DNA from: Ignisphaera aggregans DSM 17230
Lineage (GTDB): Archaea; Thermoproteota; Thermoprotei_A; Sulfolobales; Ignisphaeraceae
DNA length: 64,000 nt
Direction: 5' to 3'
NCBI GenBank assembly: GCA_000145985.1
Contig: CP002098.1
Coordinates: 1-64,000 of the forward strand
Made by a program: the position numbers and the translations under genes. Positions 1 to 64,000 of this stretch are shown here, in pieces (position 1 is the stretch's first letter; each line of letters starts with the position of its first letter). The notes below the pieces were generated by a model, which saw nothing but the letters and a program-made list of their open reading frames with translations, searched no databases and had not been told where the DNA came from.

Positions 1-203
1 TTTAACAATAATATAGCTAAAGATCTAAAATATTTTTCAATGTATAATCGGTTAACTCTTTCGACATTTTTATCATCATTTACAATCAAATGCTTCATCT
101 TTCTAATATGGGAATGAAATGCTTATAATCTCTTTAAATAATGTTTTATTGGCTCTACGCAATGAAGCTATGAACATAGAGCTTTCTAAACCTCCTAAGA
201 CTG

Positions 204-268
204 AGTAGTGATGCTTCTATAATGGAGTGTTCTGACGAAGATGATAGATGATTAGAGTCTCTGAGATG
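204..268 (+). ncRNA. Candidate box C/D guide RNA (weak)
   Basis: A C-like box GTGATGC lies at 208-214, CTGA at 232-235, a C'-like box ATGATAG at 241-247 and a final CTGA at 261-264. The order C, D', C', D and the 5-base D'-C' spacing fit an archaeal box C/D guide. Both C-type boxes deviate from RTGATGA, the first guide is 17 bases long, and there is no clear terminal stem. No target was assigned. Confidence 0.3.
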
Positions 269-384
269 CAAAAACAATGCTCTTTAGGATGATGAGGAGG
301 TTATATAACCTAGATATAAATATGTACATCTATGGCTTAATAAACCAGTAATATTTATAATTTCAGAAATACAATAATAGATAT

Positions 385-442
385 GTCCTCTCAGACGCCT
401 CGTGAAACGAGGAGAATGAAGAGGGGAGCCGACGGGGTCGTA
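385..442 (+). ncRNA. Candidate structured small RNA
   Basis: A short GC-rich island stands in AT-rich flanks. CCTCT (387-391) pairs with AGAGG (420-424); inside it CCTCG (398-402) pairs with CGAGG (408-412), leaving a purine-rich internal loop that could hold a kink-turn. A second hairpin, CGAC/GTCG, follows at 430-440. A TATA-like ATTTATAATTT near 350 would start a plus-strand transcript about here. GC islands in AT-rich hyperthermophile genomes are often RNA genes. I do not recognise a family. Confidence 0.3.
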
Positions 443-550
443 TATCCCTTTATAATTCTATATATATTACATGTTTTAACTCTGTCTTAATACAATACAA
501 AGACTTATACAGTATATCCTTAGTTAGAGAATCTTATTAAGATTTGATGG

Positions 551-623
<73 letters not shown>

Positions 624-739
624 ACGCTATTAAGCTATATCTGATAATGAATTTTAAGGTTTTCTACTTTTTTATTGAATTCATGTGTTATATTTTGTAT
701 TTCTTTCTATAACTATATTGTAGAGAGGTTTAGAGGCTT

Positions 740-1960
740 ATGTCAACTGATAATGATGTGTCTGCTGTATTAGATAAAGTATTTTCACAGATATTAAAGT
801 CTAATATATTTATCAATAGAGAGGTTTTAAGACCTGACTATATACCTGATGAACTTCCACATAGAGAGGAACAAATAGCAAAGCTAGGTTCTATTCTTGC
901 CCCATCTTTAAGGGGATATAGACCTAGTAATGTATTTATCTATGGACTTACAGGCACAGGTAAAACTGCTGTTACTAAATACGTTATTAAGAAGCTTTAT
1001 AACAAGGCTGTAGAGCTAGGATTAGATATAATACATTGTTATATAAACACTAGACAAGATGATACCACCTATAGAGTTATACTACGTTTAGCTGAATGCA
1101 CAAATCTTAGACTGCCCTTCACAGGCATATCTACTGCAGAAGCATATAGAAGATTCTTAAGAGCTTTGGATTCTAGAGGAGGTATAATGATTGTTGTTCT
1201 AGACGAAATAGACTTCTTAATTAAGCGCCAAGGCGATGAACTTCTATATAGATTAACTAGAAGTGGTGATGAACTACATAACTCTAAGATTTCAATAATA
1301 GGGATAACAAATGATCTCAAACTTGTTGAAGATCTAGATCCTAGAGTCAGGAGTAGTCTTGGAGAAATAGAGATGGTATTTCCACCTTACAATGCTATAC
1401 AATTGGAGGATATACTCAAAAGAAGAGCGAAGATGGCTTTTAATCCTAATGCTATTGATAATAGTGTTATAAGTCTTTGTGCAGCATTGGCAGCAAGAGA
1501 GCATGGAGATGCACGAAGAGCTCTAGATCTACTTAGAGTAGCTGGTGAAATTGCAGAGAGGGAGGGGAGCACCGTTGTTACAAGAGATCATGTATATAAG
1601 GCTTTAAAGGAGATTGAGAGGGATAGAGTTGGTGAAGTTATAATGACAATGCCTCTACATTCAAAACTAGTACTACTATCTATTCTCTATCTCACAAGAG
1701 GCGGTGGTAAGACGACTACAGGTGATGTATATACATATTATAAATCTCTATGTTCTAAGATAGGTATTGAAAGTGTTACACAGAGAAGAGTTAGTGATAT
1801 TATAGGCGAACTCGATATGGCTGGTATAATAACAGCTAAAGTAATAAGTCGTGGTAGATATGGAAAAACACGTATAATATCACTAGCGGTACCTGAAGAT
1901 ATAGTTATAAAGACTCTTAAGGAGGATCCATATCTTGAACCACTACTATCTTGGGATTGA
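740..1960 (+). CDS. cdc6: Orc1/Cdc6 replication initiator
   Basis: This is the origin-recognition and helicase-loading AAA+ ATPase of archaea (406 aa, normal length). Walker A GLTGTGKT is at residues 69-76, Walker B with VLDEID at about 153-158, sensor 1 around SIIGITND (186-192), and a sensor-2 helix GDARRALDLL near 255-265. The C-terminal third is the DNA-binding winged helix. Its 3' end overlaps the DUF99 gene by 26 bases. Archaeal origins often lie beside cdc6, so the upstream stretch is a candidate origin location, but I see no clear origin-recognition-box repeats there. Confidence 0.95.
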   Translation: MSTDNDVSAVLDKVFSQILKSNIFINREVLRPDYIPDELPHREEQIAKLGSILAPSLRGYRPSNVFIYGLTGTGKTAVTKYVIKKLYNKAVELGLDIIHCYINTRQDDTTYRVILRLAECTNLRLPFTGISTAEAYRRFLRALDSRGGIMIVVLDEIDFLIKRQGDELLYRLTRSGDELHNSKISIIGITNDLKLVEDLDPRVRSSLGEIEMVFPPYNAIQLEDILKRRAKMAFNPNAIDNSVISLCAALAAREHGDARRALDLLRVAGEIAEREGSTVVTRDHVYKALKEIERDRVGEVIMTMPLHSKLVLLSILYLTRGGGKTTTGDVYTYYKSLCSKIGIESVTQRRVSDIIGELDMAGIITAKVISRGRYGKTRIISLAVPEDIVIKTLKEDPYLEPLLSWD

Positions 1961-2552
1961 CGATGGATACTTTAGAGTTAGTGCAAAAAATTGCAAAGGA
2001 GTATACAAAACTGTTGTTGTAGGTATCTTAACAAATAATAGAAGTATAATTGACATCTTTATAGAGCCTATAACCATAGATTCCCTAGATGCTATATCAA
2101 GCATCTTTAAAATTATTGATGTTGCTAACAAATTATATGGAGTAGATGTGATATTTCTTGATGGAGTTACATATGCAGGCTTCAATATAGTCGATCCTAA
2201 GAAACTCTATAACCTTACTTCCATTCCTATAATAACAGTATTTCAACATGAACTAGAACTTGATAAAATATTTAATGCATTAAAAGCTCATTTCAATGAC
2301 TATAAATATCGTTTTAACATTATACATGAAATTTATACAAATAGCATAGAAATCATCCTTAGATATACACATAACAAAATTCGTATCTATCCAATTGGCA
2401 TACCCTTGAAAGAAGCCTCAGATTTAATACAAAAACTTAGTAAGGACTTTGGAACTCCATATCCATTAATATTTGCAGATAGAATTGCATCAATGTTAGG
2501 AAGGGTTATGGATAGACTAATGATGAATATTTTAGAGAGTCCAGCTAGATAG
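1935..2552 (+). CDS. DUF99 (UPF0215) family protein
   Basis: A 205-aa protein of the archaeal DUF99/UPF0215 family, distantly related in fold to endonuclease V; no verified activity is known to me. Visible landmarks are the N-terminal GIDDG (residues 8-12) and DGVTYAGFN around residue 75. The start is TTG at 1935, preceded by a GAGGA ribosome-binding site inside the end of cdc6, so the two genes are likely translationally coupled. The 3' end overlaps the convergent AdoHcy hydrolase gene by 21 bases. Confidence 0.8.
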
Positions 2553-3788
2553 ATACTTCTTCTGCTCTTCTGTTAATGTATCTATCTCAATACCCATACT
2601 AGCTAGTTTTAGTTCTGCAACTTTTTGATCTATCTCTAGTGGAACATCATATACCCTTTTCTCAAGTCTTCCCCGATTCTCAACAATATACTTAGCTGAG
2701 AGTGCTTGATTGGCAAAACTCATATCCATAACCTCACTAGGATGTCCCTCAGCACAAACAAGATTTACTAGTCTTCCTCTTCCTAATAGATATAATCTTC
2801 TTCCATTTGGAAGTACATACTCTGTAACACACTCCCTTAAATCCCTCTTAGAGATTGCCATAGCCTCTAAATCCTTAACATTTATTTCTACATCAAAGTG
2901 CCCAGAATTTGCAAGAATTGCTCCATCTTTCATTAACTCAAAGTGTTGTCTATTTATAACATTTATATTACCTGTAGCAGTAATAAATATATCTCCCAGT
3001 TTTGCCGCTTCACTCATCTTCATAACCATAAATCCATCCATAACAGCTTCAAGTGCTCTTATAGGATTCACCTCTGTTACTATCACATTTGCACCCATAC
3101 CTCTAAATCTCAATGCGATTCCTCTTCCAACCCATCCATATCCAGCCACAACAACAGTCTTACCTGCTATGAGAGTGTTTGTCGCTCGTAATATTCCATC
3201 AACAGTACTCTGACCTGTACCATACCTATTGTCAAAGAGATACTTAGTCAAAGCATTATTTACTGCTATAACTGGGTACCCTAATACGCCTTCACGTTCC
3301 ATCGATTTTAATCTAAGAACTCCTGTTGTAGTTTCTTCTGTTCCTCCATATATCTTATGCACAATATCCTTCATATTGGTATGTATATATGAATGAAGGT
3401 CTCCACCATCATCTATAACGATATGAGGCTCTATAGAGGCAACCTTGCTTATAGCCCAAAAATACTCTTCTGTTGTCTCTCCTCTCCATGCAAATACATG
3501 AATACCCTCCTCAACAAGAGCTGAAGCTACATCATCCTGTGTAGATAGAGGATTACTTGCAGCAAGCCATATCTCAGCACCACCAGCACTTAGCGTTTTA
3601 ACCAATACTGCTGTCTCCTTAGTTACATGAAGAACTGCACTAATCCTAATACCATTAAGTGGCTTTGTTCTACTAAATTCATCCATTATTCTTCTTAATA
3701 CAGGCATGTGATTCAGGGCCCACTCTATCTGTATCCTCCCCTTAGGAGCTAAAGATAAATCCTTAACCTTGTACTCCATAAAAATCAC
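2532..3788 (-). CDS. ahcY: S-adenosylhomocysteine hydrolase
   Basis: Hydrolyses S-adenosylhomocysteine to adenosine and homocysteine, relieving product inhibition of methyltransferases, several of which (Trm1, Trm-G10, fibrillarin, Dph5) are encoded in this window. The 418-aa protein has the NAD-binding Rossmann motif GYGWVGRG at about residues 215-222, the SVxDGILRAT-type helix before it, and the C-terminal LDxxVAxLKL tail. It ends in SSWTL rather than the usual terminal tyrosine. It is divergent from the UPF0200 gene. Confidence 0.95.
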
Positions 3789-3855
3789 TAACTATAGTAA
3801 CGAATAACAGATTAAAAAACTCTTAAGCTTTGTTATAGTAGAGCGGTGTTAAACC

Positions 3856-4437
3856 ATGGGAAATACTTGTAGAAAGGCTTTAATATTGTTAGCAGGTATG
3901 CCTGGCTCTGGAAAGAGTATCTTTGCATTGAAAGCAAAGGAATATGGCTTCGGAATTGTGTCTCTAGGTGATATAATACGTGAAGAAGCTATTAAGAGAA
4001 AACTTGTGCTAGATTCAAAAAATATGATGTCTATAGCTAAAGAACTACGTAGAACATATGGAAAGGATATAGTAGCTAGACTTGCTCTAAAAAGAATACT
4101 GGAAATGTTGAATATACACTCTATCGTCATAGTTGATGGTATAAGAAATCTAGAGGAAGTAGAATTCTTAAAGAGTAATATAGATGCAGAACTAATAATA
4201 GTATCGATACATGCTTCTCCAAAAACCAGATTTAAAAGATTAGTTGAGAGAGGTCGGAGTGATGATCCAAAAGATTGGGAATCCTTTCTTAATCGTGACT
4301 ATGAAGAGCTATCCCTAGGTTTAGGCAATGTAATAGCGTTATCAGATGTTATAATAGTTAATGAAGGTTCTCTACAAGAATTTCATCAACTAATAGAAAA
4401 CTTTTTCGATAGGGTGATAAAGACTTGGTGTACATAA
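3856..4437 (+). CDS. UPF0200 P-loop nucleotide kinase-like protein
   Basis: A 193-aa P-loop protein with Walker A GMPGSGKS at residues 14-21 and a fold like adenylate or dephospho-CoA kinases (a DIIREEA helix after the first strand and an RLxERGRxDD lid-like segment). The archaeal UPF0200 family is often annotated as dephospho-CoA kinase; that activity is not established. The gene overlaps the UPF0201 gene by 13 bases, a pairing conserved in archaea, which suggests a joint role. Confidence 0.8.
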   Translation: MGNTCRKALILLAGMPGSGKSIFALKAKEYGFGIVSLGDIIREEAIKRKLVLDSKNMMSIAKELRRTYGKDIVARLALKRILEMLNIHSIVIVDGIRNLEEVEFLKSNIDAELIIVSIHASPKTRFKRLVERGRSDDPKDWESFLNRDYEELSLGLGNVIALSDVIIVNEGSLQEFHQLIENFFDRVIKTWCT

Positions 4438-4865
4438 GAATTGAGGCTGAAGTTAAACCTACAGAGGATGTATCAAAGGTTCTAAGAGCTATTAAGAATA
4501 TAATAGATAGTGAAAACATTAAGATAGAAGATATTGGTAACGAATACAAGGTGATTATAGTTGAAGAAACCAATATTAATTCATTAAAGAAACTCTATAG
4601 CCTGTTAAGAAGACAAAAAATATTGGATTCTGCTAGAAACATATTGCTAAGACATCTCAAAGGTAATTCAGTTGAATTTAAATTAAATAAGCAGGCAGTA
4701 TACCAAGGAGTTATAAGTTTTGTTGAAAGCGATACAGAAAGTCCTCTTGGTGCTATTACCATTCTCATCACAAGTCCAAAGATAAATCTAATAATAGACT
4801 GGTTAACACCTAGAACATCTAGAGGAAAACCTATATGGGAAATAGAGCCTCCATCTGATGCATAA
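4425..4865 (+). CDS. UPF0201 family protein
   Basis: A 146-aa member of archaeal UPF0201, predicted to be RNA-binding by fold resemblance; function unknown. The N-terminus has alternating beta-strand character (RIEAEVKPTEDVSKV), and the conserved C-terminal region reads GAITILITS then IIDWLTPRTSRGKPIWE. The start is TTG at 4425 or GTG at 4428, inside the end of the UPF0200 gene, so the two are probably translated together. It converges on RNase Z. Confidence 0.75.
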   Translation: MVYIRIEAEVKPTEDVSKVLRAIKNIIDSENIKIEDIGNEYKVIIVEETNINSLKKLYSLLRRQKILDSARNILLRHLKGNSVEFKLNKQAVYQGVISFVESDTESPLGAITILITSPKINLIIDWLTPRTSRGKPIWEIEPPSDA

Positions 4866-4880
4866 AGATTATTATTAATA

Positions 4881-5753
4881 CTATCTACATATGTATATCT
4901 CAAGAGGTATTACTGAGAGATCCTCTGCTATCAATATCTCCTTATTGAATACCCTATATGCTCTAGATATGAAATCTCCTAGCATTGTTGTAGTATATCT
5001 AGAACTGATGTGTGTCAATATCAAGAGATTTGCATTGAGTTCTCTAGCTGTATTTGCAGCATTATATACCGTTGAATGGAATGTTTTTTCAGCTCTTTTA
5101 ATATCCTGGTAATAGTCTAGAAATGTAGCTTCGCTAATCAATATATCTATACTCATATTTCTAAGAGTATTAATACACTCATTACTACATATACCATCAC
5201 CTGTGTAGAATATTCTTATTGTATTATGACATTTTCCTATATCACGCAACTCTACTACATATCCGTAGGACTCTACATCACCATGGTTTACCGGAATTGG
5301 CATAATGCTTATATCTTCAGAAAGACTCTTAATACTAAGTCTATTACTTAACAGCTCTGAAGCAGATACTACCTCTAACTCTATGTCACATTCATTAGCA
5401 TCTCTCCTATTTTTCCTACCCCCGATTAATAATGAGGAAATAACGTTTTCAAAATTCTTTGGACATATTATCCTCAATATCTTTTTTCCTCTACCTTGTG
5501 AACATGTCCTCATATATAATGATTCAATAAGCGGAAATAGTCCATATATATGATCCCCGTGTAAATGTGATATTCCTATAATCTCTATTCTAGATATATC
5601 AAATCTCAATTCATCTAATCTTATTTGAGTGCCCTCACCAACATCTAATAGTATACAGCTCTTTGATCCACAGATTAATAGAGATGATGTAAATCTCTTT
5701 TTGGTAGGTATAGATGCTGCAGTTCCTAAAAAAGCTATAAAGTTTTTCCTCAT
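4881..5753 (-). CDS. rnz: Ribonuclease Z (tRNA 3' endonuclease)
   Basis: Cleaves tRNA precursors after the discriminator base so that CCA can be added; most tRNAs in this window do not encode CCA, so the enzyme is needed. The 290-aa metallo-beta-lactamase protein has the zinc motif SHLHGDH at residues 62-68, a TGDG metal-ligand segment near 195-200, an HST element and the C-terminal LTHISSRY. Its ATG start overlaps the stop of the Trm-G10 gene by four bases, forming a two-gene tRNA-maturation operon. Confidence 0.93.
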   Translation of the reverse strand: MRKNFIAFLGTAASIPTKKRFTSSLLICGSKSCILLDVGEGTQIRLDELRFDISRIEIIGISHLHGDHIYGLFPLIESLYMRTCSQGRGKKILRIICPKNFENVISSLLIGGRKNRRDANECDIELEVVSASELLSNRLSIKSLSEDISIMPIPVNHGDVESYGYVVELRDIGKCHNTIRIFYTGDGICSNECINTLRNMSIDILISEATFLDYYQDIKRAEKTFHSTVYNAANTARELNANLLILTHISSRYTTTMLGDFISRAYRVFNKEILIAEDLSVIPLEIYICR

Positions 5754-6781
5754 TTTCTTTGAACCACATATATTACTCTTGTTAAAGAGCTGTGAACCTT
5801 ATTAAGATGTTTCTCAGCTATATTAAAACTATTATCGTATAGTACCTCTTCAGTATAATCAGCATATTGTAGAGGTACAGCAAATACCATAAATCTTCCA
5901 CTTTTTAAAGCATCAGATGCATTTCTAATAAAACCCTTTAATAAGTTTTCCATGCTTTGTGATCGTGGAACTGTTTGAATACCATATGGAGGATCTGTAA
6001 CAATAGCATTAATAACATTATAGCGATATGGAGATAATGTTGCATCACTAAGAATAATATCTATCATATTATCACATTTATAACTAATACTGTTGATCTT
6101 TGAACCTAAGACCATTCTCATATCTATATCAGAGCAATAGACTCTAAACCCCATAAGACATGCTTCTATAGCTATTCCACCTACTCCACAAAAAGGATCT
6201 AGTATAGTATCATGTCTCTCTGTACTTATCTTAGCAAGATTTATGAGAAGTCTGGCTAAGACAGGCTTCATGGTGCCAGGTCTATAGTATGGTCTTTTAT
6301 GTGGCTCTCTATCACTATACAATGCAATTCTTCTTCGTAAAATTATTTCATATACTAATATCATACCCAATAAAAATACTGCTCTTATCTTCCTAGTACA
6401 GTTTCTATATCTTGTGAAGCCCCTTTCAACCAATTTTCTATATAATAACAATCCCTCTTCCTTACCAAAACCCCTTATGGAATCGATATCAATACATACC
6501 CCACTACCTTTATCATAGTATTCTAATACTAATTTCAAAACCTCATCAATATCAGAAACAATATCAATAAGGATGCCGAGCTCAACTATAGTAGATGCTC
6601 TCTTAATTAAAATATTAATAGCTTTTTCCATAGTTCTAAATATTACAAATTCGTCAATTCTAATAGAATCCGTTATTTCATAGCCCTCTCCACTAATTAT
6701 AGATATAAGCTCTGAATATGATAATGAGGCTATATCTCCTGCTAACCTCGCTATAAAGTATCTATTCTTATTCATACTCAT
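5750..6781 (-). CDS. trmG10: tRNA (guanine10-N2)-methyltransferase Trm-G10
   Basis: Methylates N2 of G10 in tRNA using S-adenosylmethionine. The 343-aa protein has an N-terminal THUMP-type RNA-binding region (about 1-150) and a C-terminal Rossmann methyltransferase with motif I DPFCGVGG at about 200-207 and motif IV DPPYGI near 268-273, characteristic of N2-guanine methyltransferases. It is the first gene of an operon with rnz. Confidence 0.9.
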   Translation of the reverse strand: MSMNKNRYFIARLAGDIASLSYSELISIISGEGYEITDSIRIDEFVIFRTMEKAINILIKRASTIVELGILIDIVSDIDEVLKLVLEYYDKGSGVCIDIDSIRGFGKEEGLLLYRKLVERGFTRYRNCTRKIRAVFLLGMILVYEIILRRRIALYSDREPHKRPYYRPGTMKPVLARLLINLAKISTERHDTILDPFCGVGGIAIEACLMGFRVYCSDIDMRMVLGSKINSISYKCDNMIDIILSDATLSPYRYNVINAIVTDPPYGIQTVPRSQSMENLLKGFIRNASDALKSGRFMVFAVPLQYADYTEEVLYDNSFNIAEKHLNKVHSSLTRVIYVVQRK

Positions 6782-6855
6782 GGATTATACCTTAAATCGA
6801 TAAGCTATATTTATCTACAATATTAAGATATTAGATATAGCTCTTATATGTTAAT

Positions 6856-7761
6856 CTATAGAATATATGGACATATTAGTGGACTGATATCTATAACCTT
6901 TATCCATTTTGGAAGAGATATTTTCTGTTCAATGGTATTCGAGATAATAAGTTCTTTTAGCCCCACTCTTTCTAGATTATCAATACTTTTACTAGAGAGA
7001 AAAGCATGTGAAACTATAGCTATTATATGTTTTGCACCAGCACTATATAGTGTGTCTACAGCTTTAGCTAATGTACCACCAGTACTAATTATATCATCAA
7101 CTATTGCTACAGTTTTTCCATAAATATCAAGTTCCTTTGTATTAACCCTAATTTCACCTGTTACTCTATCTCTATATTTATCTAAATAATCCAAACCTAC
7201 ACCCAACCCCTCTGCTACAATCTTTGCCCTATGTAGAGCACCTTTATCAGGAGCTACAACAAACTCTATCTTACTCTCAGCATATTTAGCCATAAATAGA
7301 TGAGGTAAAATGTTAATGAGCCTAAATTCTAGTCTACTAAATGCTTCAGGAGAATGAACATCTATAGCAACTATAGTGTTAACACCATATATCTTTAACC
7401 CTTGATATAATGCATTTATGCTTATAGGCTCTCCTACCAAGAATCTCTTATCCTGTCTTGCATAAGCTACATATGGAAGAATTAAAGCCTTCACCTTTCT
7501 ATCCAGTCCCTTCACAGCTTCAATAGCTAAATACAACTCAACAATCTTTCTATCCTGTTCTGGATATAAGGATTGCGCTACATAAATTTCTTGGTCTAAT
7601 GCATCAGGAAGTCTTAAGTACTGTTCACCATCTGGGAAAATCTTTGTATAAGGCTTTACTATATCAGCTTTACACTTACTGCGAAGACCCTCCTCTAAAT
7701 CTCTAGTAATACCACTTAGAGATAAGATTTGGACCATATAGCCACACACTAAGACACTCAA
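6856..7761 (-). CDS. prs: Ribose-phosphate pyrophosphokinase
   Basis: Makes PRPP from ribose 5-phosphate and ATP, feeding nucleotide, histidine and cofactor synthesis. The 301-aa protein shows the catalytic flexible-loop region DKGALHRAK (about 190) and the PRPP-binding loop VDDIISTGGT (about 238-247). Family members usually begin just before the first beta strand, so the ATG at 7737 (MVQILSL) may be the true start. RpiA at 49318 supplies the substrate. Confidence 0.92.
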   Translation of the reverse strand: MSVLVCGYMVQILSLSGITRDLEEGLRSKCKADIVKPYTKIFPDGEQYLRLPDALDQEIYVAQSLYPEQDRKIVELYLAIEAVKGLDRKVKALILPYVAYARQDKRFLVGEPISINALYQGLKIYGVNTIVAIDVHSPEAFSRLEFRLINILPHLFMAKYAESKIEFVVAPDKGALHRAKIVAEGLGVGLDYLDKYRDRVTGEIRVNTKELDIYGKTVAIVDDIISTGGTLAKAVDTLYSAGAKHIIAIVSHAFLSSKSIDNLERVGLKELIISNTIEQKISLPKWIKVIDISPLICPYIL

Positions 7762-8355
7762 ATTACTTGAGATATATAAAATTATTTCTAGAAATTATTC
7801 TTCTATTTCAAAGAATAGATATTAGATTGTAATAGAATAAGAAGTATTGAATAATGAAAAGTTATAAGATAAGAATGAAACCCGTTGCGTTCCTCTAACA
7901 CCATTTAAAACTAAAATTGATATAGTAAGCCATACTAGGTTATCTAGTTACATGCTCAGCATATCATATTCATGATGATAGCGTTTCCCAGACCACGGCA
8001 CTCCTAGATTCCTATTTATTCTCAATTCCGTGGTCTGGGTTAGCCCTCAGTGTGGTATCATTAGCTTTAACCACACCTCATGGGGCTCTGTCGAGGTGAA
8101 CGCCACGCACCTCCCATCTGAGCTACGTATCATCCCCAAACCCTCACAGCATAGCTGATCACAGGGCTGATGGAGTCAATCTATAATTTAAATCATCACT
8201 TAAGTACTTAAGAGCTATTCACGGTATTTAAGCTTTACACTACCCCAGAAACAGCCTTTGTATAAAAATTTATTCTTCATTATATAACTCTTACTCTATA
8301 GATATTCTAGTTGTAGATGTTATGGATATTAGATGCTTAAGGAAGGTGTTTTACA
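7762..8355. other. Intergenic stretch between prs and the radical SAM gene
   Basis: The stretch has no protein gene. Its core (7965-8175) is the GC-rich multi-hairpin segment listed separately; the edges are AT-rich and should carry the promoters of prs (minus) and of the radical SAM gene (plus). Confidence 0.5.
7965..8175 (-). ncRNA. Candidate structured non-coding RNA or decayed IS200/IS605 end
   Basis: About 210 bases of clearly higher GC than the flanks, between divergent prs and radical SAM genes. It contains a perfect 12-bp hairpin (987-998 with 8028-8039 after 7000/8000), nested AGCCC/GGGCT (8042-8046/8083-8087) and GTGTGGT/ACCACAC (8050-8056/8070-8076), GAGGTG/CACCTC (8093-8098/8108-8113), and CCCT/AGGG enclosing CAGC/GCTG (8141-8166). 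An AT-rich TATA-like box at about 8183-8195 favours a minus-strand transcript. No SRP or RNase P hallmarks are present. A decayed TnpB/omega-RNA end is the main alternative. Confidence 0.4.
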
Positions 8356-9228
8356 ATGATAGCATCTATAAGAATAACAAATGTTGAGAAAATACCTCTA
8401 TCTTTATGCTGTATTGGTGGTTTAGCATTAGTTTTAAATTTTATTGAATGTCCATTAAATTGCGAAGTTTGTCCATGGGAATCTAATATTAGTAGAAGAA
8501 GTGCTAGGATATTAAAGTTGGATTATGATCTAGTCGATAACTATATAAAGAGGTATAACCCTGATATACTATTCTTCCATGGAGCAGAACCCTATGAGAA
8601 GGAATTAGTGTCAGAAATTTTGAGAAGGGCCTATGAACATAAATATTCATTGCACTATGGAATTAAAGCCAATGCTGAATACCTAAAGCAGATCTCAGCT
8701 TTAAATAAGTTGTATAATATTGCTAAATATATCAATGTGTTATTAATAGAGATATTAGATTGGAAGGATATTATAAATCAATTGAAAAGCGTTGAAAACC
8801 TTATCTATAATAAATCTCTTCTTAGAGATATACATATTGAACTAGTATTGATTATGAGTAGTAGAGAAACTGTATCAAAATTATTGGAAAACGATATTAC
8901 TAAGATATTGAAAACATTATCAATACTTCCAATAAATATTATAACTACTTATGACTATAGCATCTACGAACTAGATAAAATAGCTAAAAATCTAAGAAAA
9001 ATATCTCCCTTAACACAATTTCCTATGGTAAATCTAATAGAGTTTTCATCAACCTTTTGTCCCTATTGCAACATGCCTATTATTGTGAGAAGTGGTGGAG
9101 TTTTAATGAAAATTTCTCTAAATAGCGATGGGAGTTGTAAATATTGTAATAAAAAAGTTGTTATGAATCCATCGATTCTTAAAGTGAAAAAAATCTATAA
9201 GATACCTATAGATATACCTATAGAATAA
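8356..9228 (+). CDS. Radical SAM protein of unknown function
   Basis: The 290-aa protein has the radical SAM cluster motif CPLNCEVC at residues 32-39, followed by a TIM-barrel-like pattern (FFHGAEP, then ELVLIMSS). The C-terminus adds two Cys pairs, CPYC (about 234) and CKYC (about 259), likely a zinc site or auxiliary cluster. The opening resembles pyruvate-formate-lyase-activating-type proteins, but no substrate can be assigned. It precedes the GPN GTPase by 24 bases, suggesting one transcript. Confidence 0.75.
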   Translation: MIASIRITNVEKIPLSLCCIGGLALVLNFIECPLNCEVCPWESNISRRSARILKLDYDLVDNYIKRYNPDILFFHGAEPYEKELVSEILRRAYEHKYSLHYGIKANAEYLKQISALNKLYNIAKYINVLLIEILDWKDIINQLKSVENLIYNKSLLRDIHIELVLIMSSRETVSKLLENDITKILKTLSILPINIITTYDYSIYELDKIAKNLRKISPLTQFPMVNLIEFSSTFCPYCNMPIIVRSGGVLMKISLNSDGSCKYCNKKVVMNPSILKVKKIYKIPIDIPIE

Positions 9229-9252
9229 CTCTTTTTAGTATACTTTAAGGGG

Positions 9253-10053
9253 ATGAGAAAGAATATGTATTACATATTTATAACAGGTCCTGCAGGATGT
9301 GGTAAAAGCTATCTAACTTATGCACTTACTAACTGGCTAGAAGATCATGGCCTCGATGCTATATCCTTAAACCTAGATCCTGCAGTAGATTGGCTTCCAT
9401 ATACACCAGATGTAGATGTAAGAGATTATATCACTGTAAGCGAAGTCATGAAAAAATATGGTCTTGGTCCTAATGGAGCTCTAATAGCAACAATGGATCT
9501 ATTAATAAATTATCTAGATAATATTAGGGATGATATTGAAAGCTTTAAATCAAATTATATTGTAGTAGATACTCCAGGACAACTCGAAATTTTTCTATTT
9601 AGATCTTCAGGTCCTTTCATAATCTCAAGTCTAACTGAAGGACATAAAAATGTTGTGTTATTCTTAGTAGAAGCATCATTAGTATCACAACCAGGTATGT
9701 TTTTATCATTAATGGTTCTAGCACTTTCAGCTACATTATCGCATAGAAGGCCTCAGATATTAGTAATATCAAAATCTGATTTATTATCAAATGAGAAAAT
9801 TGAACAGATAAAAATGTGGCTAGAAGATCCATATCTTATTACACAAAGCCTAGGAAATGAACTTAAGCCACTTAATATTAGTCAATACGATTTAAGCCAA
9901 ATAATAGAATATTCAATGTCTATAGGCTTAAGAGATGCTGTATTTGTATCATCCATTACAAGTAGTGGTCTTGACGATCTTTATGCAATAATACAGCGAA
10001 TCCTTGCTGGAGGAGAGGATTTCTATACTGAAGAACCGAGCCAAATACTCTGA
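9253..10053 (+). CDS. GPN-loop GTPase
   Basis: The 266-aa P-loop GTPase has Walker A GPAGCGKS at residues 12-19, the family-defining GPN tripeptide at 72-74, a DTPGQLE Walker B/G3 segment and SKSD as the G4 element. Eukaryotic GPN proteins help assemble RNA polymerase II; the archaeal role is not settled. The ATG at residue 5 is an equally good start. Downstream are a coiled-coil and a membrane protein gene on the same strand. Confidence 0.88.
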   Translation: MRKNMYYIFITGPAGCGKSYLTYALTNWLEDHGLDAISLNLDPAVDWLPYTPDVDVRDYITVSEVMKKYGLGPNGALIATMDLLINYLDNIRDDIESFKSNYIVVDTPGQLEIFLFRSSGPFIISSLTEGHKNVVLFLVEASLVSQPGMFLSLMVLALSATLSHRRPQILVISKSDLLSNEKIEQIKMWLEDPYLITQSLGNELKPLNISQYDLSQIIEYSMSIGLRDAVFVSSITSSGLDDLYAIIQRILAGGEDFYTEEPSQIL

Positions 10054-10172
10054 ATATATCCGTTTAATAGAGAATTATTACTATGATATTATAATAGATT
10101 CCCTTAGAAATTATTTAAGTTCTATATGAATTACACTATGTAAAGATTTAATTCGAAATATAATTTTAAGCT

Positions 10173-11150
10173 TTGATAAGATATATTAAGACGATTAATA
10201 GTTTAGAGAGTGGGGTATTGTTTGTGGATCAAAATGATTATACTAAACAGCTTGAAGCTTTACAACTACAATTAGCATCGATAAGAGAAGATCTTCAGAA
10301 ATTAATATTAGATAGAAATATCATCAGAGAGGAATTGAGAAACCTAGCAAATGAGCTTAATAATCATAGGGATAAATTAAGTATTCTTAAAAAGGAATTA
10401 AATGATATCCGTTCAAAACTTCAAGATAGATACAATCGATTAAATGAAATAAAGAATTCTATTCAGAATATAAAATCTATATTAAGAGATCATATATCAA
10501 AATTGAGAATGTTATCCCTAGAGTTAAAAACAAACAGGAATATTAATGATAATGAAGCTCTAGACTATATAAGACAAAGAATAGAGCAACTTGAATGGAG
10601 ACTTATAACTACACCACATATGGATCCTGCAGAGGAAAGAAATATCGTTAATGAAATTTCAGAACTTGAGAAAAAGTTGAGTAAGATACTTACAACTCAA
10701 AGAAAACTTACTAATATTTTGAATGAATATGAAGAGGTAAAAAAGGAGGTAGAGGAACTGAGAGGTAAGTTAAATAATCTTGTAAATGAATTGAATAACA
10801 TAAAACAAGAAATATCTAATCTTAAGATACAGAGGGAGAATCTTAAGAATGAAATTAGGAAAGAGATAGATATAATAGTGAGTATTAAAACAAAACGTGA
10901 AGAGTTAAAGAGCAGACTAAAAACCATTAATGATGAGATATCTCAAAAAAGAGAAAAATATCAAGAGATAATGAAGTCTATTAAAAATATACAACAGTAT
11001 ATAGAGAAATCAAAGATCAAATCACAGATAGATAAAAAGAGAAAGAATGTTCTTGAAAAGATAAACAGAGGAGAGAGAGTTACACTATATGAACTTTATA
11101 TAGCAATGCAAGAAGATGCAGAAAATAATGAAAAGGATAATAACTTATGA
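10173..11150 (+). CDS. Archaeal coiled-coil protein (COG1340-like)
   Basis: Up to 325 residues, almost entirely heptad-patterned charged helix (E, K, L, N, R dominate), so a long coiled coil with a short C-terminal tail (RVTLYELYIAMQEDAE). The nominal TTG start at 10173 adds an atypical lead; TTG at 10218 or GTG at 10224, behind a GAGAGTGG stretch, are more likely starts. The family is archaeal and functionally undefined. The stop overlaps the DUF373 gene by four bases, so they are probably co-translated. Confidence 0.7.
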   Translation: MIRYIKTINSLESGVLFVDQNDYTKQLEALQLQLASIREDLQKLILDRNIIREELRNLANELNNHRDKLSILKKELNDIRSKLQDRYNRLNEIKNSIQNIKSILRDHISKLRMLSLELKTNRNINDNEALDYIRQRIEQLEWRLITTPHMDPAEERNIVNEISELEKKLSKILTTQRKLTNILNEYEEVKKEVEELRGKLNNLVNELNNIKQEISNLKIQRENLKNEIRKEIDIIVSIKTKREELKSRLKTINDEISQKREKYQEIMKSIKNIQQYIEKSKIKSQIDKKRKNVLEKINRGERVTLYELYIAMQEDAENNEKDNNL

Positions 11151-12232
11151 ACGATAGAATGTTACTAGATGGAAAATCTTCTAACAATAATATTGTAGTA
11201 ATATATGTAGATATCGATGGCGATATAGATAGATGTGGTATTCAGACTCCTGTTAAAGGTTATAGCAATGTCCTTGATGCAGCTATGAAATTCGCTATAT
11301 GTAATCCAAGAGATTCCGATACTAATGCTATTTTTGAAGCTATAAGGATTTATCGAGAACTTGCAAAAACAAGTCAAAACCTAAACACCGATATAGTTCT
11401 AATATCAGGTCCTCCAGAAGTGCCAAGATATTTAGCGTTTCTAAAAATAGAGGAAACCCTAAAAATTCTTAAAGATTCTCTAAATGCTCAAAAAGCTATA
11501 GTTGTTCTAGATAGCGTGGAAGATGAGAAGGCTGTTCCAATTATAGGTAAATACTTTGATGTTATTAATGTTGAGAAGGTCGTAGTAGTTCAAAGTAAAA
11601 CAATAGAGTATGCTTATACTATTTTGAGTGATATATTAAGGAAGATTATCTATGAGAAAGAGTATTCTAGAATATTCTTAGGATATCCAGGTATAATAAT
11701 TTTAATTCTAACTATTTTAGCTATTTTCAATGTTCTCAATATAGCACTTTATATAGTGTCGATTCTAGTTTCTATTCTAATGATTTTAAGAGGCTTTAAC
11801 TTAGTTCCAAAAATGAAATATTTAGCTACAAATACAATTAAGTTATCCATATATGGTCTCTCTATTCTACTTAATGCTATCTTTATAGCTTTACTTATTC
11901 CAACAATCATAAATAATATTTCTAATTTAGAGATAATGCTTAATGCTATAAAACTTTATCTATATCTTCCAATAACATCTCTAGCAATACTTATAATACC
12001 AAGCTTTATAACGGCTATAAGGAATAAGGCTATTTTACATTTAATAAACTCTGCATTACTAATAATAACAATTCTATTTTCTTATATCTTGGCATACAAT
12101 GTACTAGAACTTATTGTAAGGTATATGGATATGAATACTAATGTTTTTATAAACAATATAATATCTTCATCAATAGCAATAATATTTTTATTAACATTAT
12201 ATGAATTATTAAAAAGATCTAAGAGAGATTGA
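11147..12232 (+). CDS. DUF373 family membrane protein
   Basis: 361 aa. The soluble N-terminal half (to about 175) starts with VVIYVDIDGDI and contains DIVLISGPPE, typical of DUF373. The C-terminal half has roughly six to seven hydrophobic membrane-spanning helices. Function is unknown. The start overlaps the coiled-coil gene by four bases; a second ATG at residue 4 is possible. Confidence 0.75.
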   Translation: MNDRMLLDGKSSNNNIVVIYVDIDGDIDRCGIQTPVKGYSNVLDAAMKFAICNPRDSDTNAIFEAIRIYRELAKTSQNLNTDIVLISGPPEVPRYLAFLKIEETLKILKDSLNAQKAIVVLDSVEDEKAVPIIGKYFDVINVEKVVVVQSKTIEYAYTILSDILRKIIYEKEYSRIFLGYPGIIILILTILAIFNVLNIALYIVSILVSILMILRGFNLVPKMKYLATNTIKLSIYGLSILLNAIFIALLIPTIINNISNLEIMLNAIKLYLYLPITSLAILIIPSFITAIRNKAILHLINSALLIITILFSYILAYNVLELIVRYMDMNTNVFINNIISSSIAIIFLLTLYELLKRSKRD

Positions 12233-12572
12233 TAATGAAATTCATAGCTATAGTAGAAAATTAATTTTATACTGAGACTGAATTGAGAGTAGAATTGTAA
12301 CTATATAGTTTTAATGTTTTAGATAAGTAGTTGAAATATTCTGGAGATTTCTCTACTTCGTTTAAAGAATGGTTGTTTTATGTTGATGGTATCATTGCGA
12401 ATTTCTATTCTCTGATCTTCTTCGTTTGATAGAACTTATAAGTGTTGCTACAAATAGATAGTGTAGGATGTAGGAGCTCTGATGAGCAGTTGTGAGATAA
12501 GAATGAAGACCCAGCATAAGGGTCATACCTCTGGATGTATATGAGAAATAATGCTTTAATATGATAATAAAG
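12233..12572. other. Intergenic region between convergent DUF373 and uppS genes
   Basis: About 340 AT-rich bases at the junction of two convergent genes. A small hairpin (GACCC/GGGTC, about 12509-12525) could act in termination of uppS. I see no convincing gene; a short minus-strand frame overlapping the end of uppS lacks any coding character. Confidence 0.5.
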
Positions 12573-13433
12573 TTATCTGCCAAATCTTCTCTCTCTAGAT
12601 TGATATGATCTAATTGCTCTATAAAGATCTATTTTTCTAAAATTAGGCCAATAAACATCACAGAAATAGAGTTCGCTATATGCTATTTGCCATAATAAGA
12701 AATTGCTAATTCTTAGCTCACCTGAAGTTCTTATCACTAGATCTGGCTCTGGTATGGGTAGATGTGACGTAGATAACTTTTTCAGAAGTGTTTCTTCTGT
12801 AATTTCACTTGGATCTAAAATACCTCTCTTTACTTCTTCTGCAATAGCTTTCACGGCATCAACTATCTCCTGTCTACCACCATAACATAAAGCTATGTTT
12901 AGATACCTCTCCCTATTATTAATAGATATTTGTTCTAACTTTTTTGCTTCTTCAACGAGAGTTTTCTTAGCAAGTTCTAATTTTCCAAACACCTTAACAT
13001 GAATACCATATTTCTCTATTATACCCGAGCTCATCAATTCTCTAAAGCCATTTGCAATAATCTCAAATAATCTTTCCTTTTCGTCTTCTGATCTATATAA
13101 ACAATTCTCATAAGACATAGCATATATAGTTACAATCTTTATACCGAGATCATATAACCATTGAAGGACTTCCTTCATCTTCATATATCCATGTACATGT
13201 CCCTCCTTTGGATCTAAACCTAGTTGTCTAGCCCATCTCCTATTCCCATCAGGTATTATAGCAACATGCATAGGCATTTGCTTATCCTTTATCTGATTAT
13301 ATAGATATCTCTCATATACTACATAGAGATATCTTAGAAGTGGTTCCACAATAAACTTTATTGGTTTTCTCTCTAAAAGAGCTATTATCCTATCTAGTAA
13401 TGAACTAGCATTTCTCTTCATGGCTATTCTCAT
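12573..13433 (-). CDS. uppS: Cis-prenyltransferase (polyprenyl diphosphate synthase)
   Basis: Condenses isopentenyl diphosphate onto an allylic primer to make the long cis-polyprenyl carrier used in protein glycosylation. The 286-aa protein has the signature IIPDGNRRWA (residues 59-68, with the catalytic Asp), the HxxGYxxMKEVLQW helix after it, an IYAMSYEN-type segment and the C-terminal PEPDLVIRTSGE...SNFLLWQ block. It fits the archaeal S-layer glycosylation context but is not adjacent to the S-layer genes. Confidence 0.93.
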   Translation of the reverse strand: MRIAMKRNASSLLDRIIALLERKPIKFIVEPLLRYLYVVYERYLYNQIKDKQMPMHVAIIPDGNRRWARQLGLDPKEGHVHGYMKMKEVLQWLYDLGIKIVTIYAMSYENCLYRSEDEKERLFEIIANGFRELMSSGIIEKYGIHVKVFGKLELAKKTLVEEAKKLEQISINNRERYLNIALCYGGRQEIVDAVKAIAEEVKRGILDPSEITEETLLKKLSTSHLPIPEPDLVIRTSGELRISNFLLWQIAYSELYFCDVYWPNFRKIDLYRAIRSYQSRERRFGR

Positions 13434-13536
13434 TATACATGCTTTCTAAAGATTTATAAGTATAGCTCACATCTAGTTTACATAACATATCTCTCTAAAA
13501 TCCTAATAGGTTTAAAATCTATGGTAGGTGAATCTC

Positions 13537-13923
13537 ATGGGCGTTTATCAGGGAAATGACCTTAGAAAGATATCAGGAGGATTGAAGAGGCCACATAGAA
13601 AGCATAGAAAGCATGAAATGGGAAGTTATCCTACAGAAACAAAGGTTTCAAATAAGGATATAAGAGTAGTTGAACGAGTGTTTGGGGGAAATAAGAAGGT
13701 AAAGTTGTATTATGCAGCTACAGCAAATGTTCTAGATCCAAAGAGTAAGCAATTTAAGAAGGTAAGAATATTATCTGTAGTTGAAACCCCCGCAAATAGA
13801 GATTTTGCAAGACGTGGAATTATAGTAAAGGGTTCTATAATACAGACAGAAATAGGTAAAGCTAAAGTTATTTCAAGACCAGGTCAAGATGGTGTTATTA
13901 ATGCTATACTCATAGAGGGTTAG
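13537..13923 (+). CDS. rps8e: Ribosomal protein S8e
   Basis: Small-subunit ribosomal protein shared with eukaryotes, 128 aa from the ATG at 13537. GGTGA lies six bases upstream of this ATG, so the in-frame GTG at 13528 is not needed. The N-terminus reads MGVYQGNDLRK, followed by a His/Arg/Lys-rich segment, and it ends in the GVINAVLIEG-type tail. It is followed 13 bases later by srp19. Confidence 0.95.
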   Translation: MGVYQGNDLRKISGGLKRPHRKHRKHEMGSYPTETKVSNKDIRVVERVFGGNKKVKLYYAATANVLDPKSKQFKKVRILSVVETPANRDFARRGIIVKGSIIQTEIGKAKVISRPGQDGVINAILIEG

Positions 13924-13936
13924 GGATCATAGATAT

Positions 13937-14227
13937 ATGGTTAAAACCTATAGAGTTTGGCTCCAATATTTTGATTGTACTCTCACGAGACGTATGGGTA
14001 GAAGGGTAAGTAAAGATCTATGTATAAATAACCCTAGTATTGAAGATATACTTAAGGCATGTACAGAGAATAATCTGCATTGTGTAGCTGAGAATAAGAA
14101 ATATCCAAGAACATGGTACTTGAAGACCCAAGGCTTAATAACTATAGAATTTGAAGGAAAAAAGAATACCCTAATAAAAATTCTTGCAGAAACAATGAGA
14201 AAATTCAAATATGCCAATACCTCTTAA
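13937..14227 (+). CDS. srp19: Signal recognition particle protein SRP19
   Basis: Binds SRP RNA and promotes SRP54 attachment. The 96-aa protein has VWLQYFDCTLTRRMGRRV (strand, then basic helix) and KYPRTWYLKTQGLI, both conserved in archaeal SRP19. It follows S8e on the same strand. SRP RNA itself was not found in this window. Confidence 0.93.
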   Translation: MVKTYRVWLQYFDCTLTRRMGRRVSKDLCINNPSIEDILKACTENNLHCVAENKKYPRTWYLKTQGLITIEFEGKKNTLIKILAETMRKFKYANTS

Positions 14228-14476
14228 CCTAGCTATTTGAGTTAGTTATATAATGCCACTTCTAGAGGATATCTATAACTCTAGGTAATCTTAGAATTGC
14301 TTTATAATAGTATTATCGGTGTTACTTACCATATTCAAGCTAATAAATTGAATTGTTTTAATATAAAGGCTTTAACTATAAACCAAATGATGTAAATCAT
14401 AATCTATGTACAAGATTATCTATAGTAAGGTTTTAATAATTATTAAGTATGTATAAGCTTATATGGTGTTACTGAC

Positions 14477-14752
14477 TTGTCCTTAAAAGTATTGGGACCT
14501 ATAACAAATATAACAAAATCTGGATTAATCATAACACGAATAGAAGATTACAAGAATATCCCCCGTATAGGTTCATTTGTATTTGATGCTAATGGCGAAA
14601 AAATAGGAGTTTTAATTGATATAATTGGACCTATCAATAATCCTTATGCTGTAATCAGGGTTGAACGTAGAGCTATATTGCCATCGCTAAAACCTTCAAT
14701 GGTATTATTCTACAAGTATAAGAAGGAGAAAAAGGTGAAAACCCCGAGGTGA
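14477..14752 (+). CDS. gar1: H/ACA RNP protein Gar1
   Basis: The 91-aa beta-barrel subunit of H/ACA RNPs that supports Cbf5-dependent pseudouridylation. The DANGEKIGVLIDIIGPINNPYAVIRV core is the family hallmark. It starts with TTG at 14477 after GGTG, and ends in a basic tail. The stop is seven bases from the TFB gene; gar1-tfb is a conserved archaeal pair. Confidence 0.92.
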   Translation: MSLKVLGPITNITKSGLIITRIEDYKNIPRIGSFVFDANGEKIGVLIDIIGPINNPYAVIRVERRAILPSLKPSMVLFYKYKKEKKVKTPR

Positions 14753-14759
14753 TTTTCCT

Positions 14760-15632
14760 ATGGAAACTTCTTGTAGTAATCCTATATTTGATTATGAAAG
14801 AGGAGAAATAATATGTACAGATACAGGTGAGGTTATCGATGAAGAAAGGATTTCGCTAGGCCCAGATTGGAGAGCTTATAGTTCCGAGGAATGGAATAAA
14901 CGTGCTCATGCAAGTTCATTGACAAATACAGTCCATGACTCAGGACTTATAACAGAAGTAGGTAGTGGTGCATCAAAAAGTCTTAGAGAAACATTAAAAA
15001 TGAAGAAACTTGCATTACTGCAAAGAAAGTTGCGTGTAGATAAAAATGAGCGTAAACTTGTTGAAGCTCTTACATATCTAAATAATATTTGTAATATTTT
15101 GGGTCTGCCAGATAATACTAGAGAGACTGCAGCCATAGTACTAAAGAAACTGTTTTCTGTCTTGCAACCAAGACAAAGTAAGCTTATGGTATTAGCAATA
15201 GCTTCTGTGGTACTAGCATCAAGAAAGCATGGAATACCAATAAGAGTTCGTGAAATAACAGAAAAATTTGGTGTTAGTGAAGATGAATATTGGAAACTTA
15301 TGTCTGAAATACATATGAAGACAGATCTTAGTGAAATAAAGGCATATGTAGATCCAAGAAAATTCTTGCCACAGATAATATATAATTTACATCTAAGTCA
15401 AAACGTATATCTATTATCCTCAAAAATAATTGATACGCTTAAGAAGAATGGATTAACAGAAGGCAAAGATCCTGCAGGAATTGCAGCAGCTGTAGTATAT
15501 ATATCATCAATTATTATGAATGAAAAGAAAACCCAAAGAGAGGTTGCACAAGCAGCCAATGTTACTGAGGTTACAATAAGAAATAGGTATAGAGATATTG
15601 TCGACAAAGTAACAATTACAGTTTTCATCTAA
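14760..15632 (+). CDS. tfb: Transcription factor B with degenerate zinc ribbon
   Basis: The TFIIB homologue that bridges TBP and RNA polymerase (290 aa). The B-reader/linker GPDWRAYSSEEWNKR (34-48) and two cyclin repeats (about 95-185 and 190-288) with a C-terminal HTH are intact. The N-terminal ribbon is not: the usual four cysteines are reduced to C5 and C19, the others replaced in SCSNP and CTDTG, so it probably cannot bind zinc normally. The neighbouring gar1 supports orthology with the housekeeping TFB. A second, ribbon-containing TFB-like gene is at 29710. Confidence 0.9.
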   Translation: METSCSNPIFDYERGEIICTDTGEVIDEERISLGPDWRAYSSEEWNKRAHASSLTNTVHDSGLITEVGSGASKSLRETLKMKKLALLQRKLRVDKNERKLVEALTYLNNICNILGLPDNTRETAAIVLKKLFSVLQPRQSKLMVLAIASVVLASRKHGIPIRVREITEKFGVSEDEYWKLMSEIHMKTDLSEIKAYVDPRKFLPQIIYNLHLSQNVYLLSSKIIDTLKKNGLTEGKDPAGIAAAVVYISSIIMNEKKTQREVAQAANVTEVTIRNRYRDIVDKVTITVFI

Positions 15633-15735
15633 AGATCGCTATTACATTCTAAGTTAAATTTTTATATATAGCTATACAACAAATTTCTTTATTACCTCCC
15701 TAATACACTATACTATATAGGGCTAAAATTTAGTA

Positions 15736-16155
15736 ATGACCAAAAGTGATACTATCATGAGTACAGTAAATCAGCTTGATGAGAATGAAAAGTTGGTTTA
15801 CTATGTAGTAAAACGTGAAACAGAGGAACATGGAGGCATTTTACAGACTAAACTCAAAGAGATACCTGATCTAAAGAATCTTCGACCTAGACAAATCATG
15901 ACAATAGTAAATAAACTTGTTAAACTAAATCTTATTAAGAGAGAATTGATAGTTAACAATGGACGATCGATGTATCTCCTTAAGGTAGTACCCCCAGCAA
16001 CATTTCAAAAAGATCTTGATTATGCAGTAGAAATTGTATCTAAAATTCCATGTTTTAGATGTAAAAACCTTTATCTATGTGGTGAAGGAAGATCATTCTC
16101 ACCGTTAAAATGTCCCTATCTAACACAATATCTTGTAAATGAGTCAACTTCTTAA
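15736..16155 (+). CDS. RPC34-like (Rpo-associated) winged-helix Fe-S protein
   Basis: The 139-aa protein has an N-terminal winged helix (about 18-85) and four cysteines near the C-terminus (C-x2-C-x5-C, then C after ten residues, from CFRCKNLYLC to LKCPYL). This layout matches the crenarchaeal RPC34/RPC39 homologue, known to carry a cubane Fe-S cluster. It stands next to TFB, consistent with a role in transcription initiation. Confidence 0.8.
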   Translation: MTKSDTIMSTVNQLDENEKLVYYVVKRETEEHGGILQTKLKEIPDLKNLRPRQIMTIVNKLVKLNLIKRELIVNNGRSMYLLKVVPPATFQKDLDYAVEIVSKIPCFRCKNLYLCGEGRSFSPLKCPYLTQYLVNESTS

Positions 16156-16225
16156 GCATTCTTATATGTCTTTTAGAATTGAAGGAGGAGATATATAAGA
16201 ATTTGTTTTATTGTATTAAAAGATA

Positions 16226-17431
16226 TTATATAGAATTGAAACAATCTATAACTTCTAAGATGTTTGCATTTGTTAGAATTCCATCGCTATAATATATACT
16301 CTTAACAGATTTGAATCCTTTCTCTGATAAACATTTAATTAATTTATCTCTTTGAGGAATTTCTTTATGAAGAAATCGAGCTATATCTACTAATCTTATT
16401 GTAATAACATTGATGTCGCTAACCATAGCAAAGTACTTTATAAGGCTTTCAGTAGTATGTTGAATCCAAGGCATTTTTATTAGCTCTTCACTTAATCTAT
16501 CCAAAAAATCCTTATTCCCTAAGCTGCATATCCATAGAGGTTTAACTTCTGTTAATTGGTTTCCACAGATTGGACAACTAATGGTTTTACTTTCATGGAT
16601 ATCTCTATTAAGTTCAGAATATCCACATCTTTCACAATAGAAAATAGTGCCAATACATTCATTAAGCATTTGCATAGCTTTTGAAGCACCTTTATATACT
16701 CTTACATATACTCTTGCATAATGTCTATATACATAAGCTAATATGGGCTCTACATATCTATCAAATCTAGATGCTGTTCTAGCTATATAGTATAGCAGAG
16801 CTCTTATAGCTACATCTTTTGAAATATTGATGCGTTTTCCAATAACATCATATCTACGATATAGCTTCTCTCTATATTTTCCCTCTAAAACTGCTAGATC
16901 TGTAGAGGTTATAGCTATAATACCTCCTTTTGATATCGTTAGAAGTGCCGAGGAAATAAAATCTATAGGACTTCCATATGGATCTATATCTATATAATCT
17001 AAGCTATATCCATTTCTTACCATCCAATGCATATATTCATTAGCATCCATCCAATAAACATGAACATTATCGCTAAGGTTATTTAACTTTGCATTAAATT
17101 TCATCAGATCTATAGCTTCTTTCGATATATCACCCATAAATACCTCTATATCCTTACTATTTCTAGCCTCTAAAGCTATTCTAATTCCTCTCACACCCGT
17201 TGCTGCCAAAGGATCTAAAACTACTATTCTATTCTTACTAACAATGCTATTCATAGCTCTAACAGTCAATACAGCAATATCTCTATTTTCAACCATTAGA
17301 GGATTATAGAATACAGGAGCCCATGAAGGTTCATATATATTATCTATTCTCTTATACTTATTGGGATCAGGTACACATAGTTTAGCTAATCCTTCTATAA
17401 CTAATACATAATCTTCCTGGCATTCTGACAA
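16226..17431 (-). CDS. trm1: tRNA (guanine26-N2)-dimethyltransferase Trm1
   Basis: Methylates G26 of tRNA to m2,2G. The 401-aa protein has the SAM motif DPLAATGVRGIR (about 73-84), the catalytic-loop DIDPYGSPIDF (about 146-156) and, in the C-terminal half, four cysteines in CERCGYSEL and CPICGNQL that form a zinc site. An operon with the THEP1 NTPase and an HTH regulator seems likely from the short minus-strand gaps. Confidence 0.95.
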   Translation of the reverse strand: MSECQEDYVLVIEGLAKLCVPDPNKYKRIDNIYEPSWAPVFYNPLMVENRDIAVLTVRAMNSIVSKNRIVVLDPLAATGVRGIRIALEARNSKDIEVFMGDISKEAIDLMKFNAKLNNLSDNVHVYWMDANEYMHWMVRNGYSLDYIDIDPYGSPIDFISSALLTISKGGIIAITSTDLAVLEGKYREKLYRRYDVIGKRINISKDVAIRALLYYIARTASRFDRYVEPILAYVYRHYARVYVRVYKGASKAMQMLNECIGTIFYCERCGYSELNRDIHESKTISCPICGNQLTEVKPLWICSLGNKDFLDRLSEELIKMPWIQHTTESLIKYFAMVSDINVITIRLVDIARFLHKEIPQRDKLIKCLSEKGFKSVKSIYYSDGILTNANILEVIDCFNSI

Positions 17432-17453
17432 CGTTATCTAGCCCTAAAACATA

Positions 17454-18017
17454 CTACATCGTAGATATATTTACAAACATCTTAACTATTTCATCATGAA
17501 TAAATTCTCTATTACTCTCTAAAACTGTGTAAAATAATGCATTTCTTCTTTTGAATATATCAATTATATCTCTATCACTCAAATTTCTATGCACTACAAG
17601 AATTGCTTTATTACTCTTCATAATAGCTGATATAATCTCTTTACGAAGCTCATCTATAGATAGCTCCATAGGCCCTATCTCATCTATTCCCAATATCCCA
17701 TTTGGATCACTATATATTCTTCGTAAAGCATTTATACCTATAGTTTTTGCCTCATCATATACAACAAAATATCTGCCTATACGCTTTGAATATCTATTAA
17801 AACCCATCTGAATCGCCTTATCCATGGATATTGCTAACCATCCCTGATCATTAGTATGTATATCAATTATCTTAAATCCTATTCTCCTAGAACCCTCTCT
17901 CACCTCAGGACAATAGAAACCATATATTTTTAGCCCTAGATCCTTTAATCTCGATACAACTCTATTAAATACTGTACTCTTACCTACTCCTGGACGCCCC
18001 GTTATTACTACTATCAA
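17454..18017 (-). CDS. THEP1-type nucleoside triphosphatase
   Basis: The 187-aa P-loop NTPase has Walker A GRPGVGKS (residues 7-14), GFYCPEVREGSRRIGFKI (33-50) and Walker B LGIDEIGPMEL (about 110-120), the signature of the THEP1/NTPase_1 family. It hydrolyses several NTPs in vitro; the cellular role is unclear. It lies five bases from the HTH gene and 22 from trm1. Confidence 0.9.
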   Translation of the reverse strand: MIVVITGRPGVGKSTVFNRVVSRLKDLGLKIYGFYCPEVREGSRRIGFKIIDIHTNDQGWLAISMDKAIQMGFNRYSKRIGRYFVVYDEAKTIGINALRRIYSDPNGILGIDEIGPMELSIDELRKEIISAIMKSNKAILVVHRNLSDRDIIDIFKRRNALFYTVLESNREFIHDEIVKMFVNISTM

Positions 18018-18022
18018 GCTAA

Positions 18023-19030
18023 TTACCTATGTATATTCTTAGCTATCTCCTTTATTAGATCATTGATAGCAGATTCAGGATATACCTCAGTAAACCTCTC
18101 TATCTCATTAATAACATCTCTTTCCCTATCACTATTTGTTACAGATAGTGCTATACCATCAAAACTTTCTGCAAGAGCCCTATTCTCCCTACATTTCATA
18201 GAAACCTGATTTAAATCTATATTTTTACTTATATATGCCACAAAGATTTTAGCAAAATTATTAACTTTCGCTATAATATCTGCAGGCAATGTATCAAAGA
18301 CTTCTACCCTTGATACTACCTTTGATAGTTTTTGCGCAATTTCATATCTTTTATCATTTTCCTTTCTTCGCAATACTATACCCTCTTCATGTCCTTCAGC
18401 CTTTGTTATTCTATCGCTAAATATATCAATATCACTTAGAACTTCTTCAAAATCATCACCAAATATTTCTAGAAATCTATATGCCTTCTCTACACTCATA
18501 TCTATCTCATTTTCCTCATATTTTTGCAAAGCTTTTACTGATACCCCAACATGTTTCGCCAATTCATTTAAGCTATATCTTCTCTCTAGTCTAATCTTAC
18601 GGAGTTTTTCACCATCTATTTTGATATAATACATTCCATTATATTCATATATGTATATCTTTTTACCTTCTGATAACCTTCTAATGGTATTTGTAGAGAC
18701 TATGCCAATTCTATCTCTTACATATAGCACATCGTCTAAAATATCCTCATTATTGAATTGATCTGCTATAAATAGAACATTTATATCTAATAACCTAGAG
18801 ATTCTCTTTAATTCCTGAAATACTGTACCTTTACTTGAAACCTTTTGTGAATGCTTTACTAAAAGCTTTCCATCCCTATATATAGCAACTATATCTATAG
18901 CCCTTCTCTCATCCATAGGAAAACTAAAATGATGTAAAATCCTTAGTCCGAGCCTAGATAGTCTTTCTATAATCTCATCTCTATTTGTTTCTCTCGCACC
19001 TGAAAATTTTTGCATAATCCTTACTACCAT
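18023..19030 (-). CDS. XRE-type HTH transcriptional regulator (COG1395-like)
   Basis: The 335-aa protein has an N-terminal nuclease-like alpha/beta region (about 1-130) and an XRE helix-turn-helix at about 143-195 (RLERRYSLNELAKHVGVSV, then LQKYE). A helical C-terminal half follows. This architecture matches a widespread archaeal predicted regulator. Targets are unknown. It appears to head the operon with THEP1 and trm1. Confidence 0.78.
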   Translation of the reverse strand: MVVRIMQKFSGARETNRDEIIERLSRLGLRILHHFSFPMDERRAIDIVAIYRDGKLLVKHSQKVSSKGTVFQELKRISRLLDINVLFIADQFNNEDILDDVLYVRDRIGIVSTNTIRRLSEGKKIYIYEYNGMYYIKIDGEKLRKIRLERRYSLNELAKHVGVSVKALQKYEENEIDMSVEKAYRFLEIFGDDFEEVLSDIDIFSDRITKAEGHEEGIVLRRKENDKRYEIAQKLSKVVSRVEVFDTLPADIIAKVNNFAKIFVAYISKNIDLNQVSMKCRENRALAESFDGIALSVTNSDRERDVINEIERFTEVYPESAINDLIKEIAKNIHR

Positions 19031-19162
19031 ACAATATACATATTATTCGACTTAATAAATAGTATATCTAATATCAACATATTGCTAATCCAATATTTAA
19101 GTGTTATAACTTTATGTGATTGAGATGAAATTATAGCATTAGTATTTTGGAATGAGATGAAA

Positions 19163-19888
19163 TTATTTGCGATTGTATATGGCATAGACCATTGCATGAT
19201 CTTTATCAAACGGTTCTAAATGGATTATATCAACTATATCAAATCCTCTGCTCTTTAAGGTCTCTATCTCCCTTCTATAGATTTCACTAGGCTCGGCTGT
19301 CACATCAATACTTCTAGCCTTAATAGCTAGGAGAAGCCACCCCTTATCCTTAAGAAACATTTCAGCATTATCTGCAACTATCGCTGCTTGTTCTGGTTGT
19401 GCTACATCAGCATATAGTCCATCTACTTCCTCAACTATCATTCTATATCTCTGAGGCATTCTAGCATCCTCTAATATTGGAATAATATTTGGTCTCTCAT
19501 CAGCTACTACTATAAGTTCTCTCATAACCCTAGGTGCAAATTCTACTGCATATATAGCTCCCTTAAGACCTACTATATCAGAGATATGACTTACTGTTGT
19601 ACCTGATCCTGCTCCAAGATATAGTATCCTTTGACCGGGTACTATAGGTAGTTCCTTAAGTCCTTTTGCTAGTGCTGCTGCCAGCTTACTTCTATATGTA
19701 TTCCACTCCCTATACTCAACATTCTCCCATCTAAATAGATGTTCTCCATATACCTTCTTCCCAGGAACAAGATTTTTTGTTGCTAATCTACTACTACCAT
19801 CATCTAATTCAACTATATATACATTCCTATACTTCTCATGCTCATATACTCTTACCACAGAGAGTGATGACATTAGTTTCACCACCAC
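19163..19888 (-). CDS. flpA: Fibrillarin-like rRNA/tRNA 2'-O-methyltransferase
   Basis: The catalytic subunit of box C/D sRNPs (241 aa). SAM motif LGAGSGTTVSH is at about 79-89, AVEFAPRVMREL at 102-113, and the DVAQPEQA catalytic segment near 163-170. An internal ATG at residue 6 is an alternative start. It lies 33 bases downstream of nop5 on the same strand, so both core proteins are co-expressed. Guide RNAs for this complex lie at 29521 and 41099. Confidence 0.96.
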   Translation of the reverse strand: MVVKLMSSLSVVRVYEHEKYRNVYIVELDDGSSRLATKNLVPGKKVYGEHLFRWENVEYREWNTYRSKLAAALAKGLKELPIVPGQRILYLGAGSGTTVSHISDIVGLKGAIYAVEFAPRVMRELIVVADERPNIIPILEDARMPQRYRMIVEEVDGLYADVAQPEQAAIVADNAEMFLKDKGWLLLAIKARSIDVTAEPSEIYRREIETLKSRGFDIVDIIHLEPFDKDHAMVYAIYNRK

Positions 19889-19921
19889 TCATATAGTTTT
19901 AGAATCTAATAAACTTTTTAA

Positions 19922-21157
19922 TCACTCTTTACCTCTATGCCTTTTAGCCTCTCTCCTTGAAGGTTTTGCCTCTTTAACCTCCCTCTTAGGAGGTTTTGGA
20001 TAGAGTTTCTTTATCTCTTCTATCCTTTCAATAAGCTTACTTCTTAGCTCATCACCTACATATCTACCTGTAAAGAAGTCTATTCTCGCTGCAATAGACA
20101 ATTTTGTAGCTAATGCCCTAGCTATTTTACCTCTCTGCCACTTAGGAGCTTTTCTAATCTCTGGATATTGGAATATAACACCATGTTTTGGAGGTTTTCC
20201 TCCTGTTCTTAGAGCTCTAAATAGTGCTTTTTCAGCTCCAAGAACTTGCACAGTACTTGCTGGTAATTTAGCTAATTCCTCTAGACTTCCAGCAAGGCTC
20301 AAAAGTCTTGCACCAAGCAATGGTCCTACTAAAGCAGTAACATTTGGTGCAACCTCCTTCATTACCTGTGCTATATAATCTGTAAGTTTTTGTCTAAGAT
20401 CATATAGCTCAAGCCATATATTAGCAACAGTCTGAATTATATTCATATCCATCTCTGAAAGATCAGCACCAATACTCTTTTTAGCTACTTCAGATATGCG
20501 TTTTGCTCTACCCTCAGATATCCCTATCTTCACCAAGCTATCTGGCACCATATTATCTCTAAAACCTAATGATGCTACAATCTTTATATATTCCTCATGT
20601 TCTTTTGATATATCATCCAACTCTGGGAAGTGAATACTATACCACTCCCTTAACCTTGTTGCAAAAAGATTTAATGTCTTATCTATATCATCTATAGCTC
20701 TTATAGCCTGAATTGCTAATAAATCACGTTTTTGAGCATATCTCCTTAGCTTTCTCCTTGTTAGTTCTATGGAAACTGTATGTAGATATTCCCTAAACTC
20801 ATCCTCATCCTTAAATAGACCTAGCTCTACAGATATCTTTGGCAACAATCTTCTAAACTCCAATATCTGTTTCGGAGCTACAGCAACCTCTACAGCAACA
20901 CCCCTTTGGGTTAACTCCCGTGCAAGTGATGAATCTTCTATAACTAGTGTAGTACTAGATAGATCTACTTTACTCTTTAGCGTTTCTACCAACTGATTCA
21001 ACACACTATTTACTTTTCCCTCGGAAAGCTGTAAGAGTTCCTCAACAGTCTTACCTATATCTTTAGGATACAGTACACTCTCTACAATTTTTCCATTCTC
21101 ATCCAACGCAAATGCTCCTATCACTGTATCAGCTATGAATATCTTTTTATTCATCAC
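19922..21157 (-). CDS. nop5: Nop5 (Nop56/58) box C/D RNP scaffold
   Basis: Binds fibrillarin, dimerises through a coiled coil and recognises the L7Ae-RNA complex. The 411-aa protein has the fibrillarin-binding N-terminal domain, a helical coiled-coil middle (about 150-260) and the Nop domain with ALVGPLLGARLLSLAGSLEEL and GKPPKHGVIFQYP (about 280-345). It ends in a highly basic Lys/Arg tail. It is the first gene of the nop5-flpA operon. Confidence 0.96.
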   Translation of the reverse strand: MMNKKIFIADTVIGAFALDENGKIVESVLYPKDIGKTVEELLQLSEGKVNSVLNQLVETLKSKVDLSSTTLVIEDSSLARELTQRGVAVEVAVAPKQILEFRRLLPKISVELGLFKDEDEFREYLHTVSIELTRRKLRRYAQKRDLLAIQAIRAIDDIDKTLNLFATRLREWYSIHFPELDDISKEHEEYIKIVASLGFRDNMVPDSLVKIGISEGRAKRISEVAKKSIGADLSEMDMNIIQTVANIWLELYDLRQKLTDYIAQVMKEVAPNVTALVGPLLGARLLSLAGSLEELAKLPASTVQVLGAEKALFRALRTGGKPPKHGVIFQYPEIRKAPKWQRGKIARALATKLSIAARIDFFTGRYVGDELRSKLIERIEEIKKLYPKPPKREVKEAKPSRREAKRHRGKE

Positions 21158-21315
21158 TTTTGCACCAGATTCTCAATAGTGAAAACAAATATATAAGTTC
21201 TAATCTAGCATAACAGGACATTAACTTCAACTTCAATATGATGATCAGAATAATAAGAGATAAAGGTTTAAAAGGGGGCATAAAATAATAGTTAGCACTA
21301 GTAAGGGGTCTTATT

Positions 21316-21519
21316 ATGCCATCCCACGGCTCATTAACAAAAGCAGGAAAAGTAAGAAGCCAAACACCTAAAATTTCACCTAGACCTAAAAGGAATCTTG
21401 TACCACGTATAAGGAATAGAAGAGAGTATTGGATAAGGCAGAGAAAAGCTCAAGGTCTACCTGTACCTACAGTAGTTCCACCATCGTCTGTTCCCAGAAA
21501 GAGCAAAGCTACAGCATAG
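21316..21519 (+). CDS. rps30e: Ribosomal protein S30e
   Basis: The 67-aa small basic ribosomal protein, beginning [20 protein letters not shown] and containing [10 protein letters not shown]. Unlike many eukaryotic forms it has no ubiquitin-like fusion. ATG at 21316 follows a TTATT leader. It is divergent from nop5. Confidence 0.93.
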
Positions 21520-21911
21520 TCAATACAATAACAGAATGATGAACAGTAATAGAATTATCTACAAGAGATAATAAATATCCTTTAATCCCTCGCAAAATAA
21601 TCTATATCCTCATAAAGATCTAAATCCCTTTGGCTAAATCTCATTATGCTATGATTTTAACTTATGACATTCTTCTAACAAGATGTCTAGAGTTCATTAC
21701 TATAAATCTCTATATATATAACGACCCTGATAAGAGCTATCCATAATCTATATCCTTAGTACAAGGAAAAGATAAGGAGCTAGTATATCTATACTTCTAC
21801 TGCATAGCTAAGAAGAATTAATATTGAATTAATCTATGAAACATCAATGAGATCATTATGTGAGAAACAGTTAAAACTAGAATAAATCTCTCTTTACCTA
21901 GGTTACTTTAG
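21520..21911. other. Intergenic region between S30e and gatE
   Basis: About 390 AT-rich bases. I see no coding frame, no paired box C/D motifs and no GC island; only the promoter of gatE is expected here. Confidence 0.5.
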
Positions 21912-23861
21912 GTGTATAAATTGATTAGCGCTATAACTGTGCCAAAGAATTTTGACTATGAAGCTATAAAGCTTAGAGTTGGTTTAGAAATTCATCAGCA
22001 ACTCGATACTTCTTCTAAGCTTTTTTGTAACTGTACCCCATCTATCGTAGATGATGCCATTCTAAATAAATCAATACATATTAAGAGATTCCTTAGAGCT
22101 ACAAGAAGTGAACTCGGTGAAATAGATACAGCTGCAGCATTTGAGACTCAGAGACAGAGAATATTTGATTATATAGCTCCTTCAACAGCTTCATGTCTTG
22201 TTGAATTAGATGAAGAGCCCCCTCATCCACTAAATAGAGAAGCTTTAGCTATAGCTATTGCTGTAGCCATGGCATTGAATTCTATGATTGTTAATGAAGT
22301 ACATGTTATGAGGAAAATTGTTGTAGATGGTTCTAATACCACTGGTTTTCAGCGTACTGCTATTATAGCTCTAGGGGGTCGGATTAGTGATGAAGAAGGA
22401 GATGTAGGTATTCAGACCATAGCTTTAGAGGAAGATGCTGCTAGAAAGATTAGTGAAGATAGTATGAGTGTTACATATAGTTTAGATAGACTTGGCATCC
22501 CTCTAATAGAGATTTCAACTGCTCCAGATATAAGGTCTCCTTACCATGCAAAAAGAATTGCTGAGAAGATAGGGCTTATGCTTAGATTTACAGGGAAGGC
22601 TAAACGTGGTATTGGAACTATACGCCAAGATTTAAATATATCAATAGCTGGTGCACCAAAGATAGAGGTTAAGGGTGTTCAAAAACTTGAGCTTATACCT
22701 AAAGTAATTGAGGAAGAGGTGAGGAGGCTTGTTGGATTATTGATGATAAGAGATGAGCTGGTTAGGAGAGGGGCTAGTAGAGAGGAGGTTCTAAATCAAA
22801 AATATGTTGATGTTACAGATATTCTAAAGGATAGCAACAGTAAATTTATTAGAGATGCTATAAACCGTGGTGGTAAGGCATATGCAGTTAAACTTCCAAA
22901 ATTTAGTGGAATTTTAGGAGTAGAGCTTCAAACTAATCGTAGATTTGGAACAGAACTTGCTGACTATGCTCGTCAATGGGCTAATGTTAAAGGGTTGATA
23001 CATAGTGATGAACTGCCTGGATATGGTATTGACGAAAGCATTGTTATGGAACTTAAAAAGTATCTTGAGATAGGGCCATTGGATGCCTTTGTAATTATTG
23101 TTGATGAGCCGAAGAAGGTATTTAGAGCTCTAGAGGTGGTTAAGCAACGTGCTGCTGAAGCTATTATTGGTATTCCTAAGGAGACTAGGGGTGCTAACGA
23201 TGATGGTAGTACTAGATATCTAAGACCTCAGCCTGGAGCAGCTAGAATGTATCCAGAAACAGATGTTCCTCCTATAAGAATAGATGAGGAGATTTTAATG
23301 GAGGCTAAGAAGTATATTCCTCCTACTGTTGAAGAAAAACTCGAGCAATTAACGAAGGTCTATGGCCTTAGCCAGGAGCTTGCAAGACAATTAATCCATA
23401 GTGAGTATCTAACACTATTTGAGAATGTTGTAAAAATCTATAGAATTGAGCCAAAAACCATTGCAACAGTTCTTACTGTTATAATGGGGGAGCTTAGGGG
23501 TGAGGGAATAAATGTTGATATGATTAGCGATGAAAAACTGTATATATTGTTTAAATTGATTGAAGATTATCAGTTGGGTAAGGATAGCATTAAGAATGCT
23601 ATAGTTGTACTAGTGCAGAATCCTATGATAACATATGAAGATCTTGTAAATATAATTCTAAGTAGGAGGATCAGCATTGATGAAGTAAGACAAATAGTTA
23701 GAAATATTGTTGTAAACAATATTGATGAGGTTAGAAAGAGAGGTTCAAAGGCATTTCAATACATAATGGGTAAGGTAATGAGTGAACTTAGGGGCAAAGT
23801 AGATGGTAGACAGGTTGCCTCAATAGTTAAGGAGGAACTGGATAGAGTTTTATCCAGTTGA
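21912..23861 (+). CDS. gatE: Glu-tRNA(Gln) amidotransferase subunit E
   Basis: The tRNA-binding and kinase subunit of archaeal GatDE, which converts Glu-tRNA(Gln) to Gln-tRNA(Gln). The 649-aa protein has the GatB/E cradle motif RVGLEIHQQLDT (about 23-34), GTIRQDLNISI, the PMYPETDVPPI-like MYPETDVPPIRID segment, and the C-terminal YqeY-like helical tail. The insertion around 290-400 is the GatE-specific AspRS-like domain. Start is GTG at 21912. GatD is not in the window. Confidence 0.95.
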   Translation: MYKLISAITVPKNFDYEAIKLRVGLEIHQQLDTSSKLFCNCTPSIVDDAILNKSIHIKRFLRATRSELGEIDTAAAFETQRQRIFDYIAPSTASCLVELDEEPPHPLNREALAIAIAVAMALNSMIVNEVHVMRKIVVDGSNTTGFQRTAIIALGGRISDEEGDVGIQTIALEEDAARKISEDSMSVTYSLDRLGIPLIEISTAPDIRSPYHAKRIAEKIGLMLRFTGKAKRGIGTIRQDLNISIAGAPKIEVKGVQKLELIPKVIEEEVRRLVGLLMIRDELVRRGASREEVLNQKYVDVTDILKDSNSKFIRDAINRGGKAYAVKLPKFSGILGVELQTNRRFGTELADYARQWANVKGLIHSDELPGYGIDESIVMELKKYLEIGPLDAFVIIVDEPKKVFRALEVVKQRAAEAIIGIPKETRGANDDGSTRYLRPQPGAARMYPETDVPPIRIDEEILMEAKKYIPPTVEEKLEQLTKVYGLSQELARQLIHSEYLTLFENVVKIYRIEPKTIATVLTVIMGELRGEGINVDMISDEKLYILFKLIEDYQLGKDSIKNAIVVLVQNPMITYEDLVNIILSRRISIDEVRQIVRNIVVNNIDEVRKRGSKAFQYIMGKVMSELRGKVDGRQVASIVKEELDRVLSS

Positions 23862-23869
23862 TTAGATCT

Positions 23870-24490
23870 ATGAGTACTCTAAAAATTAATGATAAACCGT
23901 ATATTGTTAATCCATTGATATGGAGTAGAAGACGTGAGGAAGCTTATAGAAGATTTGTTGAGGATATAGAGATTGGATATGTAGATAGAGATATTATTGA
24001 TTTTATCGAGTTAATATTTAGGAAGAAAACTGTTTTTAGTACAAGTTCATGTAGTGGAAGGATAACGATTGTCGATGCTATGTTTCCTTGGCTTAGAGAT
24101 GAAGCTTTTATAGTATTTAAGAAACATGAACCCATCAGTAGTATAGAAATAATGGAATTTATAACTAGGAATACTCCAACATATAGATTTTGGCTTATTG
24201 TAAGTGGACCTATAATACATCTAAATGCATTAACCTTAGAGTCTGCAATAAGGATACTATCCATAGCAAGAGAATCTGGATTTAAACACAGTGGGATTAT
24301 TTCTATTAGTGAAAATGGTATTATTATTGAGATAATTAGTGGTGTATGGACATCATTTCTCTTAGTTGATAGATCAACACCTATTGTTACAGATATACAG
24401 AGAATTGTAGATATAGCTAATGATATTCTTAGAGAAGGAAAAGCTAGACTACAAAAACTCTTTAATGCTTTTAAGGAACTTGATATATAA
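23870..24490 (+). CDS. taw3: tRNA wybutosine-pathway methyltransferase Taw3
   Basis: Methylates the wyosine intermediate at position 37 of tRNA-Phe (the tRNA-Phe gene is at 62087). From the ATG at 23870 the protein is 206 aa; a TTG at 23858 overlapping the gatE stop is possible. The family hallmark FSTSSCSGRITIVD is near residue 50, and a GVWTSFLL segment lies near 165. Confidence 0.85.
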   Translation: MSTLKINDKPYIVNPLIWSRRREEAYRRFVEDIEIGYVDRDIIDFIELIFRKKTVFSTSSCSGRITIVDAMFPWLRDEAFIVFKKHEPISSIEIMEFITRNTPTYRFWLIVSGPIIHLNALTLESAIRILSIARESGFKHSGIISISENGIIIEIISGVWTSFLLVDRSTPIVTDIQRIVDIANDILREGKARLQKLFNAFKELDI

Positions 24491-24508
24491 CAAGTATCTT
24501 ATGTATAG

Positions 24509-25687
24509 ATGGTGAACACAATGAGTTTTAATATATGGGATAAATTAAAACCATTAACACCAGGCCAAGAGGAAATGGTAAATGCTCTTAGAGACTCTGC
24601 ATTAGAGGTTCTAGGATTTTTTGGACCTACGGGTACGGGTAAGTCTCTATTCAGTTTATCCTATGGAATACAGAGTGTAGTAAATGGAGAGTATAGTAGA
24701 TTTATAGTCGTTAGACCTGTAATTGATGTTGTAACAGGTGAGGAGATAACTATTACAAAGTCTCGTGAGGGCTTTATAGAGACTGTTAAGAGCTATGTCC
24801 AGGATCTGATAGGAGGGCTAGTGGAGTGGAGCACTATTGAAAATCTAATCAATAGTGGTAAAATTGTTTTTGCAGATCCTAGATATCTCAGGGGTAGAAC
24901 ATTTGATAACTCTATTGTCTTTCTAGACGATATACAGCTAATGAAGCCTGAGAGTATTATAGAGGCTATAGTGAGAGTAGGTAGGAATAGTAGACTTATA
25001 GTAGCTGGAGATCCTGTATTTCAAGCATTAAAGGAGGTTAGCTCAGATCCTGCAGCTCTAATTAGAGAGGTTCTGCTAAGTGAAGAAAAATCAAGAGTTG
25101 TTGATCTGGGGATAAAGGATATTGTGAGAGAGGGAGCTAAACGTGGTTTAAGATTTCTATTAGAGTATAAGCTTCGCTCACGTACTCTATCTGAAGAGGA
25201 GAAAAAGATATTTGATGTAGTTAAGAGTAAAGCACCAGATGCAGATATAGTTACAATACTAGATATAGCACCGATAAAACAGAGCTATGAAATTTCATCA
25301 GAACATGTACCAGATGCTCTAATAGTTGTAAAACAAGGCCATCTGGGTAGACTTGTAGGGAAGGGAGGTGAAAGAATAAATGCTGCTGAAAAAGAGCTAA
25401 ACAAGAAGCTTCGTGGAAGTGAACTTAATCTTGATTTTAAAGATATGGTTAGAGCTATACATCCAACTTCATGGGTATGGAAACATGTTGAAGAAGTAGA
25501 TTTTGCTGGGCCAAATCTCCAGATAAAGGTATATGAAGATGTTATAGGTGCTATTGTGGGGCAGAGAGGATCATATGTAAGATTCCTCGATGCAGTATTT
25601 CGAAAACTACTTGGTGTTGGAGTAAGAGTTGTAGCTATTGAGAGACCTAAGCCTGAGAGGAAGAAGAAGGAGAAACAGGGACAATAA
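24509..25687 (+). CDS. PhoH-like ATPase with KH domains
   Basis: The 392-aa protein joins a PhoH-type P-loop ATPase (Walker A GPTGTGKS at 39-46; Walker B VFLDDIQLM near 140) to a C-terminal RNA-binding region with two GxxG KH-like loops (LVGKGGERI and IVGQRGSYV). The tail is Lys/Glu-rich. PhoH proteins are linked to RNA decay in bacteria; here the KH domains make RNA the likely substrate. It lacks the N-terminal PIN domain of Sulfolobus PINA. Confidence 0.8.
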   Translation: MVNTMSFNIWDKLKPLTPGQEEMVNALRDSALEVLGFFGPTGTGKSLFSLSYGIQSVVNGEYSRFIVVRPVIDVVTGEEITITKSREGFIETVKSYVQDLIGGLVEWSTIENLINSGKIVFADPRYLRGRTFDNSIVFLDDIQLMKPESIIEAIVRVGRNSRLIVAGDPVFQALKEVSSDPAALIREVLLSEEKSRVVDLGIKDIVREGAKRGLRFLLEYKLRSRTLSEEEKKIFDVVKSKAPDADIVTILDIAPIKQSYEISSEHVPDALIVVKQGHLGRLVGKGGERINAAEKELNKKLRGSELNLDFKDMVRAIHPTSWVWKHVEEVDFAGPNLQIKVYEDVIGAIVGQRGSYVRFLDAVFRKLLGVGVRVVAIERPKPERKKKEKQGQ

Positions 25688-25780
25688 CATTATTTTGATC
25701 TAGATATCTTAAGGGATTATATCATTGTGTAATACCAATAGTGGTGTTTTTATTCATGGTAATACAGATGGTGTTTTAGA

Positions 25781-26872
25781 ATGAGAATATTGATTGAGAA
25801 TACAGGTATCGCTCTTGTAGATAAGAATCTGAGGTTTATAGATAAAGGATATATATTAATTGATAAGGGTAGGGTAATAGAGTTTGGTGAGGGGGTGCCT
25901 TCTCCAGAGCTAGAGTTTGCAGATTATGTTATTGATGGTAGATTTCTGGTTGCAATGCCAGGATTTTCTCTAGGTGTTGGAAGTATTATTGAGTATTTAT
26001 TTGAATTTATAGGAAGGAGATATGACTACAAAGATTTTTTCTCAATTCTATCGAGTGGCGATCTTGAAACATTGCTAGAGGTAGTATTATCATCATTAAC
26101 ACTAAATGGTGTAACATCGATAACATCAATGGTGGGTGGAATAGGTCTTGATGTATATTCAACTCTTTTTGCAGCTATATGTGACACATGGATACGAACG
26201 AGGATAGTGATTCCAGCAGATAATATTGATCATATTCAGCTAGAGGAGATTTATAAGAGGATTTCTAAAAGCTGCAGAGAGTCTGATGCAATAAGTCTTG
26301 GAATGGTATCACTAGGTCTCTACATTAGTAGGAATGTTAAGAAAGAGGTTCTAGATACTGCATTCGCTTTAAATATTCCTATCTATGTAGAAGATATAGA
26401 TATGACAATATCTGGAGCTATACATATAAATCCTGCTAAGAGACTTGGGGATAGAATTGTTATTGTAGATAGATTTGAGTTATGGAGACCGGGATACGGA
26501 TTATGTACATATAGTCCAGAGTTTCTAAACCCCAGAACCTTTATTAATATGCTGAAATTTGTTCTTGGACTTTCATATGAGATCCCATTGATAATCTCTC
26601 ACTATAATCCCTATAACTTATTCAATGGGGTAGACTATATAGATAGAGGGGTAGTAGCAGATATAGTTCTACTCAGCTTTAGAGAACCTCCAACAGGTCC
26701 TATGATAATTGATAAAAATAGTTTTGATAAGAGTATCTCTAAAGCTAATTATATAGTTGAAACTGCTATTATTGGTGGGGAGATAACTGTTGATCAAGGA
26801 CTTCATCTAATGGTTGGTGAAAAAAGTGTTAGAAGAGCTAGAAATATAATAAGTTCTATTAAGAGTTCCTAA
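25781..26872 (+). CDS. Amidohydrolase-like protein lacking the metal motif
   Basis: The 363-aa protein has the amidohydrolase composite domain: N-terminal strands with GYILIDKGRVIEFGEG (28-43), a MPGF turn (60-63), and the C-terminal GVVADIVLL segment that normally reads ADLVLLD. Where catalytic members have HxH after MPGF, this one reads MPGFSLGVGS, and no later metal-binding His/Asp pattern is clear. It is likely a catalytically dead or repurposed homologue. Function unknown. Confidence 0.6.
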   Translation: MRILIENTGIALVDKNLRFIDKGYILIDKGRVIEFGEGVPSPELEFADYVIDGRFLVAMPGFSLGVGSIIEYLFEFIGRRYDYKDFFSILSSGDLETLLEVVLSSLTLNGVTSITSMVGGIGLDVYSTLFAAICDTWIRTRIVIPADNIDHIQLEEIYKRISKSCRESDAISLGMVSLGLYISRNVKKEVLDTAFALNIPIYVEDIDMTISGAIHINPAKRLGDRIVIVDRFELWRPGYGLCTYSPEFLNPRTFINMLKFVLGLSYEIPLIISHYNPYNLFNGVDYIDRGVVADIVLLSFREPPTGPMIIDKNSFDKSISKANYIVETAIIGGEITVDQGLHLMVGEKSVRRARNIISSIKSS

Positions 26873-26946
26873 AATATGTAATTACTTTATATGCTATAGA
26901 ATTATAATACTGTTGTTAGATAGGATTAATTGTATAGGGATATAAT

Positions 26947-27408
26947 TTGGAATTAGAACAGTGTAAAGATCATTTCTTGTGTATAGATAGCAATTGTTTC
27001 AATAGATTTATCAATACACTTATAGATATATATAAGCAGAATCTCTATGAGTATAACAATATTGTTAAGAAATATGGCTACTACCTAAAGCCTATCCATA
27101 TTGTAACAAAGAGGAGAGGTCTTAACACTAAGACTTATGTCTATTATGGAAGATATTGGTATAAGTTATATAGCAATGGATCTAGGATTAAATGGATATA
27201 TATTGGACTTACAAAGCCATTGAAGGAGCTACCCGATCCACCAATAAATCCTCTGACCTTCATAACTATTTCCTTAGACCAAGATTTAAGAACATGTATA
27301 TGTATAGATGAGAAACATAGAAATGTCCTTAGAACCTTAATTAGTAGCACTATTAATGGTGAAGATAACTGTATCAATAGGGTAGCGAAACTTTTGCTAT
27401 ACTCTTAG
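26947..27408 (+). CDS. Conserved-looking hypothetical protein
   Basis: A 153-aa protein starting with TTG at 26947. It has an aromatic-basic centre (YYGRYWYKLYSNGSRIKWIYIG, written here in part) and five to six cysteines mostly near both ends, including CKDHFLCIDSNC and CICIDE. No family recognised. It lies between the amidohydrolase-like gene and priL on the same strand, and codon use matches the neighbours. Confidence 0.55.
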   Translation: MELEQCKDHFLCIDSNCFNRFINTLIDIYKQNLYEYNNIVKKYGYYLKPIHIVTKRRGLNTKTYVYYGRYWYKLYSNGSRIKWIYIGLTKPLKELPDPPINPLTFITISLDQDLRTCICIDEKHRNVLRTLISSTINGEDNCINRVAKLLLYS

Positions 27409-27472
27409 CAATTTTACTAGACTTACCATTTATTATTCTTGAGCTCCTATATATGTTTATGGTAAAGATGAA

Positions 27473-28669
27473 ATGGAGAGGATATTAGCAAGATTATTAT
27501 CTGTAGATAGCTGTATGAATACTTTGAATAATATTCTTTCAGATTATATAGAGGAGATCACTAAATTCAATAACTTTTGCAGCTCTTCTACTGATTTATG
27601 TGAACATGTATTGTCTATGATTATAGGTACTGAGAACCAGGATCGTGAGCCTATAGAGGAGATGATAAGATATGGTTTTCTAGATTCTTTAGCACTAGTG
27701 GGAATAGTTTATTCTATAGCAATGGGTGATCCATATATTAATAGATTTTCACAGAGAATTTCTAGGATATATAGAGAGTATGTCTTTGAAAACTATATTG
27801 ATAGTCAGATTACTAGAATATTTAATCTGCTTGGCATAAGATTGGAGTTTTCAGAGGAGTGTTTTAAGAATATACCTATACTGATAACTAGAAAGAATGA
27901 AATTATAAAGACATGTTACAGCTATAGACTGCCCATTATCGACTATATAAGATGTGCCAAGACTCTACTTAGTGAAGTGCCGTGGAGATTGATATCACTA
28001 CATATTGATAGAGGTTTTGTATATATTGATAATAGGAAGCGGGTTGTAAGATTATTGGAGGAGTATTTAAAGAATTTTCTATCTGATAGAATAAGAGTTT
28101 TAAGGAATTTATGTCTAGAAGATGGCTTAGGTGAGAAGGATATCATCAATATCTTTTCCAATACAATACTATCTGAAATTCTTCTAAAGATAGTGAACTC
28201 TATAAGAGAAACCAATAAAGTATCTTTAGATGTTTCGAGAATAGATGGAAAAGACATTGGTGTACCTAGAACAGATCTTTCATCAGTTTTAGGAAATATT
28301 AAGAGTGTTGATGAACTTGTTAATGTTTCTAAAGAGATTTTTCCGCCATGTATAAACAGTCTTCTGGAGAGTCTTCTTAGGGGGGAGAATCTTTCTCATC
28401 ATCAGAGATTTGCATTAGCTACATTCCTCATCAATATTGGTTTAGATATAGAGGTAATTCTTCAGCTATTTAGATATAGTCCTGATTTTAATGAGAAGAT
28501 TGCGAGATACCAGATCGAGCATTTAGCTGGTTTAAGAGGTTCTAAGAGAAAATATCTAACTTATAACTGTGGAACTATGAGGGTACTAGGTATGTGTAGA
28601 GCTGAATGTGGTATTAAGAATCCTCTGCAATATCCATATAGAGTTGCAAAAAGGGGTAGAAAGCAATAG
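27473..28669 (+). CDS. priL: DNA primase large subunit PriL
   Basis: The regulatory Fe-S subunit of the archaeal/eukaryotic primase (398 aa). The C-terminal domain has HHQRFALATFLINIG and four candidate cluster cysteines: one in PPCINSLL, then YNCGTM, GMC and AEC. It converges with the PCNA gene eight bases away. PriS is not present here. Confidence 0.92.
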   Translation: MERILARLLSVDSCMNTLNNILSDYIEEITKFNNFCSSSTDLCEHVLSMIIGTENQDREPIEEMIRYGFLDSLALVGIVYSIAMGDPYINRFSQRISRIYREYVFENYIDSQITRIFNLLGIRLEFSEECFKNIPILITRKNEIIKTCYSYRLPIIDYIRCAKTLLSEVPWRLISLHIDRGFVYIDNRKRVVRLLEEYLKNFLSDRIRVLRNLCLEDGLGEKDIINIFSNTILSEILLKIVNSIRETNKVSLDVSRIDGKDIGVPRTDLSSVLGNIKSVDELVNVSKEIFPPCINSLLESLLRGENLSHHQRFALATFLINIGLDIEVILQLFRYSPDFNEKIARYQIEHLAGLRGSKRKYLTYNCGTMRVLGMCRAECGIKNPLQYPYRVAKRGRKQ

Positions 28670-28676
28670 ATTATAG

Positions 28677-29438
28677 CTATATCTTAGAAGCTAGATAGTA
28701 CTCTGCTTTTCCTCCAGAGAATTCCACTGATAAGTATAGTGGAGCATTAGATCCATATTTTAGTTCAGCTATATTTGATAGCCTTAAGATATCAAGTATT
28801 TTCGCAAGATATTCACTATCATATGCTGCAGTTACCTCTGCCTTTATAGAGAGACTCACTATATTGCCTGCAGATGTTGTTAGTCTATACTGGCTTCTCT
28901 TATTATCATAGTCAAAAAGTGTTATCATATCTTGTTTTGCTGATATTCCTATAGTACTACATATCGATGATAGTTCGCTAAGAGCTGTTCTAAATGGTGA
29001 TGATAAGACTGTTGCCTCTACATCAAATTCTGGAGATAGTTCTGGTACTTCCTCACTTATAACCTCTATATTCTTAAACTTATATCTCCTTATAGTTGTT
29101 CCCTCAATTACTATCTCAACAAATTCCTCATTTGCACCTATCACTATTCTATCACTCTTCTTAAGATTCTTCAATATCTTCACCAAATTACTTACAGCAA
29201 GACCTATTCTTATCTCGCTATCAACCTTAAAGTCTTGGAATGCCTCTGGAGGTAGTCTAACCATAAGCATAGATACACGTGCAGGATCTAGAGCCTTTAC
29301 CTCTATACCACTCTGAGTAACATTTATCAACGTTTCATCAACTATTTCTGCAACTGTATTTAATATTGATGTAAAGTCTTTTGCACTTGGATATGAAAAT
29401 AGAACCTTAGGTTCTATCGTAAGACTTGTCATACTCAT
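28677..29438 (-). CDS. pcn: DNA sliding clamp PCNA
   Basis: The 253-aa processivity clamp with two similar domains. Landmarks are the DLARVSMLMVRLP-type KALDPARVSMLMVRLPPEAF stretch (about 48-67) and the C-terminal YLAKILDILRLSN, LSVEFSGGKAEYYLASKI. Crenarchaea usually have several PCNA paralogues forming heterotrimers; this window has only one. Confidence 0.95.
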   Translation of the reverse strand: MSMTSLTIEPKVLFSYPSAKDFTSILNTVAEIVDETLINVTQSGIEVKALDPARVSMLMVRLPPEAFQDFKVDSEIRIGLAVSNLVKILKNLKKSDRIVIGANEEFVEIVIEGTTIRRYKFKNIEVISEEVPELSPEFDVEATVLSSPFRTALSELSSICSTIGISAKQDMITLFDYDNKRSQYRLTTSAGNIVSLSIKAEVTAAYDSEYLAKILDILRLSNIAELKYGSNAPLYLSVEFSGGKAEYYLASKI

Positions 29439-29516
29439 TTTCTCAGCCTAAGTATAGCTTATATCTAATCAAATTTTTAAATACTAAAATTCCTTAGAAG
29501 TACTAGATGAGCTATC

Positions 29517-29571
29517 TAAAATGATGAGAGAGATCTTCTGAATCATGATGATGCTTATGAGTTCTGAATAT
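29517..29571 (+). ncRNA. Box C/D guide sRNA (predicted tRNA-Met C34 guide)
   Basis: All four boxes are present with ideal spacing: C ATGATGA 29521-29527, D' CTGA 29538-29541, three bases, C' ATGATGA 29545-29551, D CTGA 29564-29567. Guides are 10 and 12 bases. The D guide (29552-29563) complements AACUCAUAA; the fifth base from the D box pairs with the C of CAU, so by the N+5 rule C34 of a CAU-anticodon tRNA is 2'-O-methylated. It lies upstream of PCNA, in the gap before the TFB-like gene. Confidence 0.85.
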
Positions 29572-29709
29572 ATCCAATATCTCTATGGCTCTCTATCCAA
29601 ATCCTTTCTACAGATATTTATTATTCTAGAATAGTTTCGCTTATGTGTCACTGTGTATGAATAGACCTTTACATATGCAATTATATACCTTTGCAACATT
29701 TTCAGATAG

Positions 29710-30342
29710 GTGGTGAAAGCCTTGTCCTGTCCCTACTGTAAATCCCAAAATATTATACATGATTTTACACATGGATATGTAGTATGTGGTGAATGTGGTA
29801 CTATAATTGATGAGCTATATATAGAGTTCTTTGAGAATACTAGCTATGAAGAAGCTAAGCCTATGGGATTACCAACAGTTAGAGAGGGTCTTAATAAGAA
29901 GGTTGCTAGAGCTATGGGTATGTATATAGCTAAATTAAGTCATGATGTTGCTGTATATGAGAAATATGCTAAGAGGGCTAGAAAGGGTGTTAGAGTTGAT
30001 CTTGAGATGATTCAGAGGAGGTTAGCTGGAGATAAGGTTAGGGTATATAGACATGAATCTGAAGACAAACTTAGAGAACTTATAGAGGGTGATGCTATTT
30101 TAAGAAGTATTATTGATAGGATAATTGATAGAGATCCACTATTCTCATCTAGAACTCTTAGAGGTAAAATTGCTTTAGCACTAATTATTAAGCAACTGAT
30201 TACAAGGGGGGATATAGATTATGAGGAGATAGCTAGACAAGCACATATGAGTAAAACACATATAAAGAGACTTGTAAAACTTCTTAAGCTAAGATATAGA
30301 GATATAGCATCTATAAAGATGAGGATAGCTATAAAGAGCTAG
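29710..30342 (+). CDS. TFB-like zinc-ribbon HTH protein
   Basis: The 210-aa protein has an intact TFIIB-type ribbon, CPYC (7-10) and CGEC (27-30), with HGYVVCGECGTIIDEL closely like TFB. The rest is basic and helical, ending in a helix-turn-helix (about 165-195, EEIARQAHMSKTHIKRLVKLL); two full cyclin repeats are not evident. GTG 29710 or 29713, or TTG 29722 behind GGTGGTG, may be the start. It resembles a truncated TFB such as Sulfolobus TFB3. It is divergent from PCNA. Confidence 0.7.
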   Translation: MVKALSCPYCKSQNIIHDFTHGYVVCGECGTIIDELYIEFFENTSYEEAKPMGLPTVREGLNKKVARAMGMYIAKLSHDVAVYEKYAKRARKGVRVDLEMIQRRLAGDKVRVYRHESEDKLRELIEGDAILRSIIDRIIDRDPLFSSRTLRGKIALALIIKQLITRGDIDYEEIARQAHMSKTHIKRLVKLLKLRYRDIASIKMRIAIKS

Positions 30343-30365
30343 AGATATAAGTTCTGAAAATAATT

Positions 30366-30446
30366 TTTTATTGTCCCCGCCACCTCACATCTCTCTAAGA
30401 CTCTATAGAGAGGATGAAGATGATGGGAGAGCGGTATGGCGGGGAA
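30366..30446. ncRNA. Candidate hairpin RNA or structured terminator
   Basis: CCCCGCCA pairs with TGGCGGGG across about 65 bases, and inside it CATC-TCTCT pairs with AGAGA-GATG around a ten-base loop. The GC-rich closing stem contrasts with the AT-rich flanks. On the plus strand it ends with ACAACA, reminiscent of an H/ACA tail, but the 3' internal loop is too long for a standard guide pocket. It could also end transcription of the small minus-strand gene beginning at 30662. Confidence 0.4.
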
Positions 30447-30452
30447 CAACAT

Positions 30453-30662
30453 CTATTTTGCTGAAGATAGTTTGTTTCTCACATAGTTAATAAATTCCTC
30501 TAAACTAAGCTCCTCCCTATGTTTAGGTAGCTCAATAACAAATACCTTCTGATCCACTAAACGCAAAACTCTTATCACATCTCTATCCCTATACCTATAA
30601 ACATCGAGTTGCTTTAAACCAAGCTTCTCAAGAGCTTCTCTATAACTTGATAATCGCGGCAT
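30453..30662 (-). CDS. Small hypothetical protein
   Basis: 69 aa, basic and charged, beginning MPRLSSYREALEKLGL. A strand-rich centre (DVIRVLRLVDQKVFVIELPK) and a helical end follow. The sequence looks coding and uses the same codons as neighbours, but I recognise no family. Confidence 0.5.
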   Translation of the reverse strand: MPRLSSYREALEKLGLKQLDVYRYRDRDVIRVLRLVDQKVFVIELPKHREELSLEEFINYVRNKLSSAK

Positions 30663-30773
30663 TTTAGTATCACTAAGAATATAACTATTTATGCTCTAGA
30701 TAATAAGCTATTATTGAACTCCACAAATTAGCGTCTCTCAATTCTATTCATCAGATTTATAGCTATGGGAGAG

Positions 30774-30865
30774 GGCCGCGGCCGGGATTTGAACCCGGGA
30801 CCTCGGGATCTCTGCACCCTTTGCCCCACAGTCCCGCGCTCTAGCCAGGCTGAGCTACCGCGGCC
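30774..30865 (-). tRNA. tRNA-His (GTG) with intron
   Basis: The minus strand folds a cloverleaf with encoded G-1 opposite C73, the identity pair of histidine tRNAs. Anticodon loop CTGTGG-A has anticodon GTG. A 16-base intron (30810-30825) sits at the canonical 37/38 position, removable by the splicing endonuclease. HisRS is encoded at 56952. Confidence 0.93.
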
Positions 30866-30924
30866 ACCCATATTCAGCTAATTGCTATATGTTTTCTGCG
30901 GTTAAAAATATTTTTTGTTATTCT

Positions 30925-31485
30925 TTATAGATCTATAACTCTATAGCTCATAGTCTCTGTATCTAGTGTTACAACCGTTTTTCTATTTGATAGATATCCG
31001 CATACCTCTCCAGGATTTATAATGAGTGTTCTCCCTATAACTCTTGTATCAACTCTATGTGTATGTCCATAGAGAATAACATCAAATCTATTTGAATTTG
31101 CTATAGACTCTACTATCTGTAGTGTTTGCTCTATATTTCCCATTCCATGCATAAGAAGAAACTTTTTATTAGATATAGTAGTGATATACATATGGGGTCT
31201 TATATATGCACCAGCCTTATGGGCAAGCTCTCTAAGTTGATATATATCTCCATCATTATTCCCTAGAACTATGAATATCTTAGCAGGAAACTCTAGTATC
31301 TTGGCTAATGCAAATGGCGATATTATATCACCTAGATGTATAACCATATCAGTATTGCTATCCCTAAAAACAGCTAGAGCTCTCTCAATAGCATCTAGAT
31401 TATCATGTGAATCACTCATAATACCTATAATCATTTTAGACACATGTGTAGAATCTATACAAAGCCTAATTTCCTTATCTGGCAA
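30925..31485 (-). CDS. MJ0936/YfcE-type metallophosphoesterase
   Basis: A 186-aa calcineurin-like phosphodiesterase: MSDSHDN, HLGDIIS, LGNNDGD, MHG and YGHTHR give the five dimetal motifs in order. The natural substrate is unknown for this family. ATG at 31434, just before IIGIMSDSHD, may be the real start, because the extra 17 residues are atypical. It begins 17 bases after the initiator tRNA, probably on the same transcript. Confidence 0.85.
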   Translation of the reverse strand: MPDKEIRLCIDSTHVSKMIIGIMSDSHDNLDAIERALAVFRDSNTDMVIHLGDIISPFALAKILEFPAKIFIVLGNNDGDIYQLRELAHKAGAYIRPHMYITTISNKKFLLMHGMGNIEQTLQIVESIANSNRFDVILYGHTHRVDTRVIGRTLIINPGEVCGYLSNRKTVVTLDTETMSYRVIDL

Positions 31486-31504
31486 TAGATCTATATAGAA
31501 TTGG

Positions 31505-31578
31505 TAGCGGGGGGTGGATTTGAACCACCGACCTCGGGGTTATGAGCCCCGCGGGCTACCAGGCTGCCCTACCCCGCT
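31505..31578 (-). tRNA. Initiator tRNA-Met (CAT)
   Basis: A minus-strand cloverleaf with anticodon loop CTCATAA. The A1-U72 end pair and GGGG/CCCC anticodon stem mark it as an initiator. CCA is encoded (31502-31504), unlike in most tRNAs here. No intron. Its anticodon loop shares CUCAUAA with the guide RNA at 29521, but bases 30-31 are GG, not AA. Confidence 0.95.
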
Positions 31579-31727
31579 ACCTATAGCTCTCATACACCAT
31601 TTACTAATCTTATCTGTGCAGACTTATAGGGTTTACTGCTACATAAATATTTAGCTTAGCGAAGAACTGTCTTTATATGATAAGCTTTTATTTCTTTATC
31701 TCATAACCCTCTCTATAGGTGTAGATA

Positions 31728-31964
31728 TTGAGTCAACATATACCGACAGATACTGCACACAAGATCTTAGCGGAATCCCTTGGACAGATGGTCTTGATAA
31801 AGCTTAGGGGTGGAAAGAGTGTTAGAGGTAAGCTAAGGAGCTATGATCTCCATCTAAATATTGTTCTAGATGATGCTGAGGAAGAGCTTAGTGATGGTAG
31901 TTGGAGAAAACTTGGAACTGTATTGATAAGAGGAGAAAATGTTGTAGTTATATCGCCTATGTAG
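31728..31964 (+). CDS. LSm (Sm-like archaeal) protein
   Basis: A 78-aa RNA-binding ring protein with Sm1 (VLIKLRGGKSVRGKLRSYDLHLN, shortened here) and Sm2 (VLIRGENVVVIS) motifs. The start is TTG at 31728. The next gene, L37e, follows after nine bases; LSm-L37e is conserved in archaea. Confidence 0.93.
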   Translation: MSQHIPTDTAHKILAESLGQMVLIKLRGGKSVRGKLRSYDLHLNIVLDDAEEELSDGSWRKLGTVLIRGENVVVISPM

Positions 31965-31973
31965 GTGGTATAG

Positions 31974-32159
31974 ATGAAAGGAACTCCATCGATGGGTAAG
32001 AGGAATAAGAATGTTACACATATAAAGTGTAGGAGATGTGGAAGAAATGCATTCAATGTTGCAAAGGGTTATTGTGCTGCATGTGGATTTGGTAGATCTA
32101 GTAGGATTAGAAGATATAGTTGGCAGAATAAGAAGGTTAATAGGGTTAGAGTGAGATAG
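31974..32159 (+). CDS. rpl37e: Ribosomal protein L37e
   Basis: A 61-aa zinc protein with CRRCG (19-23) and CAACG (34-38). It begins [12 protein letters not shown] and ends in a basic tail. It is the second gene of the LSm operon and converges with rtcA. Confidence 0.95.
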
Positions 32160-32161
32160 AG

Positions 32162-33223
32162 CTATCTCTCTATACCTATACCCCTAACCCTAACTAAGAA
32201 GCTCTTATCACCATACCTAGATATGTTTATCTCACAACCTGTTAAAATCTTTGCTATCTCTATCACAGTCTCCATATGTAGTGTTATTGTTGATACTGTA
32301 AATCTGGATTCTCCCTTTGCTATAGCTGCTATAGGTATAACCATATCACCTGCATGTCTATCCAATGCAGCTCCACTTACAATCTCCTCATATAACTTCT
32401 CAGCAGCCTCTCTACCAACAACCTCAGCAGGCTTCCCCTTTTCACCAAGAGAATCACCTCCAAGTATAGCTCTAGATGCTTTTGCATATAGAACAATACC
32501 GCTTCCAGGACCTAGATGAGGATCTTTCTGAGGATCATAAAACTCTAGCTCTATATCTATAGGTATGTTCAAGCCCTTTGAAGCTAGATACTCCTTAGCA
32601 GCTCTAGCCTGTCTCTCAGCCACATGGCTAGGCAGTTTCACGCAGTGGGATCTACCACCTATTAGCTCTAGATCCCCTCTATCAACAAGATCTATAGGCT
32701 CTATAAAACCTGTTGGAATAGCTCTAACTCTTATCATCCCTCCACCCCTCGGATAATGACCTCTCCTAATAAGCTCAACATCTATTCTATATCTAAACAT
32801 CTTTAGAATTGGCATCAATACATATCTTATATAGTCTATAGGGGGACTCCAAGGAACATCTGTACCACCTATAATCTCTATAACACTCTCTCTATCTAGA
32901 AATGGAAGTATTGGTAGAAGTGCTTGTAGAACAAGTGTTGTACTTCCAGCTGTACCTATATCAAATCTATATACACCTCCCCTAATCCTACCAGGTCTGA
33001 ACATCAATTCTTTAGAGCCTATATATCCACCATCTATAGATGCATTAGATATCTCTGCAACTGCTCTAACAGCTGTTAGATGTTGGTGTTGGAGACCTGG
33101 ATTCCTTCTCTTAGCCCTTATATTAACTATCTTTATATCTTTTCCTAGAGCTGTTGCCAAGCCTATTGCTGATCTAAGTATCTGTCCCCCACCCTCACCA
33201 ATACTACCATCGATAACTATCAT
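32162..33223 (-). CDS. rtcA: RNA 3'-terminal phosphate cyclase
   Basis: Turns RNA 3'-phosphates into 2',3'-cyclic ends using ATP. The 353-aa protein has the family pattern GEGGGQILR (7-15), AKRRNPGLQHQHLTAV (39-54), RGHYPRGGG (about 157-165) and the catalytic-His region ALDRHAGDMVIPI (about 295-307, adenylylated His). Its start touches the stop of nadM. Confidence 0.94.
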   Translation of the reverse strand: MIVIDGSIGEGGGQILRSAIGLATALGKDIKIVNIRAKRRNPGLQHQHLTAVRAVAEISNASIDGGYIGSKELMFRPGRIRGGVYRFDIGTAGSTTLVLQALLPILPFLDRESVIEIIGGTDVPWSPPIDYIRYVLMPILKMFRYRIDVELIRRGHYPRGGGMIRVRAIPTGFIEPIDLVDRGDLELIGGRSHCVKLPSHVAERQARAAKEYLASKGLNIPIDIELEFYDPQKDPHLGPGSGIVLYAKASRAILGGDSLGEKGKPAEVVGREAAEKLYEEIVSGAALDRHAGDMVIPIAAIAKGESRFTVSTITLHMETVIEIAKILTGCEINISRYGDKSFLVRVRGIGIER

Positions 33224-33744
33224 CAGTCCCTACCACTTATCTCCCTGATCCTCTCAACACCTCTAATCTCATCAATTATTTTTGCAACAGATGGTGGAAC
33301 AAGTCTCCTCCAACCCTCATCTCCTCTAATCATCATAAGCCTTATCTTTGTAGAGCTATAAACCTCTCTATCATATGCAGGTGGTATTAGAACTTCATAG
33401 CCAGCCTCCTTAAATAGTCTTACAACTAGGGGGTTTCTAGCAACACCATATCTATATGGAGGTACATATATAGATACATATGCAATCCATGCAGCATTCA
33501 TAAGTATATCTGGTACAGGTATTATGAATATCCTCGATATATCTATACCTGCATCCCTAAGCCCCTCTCTAACCATGAGCACCCTCTCACCAGCTGTAAA
33601 AGGATTAGATATAGTATGGCTCTCCTGAGCAGTTCCAATAACTATTATAAGCTCATCAACTCTCTCCAAAGCCCATCTAACAACACTTACATGCCCCCAG
33701 TGAAGAGGTTGGAATCTACCTGGATATAGAGCTCTTACAACCAT
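33223..33744 (-). CDS. nadM: NMN adenylyltransferase
   Basis: Forms NAD from nicotinamide mononucleotide and ATP. The 173-aa archaeal-type enzyme has YPGRFQPLHWGHV (7-19, the HxGH nucleotidyl motif), FTAGERVLM and the ISRIFIIPVPD segment, and a C-terminal SSTKIR motif. It shares one base with rtcA. Confidence 0.93.
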   Translation of the reverse strand: MVVRALYPGRFQPLHWGHVSVVRWALERVDELIIVIGTAQESHTISNPFTAGERVLMVREGLRDAGIDISRIFIIPVPDILMNAAWIAYVSIYVPPYRYGVARNPLVVRLFKEAGYEVLIPPAYDREVYSSTKIRLMMIRGDEGWRRLVPPSVAKIIDEIRGVERIREISGRD

Positions 33745-33825
33745 TATACATCACTATACATACTTGAAAATTTTTAACCTCCAAAATAAGTATTTATGTA
33801 AAGAGATATTGTAAAGTGTGGGAGT

Positions 33826-34440
33826 TTGTCCCAAGAATCACAGAGGAGAAAGGTTCTTGTTGCAAGAGAAGATCTTGTAAATGCTATTAGTAGTTTTGCT
33901 AGGAAGAGAGGTTCGACACTATATTCATATCTAAATGAAATTCTTGAACAGGCTATAAGAGCTGAAAATCTTGGTGTAAATCTTAGAGATGCTCTAGATT
34001 CCTATGAGATTCTAAAAGCTAATAGAAATGCAAATCAGGTTATAATTCCAGCAGAGGTTTTGACAGCTATAGTCAATAAGATTTCTGAAGATCCAGCAAC
34101 ACTAAACACTATAGAGAATCTATGGAAAGAAGCTGGGAAATGGTATGGAGAATATATATCAATTAGATTTAGAGAGAACCTCAAAGATGGAGAAAAACTG
34201 TTGAAAGAGATAGAGAAGCTGTTAAAGGAGATTAGATGGGAATTAGTAGATCTTGTTATAGAGCCTGAGGGAAACGGTATAAGAGTTAGAGGTGTAGCAC
34301 CACAACAATCAGTAGAGATAATGAAAATGATATCAATGTTTATAGAAGGAGTACTAGAAGTATTTGGATACAGAGTTGAAAGGAGAAACATATATAAGGG
34401 GATAATCGATATAAGCTTCACAAAAACAACACAGCCCTAG
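33826..34440 (+). CDS. Crenarchaeal conserved hypothetical protein
   Basis: A 204-aa protein starting with TTG at 33826. The N-terminus (about 9-50: KVLVAREDLVNAISSFARKRG) looks like a ribbon-helix-helix or short helical DNA-binding unit; the rest is alpha/beta, with LVIEPEGNGIRVRGV and a FIEGVLEVFGYRVERRN segment. It resembles predicted crenarchaeal regulatory proteins, with no assigned function. Confidence 0.55.
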   Translation: MSQESQRRKVLVAREDLVNAISSFARKRGSTLYSYLNEILEQAIRAENLGVNLRDALDSYEILKANRNANQVIIPAEVLTAIVNKISEDPATLNTIENLWKEAGKWYGEYISIRFRENLKDGEKLLKEIEKLLKEIRWELVDLVIEPEGNGIRVRGVAPQQSVEIMKMISMFIEGVLEVFGYRVERRNIYKGIIDISFTKTTQP

Positions 34441-34861
34441 AATTCTAAAACCCAGAAAGACACATATCCCTTCAACCCTTTTAGAAAATATAGAGTATAT
34501 ATAGCTCTCTATCCATTATTATATTCTAGGTTATGTAAACTCTATCCACCTGTAGCTATAGCTCTAAAAATAGCTATTAAGAATCCTAGCTAAAAACCCG
34601 ATCATCATTTGACTATGGGTTGACAAACCTGTGTTAAATTTGAGTATCAAGTAATTATCAAACTGTGTCCTAATGTTGTGTAGAGACTAGCAGTATGCTC
34701 TAGCTCTAGAAAATAGTTTTAGGAATTAGAGCAATTTGTTTATATGAACAGGAAGTAGCTGTGGGAGCTATCTATTCTAGTCAATGGAAAATTTAGAATT
34801 ACTGGAATAGATATAATTCCTCTTAACACTATTGGATGCTCCAAATGGAGGTGTCTATAGT

Positions 34862-35166
34862 CTATGAATGGTATTGAATGTGTTAGAGATCTTATATTGA
34901 TAGCATTGATGAGGTTTCCAAGAGGTGTAACTCTACAAAGGAAACTGTTAGAAAATATATTTCTAGGGTATTGAAATAGATGGCGAAGTTATTAAGAATA
35001 GTAAGGCTAGAATACTAATCTAACTTTAGAGCTCTCAATATCTCTTGAAGATTCTAAGAAGATCTTTAAAGATGTTATAGATGCTATGAACATGACAATA
35101 ATTGTTGTTGGTAGGGATGCTCTAGTGATCTACAAGATGTTATACCCATTGAGATATAGCGATTGA
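34862..35166 (+). pseudogene. Decayed HTH-type regulator
   Basis: Three coding-like pieces occur in three different frames: RDLILIALMRFP from the ATG at 34862, TVRKYISRVLK at 34944 and KKIFKDVIDAMNMTIIVVGRD at about 35050, ending in a TGA at 35164-35166. Together they look like a short wHTH protein disrupted by at least two frameshifts and stop codons. Confidence 0.5.
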
Positions 35167-35375
35167 ATCAAAATAAAGATTTCCTATGATGAATATAAAA
35201 TGTTGTGAGCCAATACCATTTCCACTATAGCTATAGACCCCAAGAATCTATAGCTATCGACTATCTTAAGCTATCAATACACCCCAATTTTATTGCTCTA
35301 TAAGGGTAATACCTAAGATAACTATATACAGCTGTATACAGACACATCAAAACCTTGTAGATAGCTGTAGACAGA

Positions 35376-35390
35376 AGCCTTTTATAGCTA
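35376..35390 (+). promoter_or_regulatory. Probable S-layer promoter TATA box
   Basis: CTTTTATAG at 35379-35387, with purine-rich bases before it, lies about 25 bases ahead of an expected transcript start near 35410. The TTG at 35406 would then fall at or before the start, supporting the GTG at 35430 as initiator. Confidence 0.45.
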
Positions 35391-35429
35391 GAACATAGAT
35401 AATACTTGTTCTCGGAATGGGTGAATCCT

Positions 35430-38400
35430 GTGAAATCCAAATCTATATACAAATCAATATCAATAATAATACTATTAGCACTATCAATAATACCAGCAAC
35501 ACTACTAACAACAACAGTAAAAGCACAGGGAACAATAACACTATCATCAGGCAACCTACATCCAACTAAGGCAATAGAGATAAGAGTGGATATACCGGGC
35601 CTCACAGCCAATGAAATAACTTTAAGGGTTCTAGACCCTGCAGGAAATGCTATAATTCCTAACTTAATTGCACGCAGTGTGGCTACAGGAGTATACTATG
35701 CATATCTAGGCGGAGAGGATATACAAAATCTCGCTGAATTCCTTGGTGCAGGAGCAAAGGTTGATCCATCGCAATACGGTGCAATGATTCCTCGGGGGAG
35801 GGTTTCTCTCGGCACTACGCTAACCATAGAGGTTCTAGGTTACGGCATCTCCACAACAGTGTACTACGGCTATGTTGCACCTACATCAGTGAAGTTTGAC
35901 AGAGATGTCGTCCCAACGAGGAGAATAAACGAATACGAGATTACTCTAACAGTAGTCGACCAAGACCTTAACCTAAACCCGGTAGCAGTTGATCAGGGAG
36001 GCAATATAATACTAAACCTTAGACTCATCGGTACAGCCGACGGATTCTACGCTGAAGGACAGCTACAGCTACAAGTCGGTAGCGAGAGCAAGGTTAACTC
36101 AGCCGAGTTCAGTGTAAGATTTACTGTTCAAGACCTCATCGATGTATTGCAAGGAATAGAGGATAGAGAGGGAGGACCGCTTAAGAAGGGCGATGTAATT
36201 CTGATAGATGTTGCCAGCGATGTTGGAGGCAATGATAACACCAAGACGATTTCAACGAAGATTACAGCTGATTACAGGTATCCTACTGTTAAAGTGAGCT
36301 TCACACAGCAAGGCATCACGATAGACGTAGAGTCTCCGGATGACAACGTGAGGAGCCGTGCTCCAGACACTCTACAAAGTGTAGATGAGCAAGGAAATAA
36401 CATATATGTTTATGTAAGTTTCGCCGGTCGGACATGCAATGTGCCTGCCAACCTGTTCCAAGAGACTGGTTCAAACACCAACGTATTCAGGCTAACCATA
36501 CCTGTTGCATGGGGACAACAGAACGCTATAGACTGTGACAACTTGAGAGTAACTCTAGGCGTTGACAAAGCTTCATTTACGCTGAGCGCCACCTACCTAG
36601 ATAGAACAGGTTCCGGCACATACGAAACTGCAAAACCCGAGGTGACAGTCCAGAAGCAGAGCCCGGTAAACGTCATCCTACTTGTAAACGACAGAGACAT
36701 AAATGTGAACCCGAACAGCATAGACAGACTGAACTCGAGGGTAGCAGGTGGTGTAATATACCTGTACACAACTGATGGAGTCAACATAGTCGACATATAC
36801 GAGATCAGTGTATACGACGACAAAGGCAACTTCGTGCGTGCACCAGCCGACATCAATGTAGCGTTCTTCGAGACAGACTTCAACAGCGGAGTCTTCAGAC
36901 TCATAATATCTTCGCCAGGGCTCTTCACAGCAGGCAAGTCATACACAATAAAGATTAAAGATCACACAGGTGGATACACAGTAGACGTCCCAGTAACTAT
37001 AACTCCCGTCGAGATAAAGCTCGATAGAAGCGAATACCCTGCAACACCAGGAGGCTTAACAATATACATAACTTACTCCAACGATCTGTACAACATTAGG
37101 CCCGAGAGAATAGACTACATAGATGATACGGTTGTGGTTGAGATCAGAGACGCCAACAACAACCAGCTTCAGCAGTGGGTCGTACAGAGGCTAACAGAAA
37201 CAGATGTTGATTCAGGTGTATTCACAGGATCCATAACTATAAACATACCACTAGATGACAGAGTTATAGAGGGCAAGATAGTGGTCTACGACCCGAATTA
37301 CCGAGAAGTAGCTAAGGCTGAAGCTAAGCTAAAGATATTTGATGGATCACTAAAGGTGGAGCCTTCAACAGTTAAAATGGGCGACACAATAACTATCACT
37401 ATAGAGGATCAGGACTTGAACAGAGATTCACAGCGTGCTGAAGAATACAACCTGCAGATACTGTCCTCAGCTAGATGTGGAGCAATGGCGGTGCGCCTCA
37501 AGGAGACTGGGCCTAACACGGGCGTGTTTACTGCAACGCTGAGGGTCAGCCTCGAAGATATGCCTGCTGCATTTGCTGATTGCCTCAGAGCACCAGATAC
37601 CTTCACGATAACCTATAGCGATGTCAGGGAGCGTGAGCTTATAGAGGGATACACTAGGTACACCATGTCATTGCAGGCCAAGGTATCTCTGGTGAGCACC
37701 ACTGGAACACTGGATGTTAAAACTGCTGAGGAGGGATACATAGGTCTCGACGAAACATTTACAGTAACGGTGAAGGATGTTGATCTAAATCTGCGCGCAG
37801 AACAGGCAGATAGAGCAACAGTCTACATAGTTGTTGAAGGAATTAGAGATCTAGAGATAAGACCATATGAGGTACAGCTAGATGAGACAGGCTCAAGTAC
37901 AGGTGTATTTACTGTCCAAATTAGGTTCAGAGATATACCTGGTGTACCAGGAGATCTAACTCAACGTGCAAGTCTTGTTGGTAAGAAGGTCATGATCATG
38001 TATAGAGATGAAGCTGATGCAACAGGTGTTGCAAGAGTTGTACAGAAGATACTGACAATCAAAGCATATGAGCCATACATAACTGTTTCACCTAAAGACT
38101 TCGTCAATGTTGGTGAAGACATATTTATAAATGTAACAGATAAGAACAGGGCAGGAGCACGCACAGTTGATGTAATTGTTAAATCAACTAACTATCCAAT
38201 GCCGATAACACTACGTGCCTATGAGGTTGGAGAAAACACAGGTGTGTTCACAACCAAGGTCAAGGTTGTTGACCCCAGCGAATGGATCTTCGGAGCACCT
38301 CAGGTACCAGCACTACTAGGAGACACTATAACGATCACCTACATAGCTCCCGTGAATTCTGCTGGACAGACAAATGTCCCGGTAACAACAAGTCTTGTTG

Positions 38401-38756
38401 TTGGTAGATATGCTCCAATACCTGCAAAGACTGAGAAGGTTGAGACTCTCGATGAATATGGTAAACCTGTTACACCATCTGTTGGCAAGCTAACGTTTGT
38501 ATCTGTAACTGTGAAGAATGTAGATATTGTTTCAAGGGATATGACTGTCATGGTTGTTGTTAGAGATCCTGATGGCGTTGCTGTAGCTATGTTCTTCACA
38601 ACACTAACGCTATCTCCAGGAGAGTCAAGAGCTCAAGGATTTGGATTTATACCTGCTAAAGCTGGTACCTATAGTGTAGAGGTATATGTTGTAAAGTCTC
38701 TAGCTGATAGAACTGTGCTTGCAGAGCCATATTCAACAAGTCTTAATGTTGTGTAG
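35430..38756 (+). CDS. Crenarchaeal S-layer protein (SlaA-like)
   Basis: The predicted 1108-aa outer lattice protein has a signal peptide (hydrophobic ISIIILLALSIIPATLL, likely cut near KAQ) and no C-terminal membrane helix. The body is built of Ig-like beta repeats, each with a DxDLN motif (for example VDQDLNLNP near 35955, EDQDLNRDS near 37400) and ending in ETGxxTGVF-like turns (near 36460, 36870, 37200, 37503, 37885, 38222). GTG at 35430 is preceded five bases by GGGTGA. The stalk gene follows after eight bases. The middle of the gene is richer in C-ending codons than its ends. Confidence 0.85.
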   Translation: MKSKSIYKSISIIILLALSIIPATLLTTTVKAQGTITLSSGNLHPTKAIEIRVDIPGLTANEITLRVLDPAGNAIIPNLIARSVATGVYYAYLGGEDIQNLAEFLGAGAKVDPSQYGAMIPRGRVSLGTTLTIEVLGYGISTTVYYGYVAPTSVKFDRDVVPTRRINEYEITLTVVDQDLNLNPVAVDQGGNIILNLRLIGTADGFYAEGQLQLQVGSESKVNSAEFSVRFTVQDLIDVLQGIEDREGGPLKKGDVILIDVASDVGGNDNTKTISTKITADYRYPTVKVSFTQQGITIDVESPDDNVRSRAPDTLQSVDEQGNNIYVYVSFAGRTCNVPANLFQETGSNTNVFRLTIPVAWGQQNAIDCDNLRVTLGVDKASFTLSATYLDRTGSGTYETAKPEVTVQKQSPVNVILLVNDRDINVNPNSIDRLNSRVAGGVIYLYTTDGVNIVDIYEISVYDDKGNFVRAPADINVAFFETDFNSGVFRLIISSPGLFTAGKSYTIKIKDHTGGYTVDVPVTITPVEIKLDRSEYPATPGGLTIYITYSNDLYNIRPERIDYIDDTVVVEIRDANNNQLQQWVVQRLTETDVDSGVFTGSITINIPLDDRVIEGKIVVYDPNYREVAKAEAKLKIFDGSLKVEPSTVKMGDTITITIEDQDLNRDSQRAEEYNLQILSSARCGAMAVRLKETGPNTGVFTATLRVSLEDMPAAFADCLRAPDTFTITYSDVRERELIEGYTRYTMSLQAKVSLVSTTGTLDVKTAEEGYIGLDETFTVTVKDVDLNLRAEQADRATVYIVVEGIRDLEIRPYEVQLDETGSSTGVFTVQIRFRDIPGVPGDLTQRASLVGKKVMIMYRDEADATGVARVVQKILTIKAYEPYITVSPKDFVNVGEDIFINVTDKNRAGARTVDVIVKSTNYPMPITLRAYEVGENTGVFTTKVKVVDPSEWIFGAPQVPALLGDTITITYIAPVNSAGQTNVPVTTSLVVGRYAPIPAKTEKVETLDEYGKPVTPSVGKLTFVSVTVKNVDIVSRDMTVMVVVRDPDGVAVAMFFTTLTLSPGESRAQGFGFIPAKAGTYSVEVYVVKSLADRTVLAEPYSTSLNVV

Positions 38757-38764
38757 CTAGGGGT

Positions 38765-40156
38765 GTGCTGAAGATGATGGCTAGAAGAATCATATCCACA
38801 ATATCCCTATTGCTATTGCTGCTAATAGCAGTACCTGTAGTAGCACAGACACTAACAGTATCAACAGATAAATCAATGTATATACCTGGGGATACAGTTG
38901 TTGTTAGTGGTACTGCTCCAGCAAACCAATATGTGAGTATAGATATAGTTAACCCTGATGGGAAAATAGTTGACACAAAAATTGTTACGTCTGGTAGCGA
39001 TGGGAGATACACAGCATCATTCAAACTACCATCAACTATACCATATGGCGATTGGAAAGCTGGAAAATATACTGTTAGAGCATATGTAGGAACACTAGTT
39101 GCAACAACACAATTCGATCTAATACCTGGTGGTGTAGTCAAGGGTAGAGTTGTCGATGAAGCAGGAGCCCCTGTTGCAGATGCAACTGTTACTGCTGTAG
39201 AAACAGGTGTAACTATAACCACAGGTAGCGACGGTAGATTCAGTATAGTGACAGGTGCAGGAACATTCACTATAGCTGTAAGTAAATCTGGATATGTAAG
39301 CACATCGATAAAGGTGACTGTAGCTACAGGAGAAATTAAAGATGTTGGAGATATAAAGATAGTATCACAGTTCTATCTACTTAATGCTACTCTAGCAGAT
39401 CTATCTAAGAGAGTTAAAGCTCTTGAGGATGAGATAAAGAGTATCAAGGATAGTGTAGATGCTATGAAGAATAGTGTTGATACTGTAAACAACAATATTA
39501 ATGTTGTGAGCCAGAGAATTGCATCTATAGAGAATGCTATTAATGCTCTCAATACAGCTCTAAGCGATCTTAAGAATGCCGTAGATGGAGTTAGTAAATC
39601 TGTTAATACTCTAACCAACAATATCGCTGCAATCACAAGCAATCTAAATACTGTAGCTAGCAAGGTAGATACCATATCCAGTAAAGTTGATGCAGTATCT
39701 GGAAAAGTAGATAGTGTATTAAATGCTGTTAGCGGTGTTGTTAGTAAGATAGATGCACTAAGCTCTAAACTTGATGCGGTTTCCAATAGCCTTGGAGGTA
39801 AGATTGATACAGTATCCGATAGTATAAAGAGTATTTCAGCTGCTGTTGGAGATATGGCGAATAAAGTTAATGATGTATCTAGAAAAGTAGATGCTATGTC
39901 TAGTGATGTAGCAGGTCTATCTAAAAAGATTGACGATGCTGTTACAACTGTGACAAGTGCTATTAATAATGTTGGAAATAAAGTTGATAACGTTGGCAAT
40001 AAGGTTGACACTGCCACTAGCACTCTTGGTAATAAGATTGATAGCGCCACTAGCACTCTACAGACATATGTGATAATAACACTAGTATTTGCATTAATAG
40101 CAGCTGCAGCATCTATCTATGCAGTTGTTCAGCTGGGTAAGAAGTTAGCTGGATAA
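38765..40156 (+). CDS. S-layer stalk protein (SlaB-like)
   Basis: A 463-aa membrane-anchored partner that lifts the S-layer. It has a signal peptide (to about VVAQ, residue 28), an N-terminal beta domain (VSTDKSMYIPGDTVVVSG), a carboxypeptidase-regulatory-like domain (VKGRVVDEAGAPVADATVTAV, shortened), a heptad coiled coil of about 230 residues rich in V/D/K/S/N, and a C-terminal membrane helix (YVIITLVFALIAAAASIYAVV) before a Lys tail. GTG 38765 or ATG 38774/38777 are possible starts. Operon with the S-layer gene. Confidence 0.82.
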   Translation: MLKMMARRIISTISLLLLLLIAVPVVAQTLTVSTDKSMYIPGDTVVVSGTAPANQYVSIDIVNPDGKIVDTKIVTSGSDGRYTASFKLPSTIPYGDWKAGKYTVRAYVGTLVATTQFDLIPGGVVKGRVVDEAGAPVADATVTAVETGVTITTGSDGRFSIVTGAGTFTIAVSKSGYVSTSIKVTVATGEIKDVGDIKIVSQFYLLNATLADLSKRVKALEDEIKSIKDSVDAMKNSVDTVNNNINVVSQRIASIENAINALNTALSDLKNAVDGVSKSVNTLTNNIAAITSNLNTVASKVDTISSKVDAVSGKVDSVLNAVSGVVSKIDALSSKLDAVSNSLGGKIDTVSDSIKSISAAVGDMANKVNDVSRKVDAMSSDVAGLSKKIDDAVTTVTSAINNVGNKVDNVGNKVDTATSTLGNKIDSATSTLQTYVIITLVFALIAAAASIYAVVQLGKKLAG

Positions 40157-40266
40157 AATAGCTATATTAATTAAAATAAATATTTTTCAATATATTTTTT
40201 AACTATTCTTCACATATGAATTATTATAGCTTTTAATTTCTGTCTATAACAATTCTGATAGAGGTT

Positions 40267-41064
40267 TTGTATATGGCTATACCTAAAAACAGTTTTGTTT
40301 TGATAGACTATACTATAAGGGTTAAGGAGACAGGAGAACTTGTAGATACAACTATAGAGGAGGTTGCAAAGAATGAGAATAGATATGAAGCTGAGAAGAT
40401 ATATGAACCACTATTAGTCATTGTTGGTGAGAATAGAGTTGTTAGAGGTTTGGAGGAGCATATAGAGAATTTTGGTGAGGTTGGAAAGGAGTTCTCAATC
40501 GATATACCGCCAGAGAAGGCATATGGTGAGAGAGACCCTTCGAAAGTAAAGATAATGGGTATGAGGGAATTCCTAAGAAACAATATTATTCCAGAGGTTG
40601 GAAAGACTGTTGAGATAGGTGGTCAGATAGGTATTGTTAAGGCTATTACGGGTGGAAGAGTCTTAGTAGATTTCAACCATCCTCTAGCAGGAAAAACTCT
40701 CTCTACAACATATAGAATTATAAAGATTATTGAAGATGATGTAGAGAAAATAAAGATGTTACTCCATAGAAGATATAGAAGAATACCTATAGAGAGATTC
40801 AATGTATCTATAGATCAGACAAAAAATGAAGTGGTTATAGAACTCCCAAGAGAAATATATCTAGATAGAGACCTACAACTAGTAAAAGCATTAGTTGTTG
40901 AAGAGATCTATAGATATATTGGAAAGTATAACTCCATAGTGTTTATAGAGAGATACACTAGAGCAGTAGAACAGCCAAAGCAGGAAAAGATAGAGGTAAA
41001 AGAACAAACACAGCAACAAGCAGAACAGCTACAGGTACAGCAAAGCTCTAGTGCCTCTCAATAA
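40267..41064 (+). CDS. FKBP-type peptidyl-prolyl isomerase
   Basis: A 265-aa long archaeal FKBP. The FKBP domain includes DYTIRVKETGELVDTT, VVRGLEEHIENFGEVGKEF and PPEKAYGERDPSKV; an inserted flap (IF-like) domain is present, and a C-terminal extension ends in a Gln/Glu-rich tail. It assists protein folding in the cytosol. The downstream gap holds a box C/D RNA. Confidence 0.88.
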   Translation: MYMAIPKNSFVLIDYTIRVKETGELVDTTIEEVAKNENRYEAEKIYEPLLVIVGENRVVRGLEEHIENFGEVGKEFSIDIPPEKAYGERDPSKVKIMGMREFLRNNIIPEVGKTVEIGGQIGIVKAITGGRVLVDFNHPLAGKTLSTTYRIIKIIEDDVEKIKMLLHRRYRRIPIERFNVSIDQTKNEVVIELPREIYLDRDLQLVKALVVEEIYRYIGKYNSIVFIERYTRAVEQPKQEKIEVKEQTQQQAEQLQVQQSSSASQ

Positions 41065-41094
41065 AACTTTTAATCCCCTATAACTATTGCCTAA

Positions 41095-41151
41095 CACGAT
41101 GATGTTTTCGCTCCGTTCTGAAGAGTGATGATGTCGGCCTGTCCTGATTTT
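41095..41151 (+). ncRNA. Box C/D guide sRNA
   Basis: Boxes are C ATGATGT (41099-41105, one mismatch), D' CTGA (41118-41121), three bases, C' GTGATGA (41125-41131) and D CTGA (41144-41147). Both guides are exactly 12 bases. The D guide complements GACAGGCCGACA and the D' guide AACGGAGCGAAA; N+5 predicts methylation at the fifth base, G, in each. GC-rich guides suggest rRNA targets. It lies between the convergent FKBP and egsA genes. Confidence 0.85.
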
Positions 41152-41154
41152 TCT

Positions 41155-42243
41155 CTAGTCTATTACACTTGTAGCTCTAGCAACGTTTTCTGCTGCTTCT
41201 ATTGTCATACCGTTTTCACCTAGTATTGTATATCTCTCTGGTCTTATCTTGTGTGCTATTGTTAGTGCTTGTATTAGTTGTTCTCTAGATATATTGATTT
41301 CTTTTGCTGTTGTTGGTGCTCCTATGGTTTTTAAAACATTTTTTATCTTTTTCCAGTTTCTTCCATGGAGATATAGAGCTATTATGCTTCCAATACCTAC
41401 TTCTTCGCCGTGGAGAGCGGGGTAATTTGCTACAACATCTATTGCATGTGCAATGAGGTGTTCAGAACCGCTTGCAGGTCTTGTTGAGCCTGCTATAGCC
41501 ATAGCTATACCGCTGCTAATCAATGCTTCTACAAGTACTCTTACAGCTTCCTTAGGAATATTCTTCATAGCAAACCACTCACTGTATTTAACTATATGTT
41601 GTGCTGATAGTAGTGCTAGAGATGCTGCATAATCACCATAGTATTCATTCTTTAGCCTATGGGCAAGCCTCCAATCTAGAACAGCTGAGAATTTCCCTAG
41701 TAGATCTGCACATCCAGATATAATATGTCTCCTAGGAGCTCTAGAGATAATCTCTATATCTGCTATAACAAGATTTGGTGTAGATGCTCTAACAGATGTT
41801 GGTCTAGATACATCTTTTATAGATGCAAAAGGCGATGCTATACCATCGTGAGAAGGTGTTGTAGGTATACTTACAAAGGATGTCGATGTAAGAAAAGAGC
41901 TATACTTAGCAACATCTATAGCCTTTCCACCGCCGACACCAATAATAACCTCAGATCTAACCTCTCTAACAATACCTACAACTCTCTCAACCTCATCCAT
42001 AGTAGCTCTATCAACATTTATAGTCCATACATCAAAACCTCTATCAACTAAAACCTGTTTTACCTCTTCACCATAGGATTTAGTGATACCCGAACCTGTA
42101 ACAATAACAACTCTTTTTCCAAGACCTAGCTCAGATATATGAATACCTACATCTTGTAGAATATTGCTACCAACAATAACCCTCTTTGGAAGATCTATCT
42201 GGTGAATATTATTAGCCATAGGAGAACCACTTAGAGTATACAC
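41155..42243 (-). CDS. egsA: sn-Glycerol-1-phosphate dehydrogenase
   Basis: Makes G1P, the backbone of archaeal lipids, from dihydroxyacetone phosphate. The 362-aa protein has GVGGGKAIDVAKY (103-115), the SIPTTPSHDGIASPFAS segment (126-142, shortened) and zinc-ligand regions SGSEHLIAHAID and LHGEEVGIGS (His/Asp). The start at 42243 or ATG at residue 9. It works before GGGP synthase (54555). Confidence 0.95.
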   Translation of the reverse strand: MYTLSGSPMANNIHQIDLPKRVIVGSNILQDVGIHISELGLGKRVVIVTGSGITKSYGEEVKQVLVDRGFDVWTINVDRATMDEVERVVGIVREVRSEVIIGVGGGKAIDVAKYSSFLTSTSFVSIPTTPSHDGIASPFASIKDVSRPTSVRASTPNLVIADIEIISRAPRRHIISGCADLLGKFSAVLDWRLAHRLKNEYYGDYAASLALLSAQHIVKYSEWFAMKNIPKEAVRVLVEALISSGIAMAIAGSTRPASGSEHLIAHAIDVVANYPALHGEEVGIGSIIALYLHGRNWKKIKNVLKTIGAPTTAKEINISREQLIQALTIAHKIRPERYTILGENGMTIEAAENVARATSVID

Positions 42244-42363
42244 CTTTAGCGAGATATATTAGAGTTTTGCACTATGGACATAGGTTTAAGAACAAAAAGT
42301 ATTTTAAGTGTGCAGAACAACATACTATTTGCAAGTCGCTATTCTCTAAGGTGTATATAAAGT

Positions 42364-43074
42364 ATGTTTAATTATAGATATAGATCTATGGATATACCAA
42401 TATATGGAGATAGATATAGTATTCCAAAGGAAGTTATAGAGAAGGCATATAGAGGAACTACAACAGTTGGTATGGCATTGAAAGACTTTGTTGTTCTAGC
42501 TGCTGATAAAAAAGCTACAGCTGGGCTATATGTAGCTCATAAGAATGTTAAAAAGATTGTAAGGCTGACAGAGAATAGTGCTATAACCATAGCTGGTTTA
42601 GTAGCTGATGCACAGACATTAGCAGATTATATAAGAGCTGAAGCATATTACTACTACTATATCAATAATAGGCCTATGAGCATTAGAAGTATGGCATCAC
42701 TCCTAGGGCTTATACTCAACGAATATAAGTATTTTCCATTCATAGTACAGCTAATTCTAGGAGGATACGATTACTATGAAGGCGCAAAACTATTCTCCAT
42801 AGACTACTTTGGCGATGTAACTGAAGAGAGATATACTGCAACTGGCTCTGGCTCCCCTATAGCTATAGGTGTTATAGAATCTGGATACAGACCAGAGATG
42901 TCTATAGATGATGCAGTTTCCCTTGTTGTAAAAGCTGTTGCAACAGCTTCTATGAGAGATGTCTTTAGCGGAGGTATAGGAGTAGATGTAGTTGTTATTG
43001 GAAAGGATTTCTATAGAGAGATGACATTTCAAGGAGAAGAGATTAGGAAGATTATTGGTAGAGCTTCACAATGA
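42364..43074 (+). CDS. psmB: Proteasome beta subunit (active type)
   Basis: The 236-aa catalytic subunit. After an approximately 31-residue propeptide, cleavage at RG|TTTVG exposes Thr1; Asp17 (AADKKA) and Lys33 (NVKK) are in place, so the subunit should be active. The GSGSPIAIGVIE segment is also conserved. Crenarchaea usually have a second, inactive beta subunit elsewhere. Overlaps the aCPSF1 gene by four bases. Confidence 0.94.
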   Translation: MFNYRYRSMDIPIYGDRYSIPKEVIEKAYRGTTTVGMALKDFVVLAADKKATAGLYVAHKNVKKIVRLTENSAITIAGLVADAQTLADYIRAEAYYYYYINNRPMSIRSMASLLGLILNEYKYFPFIVQLILGGYDYYEGAKLFSIDYFGDVTEERYTATGSGSPIAIGVIESGYRPEMSIDDAVSLVVKAVATASMRDVFSGGIGVDVVVIGKDFYREMTFQGEEIRKIIGRASQ

Positions 43075-44996
43075 GTTTTAACATAGATTTAAACTATATA
43101 AGAAACGTCATATTTAAACTAATACCTCCAACAGCACAGCTAACAAGACTAGAATTTGAAGGACCTGAAATAGCTATCTATGTAAAGAATCCTGCATTCC
43201 TATTAGAACAGACAGGTATAATTTCACAGATTGCTAAGACTATTAAGAAGCGTATAGTTATAAGGACAGATCCATCTATTAGGAAGAGACGTGAAGAGGT
43301 TATAGAGTATATAAAGAGTATAGCTCCACCAGATACAGGTATAGAGGGTATAGAATTTGATGATGTTCTAGGAGAAGTTGTTATAAAGGCTAAGAATCCC
43401 CATATAATTGAGGAGAAATCTAACCAGATATTAGTATATACCGGGTGGAGACCGAGAATAGTTAGAGCTCCTCCAATGAGGTCAAAGGTATTTGAAGAGG
43501 TTATGCATGGATATTTATCACAGAGTGAATATAGATTAAACTTTCTTAGGGAGCTTGGAGAAACTATACATAGAGATGTTCTCCTAGCAAAGAATGGTAG
43601 TAACTATGTTAGAGTAACATTCCTTGGAGGTGCCCAAGAGGTTGGTAGATCAGCAATACTTGTTGAAACTGCAGAGAGTAGAGTATTGCTAGACTTTGGT
43701 CTAAATCCTGGGAGAAGCTTATCACCAAATGCATTTCCAAGAATTGACTTACTAAATATAGAGCCTGATGATATAGATGCTGTAATTGTAACACATGCAC
43801 ATTTAGATCACTGTGGACTTGTGCCATATCTATTTAAATATGGGTTTAGAGGTGCTGTATATACAACAGATGCTACAAGAGATCTAATGGTATTACTGCT
43901 AAAAGACTATCTAGAGATTAGTGAGAGAGAGGGTACAGAGCCACCATTTACATTAAGAGATGTCGAGCAAATGCTTCTACACACAATAACACTGAAATAC
44001 GATGTTGTAACAGATATAGCTCCAGATATAAGGCTTACCCTATATAATGCTGGTCATATACTAGGATCTGCAATAGCACATCTACACATAGGAAATGGCT
44101 TTCACAACATTGTATATACAGGTGATTTTAAGTTTGGTAGAACAAGACTTCTAGATAGAGCTAACTATGAGTTTCCAAGAGTTGATACAATAATTATGGA
44201 GAGTACCTATGGAGCTACAGAACAACCTGCAAGAGATAGAGCAGAGGATGAGCTTATAAGAATAGTTAAGGAGACCTATGATAGAGGTGGAAAGGTATTA
44301 ATACCTAGTCTAAGTGTTGGTAGAGCTCAGGAGGTTATGCTTATACTTGCAGATGCTATGAAGCAGAATAAACTACCAAAAATACCTGTATATATAGAGG
44401 GTATGATACACGAGGTTACAGCTATACATACAGCTTATCCAGATCTACTATCTAAGGAACTTGGACAGAGATTAAAATCTGGTGAGAATCCTTTTGACTA
44501 TGAAACATTTATAAGACTTGAAGGTAGAGAGCCTAGAACAGAGATTGTTGAGAGTTCTGAACCAGCAATAATAATAGCTACATCAGGAATGCTAACAGGT
44601 GGACCAGCTGTAGAATACTTTAAGCTTATGGCCTCTAACCCCAATCACAGCCTGGTATTTGTAAGCTACCAGGTTGAGGGAACTCTTGGTAGAAGGATAA
44701 GAGATGGTGCTAGAGAGGTTGCATTTGTTAATGAGAGGGGCAAGGTAGAGGTTATAAGGATAAAGATGCAGGTATACTCAATAGAGGGATTCTCAGGACA
44801 TTCAGATAGACCACAACTACTAGAGTATTTAAGGCATATAGAGCCAAAGCCATCAACAGCAATACTTGTACATGGGGAGAAGAATGCTGTTATGAATTTA
44901 GCTAATGAGATTAGTAGATCTAGGAAGAGATTAGGAGATATAAATGTATTAACTCCAAAGATTCTAGAGTCCTATACACTTGCATACAATATATAG
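43071..44996 (+). CDS. aCPSF1 beta-CASP ribonuclease
   Basis: An archaeal CPSF73-type nuclease that terminates transcription in archaea. The 641-aa protein has an N-terminal KH region (about 1-150), the metallo-beta-lactamase motifs THAHLDHCG (about 241-249) and TGDFKFG, and beta-CASP motifs with IIATSGMLTGGP and SIEGFSGHSD. It overlaps psmB by four bases; psmB-aCPSF1 linkage is conserved. Confidence 0.95.
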   Translation: MSFNIDLNYIRNVIFKLIPPTAQLTRLEFEGPEIAIYVKNPAFLLEQTGIISQIAKTIKKRIVIRTDPSIRKRREEVIEYIKSIAPPDTGIEGIEFDDVLGEVVIKAKNPHIIEEKSNQILVYTGWRPRIVRAPPMRSKVFEEVMHGYLSQSEYRLNFLRELGETIHRDVLLAKNGSNYVRVTFLGGAQEVGRSAILVETAESRVLLDFGLNPGRSLSPNAFPRIDLLNIEPDDIDAVIVTHAHLDHCGLVPYLFKYGFRGAVYTTDATRDLMVLLLKDYLEISEREGTEPPFTLRDVEQMLLHTITLKYDVVTDIAPDIRLTLYNAGHILGSAIAHLHIGNGFHNIVYTGDFKFGRTRLLDRANYEFPRVDTIIMESTYGATEQPARDRAEDELIRIVKETYDRGGKVLIPSLSVGRAQEVMLILADAMKQNKLPKIPVYIEGMIHEVTAIHTAYPDLLSKELGQRLKSGENPFDYETFIRLEGREPRTEIVESSEPAIIIATSGMLTGGPAVEYFKLMASNPNHSLVFVSYQVEGTLGRRIRDGAREVAFVNERGKVEVIRIKMQVYSIEGFSGHSDRPQLLEYLRHIEPKPSTAILVHGEKNAVMNLANEISRSRKRLGDINVLTPKILESYTLAYNI

Positions 44997-44998
44997 AG

Positions 44999-45685
44999 CT
45001 ATGTTTTTAAACACCAATAGCTACATATTCTATTCTTTATATTTGTAGATGAATAATTCTCAACCCTTCTATCCATTCTATAAATCTCTACATCTAGCCC
45101 CTCCCTAGATAAAACCTCTTTAAGATCTCTATCCCTAAGCTGATCATATCCAAGTGCAATAACACTAGGTTTAACTTCATGGATAGAGCTATATATATCA
45201 TCTCTAGAACCTAGCAAAGCCTTATATACAAATCTTATAGCACTAACAATAGCAAGTCTCTCATCCTCTCTAAACACAGGTTTAACACCTTTAAATCTCT
45301 CATAATTATCATCTCTAGAAACAACAACATATAGCTTATCACCAAGTGTTGAAGCCCATCTAAGAAACTCTATATGCCCAGGATGAAGAATATCAAAAGA
45401 CCCTGCAGCAAAAACTATTCTCTCCCTAGGCTTGACCCAGCTCCACTCTATCAATCCAAGATTCCTTAAAGCATCTAGCAACCCCTCAGCATAAGAAATA
45501 GTTACAAGTCCTGTTACACAATCACCCTTCTCATAATAGTATCTAGAATCCTTATAATATAGCATAGCTAGATCAACAATATTAGAACAGCTACTATCTA
45601 CAATCCTCAACGTCTTAATACTCTCACTAAACATTGAAAGATATTTATATAGTCTCTCACATATATCTCCAGACATAGCAATCAC
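44999..45685 (-). CDS. DUF357-nucleotidyltransferase (RibL-like) protein
   Basis: A 228-aa fusion: an N-terminal helical DUF357 domain (about 1-78) and a cytidylyltransferase-like domain with FAAGSFDILHPGHIEFL (91-107, HxGH) and KGVKPVFREDERLAIV. Archaeal RibL is an FAD synthetase with this fold; the substrate of the DUF357 fusion is uncertain. Confidence 0.82.
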   Translation of the reverse strand: MIAMSGDICERLYKYLSMFSESIKTLRIVDSSCSNIVDLAMLYYKDSRYYYEKGDCVTGLVTISYAEGLLDALRNLGLIEWSWVKPRERIVFAAGSFDILHPGHIEFLRWASTLGDKLYVVVSRDDNYERFKGVKPVFREDERLAIVSAIRFVYKALLGSRDDIYSSIHEVKPSVIALGYDQLRDRDLKEVLSREGLDVEIYRMDRRVENYSSTNIKNRICSYWCLKT

Positions 45686-45756
45686 ATAACGAAAGCTCTA
45701 ATCATCTAGAGTTAATAAAAGTTGCACCAAATATCAGTTAATAATCATTATAGATA

Positions 45757-45830
<74 letters not shown>

Positions 45831-45882
45831 TAAAATATCTAATCGATGTTTTGGTATATAAGTGGTTTTGAGAGCATCTCAT

Positions 45883-46743
45883 CTATCTGAATATATAGCT
45901 AGCTATATTGAGAAGTTCTTTCTCGTTAATACTATGTATATATAATACTCTATCTATATTCTCAAGACACTCCCTTTCTATTGGATGTAGAACTCTTGCA
46001 GGTATTATAATTGTATAGGGATAAAATCTATATTCATCTGGACTCCTCCTAAGAATACTCTCTACAGACTCTATATATATCCTACCACTACTGCTCATTA
46101 ACGCCTCTAGAACTATGATTTTATCATCCTTACCAAGAATCTCCTCTCCTCTCATCCTCTGTATCTCTAATAATATCTCTATAGCCTCTCTAGGATTCAT
46201 ATAATAGTTATTCTCTACATCTATCTCAAGAAGCATTAGAGTATGTAGATTTAATTCTCTATTTAGCTTTAGAACATCAAATGGGTATTCATATACAATA
46301 CCATTCTTTGGTCTTACCACCGTGACTATCTTCCCAAATCTATAGATCTGTAGACAGCTCATCGATATACCAACATTTACTATAGATGATGATGGAGAGA
46401 TCTCTACAGCTATACCCATCCTCAGAGCCTCTGATAGTATTGCCGAATGTGTTGTTGCAATAAATGGATCTCCAGGAGTAGCTATACATATATCATAATC
46501 CCTCGACTCAGATAGTATCCTCCGTATAGCACTTCCCTCAAGATCATCTCTCCTTGCCACAACAACACTCTTTCCACTCTTCACCAAAATATCTACTAAT
46601 AAATCAATATTTGGAAACCATATACTTGTATATGAATCTATAAAAATCTTCTGACATTCAAACAACTTCTTTAGATTTCCAATAGGAATATTATCTATAG
46701 ATAGCCCTAGACCTATAAACCTCAACATAATATCTACAACCAA
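45883..46743 (-). CDS. dphB: Diphthine synthase
   Basis: Trimethylates the modified His of elongation factor 2 (286 aa). It has GLGLSIDNIPIGNL (7-20), DSYTSIW, the CIATPGDPFIATTHSAIL block (about 85-102) and SPSSSIVNVG, typical of Dph5 in the SAM-dependent tetrapyrrole methylase superfamily. Confidence 0.94.
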   Translation of the reverse strand: MVVDIMLRFIGLGLSIDNIPIGNLKKLFECQKIFIDSYTSIWFPNIDLLVDILVKSGKSVVVARRDDLEGSAIRRILSESRDYDICIATPGDPFIATTHSAILSEALRMGIAVEISPSSSIVNVGISMSCLQIYRFGKIVTVVRPKNGIVYEYPFDVLKLNRELNLHTLMLLEIDVENNYYMNPREAIEILLEIQRMRGEEILGKDDKIIVLEALMSSSGRIYIESVESILRRSPDEYRFYPYTIIIPARVLHPIERECLENIDRVLYIHSINEKELLNIASYIFR

Positions 46744-47101
46744 GTCTAAGTTTTAAGGTTGAAGTCTCTAGCTAGGGTTCGGGTCTGAACATCACTCTTA
46801 ATCACTTTTAGATACTTCTAATTACTTTCTTCATCCCCTCATCCATATTCCCCCACTCCCTCGGGCTTCATCGTTCACAGCAGGGGCTCTTAGGGGCGAC
46901 CCAGGCACCCCCGCATATCCTTTCCTTATTTTGATTTATTCTCTATATTTCTGCGATACTCCCTTAGGGATCCACCCAGCTTTAGGTGGATAAACCCCCT
47001 CATCGGTTCTAAGAATAGATATTTGTTTACACAGAATATAAGCTTTGTGAGTAACAGAAAGTAATTGAGAGTATCAAGAAATTATATAGTATGTGCTACG
47101 A
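46744..47101. other. GC-rich gap; possible decayed IS200/IS605 end
   Basis: From about 46840 to 46995 the gap is GC-rich with several hairpins: ATCCACC/GGTGGAT at 46970-46992, a short palindrome CCTTAGG near 46960, and GGGG/CCCC pairs near 46890-46910. Read on the minus strand, a stretch can be read SPLRAPAVNDEARGSGG, then a TGA, which resembles a TnpB tail, preceded by stops. I suspect a decayed transposon end, though a structured RNA is also possible. Confidence 0.35.
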
Positions 47102-48406
47102 CTATATCCCTGTATCTAGATCTAAATATTTTCTTATGCTATGAAACTTATTGCTCATAACATAGATTCTTCTTACATGGAATCTCCTTGGCAATATCTT
47201 TATAACACTATTATCAGCTTCTATTATCGGTATAGAAACTTTATTATCTATTATAACCCTAGGAACTACATATGGATCTTCATCAAGAATCTTTATATCA
47301 TCTACAAATAATATTATTTGATGTGGTTCTAGAAGCTCCTTAGCCTTATTAACAATACTATTAAGAATACTTACATCTCTATCATTATCTACATCAAGTG
47401 GAACATTGCTAAATTTAGATCTTTCTACCAATACCTTATACCCCTTTCTAAAGAAGAATGCCTCTATCAGCTCCTTTAAATCCTTAGGAGCATTTCTATC
47501 CCTATAAACTCTTACCATAGTACCTATAATAAAATCGTCATTCCATAAAGCTATCTCATTAGTTCTTATAGCTTTTACAATATCTTCTCTCGATTTAAAT
47601 AGCAGAGGATCGTCATAGTATTTACATAGAAGTTCATATATCTTTCTAAGCATTAGCTCATATCCAACAAGAGTTTTATGATAATACACAGCTTTATACA
47701 TATGCATTCTAGCCATATAGAAGTTTTCTAGAGCGTCTACACCCTTATCAAGTATAGCTAGATTTCCATCCCCATCAACTACTAGTGTAGCTATTATTCT
47801 ATGAAGATCTATAGAACCATATGTTACACCTGTATGTAAAGCATCTCTTATGAGATAATCCATTCTATCTACATCTAGATCACTAGAGAGAAGCTGATTA
47901 TATAGAGGCTCCCTATATCTACCCTCCAATATAGCTATAATCCTATTGGGGTCATATCCATAGAAAGATAGTATCTCCCTTATATCCCTATTCTCACTAA
48001 TTATAACCCTAGATATCTCCTCATGACCAAGAGAAAATGTATTCTTATAGAAAGGCTCTATAGCATGACTAAAAGGAGTATGTCCAATATCATGTAGTAG
48101 AGCTGCTAATCTAAGAAGCTGAATATCGTCAGAATCATAGATATATCCCTGCTCCATAAGCCTTGTAGCTACAAGACCCATTATATACATAGTACCTAGA
48201 CTATGGCTAAAACGTGTATGTGTAGCTCCAGGATATACATACCAAGCAGTAGCTAATTGCTTTATATATCTAAGCCTTTGAAAAATTGGTGAATCAATAA
48301 TTTTAAGTTCTATCTCTGTAAGATCTATATAGCCATGAACCTCATCAAATACTCTCTTTACAACTCCACGCAACTTTCTATTCTCTTTCTCACTAGCTCT
48401 AAACAA
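47102..48406 (-). CDS. HD-domain phosphohydrolase (SAMHD1/COG1078-like)
   Basis: The 434-aa protein has the metal-binding H...HD...D pattern: THTRFSHSLGT (about 61-71), LLHDIGHTPFSHAIE (about 107-121) and SDLDVDRMDYLIRDALHTGV (about 178-197). COG1078 members are related to dNTP triphosphohydrolases. The YwgA-like gene is immediately upstream on the same strand. Confidence 0.9.
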   Translation of the reverse strand: MFRASEKENRKLRGVVKRVFDEVHGYIDLTEIELKIIDSPIFQRLRYIKQLATAWYVYPGATHTRFSHSLGTMYIMGLVATRLMEQGYIYDSDDIQLLRLAALLHDIGHTPFSHAIEPFYKNTFSLGHEEISRVIISENRDIREILSFYGYDPNRIIAILEGRYREPLYNQLLSSDLDVDRMDYLIRDALHTGVTYGSIDLHRIIATLVVDGDGNLAILDKGVDALENFYMARMHMYKAVYYHKTLVGYELMLRKIYELLCKYYDDPLLFKSREDIVKAIRTNEIALWNDDFIIGTMVRVYRDRNAPKDLKELIEAFFFRKGYKVLVERSKFSNVPLDVDNDRDVSILNSIVNKAKELLEPHQIILFVDDIKILDEDPYVVPRVIIDNKVSIPIIEADNSVIKILPRRFHVRRIYVMSNKFHSIRKYLDLDTGI

Positions 48407-48471
48407 AGATTAGCACCATAGCTCTCTATAATCTCTATATAGCTACCCTATTGCTACAGAGAATAATACCT

Positions 48472-48975
48472 TTATACACAAATACCATTACCCTTTAGAA
48501 AATGTAAAACCCTTTCAACTATATCTCTAGAAACATTTCTCTTTCTATTAATAAGCTCATTAGCAGGGTCATCAACCTTTGGATAAATATCTGTACAGAT
48601 CATAATAAGACTTGCAACAATTTCAAGTAGCTGAATATCGAGATAACCTATAGCTTCTCTAAGCATAGATATAAAATGTTCAACTCTATTAACAATCTGA
48701 AGATCATGCTCAACAAGCTCAATATCCCCATTAGAGATAAGCCTAGCAATAGTATAATAATGATTTTGTAGAGATCTAGAATAGGGGCCCATAGTAAGCC
48801 ACTCAAATCTTAAACCAAGATCTTCACCACCTATCTTCTGCAATAAATATCCAATTTTCTGAACAGCTACTCTATACATAAGATCACTGGGCTCAACACC
48901 ATTAACAATATTAATATCCCTTAAAATCTTTGCAATCATCATAACAACTCTCTTTACATTATCAGCCATTAACAT
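48472..48975 (-). CDS. YwgA-like protein
   Basis: A 167-aa helical protein with VQKIGYLLQK and RFEWLTMGPYSRSLQN, a pattern seen in the YwgA/Panacea-like family. It lies 65 bases upstream of the HD-domain gene. In Bacillus the ywgA and ywfO (COG1078) genes are neighbours, so the pairing may be a conserved functional unit. Function unknown. Confidence 0.6.
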   Translation of the reverse strand: MLMADNVKRVVMMIAKILRDINIVNGVEPSDLMYRVAVQKIGYLLQKIGGEDLGLRFEWLTMGPYSRSLQNHYYTIARLISNGDIELVEHDLQIVNRVEHFISMLREAIGYLDIQLLEIVASLIMICTDIYPKVDDPANELINRKRNVSRDIVERVLHFLKGNGICV

Positions 48976-49159
48976 CTACCCATTCAACAAAACTATATTG
49001 CTTAGTAAATATATTAGCAGTGAGACACCACACCAAAAATACTAATATACAGGAACGATAACTAGAGCAAATAAGATAGTGATTATTTATCTACGAAAAT
49101 GTTTTGGTATAAGAGAAATAAAGTTTTTAGGCTTTAGATAAAGATTAGAAGTAATGTGT

Positions 49160-49232
<73 letters not shown>

Positions 49233-49317
49233 CCATAACAAATCATATACCCTCTTCATATCTCTATTGAAGCTTATTTATTCTAATAATCCCAGTTCTT
49301 AATTCTTAGGGAACTAT

Positions 49318-50022
49318 ATGTTATCTATAGAAGAGTTAAGAATTAGAGCATCTCTAAAGGCATTAGATTATCTTGTATCACTATGTAGAGATGGCTGTAT
49401 CCTAGGCTTGGGTACAGGTTCAACAGTTAGATTTTTCATTAATACTCTTCTCGATAAGGGGTATAGCTATATTCTTAAGAAATCTATAGTAATAGTATCG
49501 AGCATTGATACTGCTCTCTATCTCTTGAATATGGGGATAGAAAATATAGAGTCGGGACTCCCTAGAGATTCTATTGATCTATATATTGATAGTGCTGATG
49601 AGGTAGACTATAGAAGGTATATGATAAAGGGTGGTGGAGGTGCAATGCTAAGAGAAAAGATATTGACAATGCTCTCACATAGAAAGATATTTATAGTCGA
49701 TGAAAATAAGCTATCGCCTACCATAGGCACAAAGAAACCTGTACCCATAGAGATAGAGCCATTCTCCTATCCATTAATTAAAAAATATCTTAATGATAAG
49801 GGGTATAAATATGAAATTAGATATGCGAAGAATAGATATGGACCAGAACTTACAGACAATGGAAACATGATAATAGATGTATATACAGGTCCTCTAAACA
49901 ATCCTAGAGATTTCATAACAGAGATAGAGCTCATACCAGGTGTAGTGACTACAGGTATATTTGAACCCCTAAACAACTCCATAATTATAGTAGGAAAACA
50001 GAATACAATAGAGGTTATATAG
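49318..50022 (+). CDS. rpiA: Ribose-5-phosphate isomerase A
   Basis: Interconverts ribulose and ribose 5-phosphate. The 234-aa protein has LGLGTGSTVRFF (about 29-40), DLYIDSADEVD (about 87-97), IKGGGGAMLREKI (101-113) and DENKL, the RpiA signature. Confidence 0.94.
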   Translation: MLSIEELRIRASLKALDYLVSLCRDGCILGLGTGSTVRFFINTLLDKGYSYILKKSIVIVSSIDTALYLLNMGIENIESGLPRDSIDLYIDSADEVDYRRYMIKGGGGAMLREKILTMLSHRKIFIVDENKLSPTIGTKKPVPIEIEPFSYPLIKKYLNDKGYKYEIRYAKNRYGPELTDNGNMIIDVYTGPLNNPRDFITEIELIPGVVTTGIFEPLNNSIIIVGKQNTIEVI

Positions 50023-50027
50023 TTAGA

Positions 50028-50086
50028 GCTATCAGCCAAAGGGGTCTCGACATCTATCTTCAAGGCCTGCGTAACTCATCATCAAT
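50028..50086 (-). ncRNA. Candidate box C/D guide RNA
   Basis: On the minus strand, C box ATGATGA (50082-50076), a 12-base guide, a D'-like TTGA (50063-50060), a degenerate C' and D box CTGA (50035-50032). The first guide complements GGCCTGCGTAAC and the second CCAAAGGGGTCT; both are GC-rich for this genome. Only the outer boxes are canonical. Confidence 0.45.
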
Positions 50087-50333
50087 ATAGCAATATAATA
50101 CACAACTTATATATCTTAGCTATATCTATAAAGCTATCCATTTCCCTACCTACGCCATAATGATTATGAACTATGCATTCCGCTATAGATATTATTACTA
50201 ATAGTGTTCCCACCATAGCAATAACCATGATAATCAGTATAGCTTCCATCGTAGGAAAATATATGGTATTATAAAGGCTATGCATTAGTATAGCAAATGC
50301 CGTGGCGATATAATCTATAGGATATATGAACAC
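50082..50333 (-). CDS. Possible small membrane protein
   Basis: An 83-aa frame starting at GTG 50333, with two hydrophobic helices (ATAFAILMHSLYNTIYF and ILIIMVIAMVGTLLVIISI). The HSLYN box recalls the end of PrsW-type membrane proteases, so it may be a fragment. Its 3' end touches the box C/D candidate. Uncertain. Confidence 0.3.
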   Translation of the reverse strand: MFIYPIDYIATAFAILMHSLYNTIYFPTMEAILIIMVIAMVGTLLVIISIAECIVHNHYGVGREMDSFIDIAKIYKLCIILLY

Positions 50334-50415
50334 TATAATTACAAAGATTATCAGGGGCCATATTATCTATACCCCACTACCCATAGATTAGCCAAGGCAT
50401 TAGAAATAGGATTGA

Positions 50416-50489
50416 TGGGCCCGCGGGGATTTGAACCCCGGACCTCCGCCTTGTGAGGGCGGCGTCCTACCAGACTAGACGACGGGCCC
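50416..50489 (-). tRNA. tRNA-Val (CAC)
   Basis: A minus-strand cloverleaf with CCGCC/GGCGG anticodon stem and loop CTCACAA, anticodon CAC. Almost identical to Val(TAC) at 62378. No intron. Confidence 0.95.
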
Positions 50490-50539
50490 ACTAGATATTG
50501 TTGTAGATCTGGTATAAAATTTCTACTAATATCATTGTT

Positions 50540-51115
50540 CTATTTCTCCAAATCCTTATATATGAATCTGTGTATCAGATCTAATATCTTATCACTGCTA
50601 TCTATATTAAAGAGTTCTTTTTGGATTTTATCTAGTTCTTCATCTGAATCTGCTTGAGAATATCTCTCTAGTCTATACCTATTTAATTCTAAGAATTGGG
50701 GGCCCCATTTAAATTCATTTAATATAGCATTGGCCTCCTCTATAAAACCTGTAATAAATAGGGATGCAGCTATAGCTTCAGCTGTACTTAATTTAAATGG
50801 CTTTCCATAGTTAATAGGATTTGCAGCTATTAGTATTGGTAAAACTCTATTTTTTGTATGCATAGATAATGCTTTTCTTAATAGATAGAGACTCTGTTTC
50901 CAAGAAATATCTATTGCCACTATACCACAGCTCTCAATATAAATTCTATCACTTCTCTTTAGATAGCTACTTGCAATTGGATTCAATAGTATGCTACAAT
51001 GCGGAATTTCTGAAAGCCTCCTAATCTCTTTAGCTATACCACTTCTAACAAGCCTCTCACCTGTACATTTATCCGGATCATCCTCCCTTCCAATCAATAT
51101 CATTATTTTGACCAT
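50540..51115 (-). CDS. tsr3: Tsr3/DUF367 rRNA aminocarboxypropyltransferase
   Basis: Transfers the 3-amino-3-carboxypropyl group to a hypermodified small-subunit rRNA base. The 191-aa protein has DDPDKCTGERLV (12-23), LLNPIASSYLK, an IDISWKQ segment (about 74-80), LIAANPINYGKPFKLSTAEA (shortened) and KWGPQFLELN. Confidence 0.9.
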   Translation of the reverse strand: MVKIMILIGREDDPDKCTGERLVRSGIAKEIRRLSEIPHCSILLNPIASSYLKRSDRIYIESCGIVAIDISWKQSLYLLRKALSMHTKNRVLPILIAANPINYGKPFKLSTAEAIAASLFITGFIEEANAILNEFKWGPQFLELNRYRLERYSQADSDEELDKIQKELFNIDSSDKILDLIHRFIYKDLEK

Positions 51116-51273
51116 ATAACTTCCTACTATCCCTATATCTTATAACTTTAATTAACCTTCATGATGATGATCCAATAAATTTTAATAGAATGCATCTTAG
51201 AAAAATGATAGCTACTACTATGTTGTAAATCTTAGAGCAGATAAACTTTTATACACTGCTCATGTAGCTATCT

Positions 51274-51531
51274 ATGTGGTATATAGATATGCCAGAAGCA
51301 TTAGTCCTAATAAATACTGATGTTGGTGCAGAAGAAGAAGTATTGGCGCAAGTAAAGAATATCCCAGGTGTAAAAGAGGTTCATATAGTATATGGAGTCT
51401 ATGATCTCTATGCAAAGATTGAGGCTGAAAGTGTTGAAAAGCTTAAAGATATTATATCATCGAAGATAAGGAAGATACCCAAGGTTAAATCTACAATTAC
51501 AATGGTTATAGTATCATCTACATCAAAATAG
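51274..51531 (+). CDS. Stand-alone Lrp/AsnC ligand-binding (RAM) domain
   Basis: An 85-aa RAM domain with no HTH: ALVLINTDVGAEEEVLAQVKN (shortened), GVKEVHIVYGVYDLYAKIEA, IRKIPKVKSTITMVI. The ATG at residue 6 is likely the true start. These domains assemble and bind small ligands such as amino acids. It is on the same strand as tiaS, 25 bases away. Confidence 0.85.
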   Translation: MWYIDMPEALVLINTDVGAEEEVLAQVKNIPGVKEVHIVYGVYDLYAKIEAESVEKLKDIISSKIRKIPKVKSTITMVIVSSTSK

Positions 51532-51556
51532 CTATATAGGATACAAAGTATTTATT

Positions 51557-52951
51557 ATGTATGAAAATTTCTGTATTTATCACATAGGGCTAGACGATTT
51601 TGATTTATTAAGCTATGGATGTACAACTCATGTAGCTACATATTTACTTCATTCATTAGCAAAAAGATTTAGCTCTATAGTATTTATTGATTATCCAAAT
51701 CTAGTAAGACTAAACCCATCTATACCTTGGAAGACTAGAGGAAATGGAGCTATAGCGATTAGAATAGCAATGGAGTGTACTGATCTGAACAATCTTCTAG
51801 AGGCTGCTGAAGATATTATAGATGAATATTATGAAAAATATGGTGTTAGAACTAAGGATGTTGTATCAAGTGATAGAGAGCCTGGACTAGTTGTAGTAAG
51901 AAACGGTATTGTAAATGATATGGGATCTTTATACATAACTGCATTAACTGATGTACTCTTACCCGAGATTGTTAAAAAGAAGATTGATAAATATGGAAGG
52001 GAGAATATTGTGGTAAGCAAAAGATATTGTGGTAGAGGAATCGTTGGTGCTGCTGCTTCAGTGGGGTGGATTGCTATAGATTCTGATTACACATATGAGC
52101 TTTTAGTTTATAGATCAGAAAAGTTCTATTCATTAGATAGATGTGTAAATGAAGAATCTGTTAAATATTTTGATAGCATTACTAAGGATAGAACTTTTAA
52201 TAATATTGACGTTGATTCTAATAGAATATTGATTACATCTCATGGAAGAGATCCTATACTCTATGGCGTTCGTGGAGAAGATCCAGAGGTATTACTAAAA
52301 GCATTAGATATTATCAGGGTATGTGAACCTATTTCTTCATGGACTATCTTTAGAACGAACCAAGCAACTGATGCCCATGCAATCGATAGAAGTGTAAGTA
52401 GCTTGAGGGTCTATAGAACAGGAAAAATAAGAGTGACCATATCTTCAAAGCCGTCCATAGGAATGGGGGGAACCGTTATTATCAATGGTTTTGATGCTAC
52501 AGGTAGTATTACTCTCGCATTTTTTAGACCATCATATCTAAATAGATATGCATCCATGTTAATACCTGGAGATGTTATTGAGGCTAATGGACATGTAAAG
52601 CCATGGAACATAGGTCCTGTTTTTCACGTGGAGAAGTTTTCGGTATTAAAACTAGCTCCCTTATACAGATGTAAAGCCCCTCGATGTCCATACTGTAGAA
52701 AGAGATTAACAAAGATGGGACGAGGTAAGGGATATAAATGTGATAAATGTGGATATAGTGTAATAAATCCAGATCTTGAGTGTGAATATATAGAGAGAAA
52801 AATTAGATTAGGGCTTTATATACCTCCGCCAAGAGCATTAAAACACCTTATAAAACCTATTGAGAGGTATGGAAAGGAAAAGTACCGTCATAGGTATCCT
52901 ATTGAGTTAAAACTTAGCCAAATAACAAAGATTTTAGAAACCTCTATTTAA
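51557..52951 (+). CDS. tiaS: tRNA(Ile2) 2-agmatinylcytidine synthetase TiaS
   Basis: Modifies C34 of tRNA-Ile2 with agmatine so that CAU reads AUA. The 464-aa protein has the IGLDDFDLLSYGCTTHVA start (11-28, shortened), FIDYPNLVRLNPSIPWKTRGNGA (written in part), an OB domain and a C-terminal zinc ribbon CPYC...CDKCGY (about 376-396). Confidence 0.94.
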   Translation: MYENFCIYHIGLDDFDLLSYGCTTHVATYLLHSLAKRFSSIVFIDYPNLVRLNPSIPWKTRGNGAIAIRIAMECTDLNNLLEAAEDIIDEYYEKYGVRTKDVVSSDREPGLVVVRNGIVNDMGSLYITALTDVLLPEIVKKKIDKYGRENIVVSKRYCGRGIVGAAASVGWIAIDSDYTYELLVYRSEKFYSLDRCVNEESVKYFDSITKDRTFNNIDVDSNRILITSHGRDPILYGVRGEDPEVLLKALDIIRVCEPISSWTIFRTNQATDAHAIDRSVSSLRVYRTGKIRVTISSKPSIGMGGTVIINGFDATGSITLAFFRPSYLNRYASMLIPGDVIEANGHVKPWNIGPVFHVEKFSVLKLAPLYRCKAPRCPYCRKRLTKMGRGKGYKCDKCGYSVINPDLECEYIERKIRLGLYIPPPRALKHLIKPIERYGKEKYRHRYPIELKLSQITKILETSI

Positions 52952-53492
52952 GAATACAATATAATTAAACTGATTTGATATCCTAGTATATAACCAACTA
53001 CAATCTTTAAGCACCATTAGAAGACATATAACGTATATATGATGTATCAGCATTTGTAACCCTCTTTGATATGCGTACATATGTTTTGACCCCTTTAGTT
53101 CCTTTGGATCCCACTTTTTGGCCACAAATACATATGTGCAATAGGTACAGGTTAGATCCTATCCAGTTTATATTATCTCATAAATGATATGACATGACCC
53201 ATGTTCTGATAGACCCCTATATTTCATATGCAGCATTATATCTGGAGATCTAGATATATTGCAAAATGTGGTATTGTCTTTATACAAACCATTAATATAA
53301 ATTTAGTTTCACAATCTGAGATCTAGATATAAGATATGGCTTCATATGAAATTTTGGGGTAGATCTGTATTCACAGTCTAAAACTCCAACAATAGATTGT
53401 TATGCTACTGCGTATTACCAACCCCTTTGGTTCCTGTGGACAGAGAGATTGAAACATCATATATAGATTGCTTGATTAATGCTGAGAGAAGT
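52952..53492. other. Long gap between tiaS and RNase P RNA
   Basis: No coding frame is convincing. A sequence AGATCTAGATATA occurs twice about 73 bases apart (53246-53258 and 53319-53331), and a similar CCCCTTTRGTTCCT is present near 53090 and 53425. These look like relics of a decayed element or of repeats; I cannot identify a family. Confidence 0.4.
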
Positions 53493-53818
53493 TGTGGTCT
53501 GGCCCGCAATAACCCGTCTTCTGTATTAATCGCATTTGGCTAAGCGGCTCCCACCCCTTGTACGAAAACTCATCGGGGATCGGAGCCTTGCTCCCCGAAG
53601 GCTGGCCGTTTCACTGCTCCCATAAGCCTCATCATCAGGTTACCTGCTCCCCAGTTGCCTGAGGAGCCTCTCTGAATCATCTTCATCGGCCTATGGACAT
53701 GTCGTTTCTGTGCCAGTGCCCGGGGTATTACCCCGGCCCCTTGCGGGGCTTCGGCTTCGTACGGAGGACGGTGTTTCCTCACACTATGGGTGCGTAGCGA
53801 TTTGCGGGCCAGACCACA
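53493..53818 (-). ncRNA. rnpB: RNase P RNA (archaeal type A)
   Basis: Minus strand. A 17-bp P1 helix is formed by 802-818 and 493-509 (after 53000). The conserved core is visible: GTGAGGAAACACCGTCC (CR I), CAGTGAAACGGC, ACAGAAAC and, near the 3' end, AGAAGACGGGTTAT before the P1 closing strand. The length (about 326) matches archaeal RNase P RNA. It lies just downstream of Sec61-beta on the same strand. Confidence 0.95.
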
Positions 53819-53869
53819 GGTTTTATATCTCTATAAGAAGCTAAATATTTTTGATATACATAAAATATT

Positions 53870-54043
53870 CTATGGTTTTGGAACAAATATTTTAAGGAGA
53901 ATTACTATTACAGATGTGGCTATAGCTATCGATATGATTAGATAAGGATTTAGTTTAACCTGTTCCTCCACCTCCTCATAAAATCTTACTAGTCCTACAT
54001 AACTCGATAATCCAGGACCTGTTCTCTTTTTTCTACTTGACAT
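53870..54043 (-). CDS. secG: Preprotein translocase subunit Sec61-beta
   Basis: A 57-aa protein with a charged N-terminus (MSSRKKRTGPGLSSYVGLVR), YEEVEEQVKLNPYLI and one C-terminal membrane helix (IISIAIATSVIVILL). This is the typical archaeal Sec61-beta pattern. The ORF is below usual size cut-offs. RNase P RNA follows it on the minus strand. Confidence 0.93.
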   Translation of the reverse strand: MSSRKKRTGPGLSSYVGLVRFYEEVEEQVKLNPYLIISIAIATSVIVILLKIFVPKP

Positions 54044-54120
54044 AAAATGATACCTGTAGGATACTATTTTCGAGAAGGTTATTAAGTCTTTATTAGTTAG
54101 TAAGAAATAGGGTTAGGATT

Positions 54121-54504
54121 ACGAGTGCAACGGATTTATGTAGAGATGAAATAGTCAATAGATATAGTAGTTATACAAAGTTAGTAGAAGCGCTAAACTC
54201 TATGAGGTTTATAGAGCTTATAGATAGTGATAGTGGAATGAAATTCTATGTATATAGAGGAGTGGATCATGACTACATTGTTTCACCATGTAGAATGTGT
54301 ACATGTAAAGACTTTATAGTTAATTTTATAGGGCGGAAGAGAGAATATCCGTGTTACCATGTAGTAGGATTTTTTATAGCTATAAAAGAGAATAAGATAT
54401 ATAGACTATATACCACATCAGATAGAATTATATCTGTAATAACAGAGATATCATATCAAGGCTATTCACAAACACTTCGAAAGTTATTTAAGAAGAGCTC
54501 ATAA
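54121..54504 (+). CDS. SWIM zinc-finger protein with non-canonical start
   Basis: The conserved part has CTCKDF...CYHVVGF, a SWIM CxCx(n)CxH zinc motif. ATG at 54202 gives 100 aa, but the frame stays open upstream to a TAG at 54094; the added residues (TDLCRDEIVNRYSSYTKLVEAL) look like a real helix. No ATG/GTG/TTG occurs in that stretch; ACG at 54121, just before AGTGCAACG, would be the start and gives 127 residues. If ATG 54202 is the start, the upstream helix is lost. Confidence 0.65.
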   Translation, partial: TSATDLCRDEIVNRYSSYTKLVEALNSMRFIELIDSDSGMKFYVYRGVDHDYIVSPCRMCTCKDFIVNFIGRKREYPCYHVVGFFIAIKENKIYRLYTTSDRIISVITEISYQGYSQTLRKLFKKSS

Positions 54505-54554
54505 GAGGAGATAAAGGATAGAGTAATATTCACAGAGCGAATTTGGTGTATAGT

Positions 54555-55307
54555 ATGAGATTTCGAGGTAAGGTGTATACATATATAAAGAGGGAGATAG
54601 AGGACGGAGGTAAACTTCACTTCTCATTAGTCGATCCAGAGAAAGTTCTAAATCTTGAGGATCTTAGAAAGACTCTAAGAGCTCTTGTTGAAGCAGGGAC
54701 AAATGCTATATTAATTGGTGGAAGTTTAAATGTATTTAATGAAGACGTTGAAAAAATTGTTGATATAGTTGAAGAGCTGGAGGTACCATCAATACTATTC
54801 CCAGGGAGTATAGCTGGTATAGCTAAGAATGCTGATGCAATAATGATGCTATCTCTATTAAATTCTGATGATGTATATTTCATAGTGGGTGCACAAGCAT
54901 ATGCAGCACCAATAATAAAGAGACTTGGTCTTGAGGTACTGCCTACAGGTTATATAGTTGTTGGAGAGGCCCATACATCTGTAAGTATAATGGGTAGAGC
55001 TAGAATGATACCATTTGATAAACCTGAGATCTGTGCAGCATACGCTCTTGCAGGAAAGTATATGGGAATGAGATTCATATATCTTGAAGCAGGTTCTGGA
55101 GCTCCAAAACCTGTACCACCAGAGTTTGTCAGGGTTGTTAAAAAGGCTATAGAGGATACAATACTTATAGTTGGTGGAGGTATAAGATCTAGTGAAGTTG
55201 CTTTAGAGATAGCTAATGCTGGAGCAGATATTATAGTTACAGGTACCATTATTGAGAAAGATTTAGAGAGAGCTATAAAGATAATATCATCTTTAAGGAG
55301 AAAGTAG
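54555..55307 (+). CDS. Geranylgeranylglyceryl phosphate synthase
   Basis: Makes the first ether bond of archaeal lipids from G1P and GGPP. From ATG at 54555 the protein has 250 aa (TTG at 54543 would add four). Motifs: HFSLVDPEK (20-28), ILIGGSLNVF (about 52-61), FPGSIAGIA, LPTGYIVVG and YLEAGSGAPKPV, GGGIRSSE. It uses the product of egsA. Confidence 0.94.
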   Translation: MRFRGKVYTYIKREIEDGGKLHFSLVDPEKVLNLEDLRKTLRALVEAGTNAILIGGSLNVFNEDVEKIVDIVEELEVPSILFPGSIAGIAKNADAIMMLSLLNSDDVYFIVGAQAYAAPIIKRLGLEVLPTGYIVVGEAHTSVSIMGRARMIPFDKPEICAAYALAGKYMGMRFIYLEAGSGAPKPVPPEFVRVVKKAIEDTILIVGGGIRSSEVALEIANAGADIIVTGTIIEKDLERAIKIISSLRRK

Positions 55308-55316
55308 ATTATAGTG

Positions 55317-56381
55317 CTACAGAGATAAAATCTTCATAATATTTTCTCTAAATGGAGGTTCTATAATACCTTTCTCTGTTATTATAGAGGTAACGAGCTC
55401 TGGTGGAGTTACATCAAATGCTGGATTTAGTACATCTACATCTGGCATAGTTATGAGCATCTTATTCATTATATATCTAACCTCATTAGCATTTCTCTCC
55501 TCTATCACAATATCATTTATAGATGATACAGGATCTATAGTTGATGTAGGAGCTGCTACATAGAAAGGCACTCCATGTCTTTTAGCTATAATGGCTATAG
55601 AATAGGTACCTATCTTATTTATAACAAATCCATCGAGAAGAATCCTATCAGCGCCAACAATAACCTTATTGACAAGTCCTTTATACATAATATATCCAAC
55701 CATATTATCCGTCACCAATGTTACAGGTATACCCTCCTTCTTAAGCTCCCATACTGTAAGTCTAGCTCCTTGTAGTACAGGTCTAGTCTCAGTTGCTATA
55801 ACCTTAATCTTTTTCCCATTATACCATGCAGCTCTTATCACCCCTAATGCTGTGCCAAATGCTGCTGTTGCTAATGCACCAGCATTACAATGCGTAAGAA
55901 TTGTATCTCCATCATCTATAAGCTTCTCACCTATCTCACCAATCTTTATATTGGTCTCAATATCTTCATGATAGATACTAAGTGCTTCATCCACTATAGC
56001 CTTTCTCAAGGCTTCTACACTAGAGTAATTCCTTGATAAAACATTTGAGATTCTATTGAGAGCCCAAAAGAGATTAAACGCTGTTGGCCTAGTTCTTCGA
56101 AGTCTCTCTATCGCTTTAGAGATAATGTCTTTTAGCTCATCAACACTATTAATATTACTAAATTTCAGTGCTGTTGCTGCAATAGCTAAAGCTGCAGCAA
56201 CACCTATAGCGGGAGCTCCTCTAATCTCCATAGACTCTATGGCTCTAGCTATCCTTTCATGGTCTTGACTTTCTTCATATAGTTCTTCATATGGCAAAAG
56301 ATTTGTATTGATCCACCTAACCTTTCCATCAACCCATTCAACAGCTCTTACAATGAGAGGATATTTAGACATTATCTGCAC
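55317..56381 (-). CDS. mtnA: Methylthioribose-1-phosphate isomerase (MtnA-like)
   Basis: A 354-aa aIF2B-superfamily enzyme of methionine salvage. It has SMEIRGAPAIGVAAA (49-63), HCNAGALATAAFG (about 162-174, active-site Cys), ETRPVLQGARLTVWEL and VGADRILLDGFVINKIGTY (Asp near 243). Ribose-1,5-bisphosphate isomerase is a related alternative in archaea. Confidence 0.88.
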   Translation of the reverse strand: MQIMSKYPLIVRAVEWVDGKVRWINTNLLPYEELYEESQDHERIARAIESMEIRGAPAIGVAAALAIAATALKFSNINSVDELKDIISKAIERLRRTRPTAFNLFWALNRISNVLSRNYSSVEALRKAIVDEALSIYHEDIETNIKIGEIGEKLIDDGDTILTHCNAGALATAAFGTALGVIRAAWYNGKKIKVIATETRPVLQGARLTVWELKKEGIPVTLVTDNMVGYIMYKGLVNKVIVGADRILLDGFVINKIGTYSIAIIAKRHGVPFYVAAPTSTIDPVSSINDIVIEERNANEVRYIMNKMLITMPDVDVLNPAFDVTPPELVTSIITEKGIIEPPFRENIMKILSL

Positions 56382-56451
56382 CTAGAAAAGAGTTGTGTTA
56401 TACATAAATAAGCTTTGTTGTATAAAATTGAAATTATATGAGGATCCAATA

Positions 56452-56955
56452 ATGGTTAAAGTTATAATTAGATATAGGAATGGAAAACTATATTTAGAGA
56501 AGGCATCTACGGACATCAAAAATAGATTTGGTTTATCTGAAGCAGGAGATGTAGATCCTATAATAGCGTTATATTTAGCCTATAGCTCAAATGCAAAAAT
56601 AATTGATAGCGAAAATAAAGAACTAGATCTAGATGCAATTATAAGGATATGTGAAGAAAACAATAGAGCTTTAGAAACTTTTTTCGTATTTCTAGATCTT
56701 GTAAAACGGGGTAAAAAGGTTAGACCAGGTATTCAGGGGAATGAGATTGTGATAGAGGATGAGAAGATTAGAATCTATGCTATCGATGAGAGTAGCAGAA
56801 TAAGTGTAAAAGATTTGTATACACTTGTTGATAGATCTATTAAGCAAGGGTATAGAGTCATTATAGCACTTGTAGATCTCTATGGCGATGTCACATATTA
56901 TGAAGTTAACAAGATGGATTTTCAAAAGATAGAAAAGAAAAGTGAGATCATATGA
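56452..56955 (+). CDS. tRNA-splicing endonuclease-like structural subunit
   Basis: 167 aa from the ATG at 56452 (GAGGAT just upstream; a longer frame opens at 56395). The C-terminal half matches the splicing endonuclease fold: FFVFLDLVKRGKKVRPG and ALVDLYGDVTYYEVNKM. The catalytic Tyr/His/Lys pattern is missing (no FGxxFxVY, no His), so this is probably the structural partner of a crenarchaeal two-subunit EndA. Three intron-containing tRNAs occur in this window. Overlaps hisS by four bases. Confidence 0.75.
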   Translation: MVKVIIRYRNGKLYLEKASTDIKNRFGLSEAGDVDPIIALYLAYSSNAKIIDSENKELDLDAIIRICEENNRALETFFVFLDLVKRGKKVRPGIQGNEIVIEDEKIRIYAIDESSRISVKDLYTLVDRSIKQGYRVIIALVDLYGDVTYYEVNKMDFQKIEKKSEII

Positions 56956-58241
56956 AGGAACTTATCGAGCCATTAAGAGGATTTAGGGACTATATACCTC
57001 CAGATAGCGATATAATTACATGGATATGTGATAGCTTTAAGATTATCGTTAAGAGATTTGGCTATAAGGAGATTAAGACACCCACATTAGAGAATTTCAA
57101 GCTGTTTGCCCTTAAATCTGGTGAAGAGATTAGAGAATCTATGTTTGTATTCAAGGATAAGGCAGAAAGGGAAGTAGCTTTAAGGCCTGAGGTTACACCG
57201 AGTGTTATTAGGGTATATCTAAGAGAACTGAGAAATATCCCTAAGCCATTAAGATTGTTCTACATAGCTAATGTATTTAGATACGATGAACCACAGTTTG
57301 GAAGATATAGAGAGTTTACGCAAGCTGGGGTAGAAATTCTTGGAGCTGATGGACTTAACTATGATGTTGAGCTTATAGAGATACTTGAGGAATTCTATGA
57401 TTCTATAGGTATTAAAGAAAGGATGTATAAGGTTAATAATGTAGCTATATTTAGAGAGCTTGCAAAAAGGGCAAGACTTAATGAAGATGAGATAGAGAGG
57501 ATGTTTCATTTTCTAGATAAGGGAAGGTTTAACGATGTTATAAATATATTTAAGGAGAAAGGAGCTGTGAAAGAGGCACAGGTTATAGAGTATCTATATA
57601 GAGAGAGACAAAGAGATATCACAGCTATTATCAATATGCTAGAGGGATACAATGAATACAAAGAGATTCAAAAACATGTAGAAACATTGATGAGGTATAT
57701 AGATATGGGTAAAGCAATAGGAGCTAAAATATATGTAGATCCTGCTTTTGCCCGTGGAATAGCATACTATACAGGGATAATATTTGAGGTTATGGTTCCA
57801 AATATGTCTATAAGTATAGCTGGTGGTGGTAGATATGACAATCTAACAACAGTATATGGTGGAGAAGAACTTAGTTCTACAGGTTTTGCTATAGGTGTTG
57901 AAAGAACATTTCTAGCTCTTAGAAATAATATAGAGATAGATCTTGGCTATCCAAAAACATTAGTACTACTTTTATCGAATGATATAGAGGGTTTTACTAA
58001 GATGTATAACGTTGTTAAGATGTTGAGAAGGCAGGGAATTTCAATACAATTTGAAGTCTTAGAATCTGCACAGAGATTGAGTAGATGGCTAGAATATGCG
58101 TCTAAGCAAGGATTTAATTATGTTATTATAGTTGGTAGAAAAGAGATGGAGAAAAATGTAGTAGTTATAAGGGATATGAAGAAATGGACTCAGGAGGAAG
58201 TACCCTTAGATATGTTAAGAGAATTCCTGGTGAAAAAATGA
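56952..58241 (+). CDS. hisS: Histidyl-tRNA synthetase
   Basis: A 429-aa class II synthetase: motif 1-like GFRDYIPP start, ALRPEVTPSVIRVY (motif 2 region), FRYDEPQFGRYREFTQ (about 107-122), RGIAYYTGIIFEV, GGGRYDNL and GFAIGVERTFLAL (motif 3). It lies four bases into the endonuclease-like gene and overlaps dys by four bases (ATGA). Confidence 0.95.
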   Translation: MKELIEPLRGFRDYIPPDSDIITWICDSFKIIVKRFGYKEIKTPTLENFKLFALKSGEEIRESMFVFKDKAEREVALRPEVTPSVIRVYLRELRNIPKPLRLFYIANVFRYDEPQFGRYREFTQAGVEILGADGLNYDVELIEILEEFYDSIGIKERMYKVNNVAIFRELAKRARLNEDEIERMFHFLDKGRFNDVINIFKEKGAVKEAQVIEYLYRERQRDITAIINMLEGYNEYKEIQKHVETLMRYIDMGKAIGAKIYVDPAFARGIAYYTGIIFEVMVPNMSISIAGGGRYDNLTTVYGGEELSSTGFAIGVERTFLALRNNIEIDLGYPKTLVLLLSNDIEGFTKMYNVVKMLRRQGISIQFEVLESAQRLSRWLEYASKQGFNYVIIVGRKEMEKNVVVIRDMKKWTQEEVPLDMLREFLVKK

Positions 58242-59167
58242 TGGAGAGCGTAAAGGATGTAAAACTCTATAGGGGTATGGACATAGAGAAGCTTATAGAG
58301 ATCTATAAGGATATCCATGGCTTTATGGCATCCCATCTATATGAAGCTATTGAGATAGTGAGAGAGATAAAAAAATCTTGTGATGTGAGAATAATTTCAT
58401 TTACAGGTAATATAGTCTCTACAGGTGTTAGAGGTATTATAGCTCAGTTACTCAAGGAAAAGATATTCAATGTTGTTATAACGACATGCGGCACTCTTGA
58501 TCATGATATTGCTAGAAGTTATGGAGGTAGATATCTGAAGGGATTTTTCGATGCTAATGATATTGAACTTCATAGGGAGGGTATTCATAGGCTTGGAAAT
58601 ATATTTATTCCTATAGATAGTTATGGACCTATAATAGAGAGTGTTGTTAGGAAGGTTCTCCAAGAGCTCTTGGATACTTATGGAAAGGATATATCGTGGG
58701 GTATTAGAGAGATAATATCTGAAATTGGCAAAAGAATAGATGATGAAAACTCTATACTTAGATCCGCATATATGTCTAATATACCAATATATGTTCCAGG
58801 GTTTCTAGATGGAGCTTTTGGTACAGCATTGTATATGTTTACACAGTTCAATCCTATAAAGATAGATGTATTCAAGGATCAGAAAGAACTTTCAGATATA
58901 GTATTTGGAGCTAAGTGTATAGGTGCTTTAATTCTTGGTGGAGGAATAAGTAAGCATCATACGCTTTGGTGGGCGCAATTTCATGGGGGGTTAGACTATG
59001 CTGTATATGTTACAACAGCTACAGAGTGGGATGGATCACTAAGTGGTGCAAGACCTAGAGAGGCTATTAGTTGGGGTAAGATTAAGGAGGTAGCTAGGAA
59101 TGTTGTTGTATATGCTGATGTAACACTTGTTTTACCGCTAATAGCATATGCAGCTCTATATATGTAG
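58238..59167 (+). CDS. dys: Deoxyhypusine synthase
   Basis: Transfers the aminobutyl group of spermidine to aIF5A. From the ATG at 58238, overlapping the hisS stop as ATGA, the protein has 309 aa. Motifs: SFTGNIVSTGVRG, TTCGTLDHDIAR, and the catalytic-Lys loop GGGISKHHTLWW. The extra 18 residues of the longer frame lie inside hisS and are unlikely. Confidence 0.94.
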   Translation: MMESVKDVKLYRGMDIEKLIEIYKDIHGFMASHLYEAIEIVREIKKSCDVRIISFTGNIVSTGVRGIIAQLLKEKIFNVVITTCGTLDHDIARSYGGRYLKGFFDANDIELHREGIHRLGNIFIPIDSYGPIIESVVRKVLQELLDTYGKDISWGIREIISEIGKRIDDENSILRSAYMSNIPIYVPGFLDGAFGTALYMFTQFNPIKIDVFKDQKELSDIVFGAKCIGALILGGGISKHHTLWWAQFHGGLDYAVYVTTATEWDGSLSGARPREAISWGKIKEVARNVVVYADVTLVLPLIAYAALYM

Positions 59168-59256
59168 ATACATTTTCAATTCTTACTATATAGATATTTA
59201 ATCATCTTGCTTATTAATTCGCCCAAAGATATTAGTATTATAGTAGTGAGTAGGGA

Positions 59257-60843
59257 ATGAGTGCAACGGCTGAGAAGTTCAGGAGTATTAGTCCGGCAGA
59301 GTTTTTCTATAGAAATAAGGAGATAGCTGGATTTGCAAATCCTGCAAGAGCTCTATACCAAGCTGTAAGAGAGCTTGTGGAGAATGCATTAGATGCTACA
59401 GATGCTCATGGAATACTGCCAAATATTGAGGTAAGTATTGAGAGGGATTCAGTAAAGCAGTATGTATATAGAATATCTGTAAAAGATAATGGCATAGGTA
59501 TACCTGAGAAATATATTCCTGAGGCATTTGGAAAAGTATTATTCAGTTCTAAGTATGTACTTAGACAAACTAGAGGATTATTTGGTCTAGGAGCAAAGAT
59601 GGTTATATTGTATGGCCAGATGACTGTGGGTGAACCAGCGGAGATAATTTCTGCCGCAATAAACTCTAGGAGGATATACTCATATAGAATAATGATAGAT
59701 GTTAGAGAAAATAAACCTATAATAGTTTCAAAAGGTGTATGGCCTAATAATACGGGATGGCATGGCACTATGGTTAAGGTTGCTATTGAGGGAGATTGGA
59801 GTAGGGCTAAGCAAAAGATCTTAGACTATATAAAGAGAACAGCAATCGTAACTCCATATGCTAATATAGTGTTTAAAACACCTGATGGTGAAATATATAC
59901 ATATTTAAGGGTTACAGAAACTATACCACCTCCACCAAGAGAAACAAAACCTCATCCTCATGGAGTTGATCTAGAACTCATAAAGACCATGATAAGCGAA
60001 ACAAAAGCTCAAAGACTTATAGACTTTATATCTGAGGAGTTTCAAGGCGTTGGAAATGTCATTGCAGAAAGATTTTTAACAAAATATGGTTTTGATCCAT
60101 CTAAGGATCCAAAGACACTTTCTAAAGAGGAGCTCGAGCTCTTGGTAAAGGCTTTAAAAGAGTTCAACGAATTTAGAAAGCCTAGAGCAGATCACTTATC
60201 TCCGATAGGTGCAGAGCTCATAAAGATAGGCTTGAATAGCATTCTAAAGCCGGAGTTTGTTGATGCAGTTACAAGAAAACCTGTAGTATATGAAGGACAT
60301 TCAATAATTGTTGAGGTAGGTATAGCATATGGTGGTTCTATACAGCCTAGCGAAGAGGTGGTACTTCTTAGATATGCTAATAAGATTCCTCTTCTATATG
60401 ACGAGAAAAGCGATGTTGCTTGGAAAGTAGTTTCAGAGAATATAGATTGGAGTTATTATGGTATAGTATTTCCTGCACCACTAGCTATATTGGTGCATAT
60501 TTGTGGAACAAAAATACCCTATAAAGGTGTTGGTAAGGAGAGTATTGCTGAGGTTCCTGTGATAGAGAAGGAGATTGAGGAAGGTGTTAGACAGGTTGCA
60601 AGATCATTAAAGCTATATTTAGCTAGGAAACAAAAGGAGGAGGAGATGATGAGAAAGGCAGTAACAATAATTAAATATGTACCAGAGGTAGCAAGAAATC
60701 TAGCAGTATTATCTAAGGCTAACCCTGTAAGAATTGATGAGAAAGAATTAGAGATGAAAATATTTGAATTGGTTAAGCATAAGTATGGTGAATATCTCAA
60801 CAACATATCTTCTCCATATGATATTGTAATAGGAATTGAATAG
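59257..60843 (+). CDS. top6B: DNA topoisomerase VI subunit B
   Basis: The GHKL ATPase subunit of the type IIB topoisomerase (528 aa). ATP-site motifs: ELVENALDATD (about 46-56), VKDNGIGIP (75-83), GLFGLGAKM (about 108-116). An H2TH-like middle and the switch-lysine region follow; the gene is nine bases from top6A. Confidence 0.96.
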   Translation: MSATAEKFRSISPAEFFYRNKEIAGFANPARALYQAVRELVENALDATDAHGILPNIEVSIERDSVKQYVYRISVKDNGIGIPEKYIPEAFGKVLFSSKYVLRQTRGLFGLGAKMVILYGQMTVGEPAEIISAAINSRRIYSYRIMIDVRENKPIIVSKGVWPNNTGWHGTMVKVAIEGDWSRAKQKILDYIKRTAIVTPYANIVFKTPDGEIYTYLRVTETIPPPPRETKPHPHGVDLELIKTMISETKAQRLIDFISEEFQGVGNVIAERFLTKYGFDPSKDPKTLSKEELELLVKALKEFNEFRKPRADHLSPIGAELIKIGLNSILKPEFVDAVTRKPVVYEGHSIIVEVGIAYGGSIQPSEEVVLLRYANKIPLLYDEKSDVAWKVVSENIDWSYYGIVFPAPLAILVHICGTKIPYKGVGKESIAEVPVIEKEIEEGVRQVARSLKLYLARKQKEEEMMRKAVTIIKYVPEVARNLAVLSKANPVRIDEKELEMKIFELVKHKYGEYLNNISSPYDIVIGIE

Positions 60844-60852
60844 GTGATATAG

Positions 60853-62031
60853 ATGAGTGAAATAGAGAAAAAGCTAATGTCGTCAGTGGATATAAGGGCA
60901 AGGCAAATAGCTGCAAATAAGCTTAGGGAATCTTTTGAAAAGATTATTGAAGCTATAATGAAAGGAGAAGAACCTGTACTGGTAATACCTAAGAGAACAT
61001 TATCAAATACTATATATGATAGGGAGAGGGGTCTACTACTTTTAGGATCTGGCACATTTGAGAGAAGCTTCCTTGATGTTAAGGAAGCAAGAAAGTTTAT
61101 GCAAACAATATTAATGGCTAGGATAATATATGAGGCTTTAGTAAACAATGAGTATCCAACGATAAGAGATCTATACTATAGAGGTAAGCATAGTATAAGG
61201 TATAGAGATCATAGAAATAATATTGTCGAGGAGAATACATGGGATGAACAGAAGGAGAGTGATGCTGTTCTCAGGGATATAGAGGTTTATGTAAATCTTC
61301 TTAGAGAAGAGATGCTTATATTGAGTAAGGAGAAGGGGAAGGTTGTAGGTGATATGAGGATAAAATCGGGTGATGATATTATCGACCTGAGTAAAATGGG
61401 GCATGGAGCCTATGCTATAGAATCTACACCAGATCTCATAGAATTCATAGATGTTAATGCAGAATTTGTATTAGTTGTAGAGAAGGATGCTGTATTTCAA
61501 CAGCTTCATAGGGCAGGCTTCTGGAAGAGGTATAAGGCTATTCTTGTAACAAGTGCTGGACAACCAGATAGAGCTACGAGAAGATTTGTTAGAAGACTTA
61601 ATGAGGAGTTAAAACTTCCGGTGTATATATTAACGGATGCAGATCCCTATGGATGGTATATATATAGTGTTTTTAGGATAGGATCAATAACATTATCATA
61701 TGAATCCGAAAGATTGGCAACGCCAAGTGCTAAGTTTCTCGGTGTTAGTATGAGTGATATATTTGGTGATAAGACTACAGGTAAGAAGCCTTATCTTACT
61801 GAGTCGGAGAGGAAGAATTTCATAATTAAAGCGAAGAAGACTGATATAAAGAGAGCACAGGAGCTTTTAAACTATGAATGGTTTAAGACCGAGAAATGGA
61901 CTAGAGAGATAAACATGTTCTTAGAGAAACAAAGCAAATTAGAGATAGAAGCTCTAACAGGAAAGGGTCTCTACTTCCTTATGGATAACTATATACCTAC
62001 AAAAATAGAGACTAAAGACTTTATAGAGTAG
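60853..62031 (+). CDS. top6A: DNA topoisomerase VI subunit A
   Basis: The DNA-cleaving, Spo11-related subunit (392 aa). The catalytic Tyr is in RDLYYRGKH (about 102-110), and the Toprim metal residues are in VVEKDAVFQ and LTDADPYGW. It forms an operon with top6B. Confidence 0.96.
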   Translation: MSEIEKKLMSSVDIRARQIAANKLRESFEKIIEAIMKGEEPVLVIPKRTLSNTIYDRERGLLLLGSGTFERSFLDVKEARKFMQTILMARIIYEALVNNEYPTIRDLYYRGKHSIRYRDHRNNIVEENTWDEQKESDAVLRDIEVYVNLLREEMLILSKEKGKVVGDMRIKSGDDIIDLSKMGHGAYAIESTPDLIEFIDVNAEFVLVVEKDAVFQQLHRAGFWKRYKAILVTSAGQPDRATRRFVRRLNEELKLPVYILTDADPYGWYIYSVFRIGSITLSYESERLATPSAKFLGVSMSDIFGDKTTGKKPYLTESERKNFIIKAKKTDIKRAQELLNYEWFKTEKWTREINMFLEKQSKLEIEALTGKGLYFLMDNYIPTKIETKDFIE

Positions 62032-62086
62032 ACATAACAATGATTATTAAGAGTTATAAATGCTATACAAAACTACAGATATTGAA

Positions 62087-62178
62087 GCCGCCGTAGCTCA
62101 GCTTTGGGAGAGCGCCCGGCTGAAGAATATAAGAATTTAGATACCGGGAGGTCGGGGGTTCAAATCCCCCCGGCGGCA
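62087..62178 (+). tRNA. tRNA-Phe (GAA) with intron
   Basis: A plus-strand cloverleaf with loop CTGAAG-A. A 17-base intron (62126-62142) sits at 37/38. The wyosine at G37 is the substrate of Taw3 (23870). CCA is not encoded. Confidence 0.95.
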
Positions 62179-62217
62179 TCTAATACATTAAATTAAATAG
62201 TTAAAGAAAATATTGGA

Positions 62218-62321
62218 GCCGGGGTGGCCGAGAGGTCTAAGGCGGCGGGCTGCAGTGGTTTCCGGCTAATATCCGCTCGTTGAGACCCGTTAATTCCCGG
62301 GTTCGAATCCCGGCCCCGGCT
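62218..62321 (+). tRNA. tRNA-Cys (GCA) with intron
   Basis: A plus-strand cloverleaf with loop CTGCAG-A, anticodon GCA and discriminator T (usual for Cys). A 29-base intron (62256-62284) at 37/38 could mislead a reading as a class II tRNA, because the D arm resembles Leu/Ser. Confidence 0.92.
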
Positions 62322-62377
62322 CTAAGTTTCTAATAACCATTAGAACTTATTAGGCGGAATTATAATGCTCTTATACT

Positions 62378-62451
62378 GGGCCCGTCGTCTAGTCTGGTAG
62401 GACGCCGCCCTTACGAGGCGGAGGTCCGGGGTTCAAATCCCCGCGGGCCCA
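62378..62451 (+). tRNA. tRNA-Val (TAC)
   Basis: A plus-strand cloverleaf with loop CTTACGA, anticodon TAC. No intron. Third gene of a tRNA cluster with Phe and Cys. Confidence 0.96.
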
Positions 62452-62671
62452 TATATCGGCATCCTATTTTCAATTATATGGTCTATAGTTTATAGTTAAT
62501 GAGATATAGATTAAGAACTTTATATAGATGTATTTTAAAGATGTTAGAGTATGGTACTGTGTTTAAGGATCATTAACATAATTTTATGAGGTTCTACAAT
62601 TAGTTGAAGGCATGGAACTAATTATGAGAAATTTGCAAGGATATTCTGTAGTATTGACCTCTATTCCAATT

Positions 62672-63235
62672 CTATAGTATGTTAATAGATTTTAATCTAT
62701 TTCTTATATATGAAGCTTCATCACCAAATAAATTAATTGTATTGTTTAGAAGTGTTTGATCTAGTTTTAGCTCGTTTCTTTCTATAAGGTCCTTCATCAT
62801 TAGTAGTTCATCGATATCTTGATTTGATCCTCTTCTCGCCTTAAGTACAGCCCAACATTCAGGAGCTATGTAGTCTATTTCTTCGTTAGCTATAGTTTTT
62901 CTACGTTTACATAGTTCTAGAGCATCATATGGTATATAGAAATCTAGGATATTTTCATATAGCTCAATAGTTATATCTATATCATTTATGTTCATGATTA
63001 TGGATGGAGTTCCAAGTTCTGTTGTTCCAATACTCCATCCATTTTCATATGCTATTCTTCTAATTCTCTCTTCCTCTACTAATGGACTTAGACTTGTTAC
63101 AAAAAGATCTATATCTCCCTCAAGTCTTCTTTCGTTAAGTTCTAGATATATACATGTATTTCCAATTATTACTCCATCTATTCCAATTCTCCTAAGAAGT
63201 TTTATTGCTTTTGCTAAGTGATCTACTGTATACGT
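62672..63235 (-). CDS. Nucleotidyltransferase-fold protein with ACG start
   Basis: The frame is open from the L40e stop (63248) to 62672. The polymerase-beta-like motif GDIDLFV is followed by an alpha-helical region. No ATG, GTG or TTG codon precedes GDIDLFV; an ATG at 62995 would cut it off. ACG at 63235-63233, seven bases after a GGTG site, gives 187 residues beginning YTVDHLAKAIKLL, with the YTV in place after an initiator. It follows L40e on the same strand and in the same frame. Confidence 0.65.
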   Translation of the reverse strand, partial: TYTVDHLAKAIKLLRRIGIDGVIIGNTCIYLELNERRLEGDIDLFVTSLSPLVEEERIRRIAYENGWSIGTTELGTPSIIMNINDIDITIELYENILDFYIPYDALELCKRRKTIANEEIDYIAPECWAVLKARRGSNQDIDELLMMKDLIERNELKLDQTLLNNTINLFGDEASYIRNRLKSINIL

Positions 63236-63247
63236 AGATATACACCA

Positions 63248-63415
63248 CTACTTCTTCATTGCTAAAGTCTTCTTCTTTGGCCTAAGATTCGAACTTCTAC
63301 ATCTTCTACATCTTGTAGCCGTTGGGGGGTTAAGAGCACCACAGTTTCTACACACTTTCTTGTCGAGCACCCTCCTTTCTACAATTTTCATTAGCTCAGG
63401 GTCTGAGACAGGCAT
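63248..63415 (-). CDS. rpl40e: Ribosomal protein L40e
   Basis: A 55-aa zinc protein, [20 protein letters not shown], then [19 protein letters not shown] with four Cys. It ends in a basic tail and a TAG. The next gene on the minus strand follows in the same frame after 12 bases. Confidence 0.95.
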
Positions 63416-63447
63416 AGCATAATACCTAACTATCTGTCTGAAGCATA

Positions 63448-63486
63448 GGCTTTATAAGCTAAAAAGAAATCTTAAATTTATAAGCT
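63448..63486. promoter_or_regulatory. Probable divergent TATA boxes
   Basis: TTTATAAG occurs at 63451-63458 and AATTTATAAG at 63475-63484, between divergent L40e (minus) and the NusA-like gene (plus). The spacing to each start suggests that the second element could serve either strand. Low certainty. Confidence 0.3.
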
Positions 63487-63558
63487 GAACGGCTTAGTTA
63501 TATTCACGAAAGAGATACTCAGCTATTCATGGCCAGAGTGCTGAGGAGGATTATAACA

Positions 63559-64000
63559 ATGAAGATACCCCTAGACACCATTTGTGTAAGGAGCGGAATA
63601 CTATGTCCGAGGTGTAAAAGACTAGTTGATAGTGGAACATATACAACAATAGATGTTGAGATAATGAAGGTTCTTTTAGAGCTAGAGGAGGATCCTAATA
63701 ACAAGTTTCTAAGAGAAGCTACATATATAAAGAGCTATTCAGTAGATTCTATGGTAATAGTTTTACTTGAACTAAGTAATACAGTACCACAATCTTTTCT
63801 TATAAGAATAGCAAGGATGATTAGTGAGAAAATGGGTATGAAAATAAGAGTTGTCAGATATTCACAAGATCAGAAGAGTATGATAGCACAACTCTTTGCA
63901 CCCGCGCGCATACAAGGAATTGACAGTGTTTGGCTACCTGATGGAGATGTCCAGTATATTATTAGAGTCTCTAGATACGATGCAAAATATCTACCACTAA
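63559..64000 (+). CDS. NusA-like KH/zinc protein (5' part, truncated by window end)
   Basis: From the ATG at 63559 behind GAGGAGGA the protein runs off the window after about 147 residues. It begins MKIPLDTICVRSGILCPRC with a Cys cluster (CVRSGILCPRC) and contains APARIQGIDSVWLPDGD and YIIRVSRYDA, as in a crenarchaeal NusA-like transcription-elongation family with KH folds. Another ATG at 63529 is in frame, but has no ribosome-binding site. Confidence 0.75.
   Translation, partial: MKIPLDTICVRSGILCPRCKRLVDSGTYTTIDVEIMKVLLELEEDPNNKFLREATYIKSYSVDSMVIVLLELSNTVPQSFLIRIARMISEKMGMKIRVVRYSQDQKSMIAQLFAPARIQGIDSVWLPDGDVQYIIRVSRYDAKYLPL

Follow-up and report, generated by a model that had tools for sequence, protein, structure and literature searches.

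The question raised by this locus is what a GC-rich segment without a gene represents between two divergent genes of Ignisphaera aggregans, whose genome is a single contig of 1,875,953 bp. The window, that is, the whole stretch of DNA that was analyzed, comprises the first 64,000 nucleotides of that contig; GC content reaches 53% in positions 7981–8176, whereas the flanks have 25% and the window as a whole 35%. An initial annotation, made from the sequence alone, had marked 7965–8195 as strongly structured, had named several hairpins (including a perfect 12-bp stem and a nested pair), and had offered two identities, a stranded omegaRNA at the tail of a tnpB gene or else an undescribed ncRNA. 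All of the named hairpins were found where they had been placed, and the segment is GC-rich and lies between divergent genes as described; its extent proved slightly larger, 7981–8257. An identity as RNase P RNA, SRP RNA or tRNA was rejected, in line with the earlier view that it is neither of the first two, and RNase P RNA was located elsewhere in the window, at 53498–53813. We conclude that the segment is very probably a non-autonomous (MITE-like) derivative of an IS607-lineage TnpB transposon, carrying a complete omegaRNA/reRNA scaffold on the minus strand. Its parts and neighbors are as follows.

6856–7761, minus strand: ribose-phosphate pyrophosphokinase gene, one of the two divergent neighbors.
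8356–9228, plus strand: gene for a conserved protein without a Pfam match, the other divergent neighbor.
8257–7981, minus strand: whole miniature element, ORF-less, 277 bases, aligned with 16 other ORF-less copies, ends set by script; left end AGGCTGTT at 8257, right end ...GGGAAACGC at 7981.
8223–8237, minus strand: left-end TATA-like box TAAAGCTTAAATACC, a probable promoter, with the counterpart CGATAAATTTAAATGC in other aligned copies.
8181–8197, minus strand: second TATA-like box GATGATTTAAATTATAG; a comparable second box occurs in the G006 and G007 copies.
8141–8166, minus strand: hairpin A, kink-turn-like, from alignment A2 and covariation.
8047–8118, minus strand: tnpB 3'-end remnant, from translation, giving the peptide DGRCVAFTSTEPHEVWLKLMIPH and then a TGA stop (tail given as DGRCVAFTSTEPHEV).
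7981–8119, minus strand: omegaRNA/reRNA core and terminal hairpin, covariance model R1, 144.4 bits.
8093–8113, minus strand: helix 1, GAGGTG/CACCTC, 3 of 6 pairs changed on both sides.
8042–8087, minus strand: nested helices 2 and 3, AGCCC/GGGCT and GTGTGGT/ACCACAC, with 3 of 5 and 4 of 7 pairs changed on both sides.
7987–8039, minus strand: terminal hairpin, 12-bp stem CCCAGACCACGG/CCGTGGTCTGGG with an AT-rich 29-nt loop, 7 of 12 pairs changed on both sides.
7960–7980, minus strand: would-be guide, the 3' flank TATCATCATGAATATGATATG, placed by analogy with known TnpB omegaRNAs.

Read along the minus strand, the order is left end with TATA-like box, hairpin A, tnpB tail, four further helices and right end, and GC is conserved at both junctions (AG-GC followed by TG at the left, AAAC-GC at the right). 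Element boundaries were defined as the points where the alignment of copies stops. A TATA-like box on the minus strand had been noted, and both boxes listed above lie on that strand.

The minus strand of 7981–8176 folds at -75.9 kcal/mol, compared to -59.3 ± 4.4 for shuffled sequences (z = -3.8), with none of 200 shuffles as low, which bears out the earlier impression of strong structure; the plus-strand fold of the same segment gave z = -3.4. Across 24 core sequences 92.0% of cells were paired, and compensatory changes, which the initial annotation had proposed as a check, were plentiful, with 17 of 30 pairs changed on both sides. The observed pairing and covariation score was matched by none of 500 shuffles, and sliding the 3' partner by 1–3 columns lowered pairing to 26–48%. 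Unguided RNAalifold recovered helices 1–3 completely and four pairs of the terminal hairpin. In the minus-strand reading, G-U cells outnumbered A-C cells (48 vs. 29), favoring the minus strand as the RNA strand. Taken together, these sequence comparisons indicate that the RNA secondary structure is under selection. Covariation is present in hairpin A as well, weaker than in the core and with an outer stem that is shifted in one lineage. The pattern of this hairpin consists of a C-stem (CCC/GGG), a 3-nt bulge (TGT), GA...GA, T.T, and a GC-rich NC stem (CAGC/GCTG), with G15, A16, T29, G30, and A31 each conserved at 90% or more in alignment A2; a kink-turn is predicted from this resemblance in sequence.

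Searches of Rfam at both gathering and permissive thresholds returned chance-level matches only (SNORD64, ZFAT-AS1, and mir-263), and a search with the tnpB-linked relatives of the RNA likewise returned no family. The lack of an Rfam match, together with the strong structure, is what would be expected of a regulatory ncRNA, not yet described, that stands alone and has nothing to do with transposons (an undescribed ncRNA had been the fallback of the initial annotation), but we give this reading next to no credence; it is contradicted by direct homology to tnpB-linked RNAs and by the tnpB reading frame, and the RNA is dispersed in multiple copies. Full-length TnpBs in genomes of the same genus end in ...INIGLRYLSADGRGVAFPSTGPHEAW, the very peptide of the window tail, and the homologous RNA overlaps the tnpB 3' end and terminates at the element right end (loci L089, L090, L094, L118, L119, and others); the window segment is therefore a tnpB 3' end with its omegaRNA rather than an unrelated ncRNA. 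The suspicion that the minus-strand frame was the tail of a TnpB was thus correct. A tblastn search of the I. aggregans genome (G000) with a full TnpB (P0001) matched 8023–8136 on the minus strand (E 4.4e-6), and this was the sole match to a TnpB tail; no cognate TnpB was found in the genome by tblastn. Four TnpB genes of other subfamilies are present there, three of them with full-length frames. Since the genome encodes these four and no cognate TnpB, we regard the window element as a derived, stranded copy, as the guess of a stranded omegaRNA had anticipated. A second miniature element, belonging to a different TnpB family, lies in the window at 46775–47106 (minus strand); it comprises a left end, a tnpB start and a right-end omegaRNA. 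Three TnpB copies at other places in the genome have ends that are 79–86% identical to it over 144–149 bp.

In contrast to Rfam, where nothing was found, covariance model R1 matched 127 of 229 Thermoproteia genomes, with at least 14 copies in some. A DNA pattern search of named genomes yielded 110 stretches, almost all from Thermoproteota; the few others come from bins labeled Thermococci, Thermoplasmata, Nitrososphaerales, and Baldrarchaeum and may be binning errors. As far as these searches go, the family is widespread in heat-loving archaea yet uncatalogued. It has two subtypes, GTGGCGTT (that of the window copy) and GTGCCGTT, and ORF-less copies occur in many genera. Among 82 distinct sites (80 loci), a tnpB frame of at least 200 aa occurs at 15, and 19 satisfy a strict definition of ORF-less copies that keep hairpin A close to the core; the left end is recognizable at 14 of these 19. 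The genome of 1,580,347 bp that we take to be Staphylothermus hellenicus (G107) has 17 R1 matches, hardly any of them with a tnpB frame, and the one of 1,570,485 bp that is presumably Staphylothermus marinus (G108) has only 3. Some 15 ORF-less copies in the former belong to the GTGCCGTT subtype and are accompanied by a single 444-aa TnpB (L269; loci L258–L276).

Three recognizable copies occur in the I. aggregans genome, of which one is in the window and two lie at 717508 and 1327355; there are fragments at 135816 and 649575 as well. Every helix is intact in the window copy; of the other two, that at 1327355 is degenerate and that at 717508 lacks the terminal loop and several pairs. The fragment at 135816 (L099) has a different GC-rich scaffold, with a terminal hairpin (CCAGACCACGG/CCGTGGTCTGG) and right end nearly as in the window copy, and is possibly a chimera or another subtype. 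Several genomes of the same genus hold about four DNA-level copies apiece; G002 has about eight ORF-less copies and two that form the 3' end of a tnpB gene, of which one encodes 462 aa and the other contains a stop codon. An alignment of 17 ORF-less copies, including that of the window, revealed a common plan, with intact copies of about 255–291 bp. The first part consists of the left end AGGCTGTT, a TATA-like box GATAAATTTAAATGC, a spacer, hairpin A, and a short linker, and the second of a core (AGATGGGAG...GTGGCGTT...CTCGAC), the terminal hairpin with its AT-rich loop, and GGGAAACGC. Hairpin A lies within tnpB, about 118–121 nt upstream of the core, in tnpB-bearing copies and 11–32 nt upstream of the core in ORF-less copies of the named genomes. 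Linkers vary by lineage, and that of G002 resembles local tnpB sequence. From these spacings, hairpin A appears to have been retained while DNA on either side was deleted, possibly more than once. The copies are short, ORF-less and multicopy and keep both ends of an autonomous relative, as is typical of MITE-like elements. The segment is thus derived from tnpB as had been surmised, but with a left end and a promoter-like box of its own it amounts to more than a right end, and its ORF-less plan recurs in many genomes.

The initial annotation had pointed to the right end of an IS200/IS605 element. The link of this right end to TnpB holds, but the family is probably wrong. Sister TnpBs, about 31–40% identical to the cognate, lie 53–193 bp from serine recombinases at five loci and in further fragmented cases, whereas TnpBs of exactly the window subtype have no adjoining transposase, so that membership in IS607 rests on sisters of about 31–37% identity. 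No Y1 transposase was found in G000, G002 or G007, of which the latter two carry many near-identical copies, and a Y1 enzyme was rejected as the mover on this ground. Together, the recombinases beside sister TnpBs and the missing Y1 transposase point to the IS607 lineage rather than IS200/IS605. Mobilization of an IS200/IS605 (Y1) right end through single-stranded hairpins is consistent with a terminal hairpin near the right end and with the NCBI family name, "IS200/IS605 family accessory protein TnpB-related"; we nevertheless consider it rather improbable, since the nearest transposase-paired TnpBs have serine recombinases, Y1 transposases are absent from the three genomes, and, with its AT loop of 29 nt, the terminal hairpin does not resemble the short Y1 hairpins of IS608. 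Nearly all intact copies have GC at both junctions, and the GTGCCGTT subtype ends in ACAAACGG. This GC is compatible with a crossover dinucleotide of a serine recombinase; that of IS607 itself is GG (PMC4058570). An 80-aa frame at G000:154328 gave a weak serine-recombinase match and is possibly the remnant of a lost transposase.

The genes that flank the window element are adjacent and divergent in 15 relatives, and the covariance model found no RNA between them in any of these genomes, which identifies the element as a lineage-specific insertion. Across relatives the ribose-phosphate pyrophosphokinase gene adjoins the gene corresponding to 8356–9228, usually together with an ATP_bind_1 GTPase gene; the 8356–9228 protein has an N-terminal cysteine motif, CPLNCEVC. 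A genome search found no second match to the would-be guide with fewer than 3 mismatches, and another genomic target was rejected, with 3-mismatch matches as numerous as for a reversed-pattern control. These results bear on the possibility that the host has retained the window copy as a solo guide RNA for a function of its own, in which case the RNA, driven by the promoter it carries, would direct another TnpB or a regulator to bind at a chosen site, as TldR guides do. Its intact helices and promoter-like box, the four TnpB genes of other subfamilies (three full-length), and the terminal-hairpin sequence common to a different element at G000:135816 would all be in keeping with such a role. Against this, the insertion is absent from all 15 relatives, the guide has no second genomic match beyond those at chance level, and the other two copies in the genome are decaying (loop deletion, broken stems). 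We consider a host function very unlikely; as a transposon derivative, the window copy is most likely an inactive relic in this genome.

For the family as a whole, a course of events can be proposed in which the promoter-like box at the left end would allow transcription of the element without tnpB, and the folded transcript would comprise a kink-turn-like hairpin, a three-helix core and a terminal hairpin. By analogy with known systems, transcription would read through the right end, such that the flanking host DNA served as guide, and a TnpB acting in trans would recognize the insertion site in its element-free form. Mobilization of the element would fall to a transposase, likewise in trans. 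TnpB nucleases are relatives of Cas12, and a fold search with the cognate TnpB L160 gave TnpB/Cas12f as best matches (E 5e-13). The cognate clade (L007, L118–L136, L160, L171, L191, and L211) is unusual in its catalytic motifs, having VVVGNV, VVIGNI or VVIGDI in RuvC-II where its sisters have VLEKLG, and lacking both the canonical RuvC-II Glu and the zinc-finger Cys. The RuvC-I Asp is retained; most members also keep the RuvC-III Asp, which L120 and L171 lack (ERH). The catalytic Glu may have been relocated, with the conserved Glu of VSE[AR] as a candidate, and judging from these motifs the clade is either rearranged or nuclease-dead. The AlphaFold model of L160 (mean pLDDT 62.7, below 50 over C-terminal residues 348–453) is too weak to locate a relocated Glu.

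A broader proposal, which we put forward tentatively and with considerable doubt, is that crenarchaea host protein-free mobile guide-RNA genes, in which insertion joins a promoter and a kink-turn scaffold (possibly bound by L7Ae) to a new 3' guide, and which serve in trans a TnpB clade with a lost or relocated RuvC-II Glu that may bind or nick, not cut. If so, ORF-less copies would supply many guides for one effector, a natural dispersed guide array. The retention of the whole scaffold in ORF-less copies makes programming of TnpB in trans by dispersed solo guides testable, as it does whether guide function selects what MITEs retain, and because the cognate TnpBs consistently lack the canonical catalytic glutamate, their activity becomes a directly testable question. 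What had been an unknown structured RNA is now concrete, with a covariance model for a family that Rfam does not recognize and that occurs in more than half of the Thermoproteia genomes searched.

Both TnpB-less guide scaffolds and IS607-related MITEs are already known; no prior description of the RNA family of the window, or of the MITEs as guide-RNA genes, was found in the open-license PMC literature searched. One close comparison is with the RAGATH-18-derived reRNAs of IS607 TnpBs. As is proposed here, RAGATH-18 is a 3' guide-RNA scaffold of an IS607-type TnpB for which a kink-turn has been put forward, and 64% of RAGATH-18 RNAs adjoin an IS607 TnpB, so TnpB-less copies exist (Cell Res 2024, PMC11061315). 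RAGATH-18 is found mainly in Firmicutes and the window family in Thermoproteia; moreover, the latter has many ORF-less copies with an intact left end, and cognate TnpBs without the usual catalytic glutamate. The lack of an Rfam match here is a further difference, telling only if Rfam 15 includes RAGATH-18. In Staphylothermus marinus, a related crenarchaeon, MITEs of ~260 nt related to IS607 elements have been reported (BMC Genomics 2009, PMC2678158), which are likewise ORF-less repeats of similar length alongside IS607-family elements lacking TnpA, but which were described as inverted-repeat elements similar to the DNA that precedes tnpB rather than as guide-RNA genes. Equating the window elements with these MITEs is unsupported by the R1 matches (3 in G108). 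The omegaRNAs of IS200/IS605 elements (ISDra2 and others) also overlap the tnpB 3' end, stop at the right end and take their guide from the flank, but they have another fold and sequence and probably another transposase class, and the window RNA is uncoupled from tnpB. TldRs, which are nuclease-dead regulators, are likewise TnpB relatives with an altered RuvC active site and a guide RNA; they are single domesticated genes, whereas the cognate TnpBs here sit in multicopy elements. In one ORF-less copy of G002 (L082, C1, about 101990), the right end abuts the first base of an apparent tRNA gene, such that its would-be guide is the 5' end of the tRNA.
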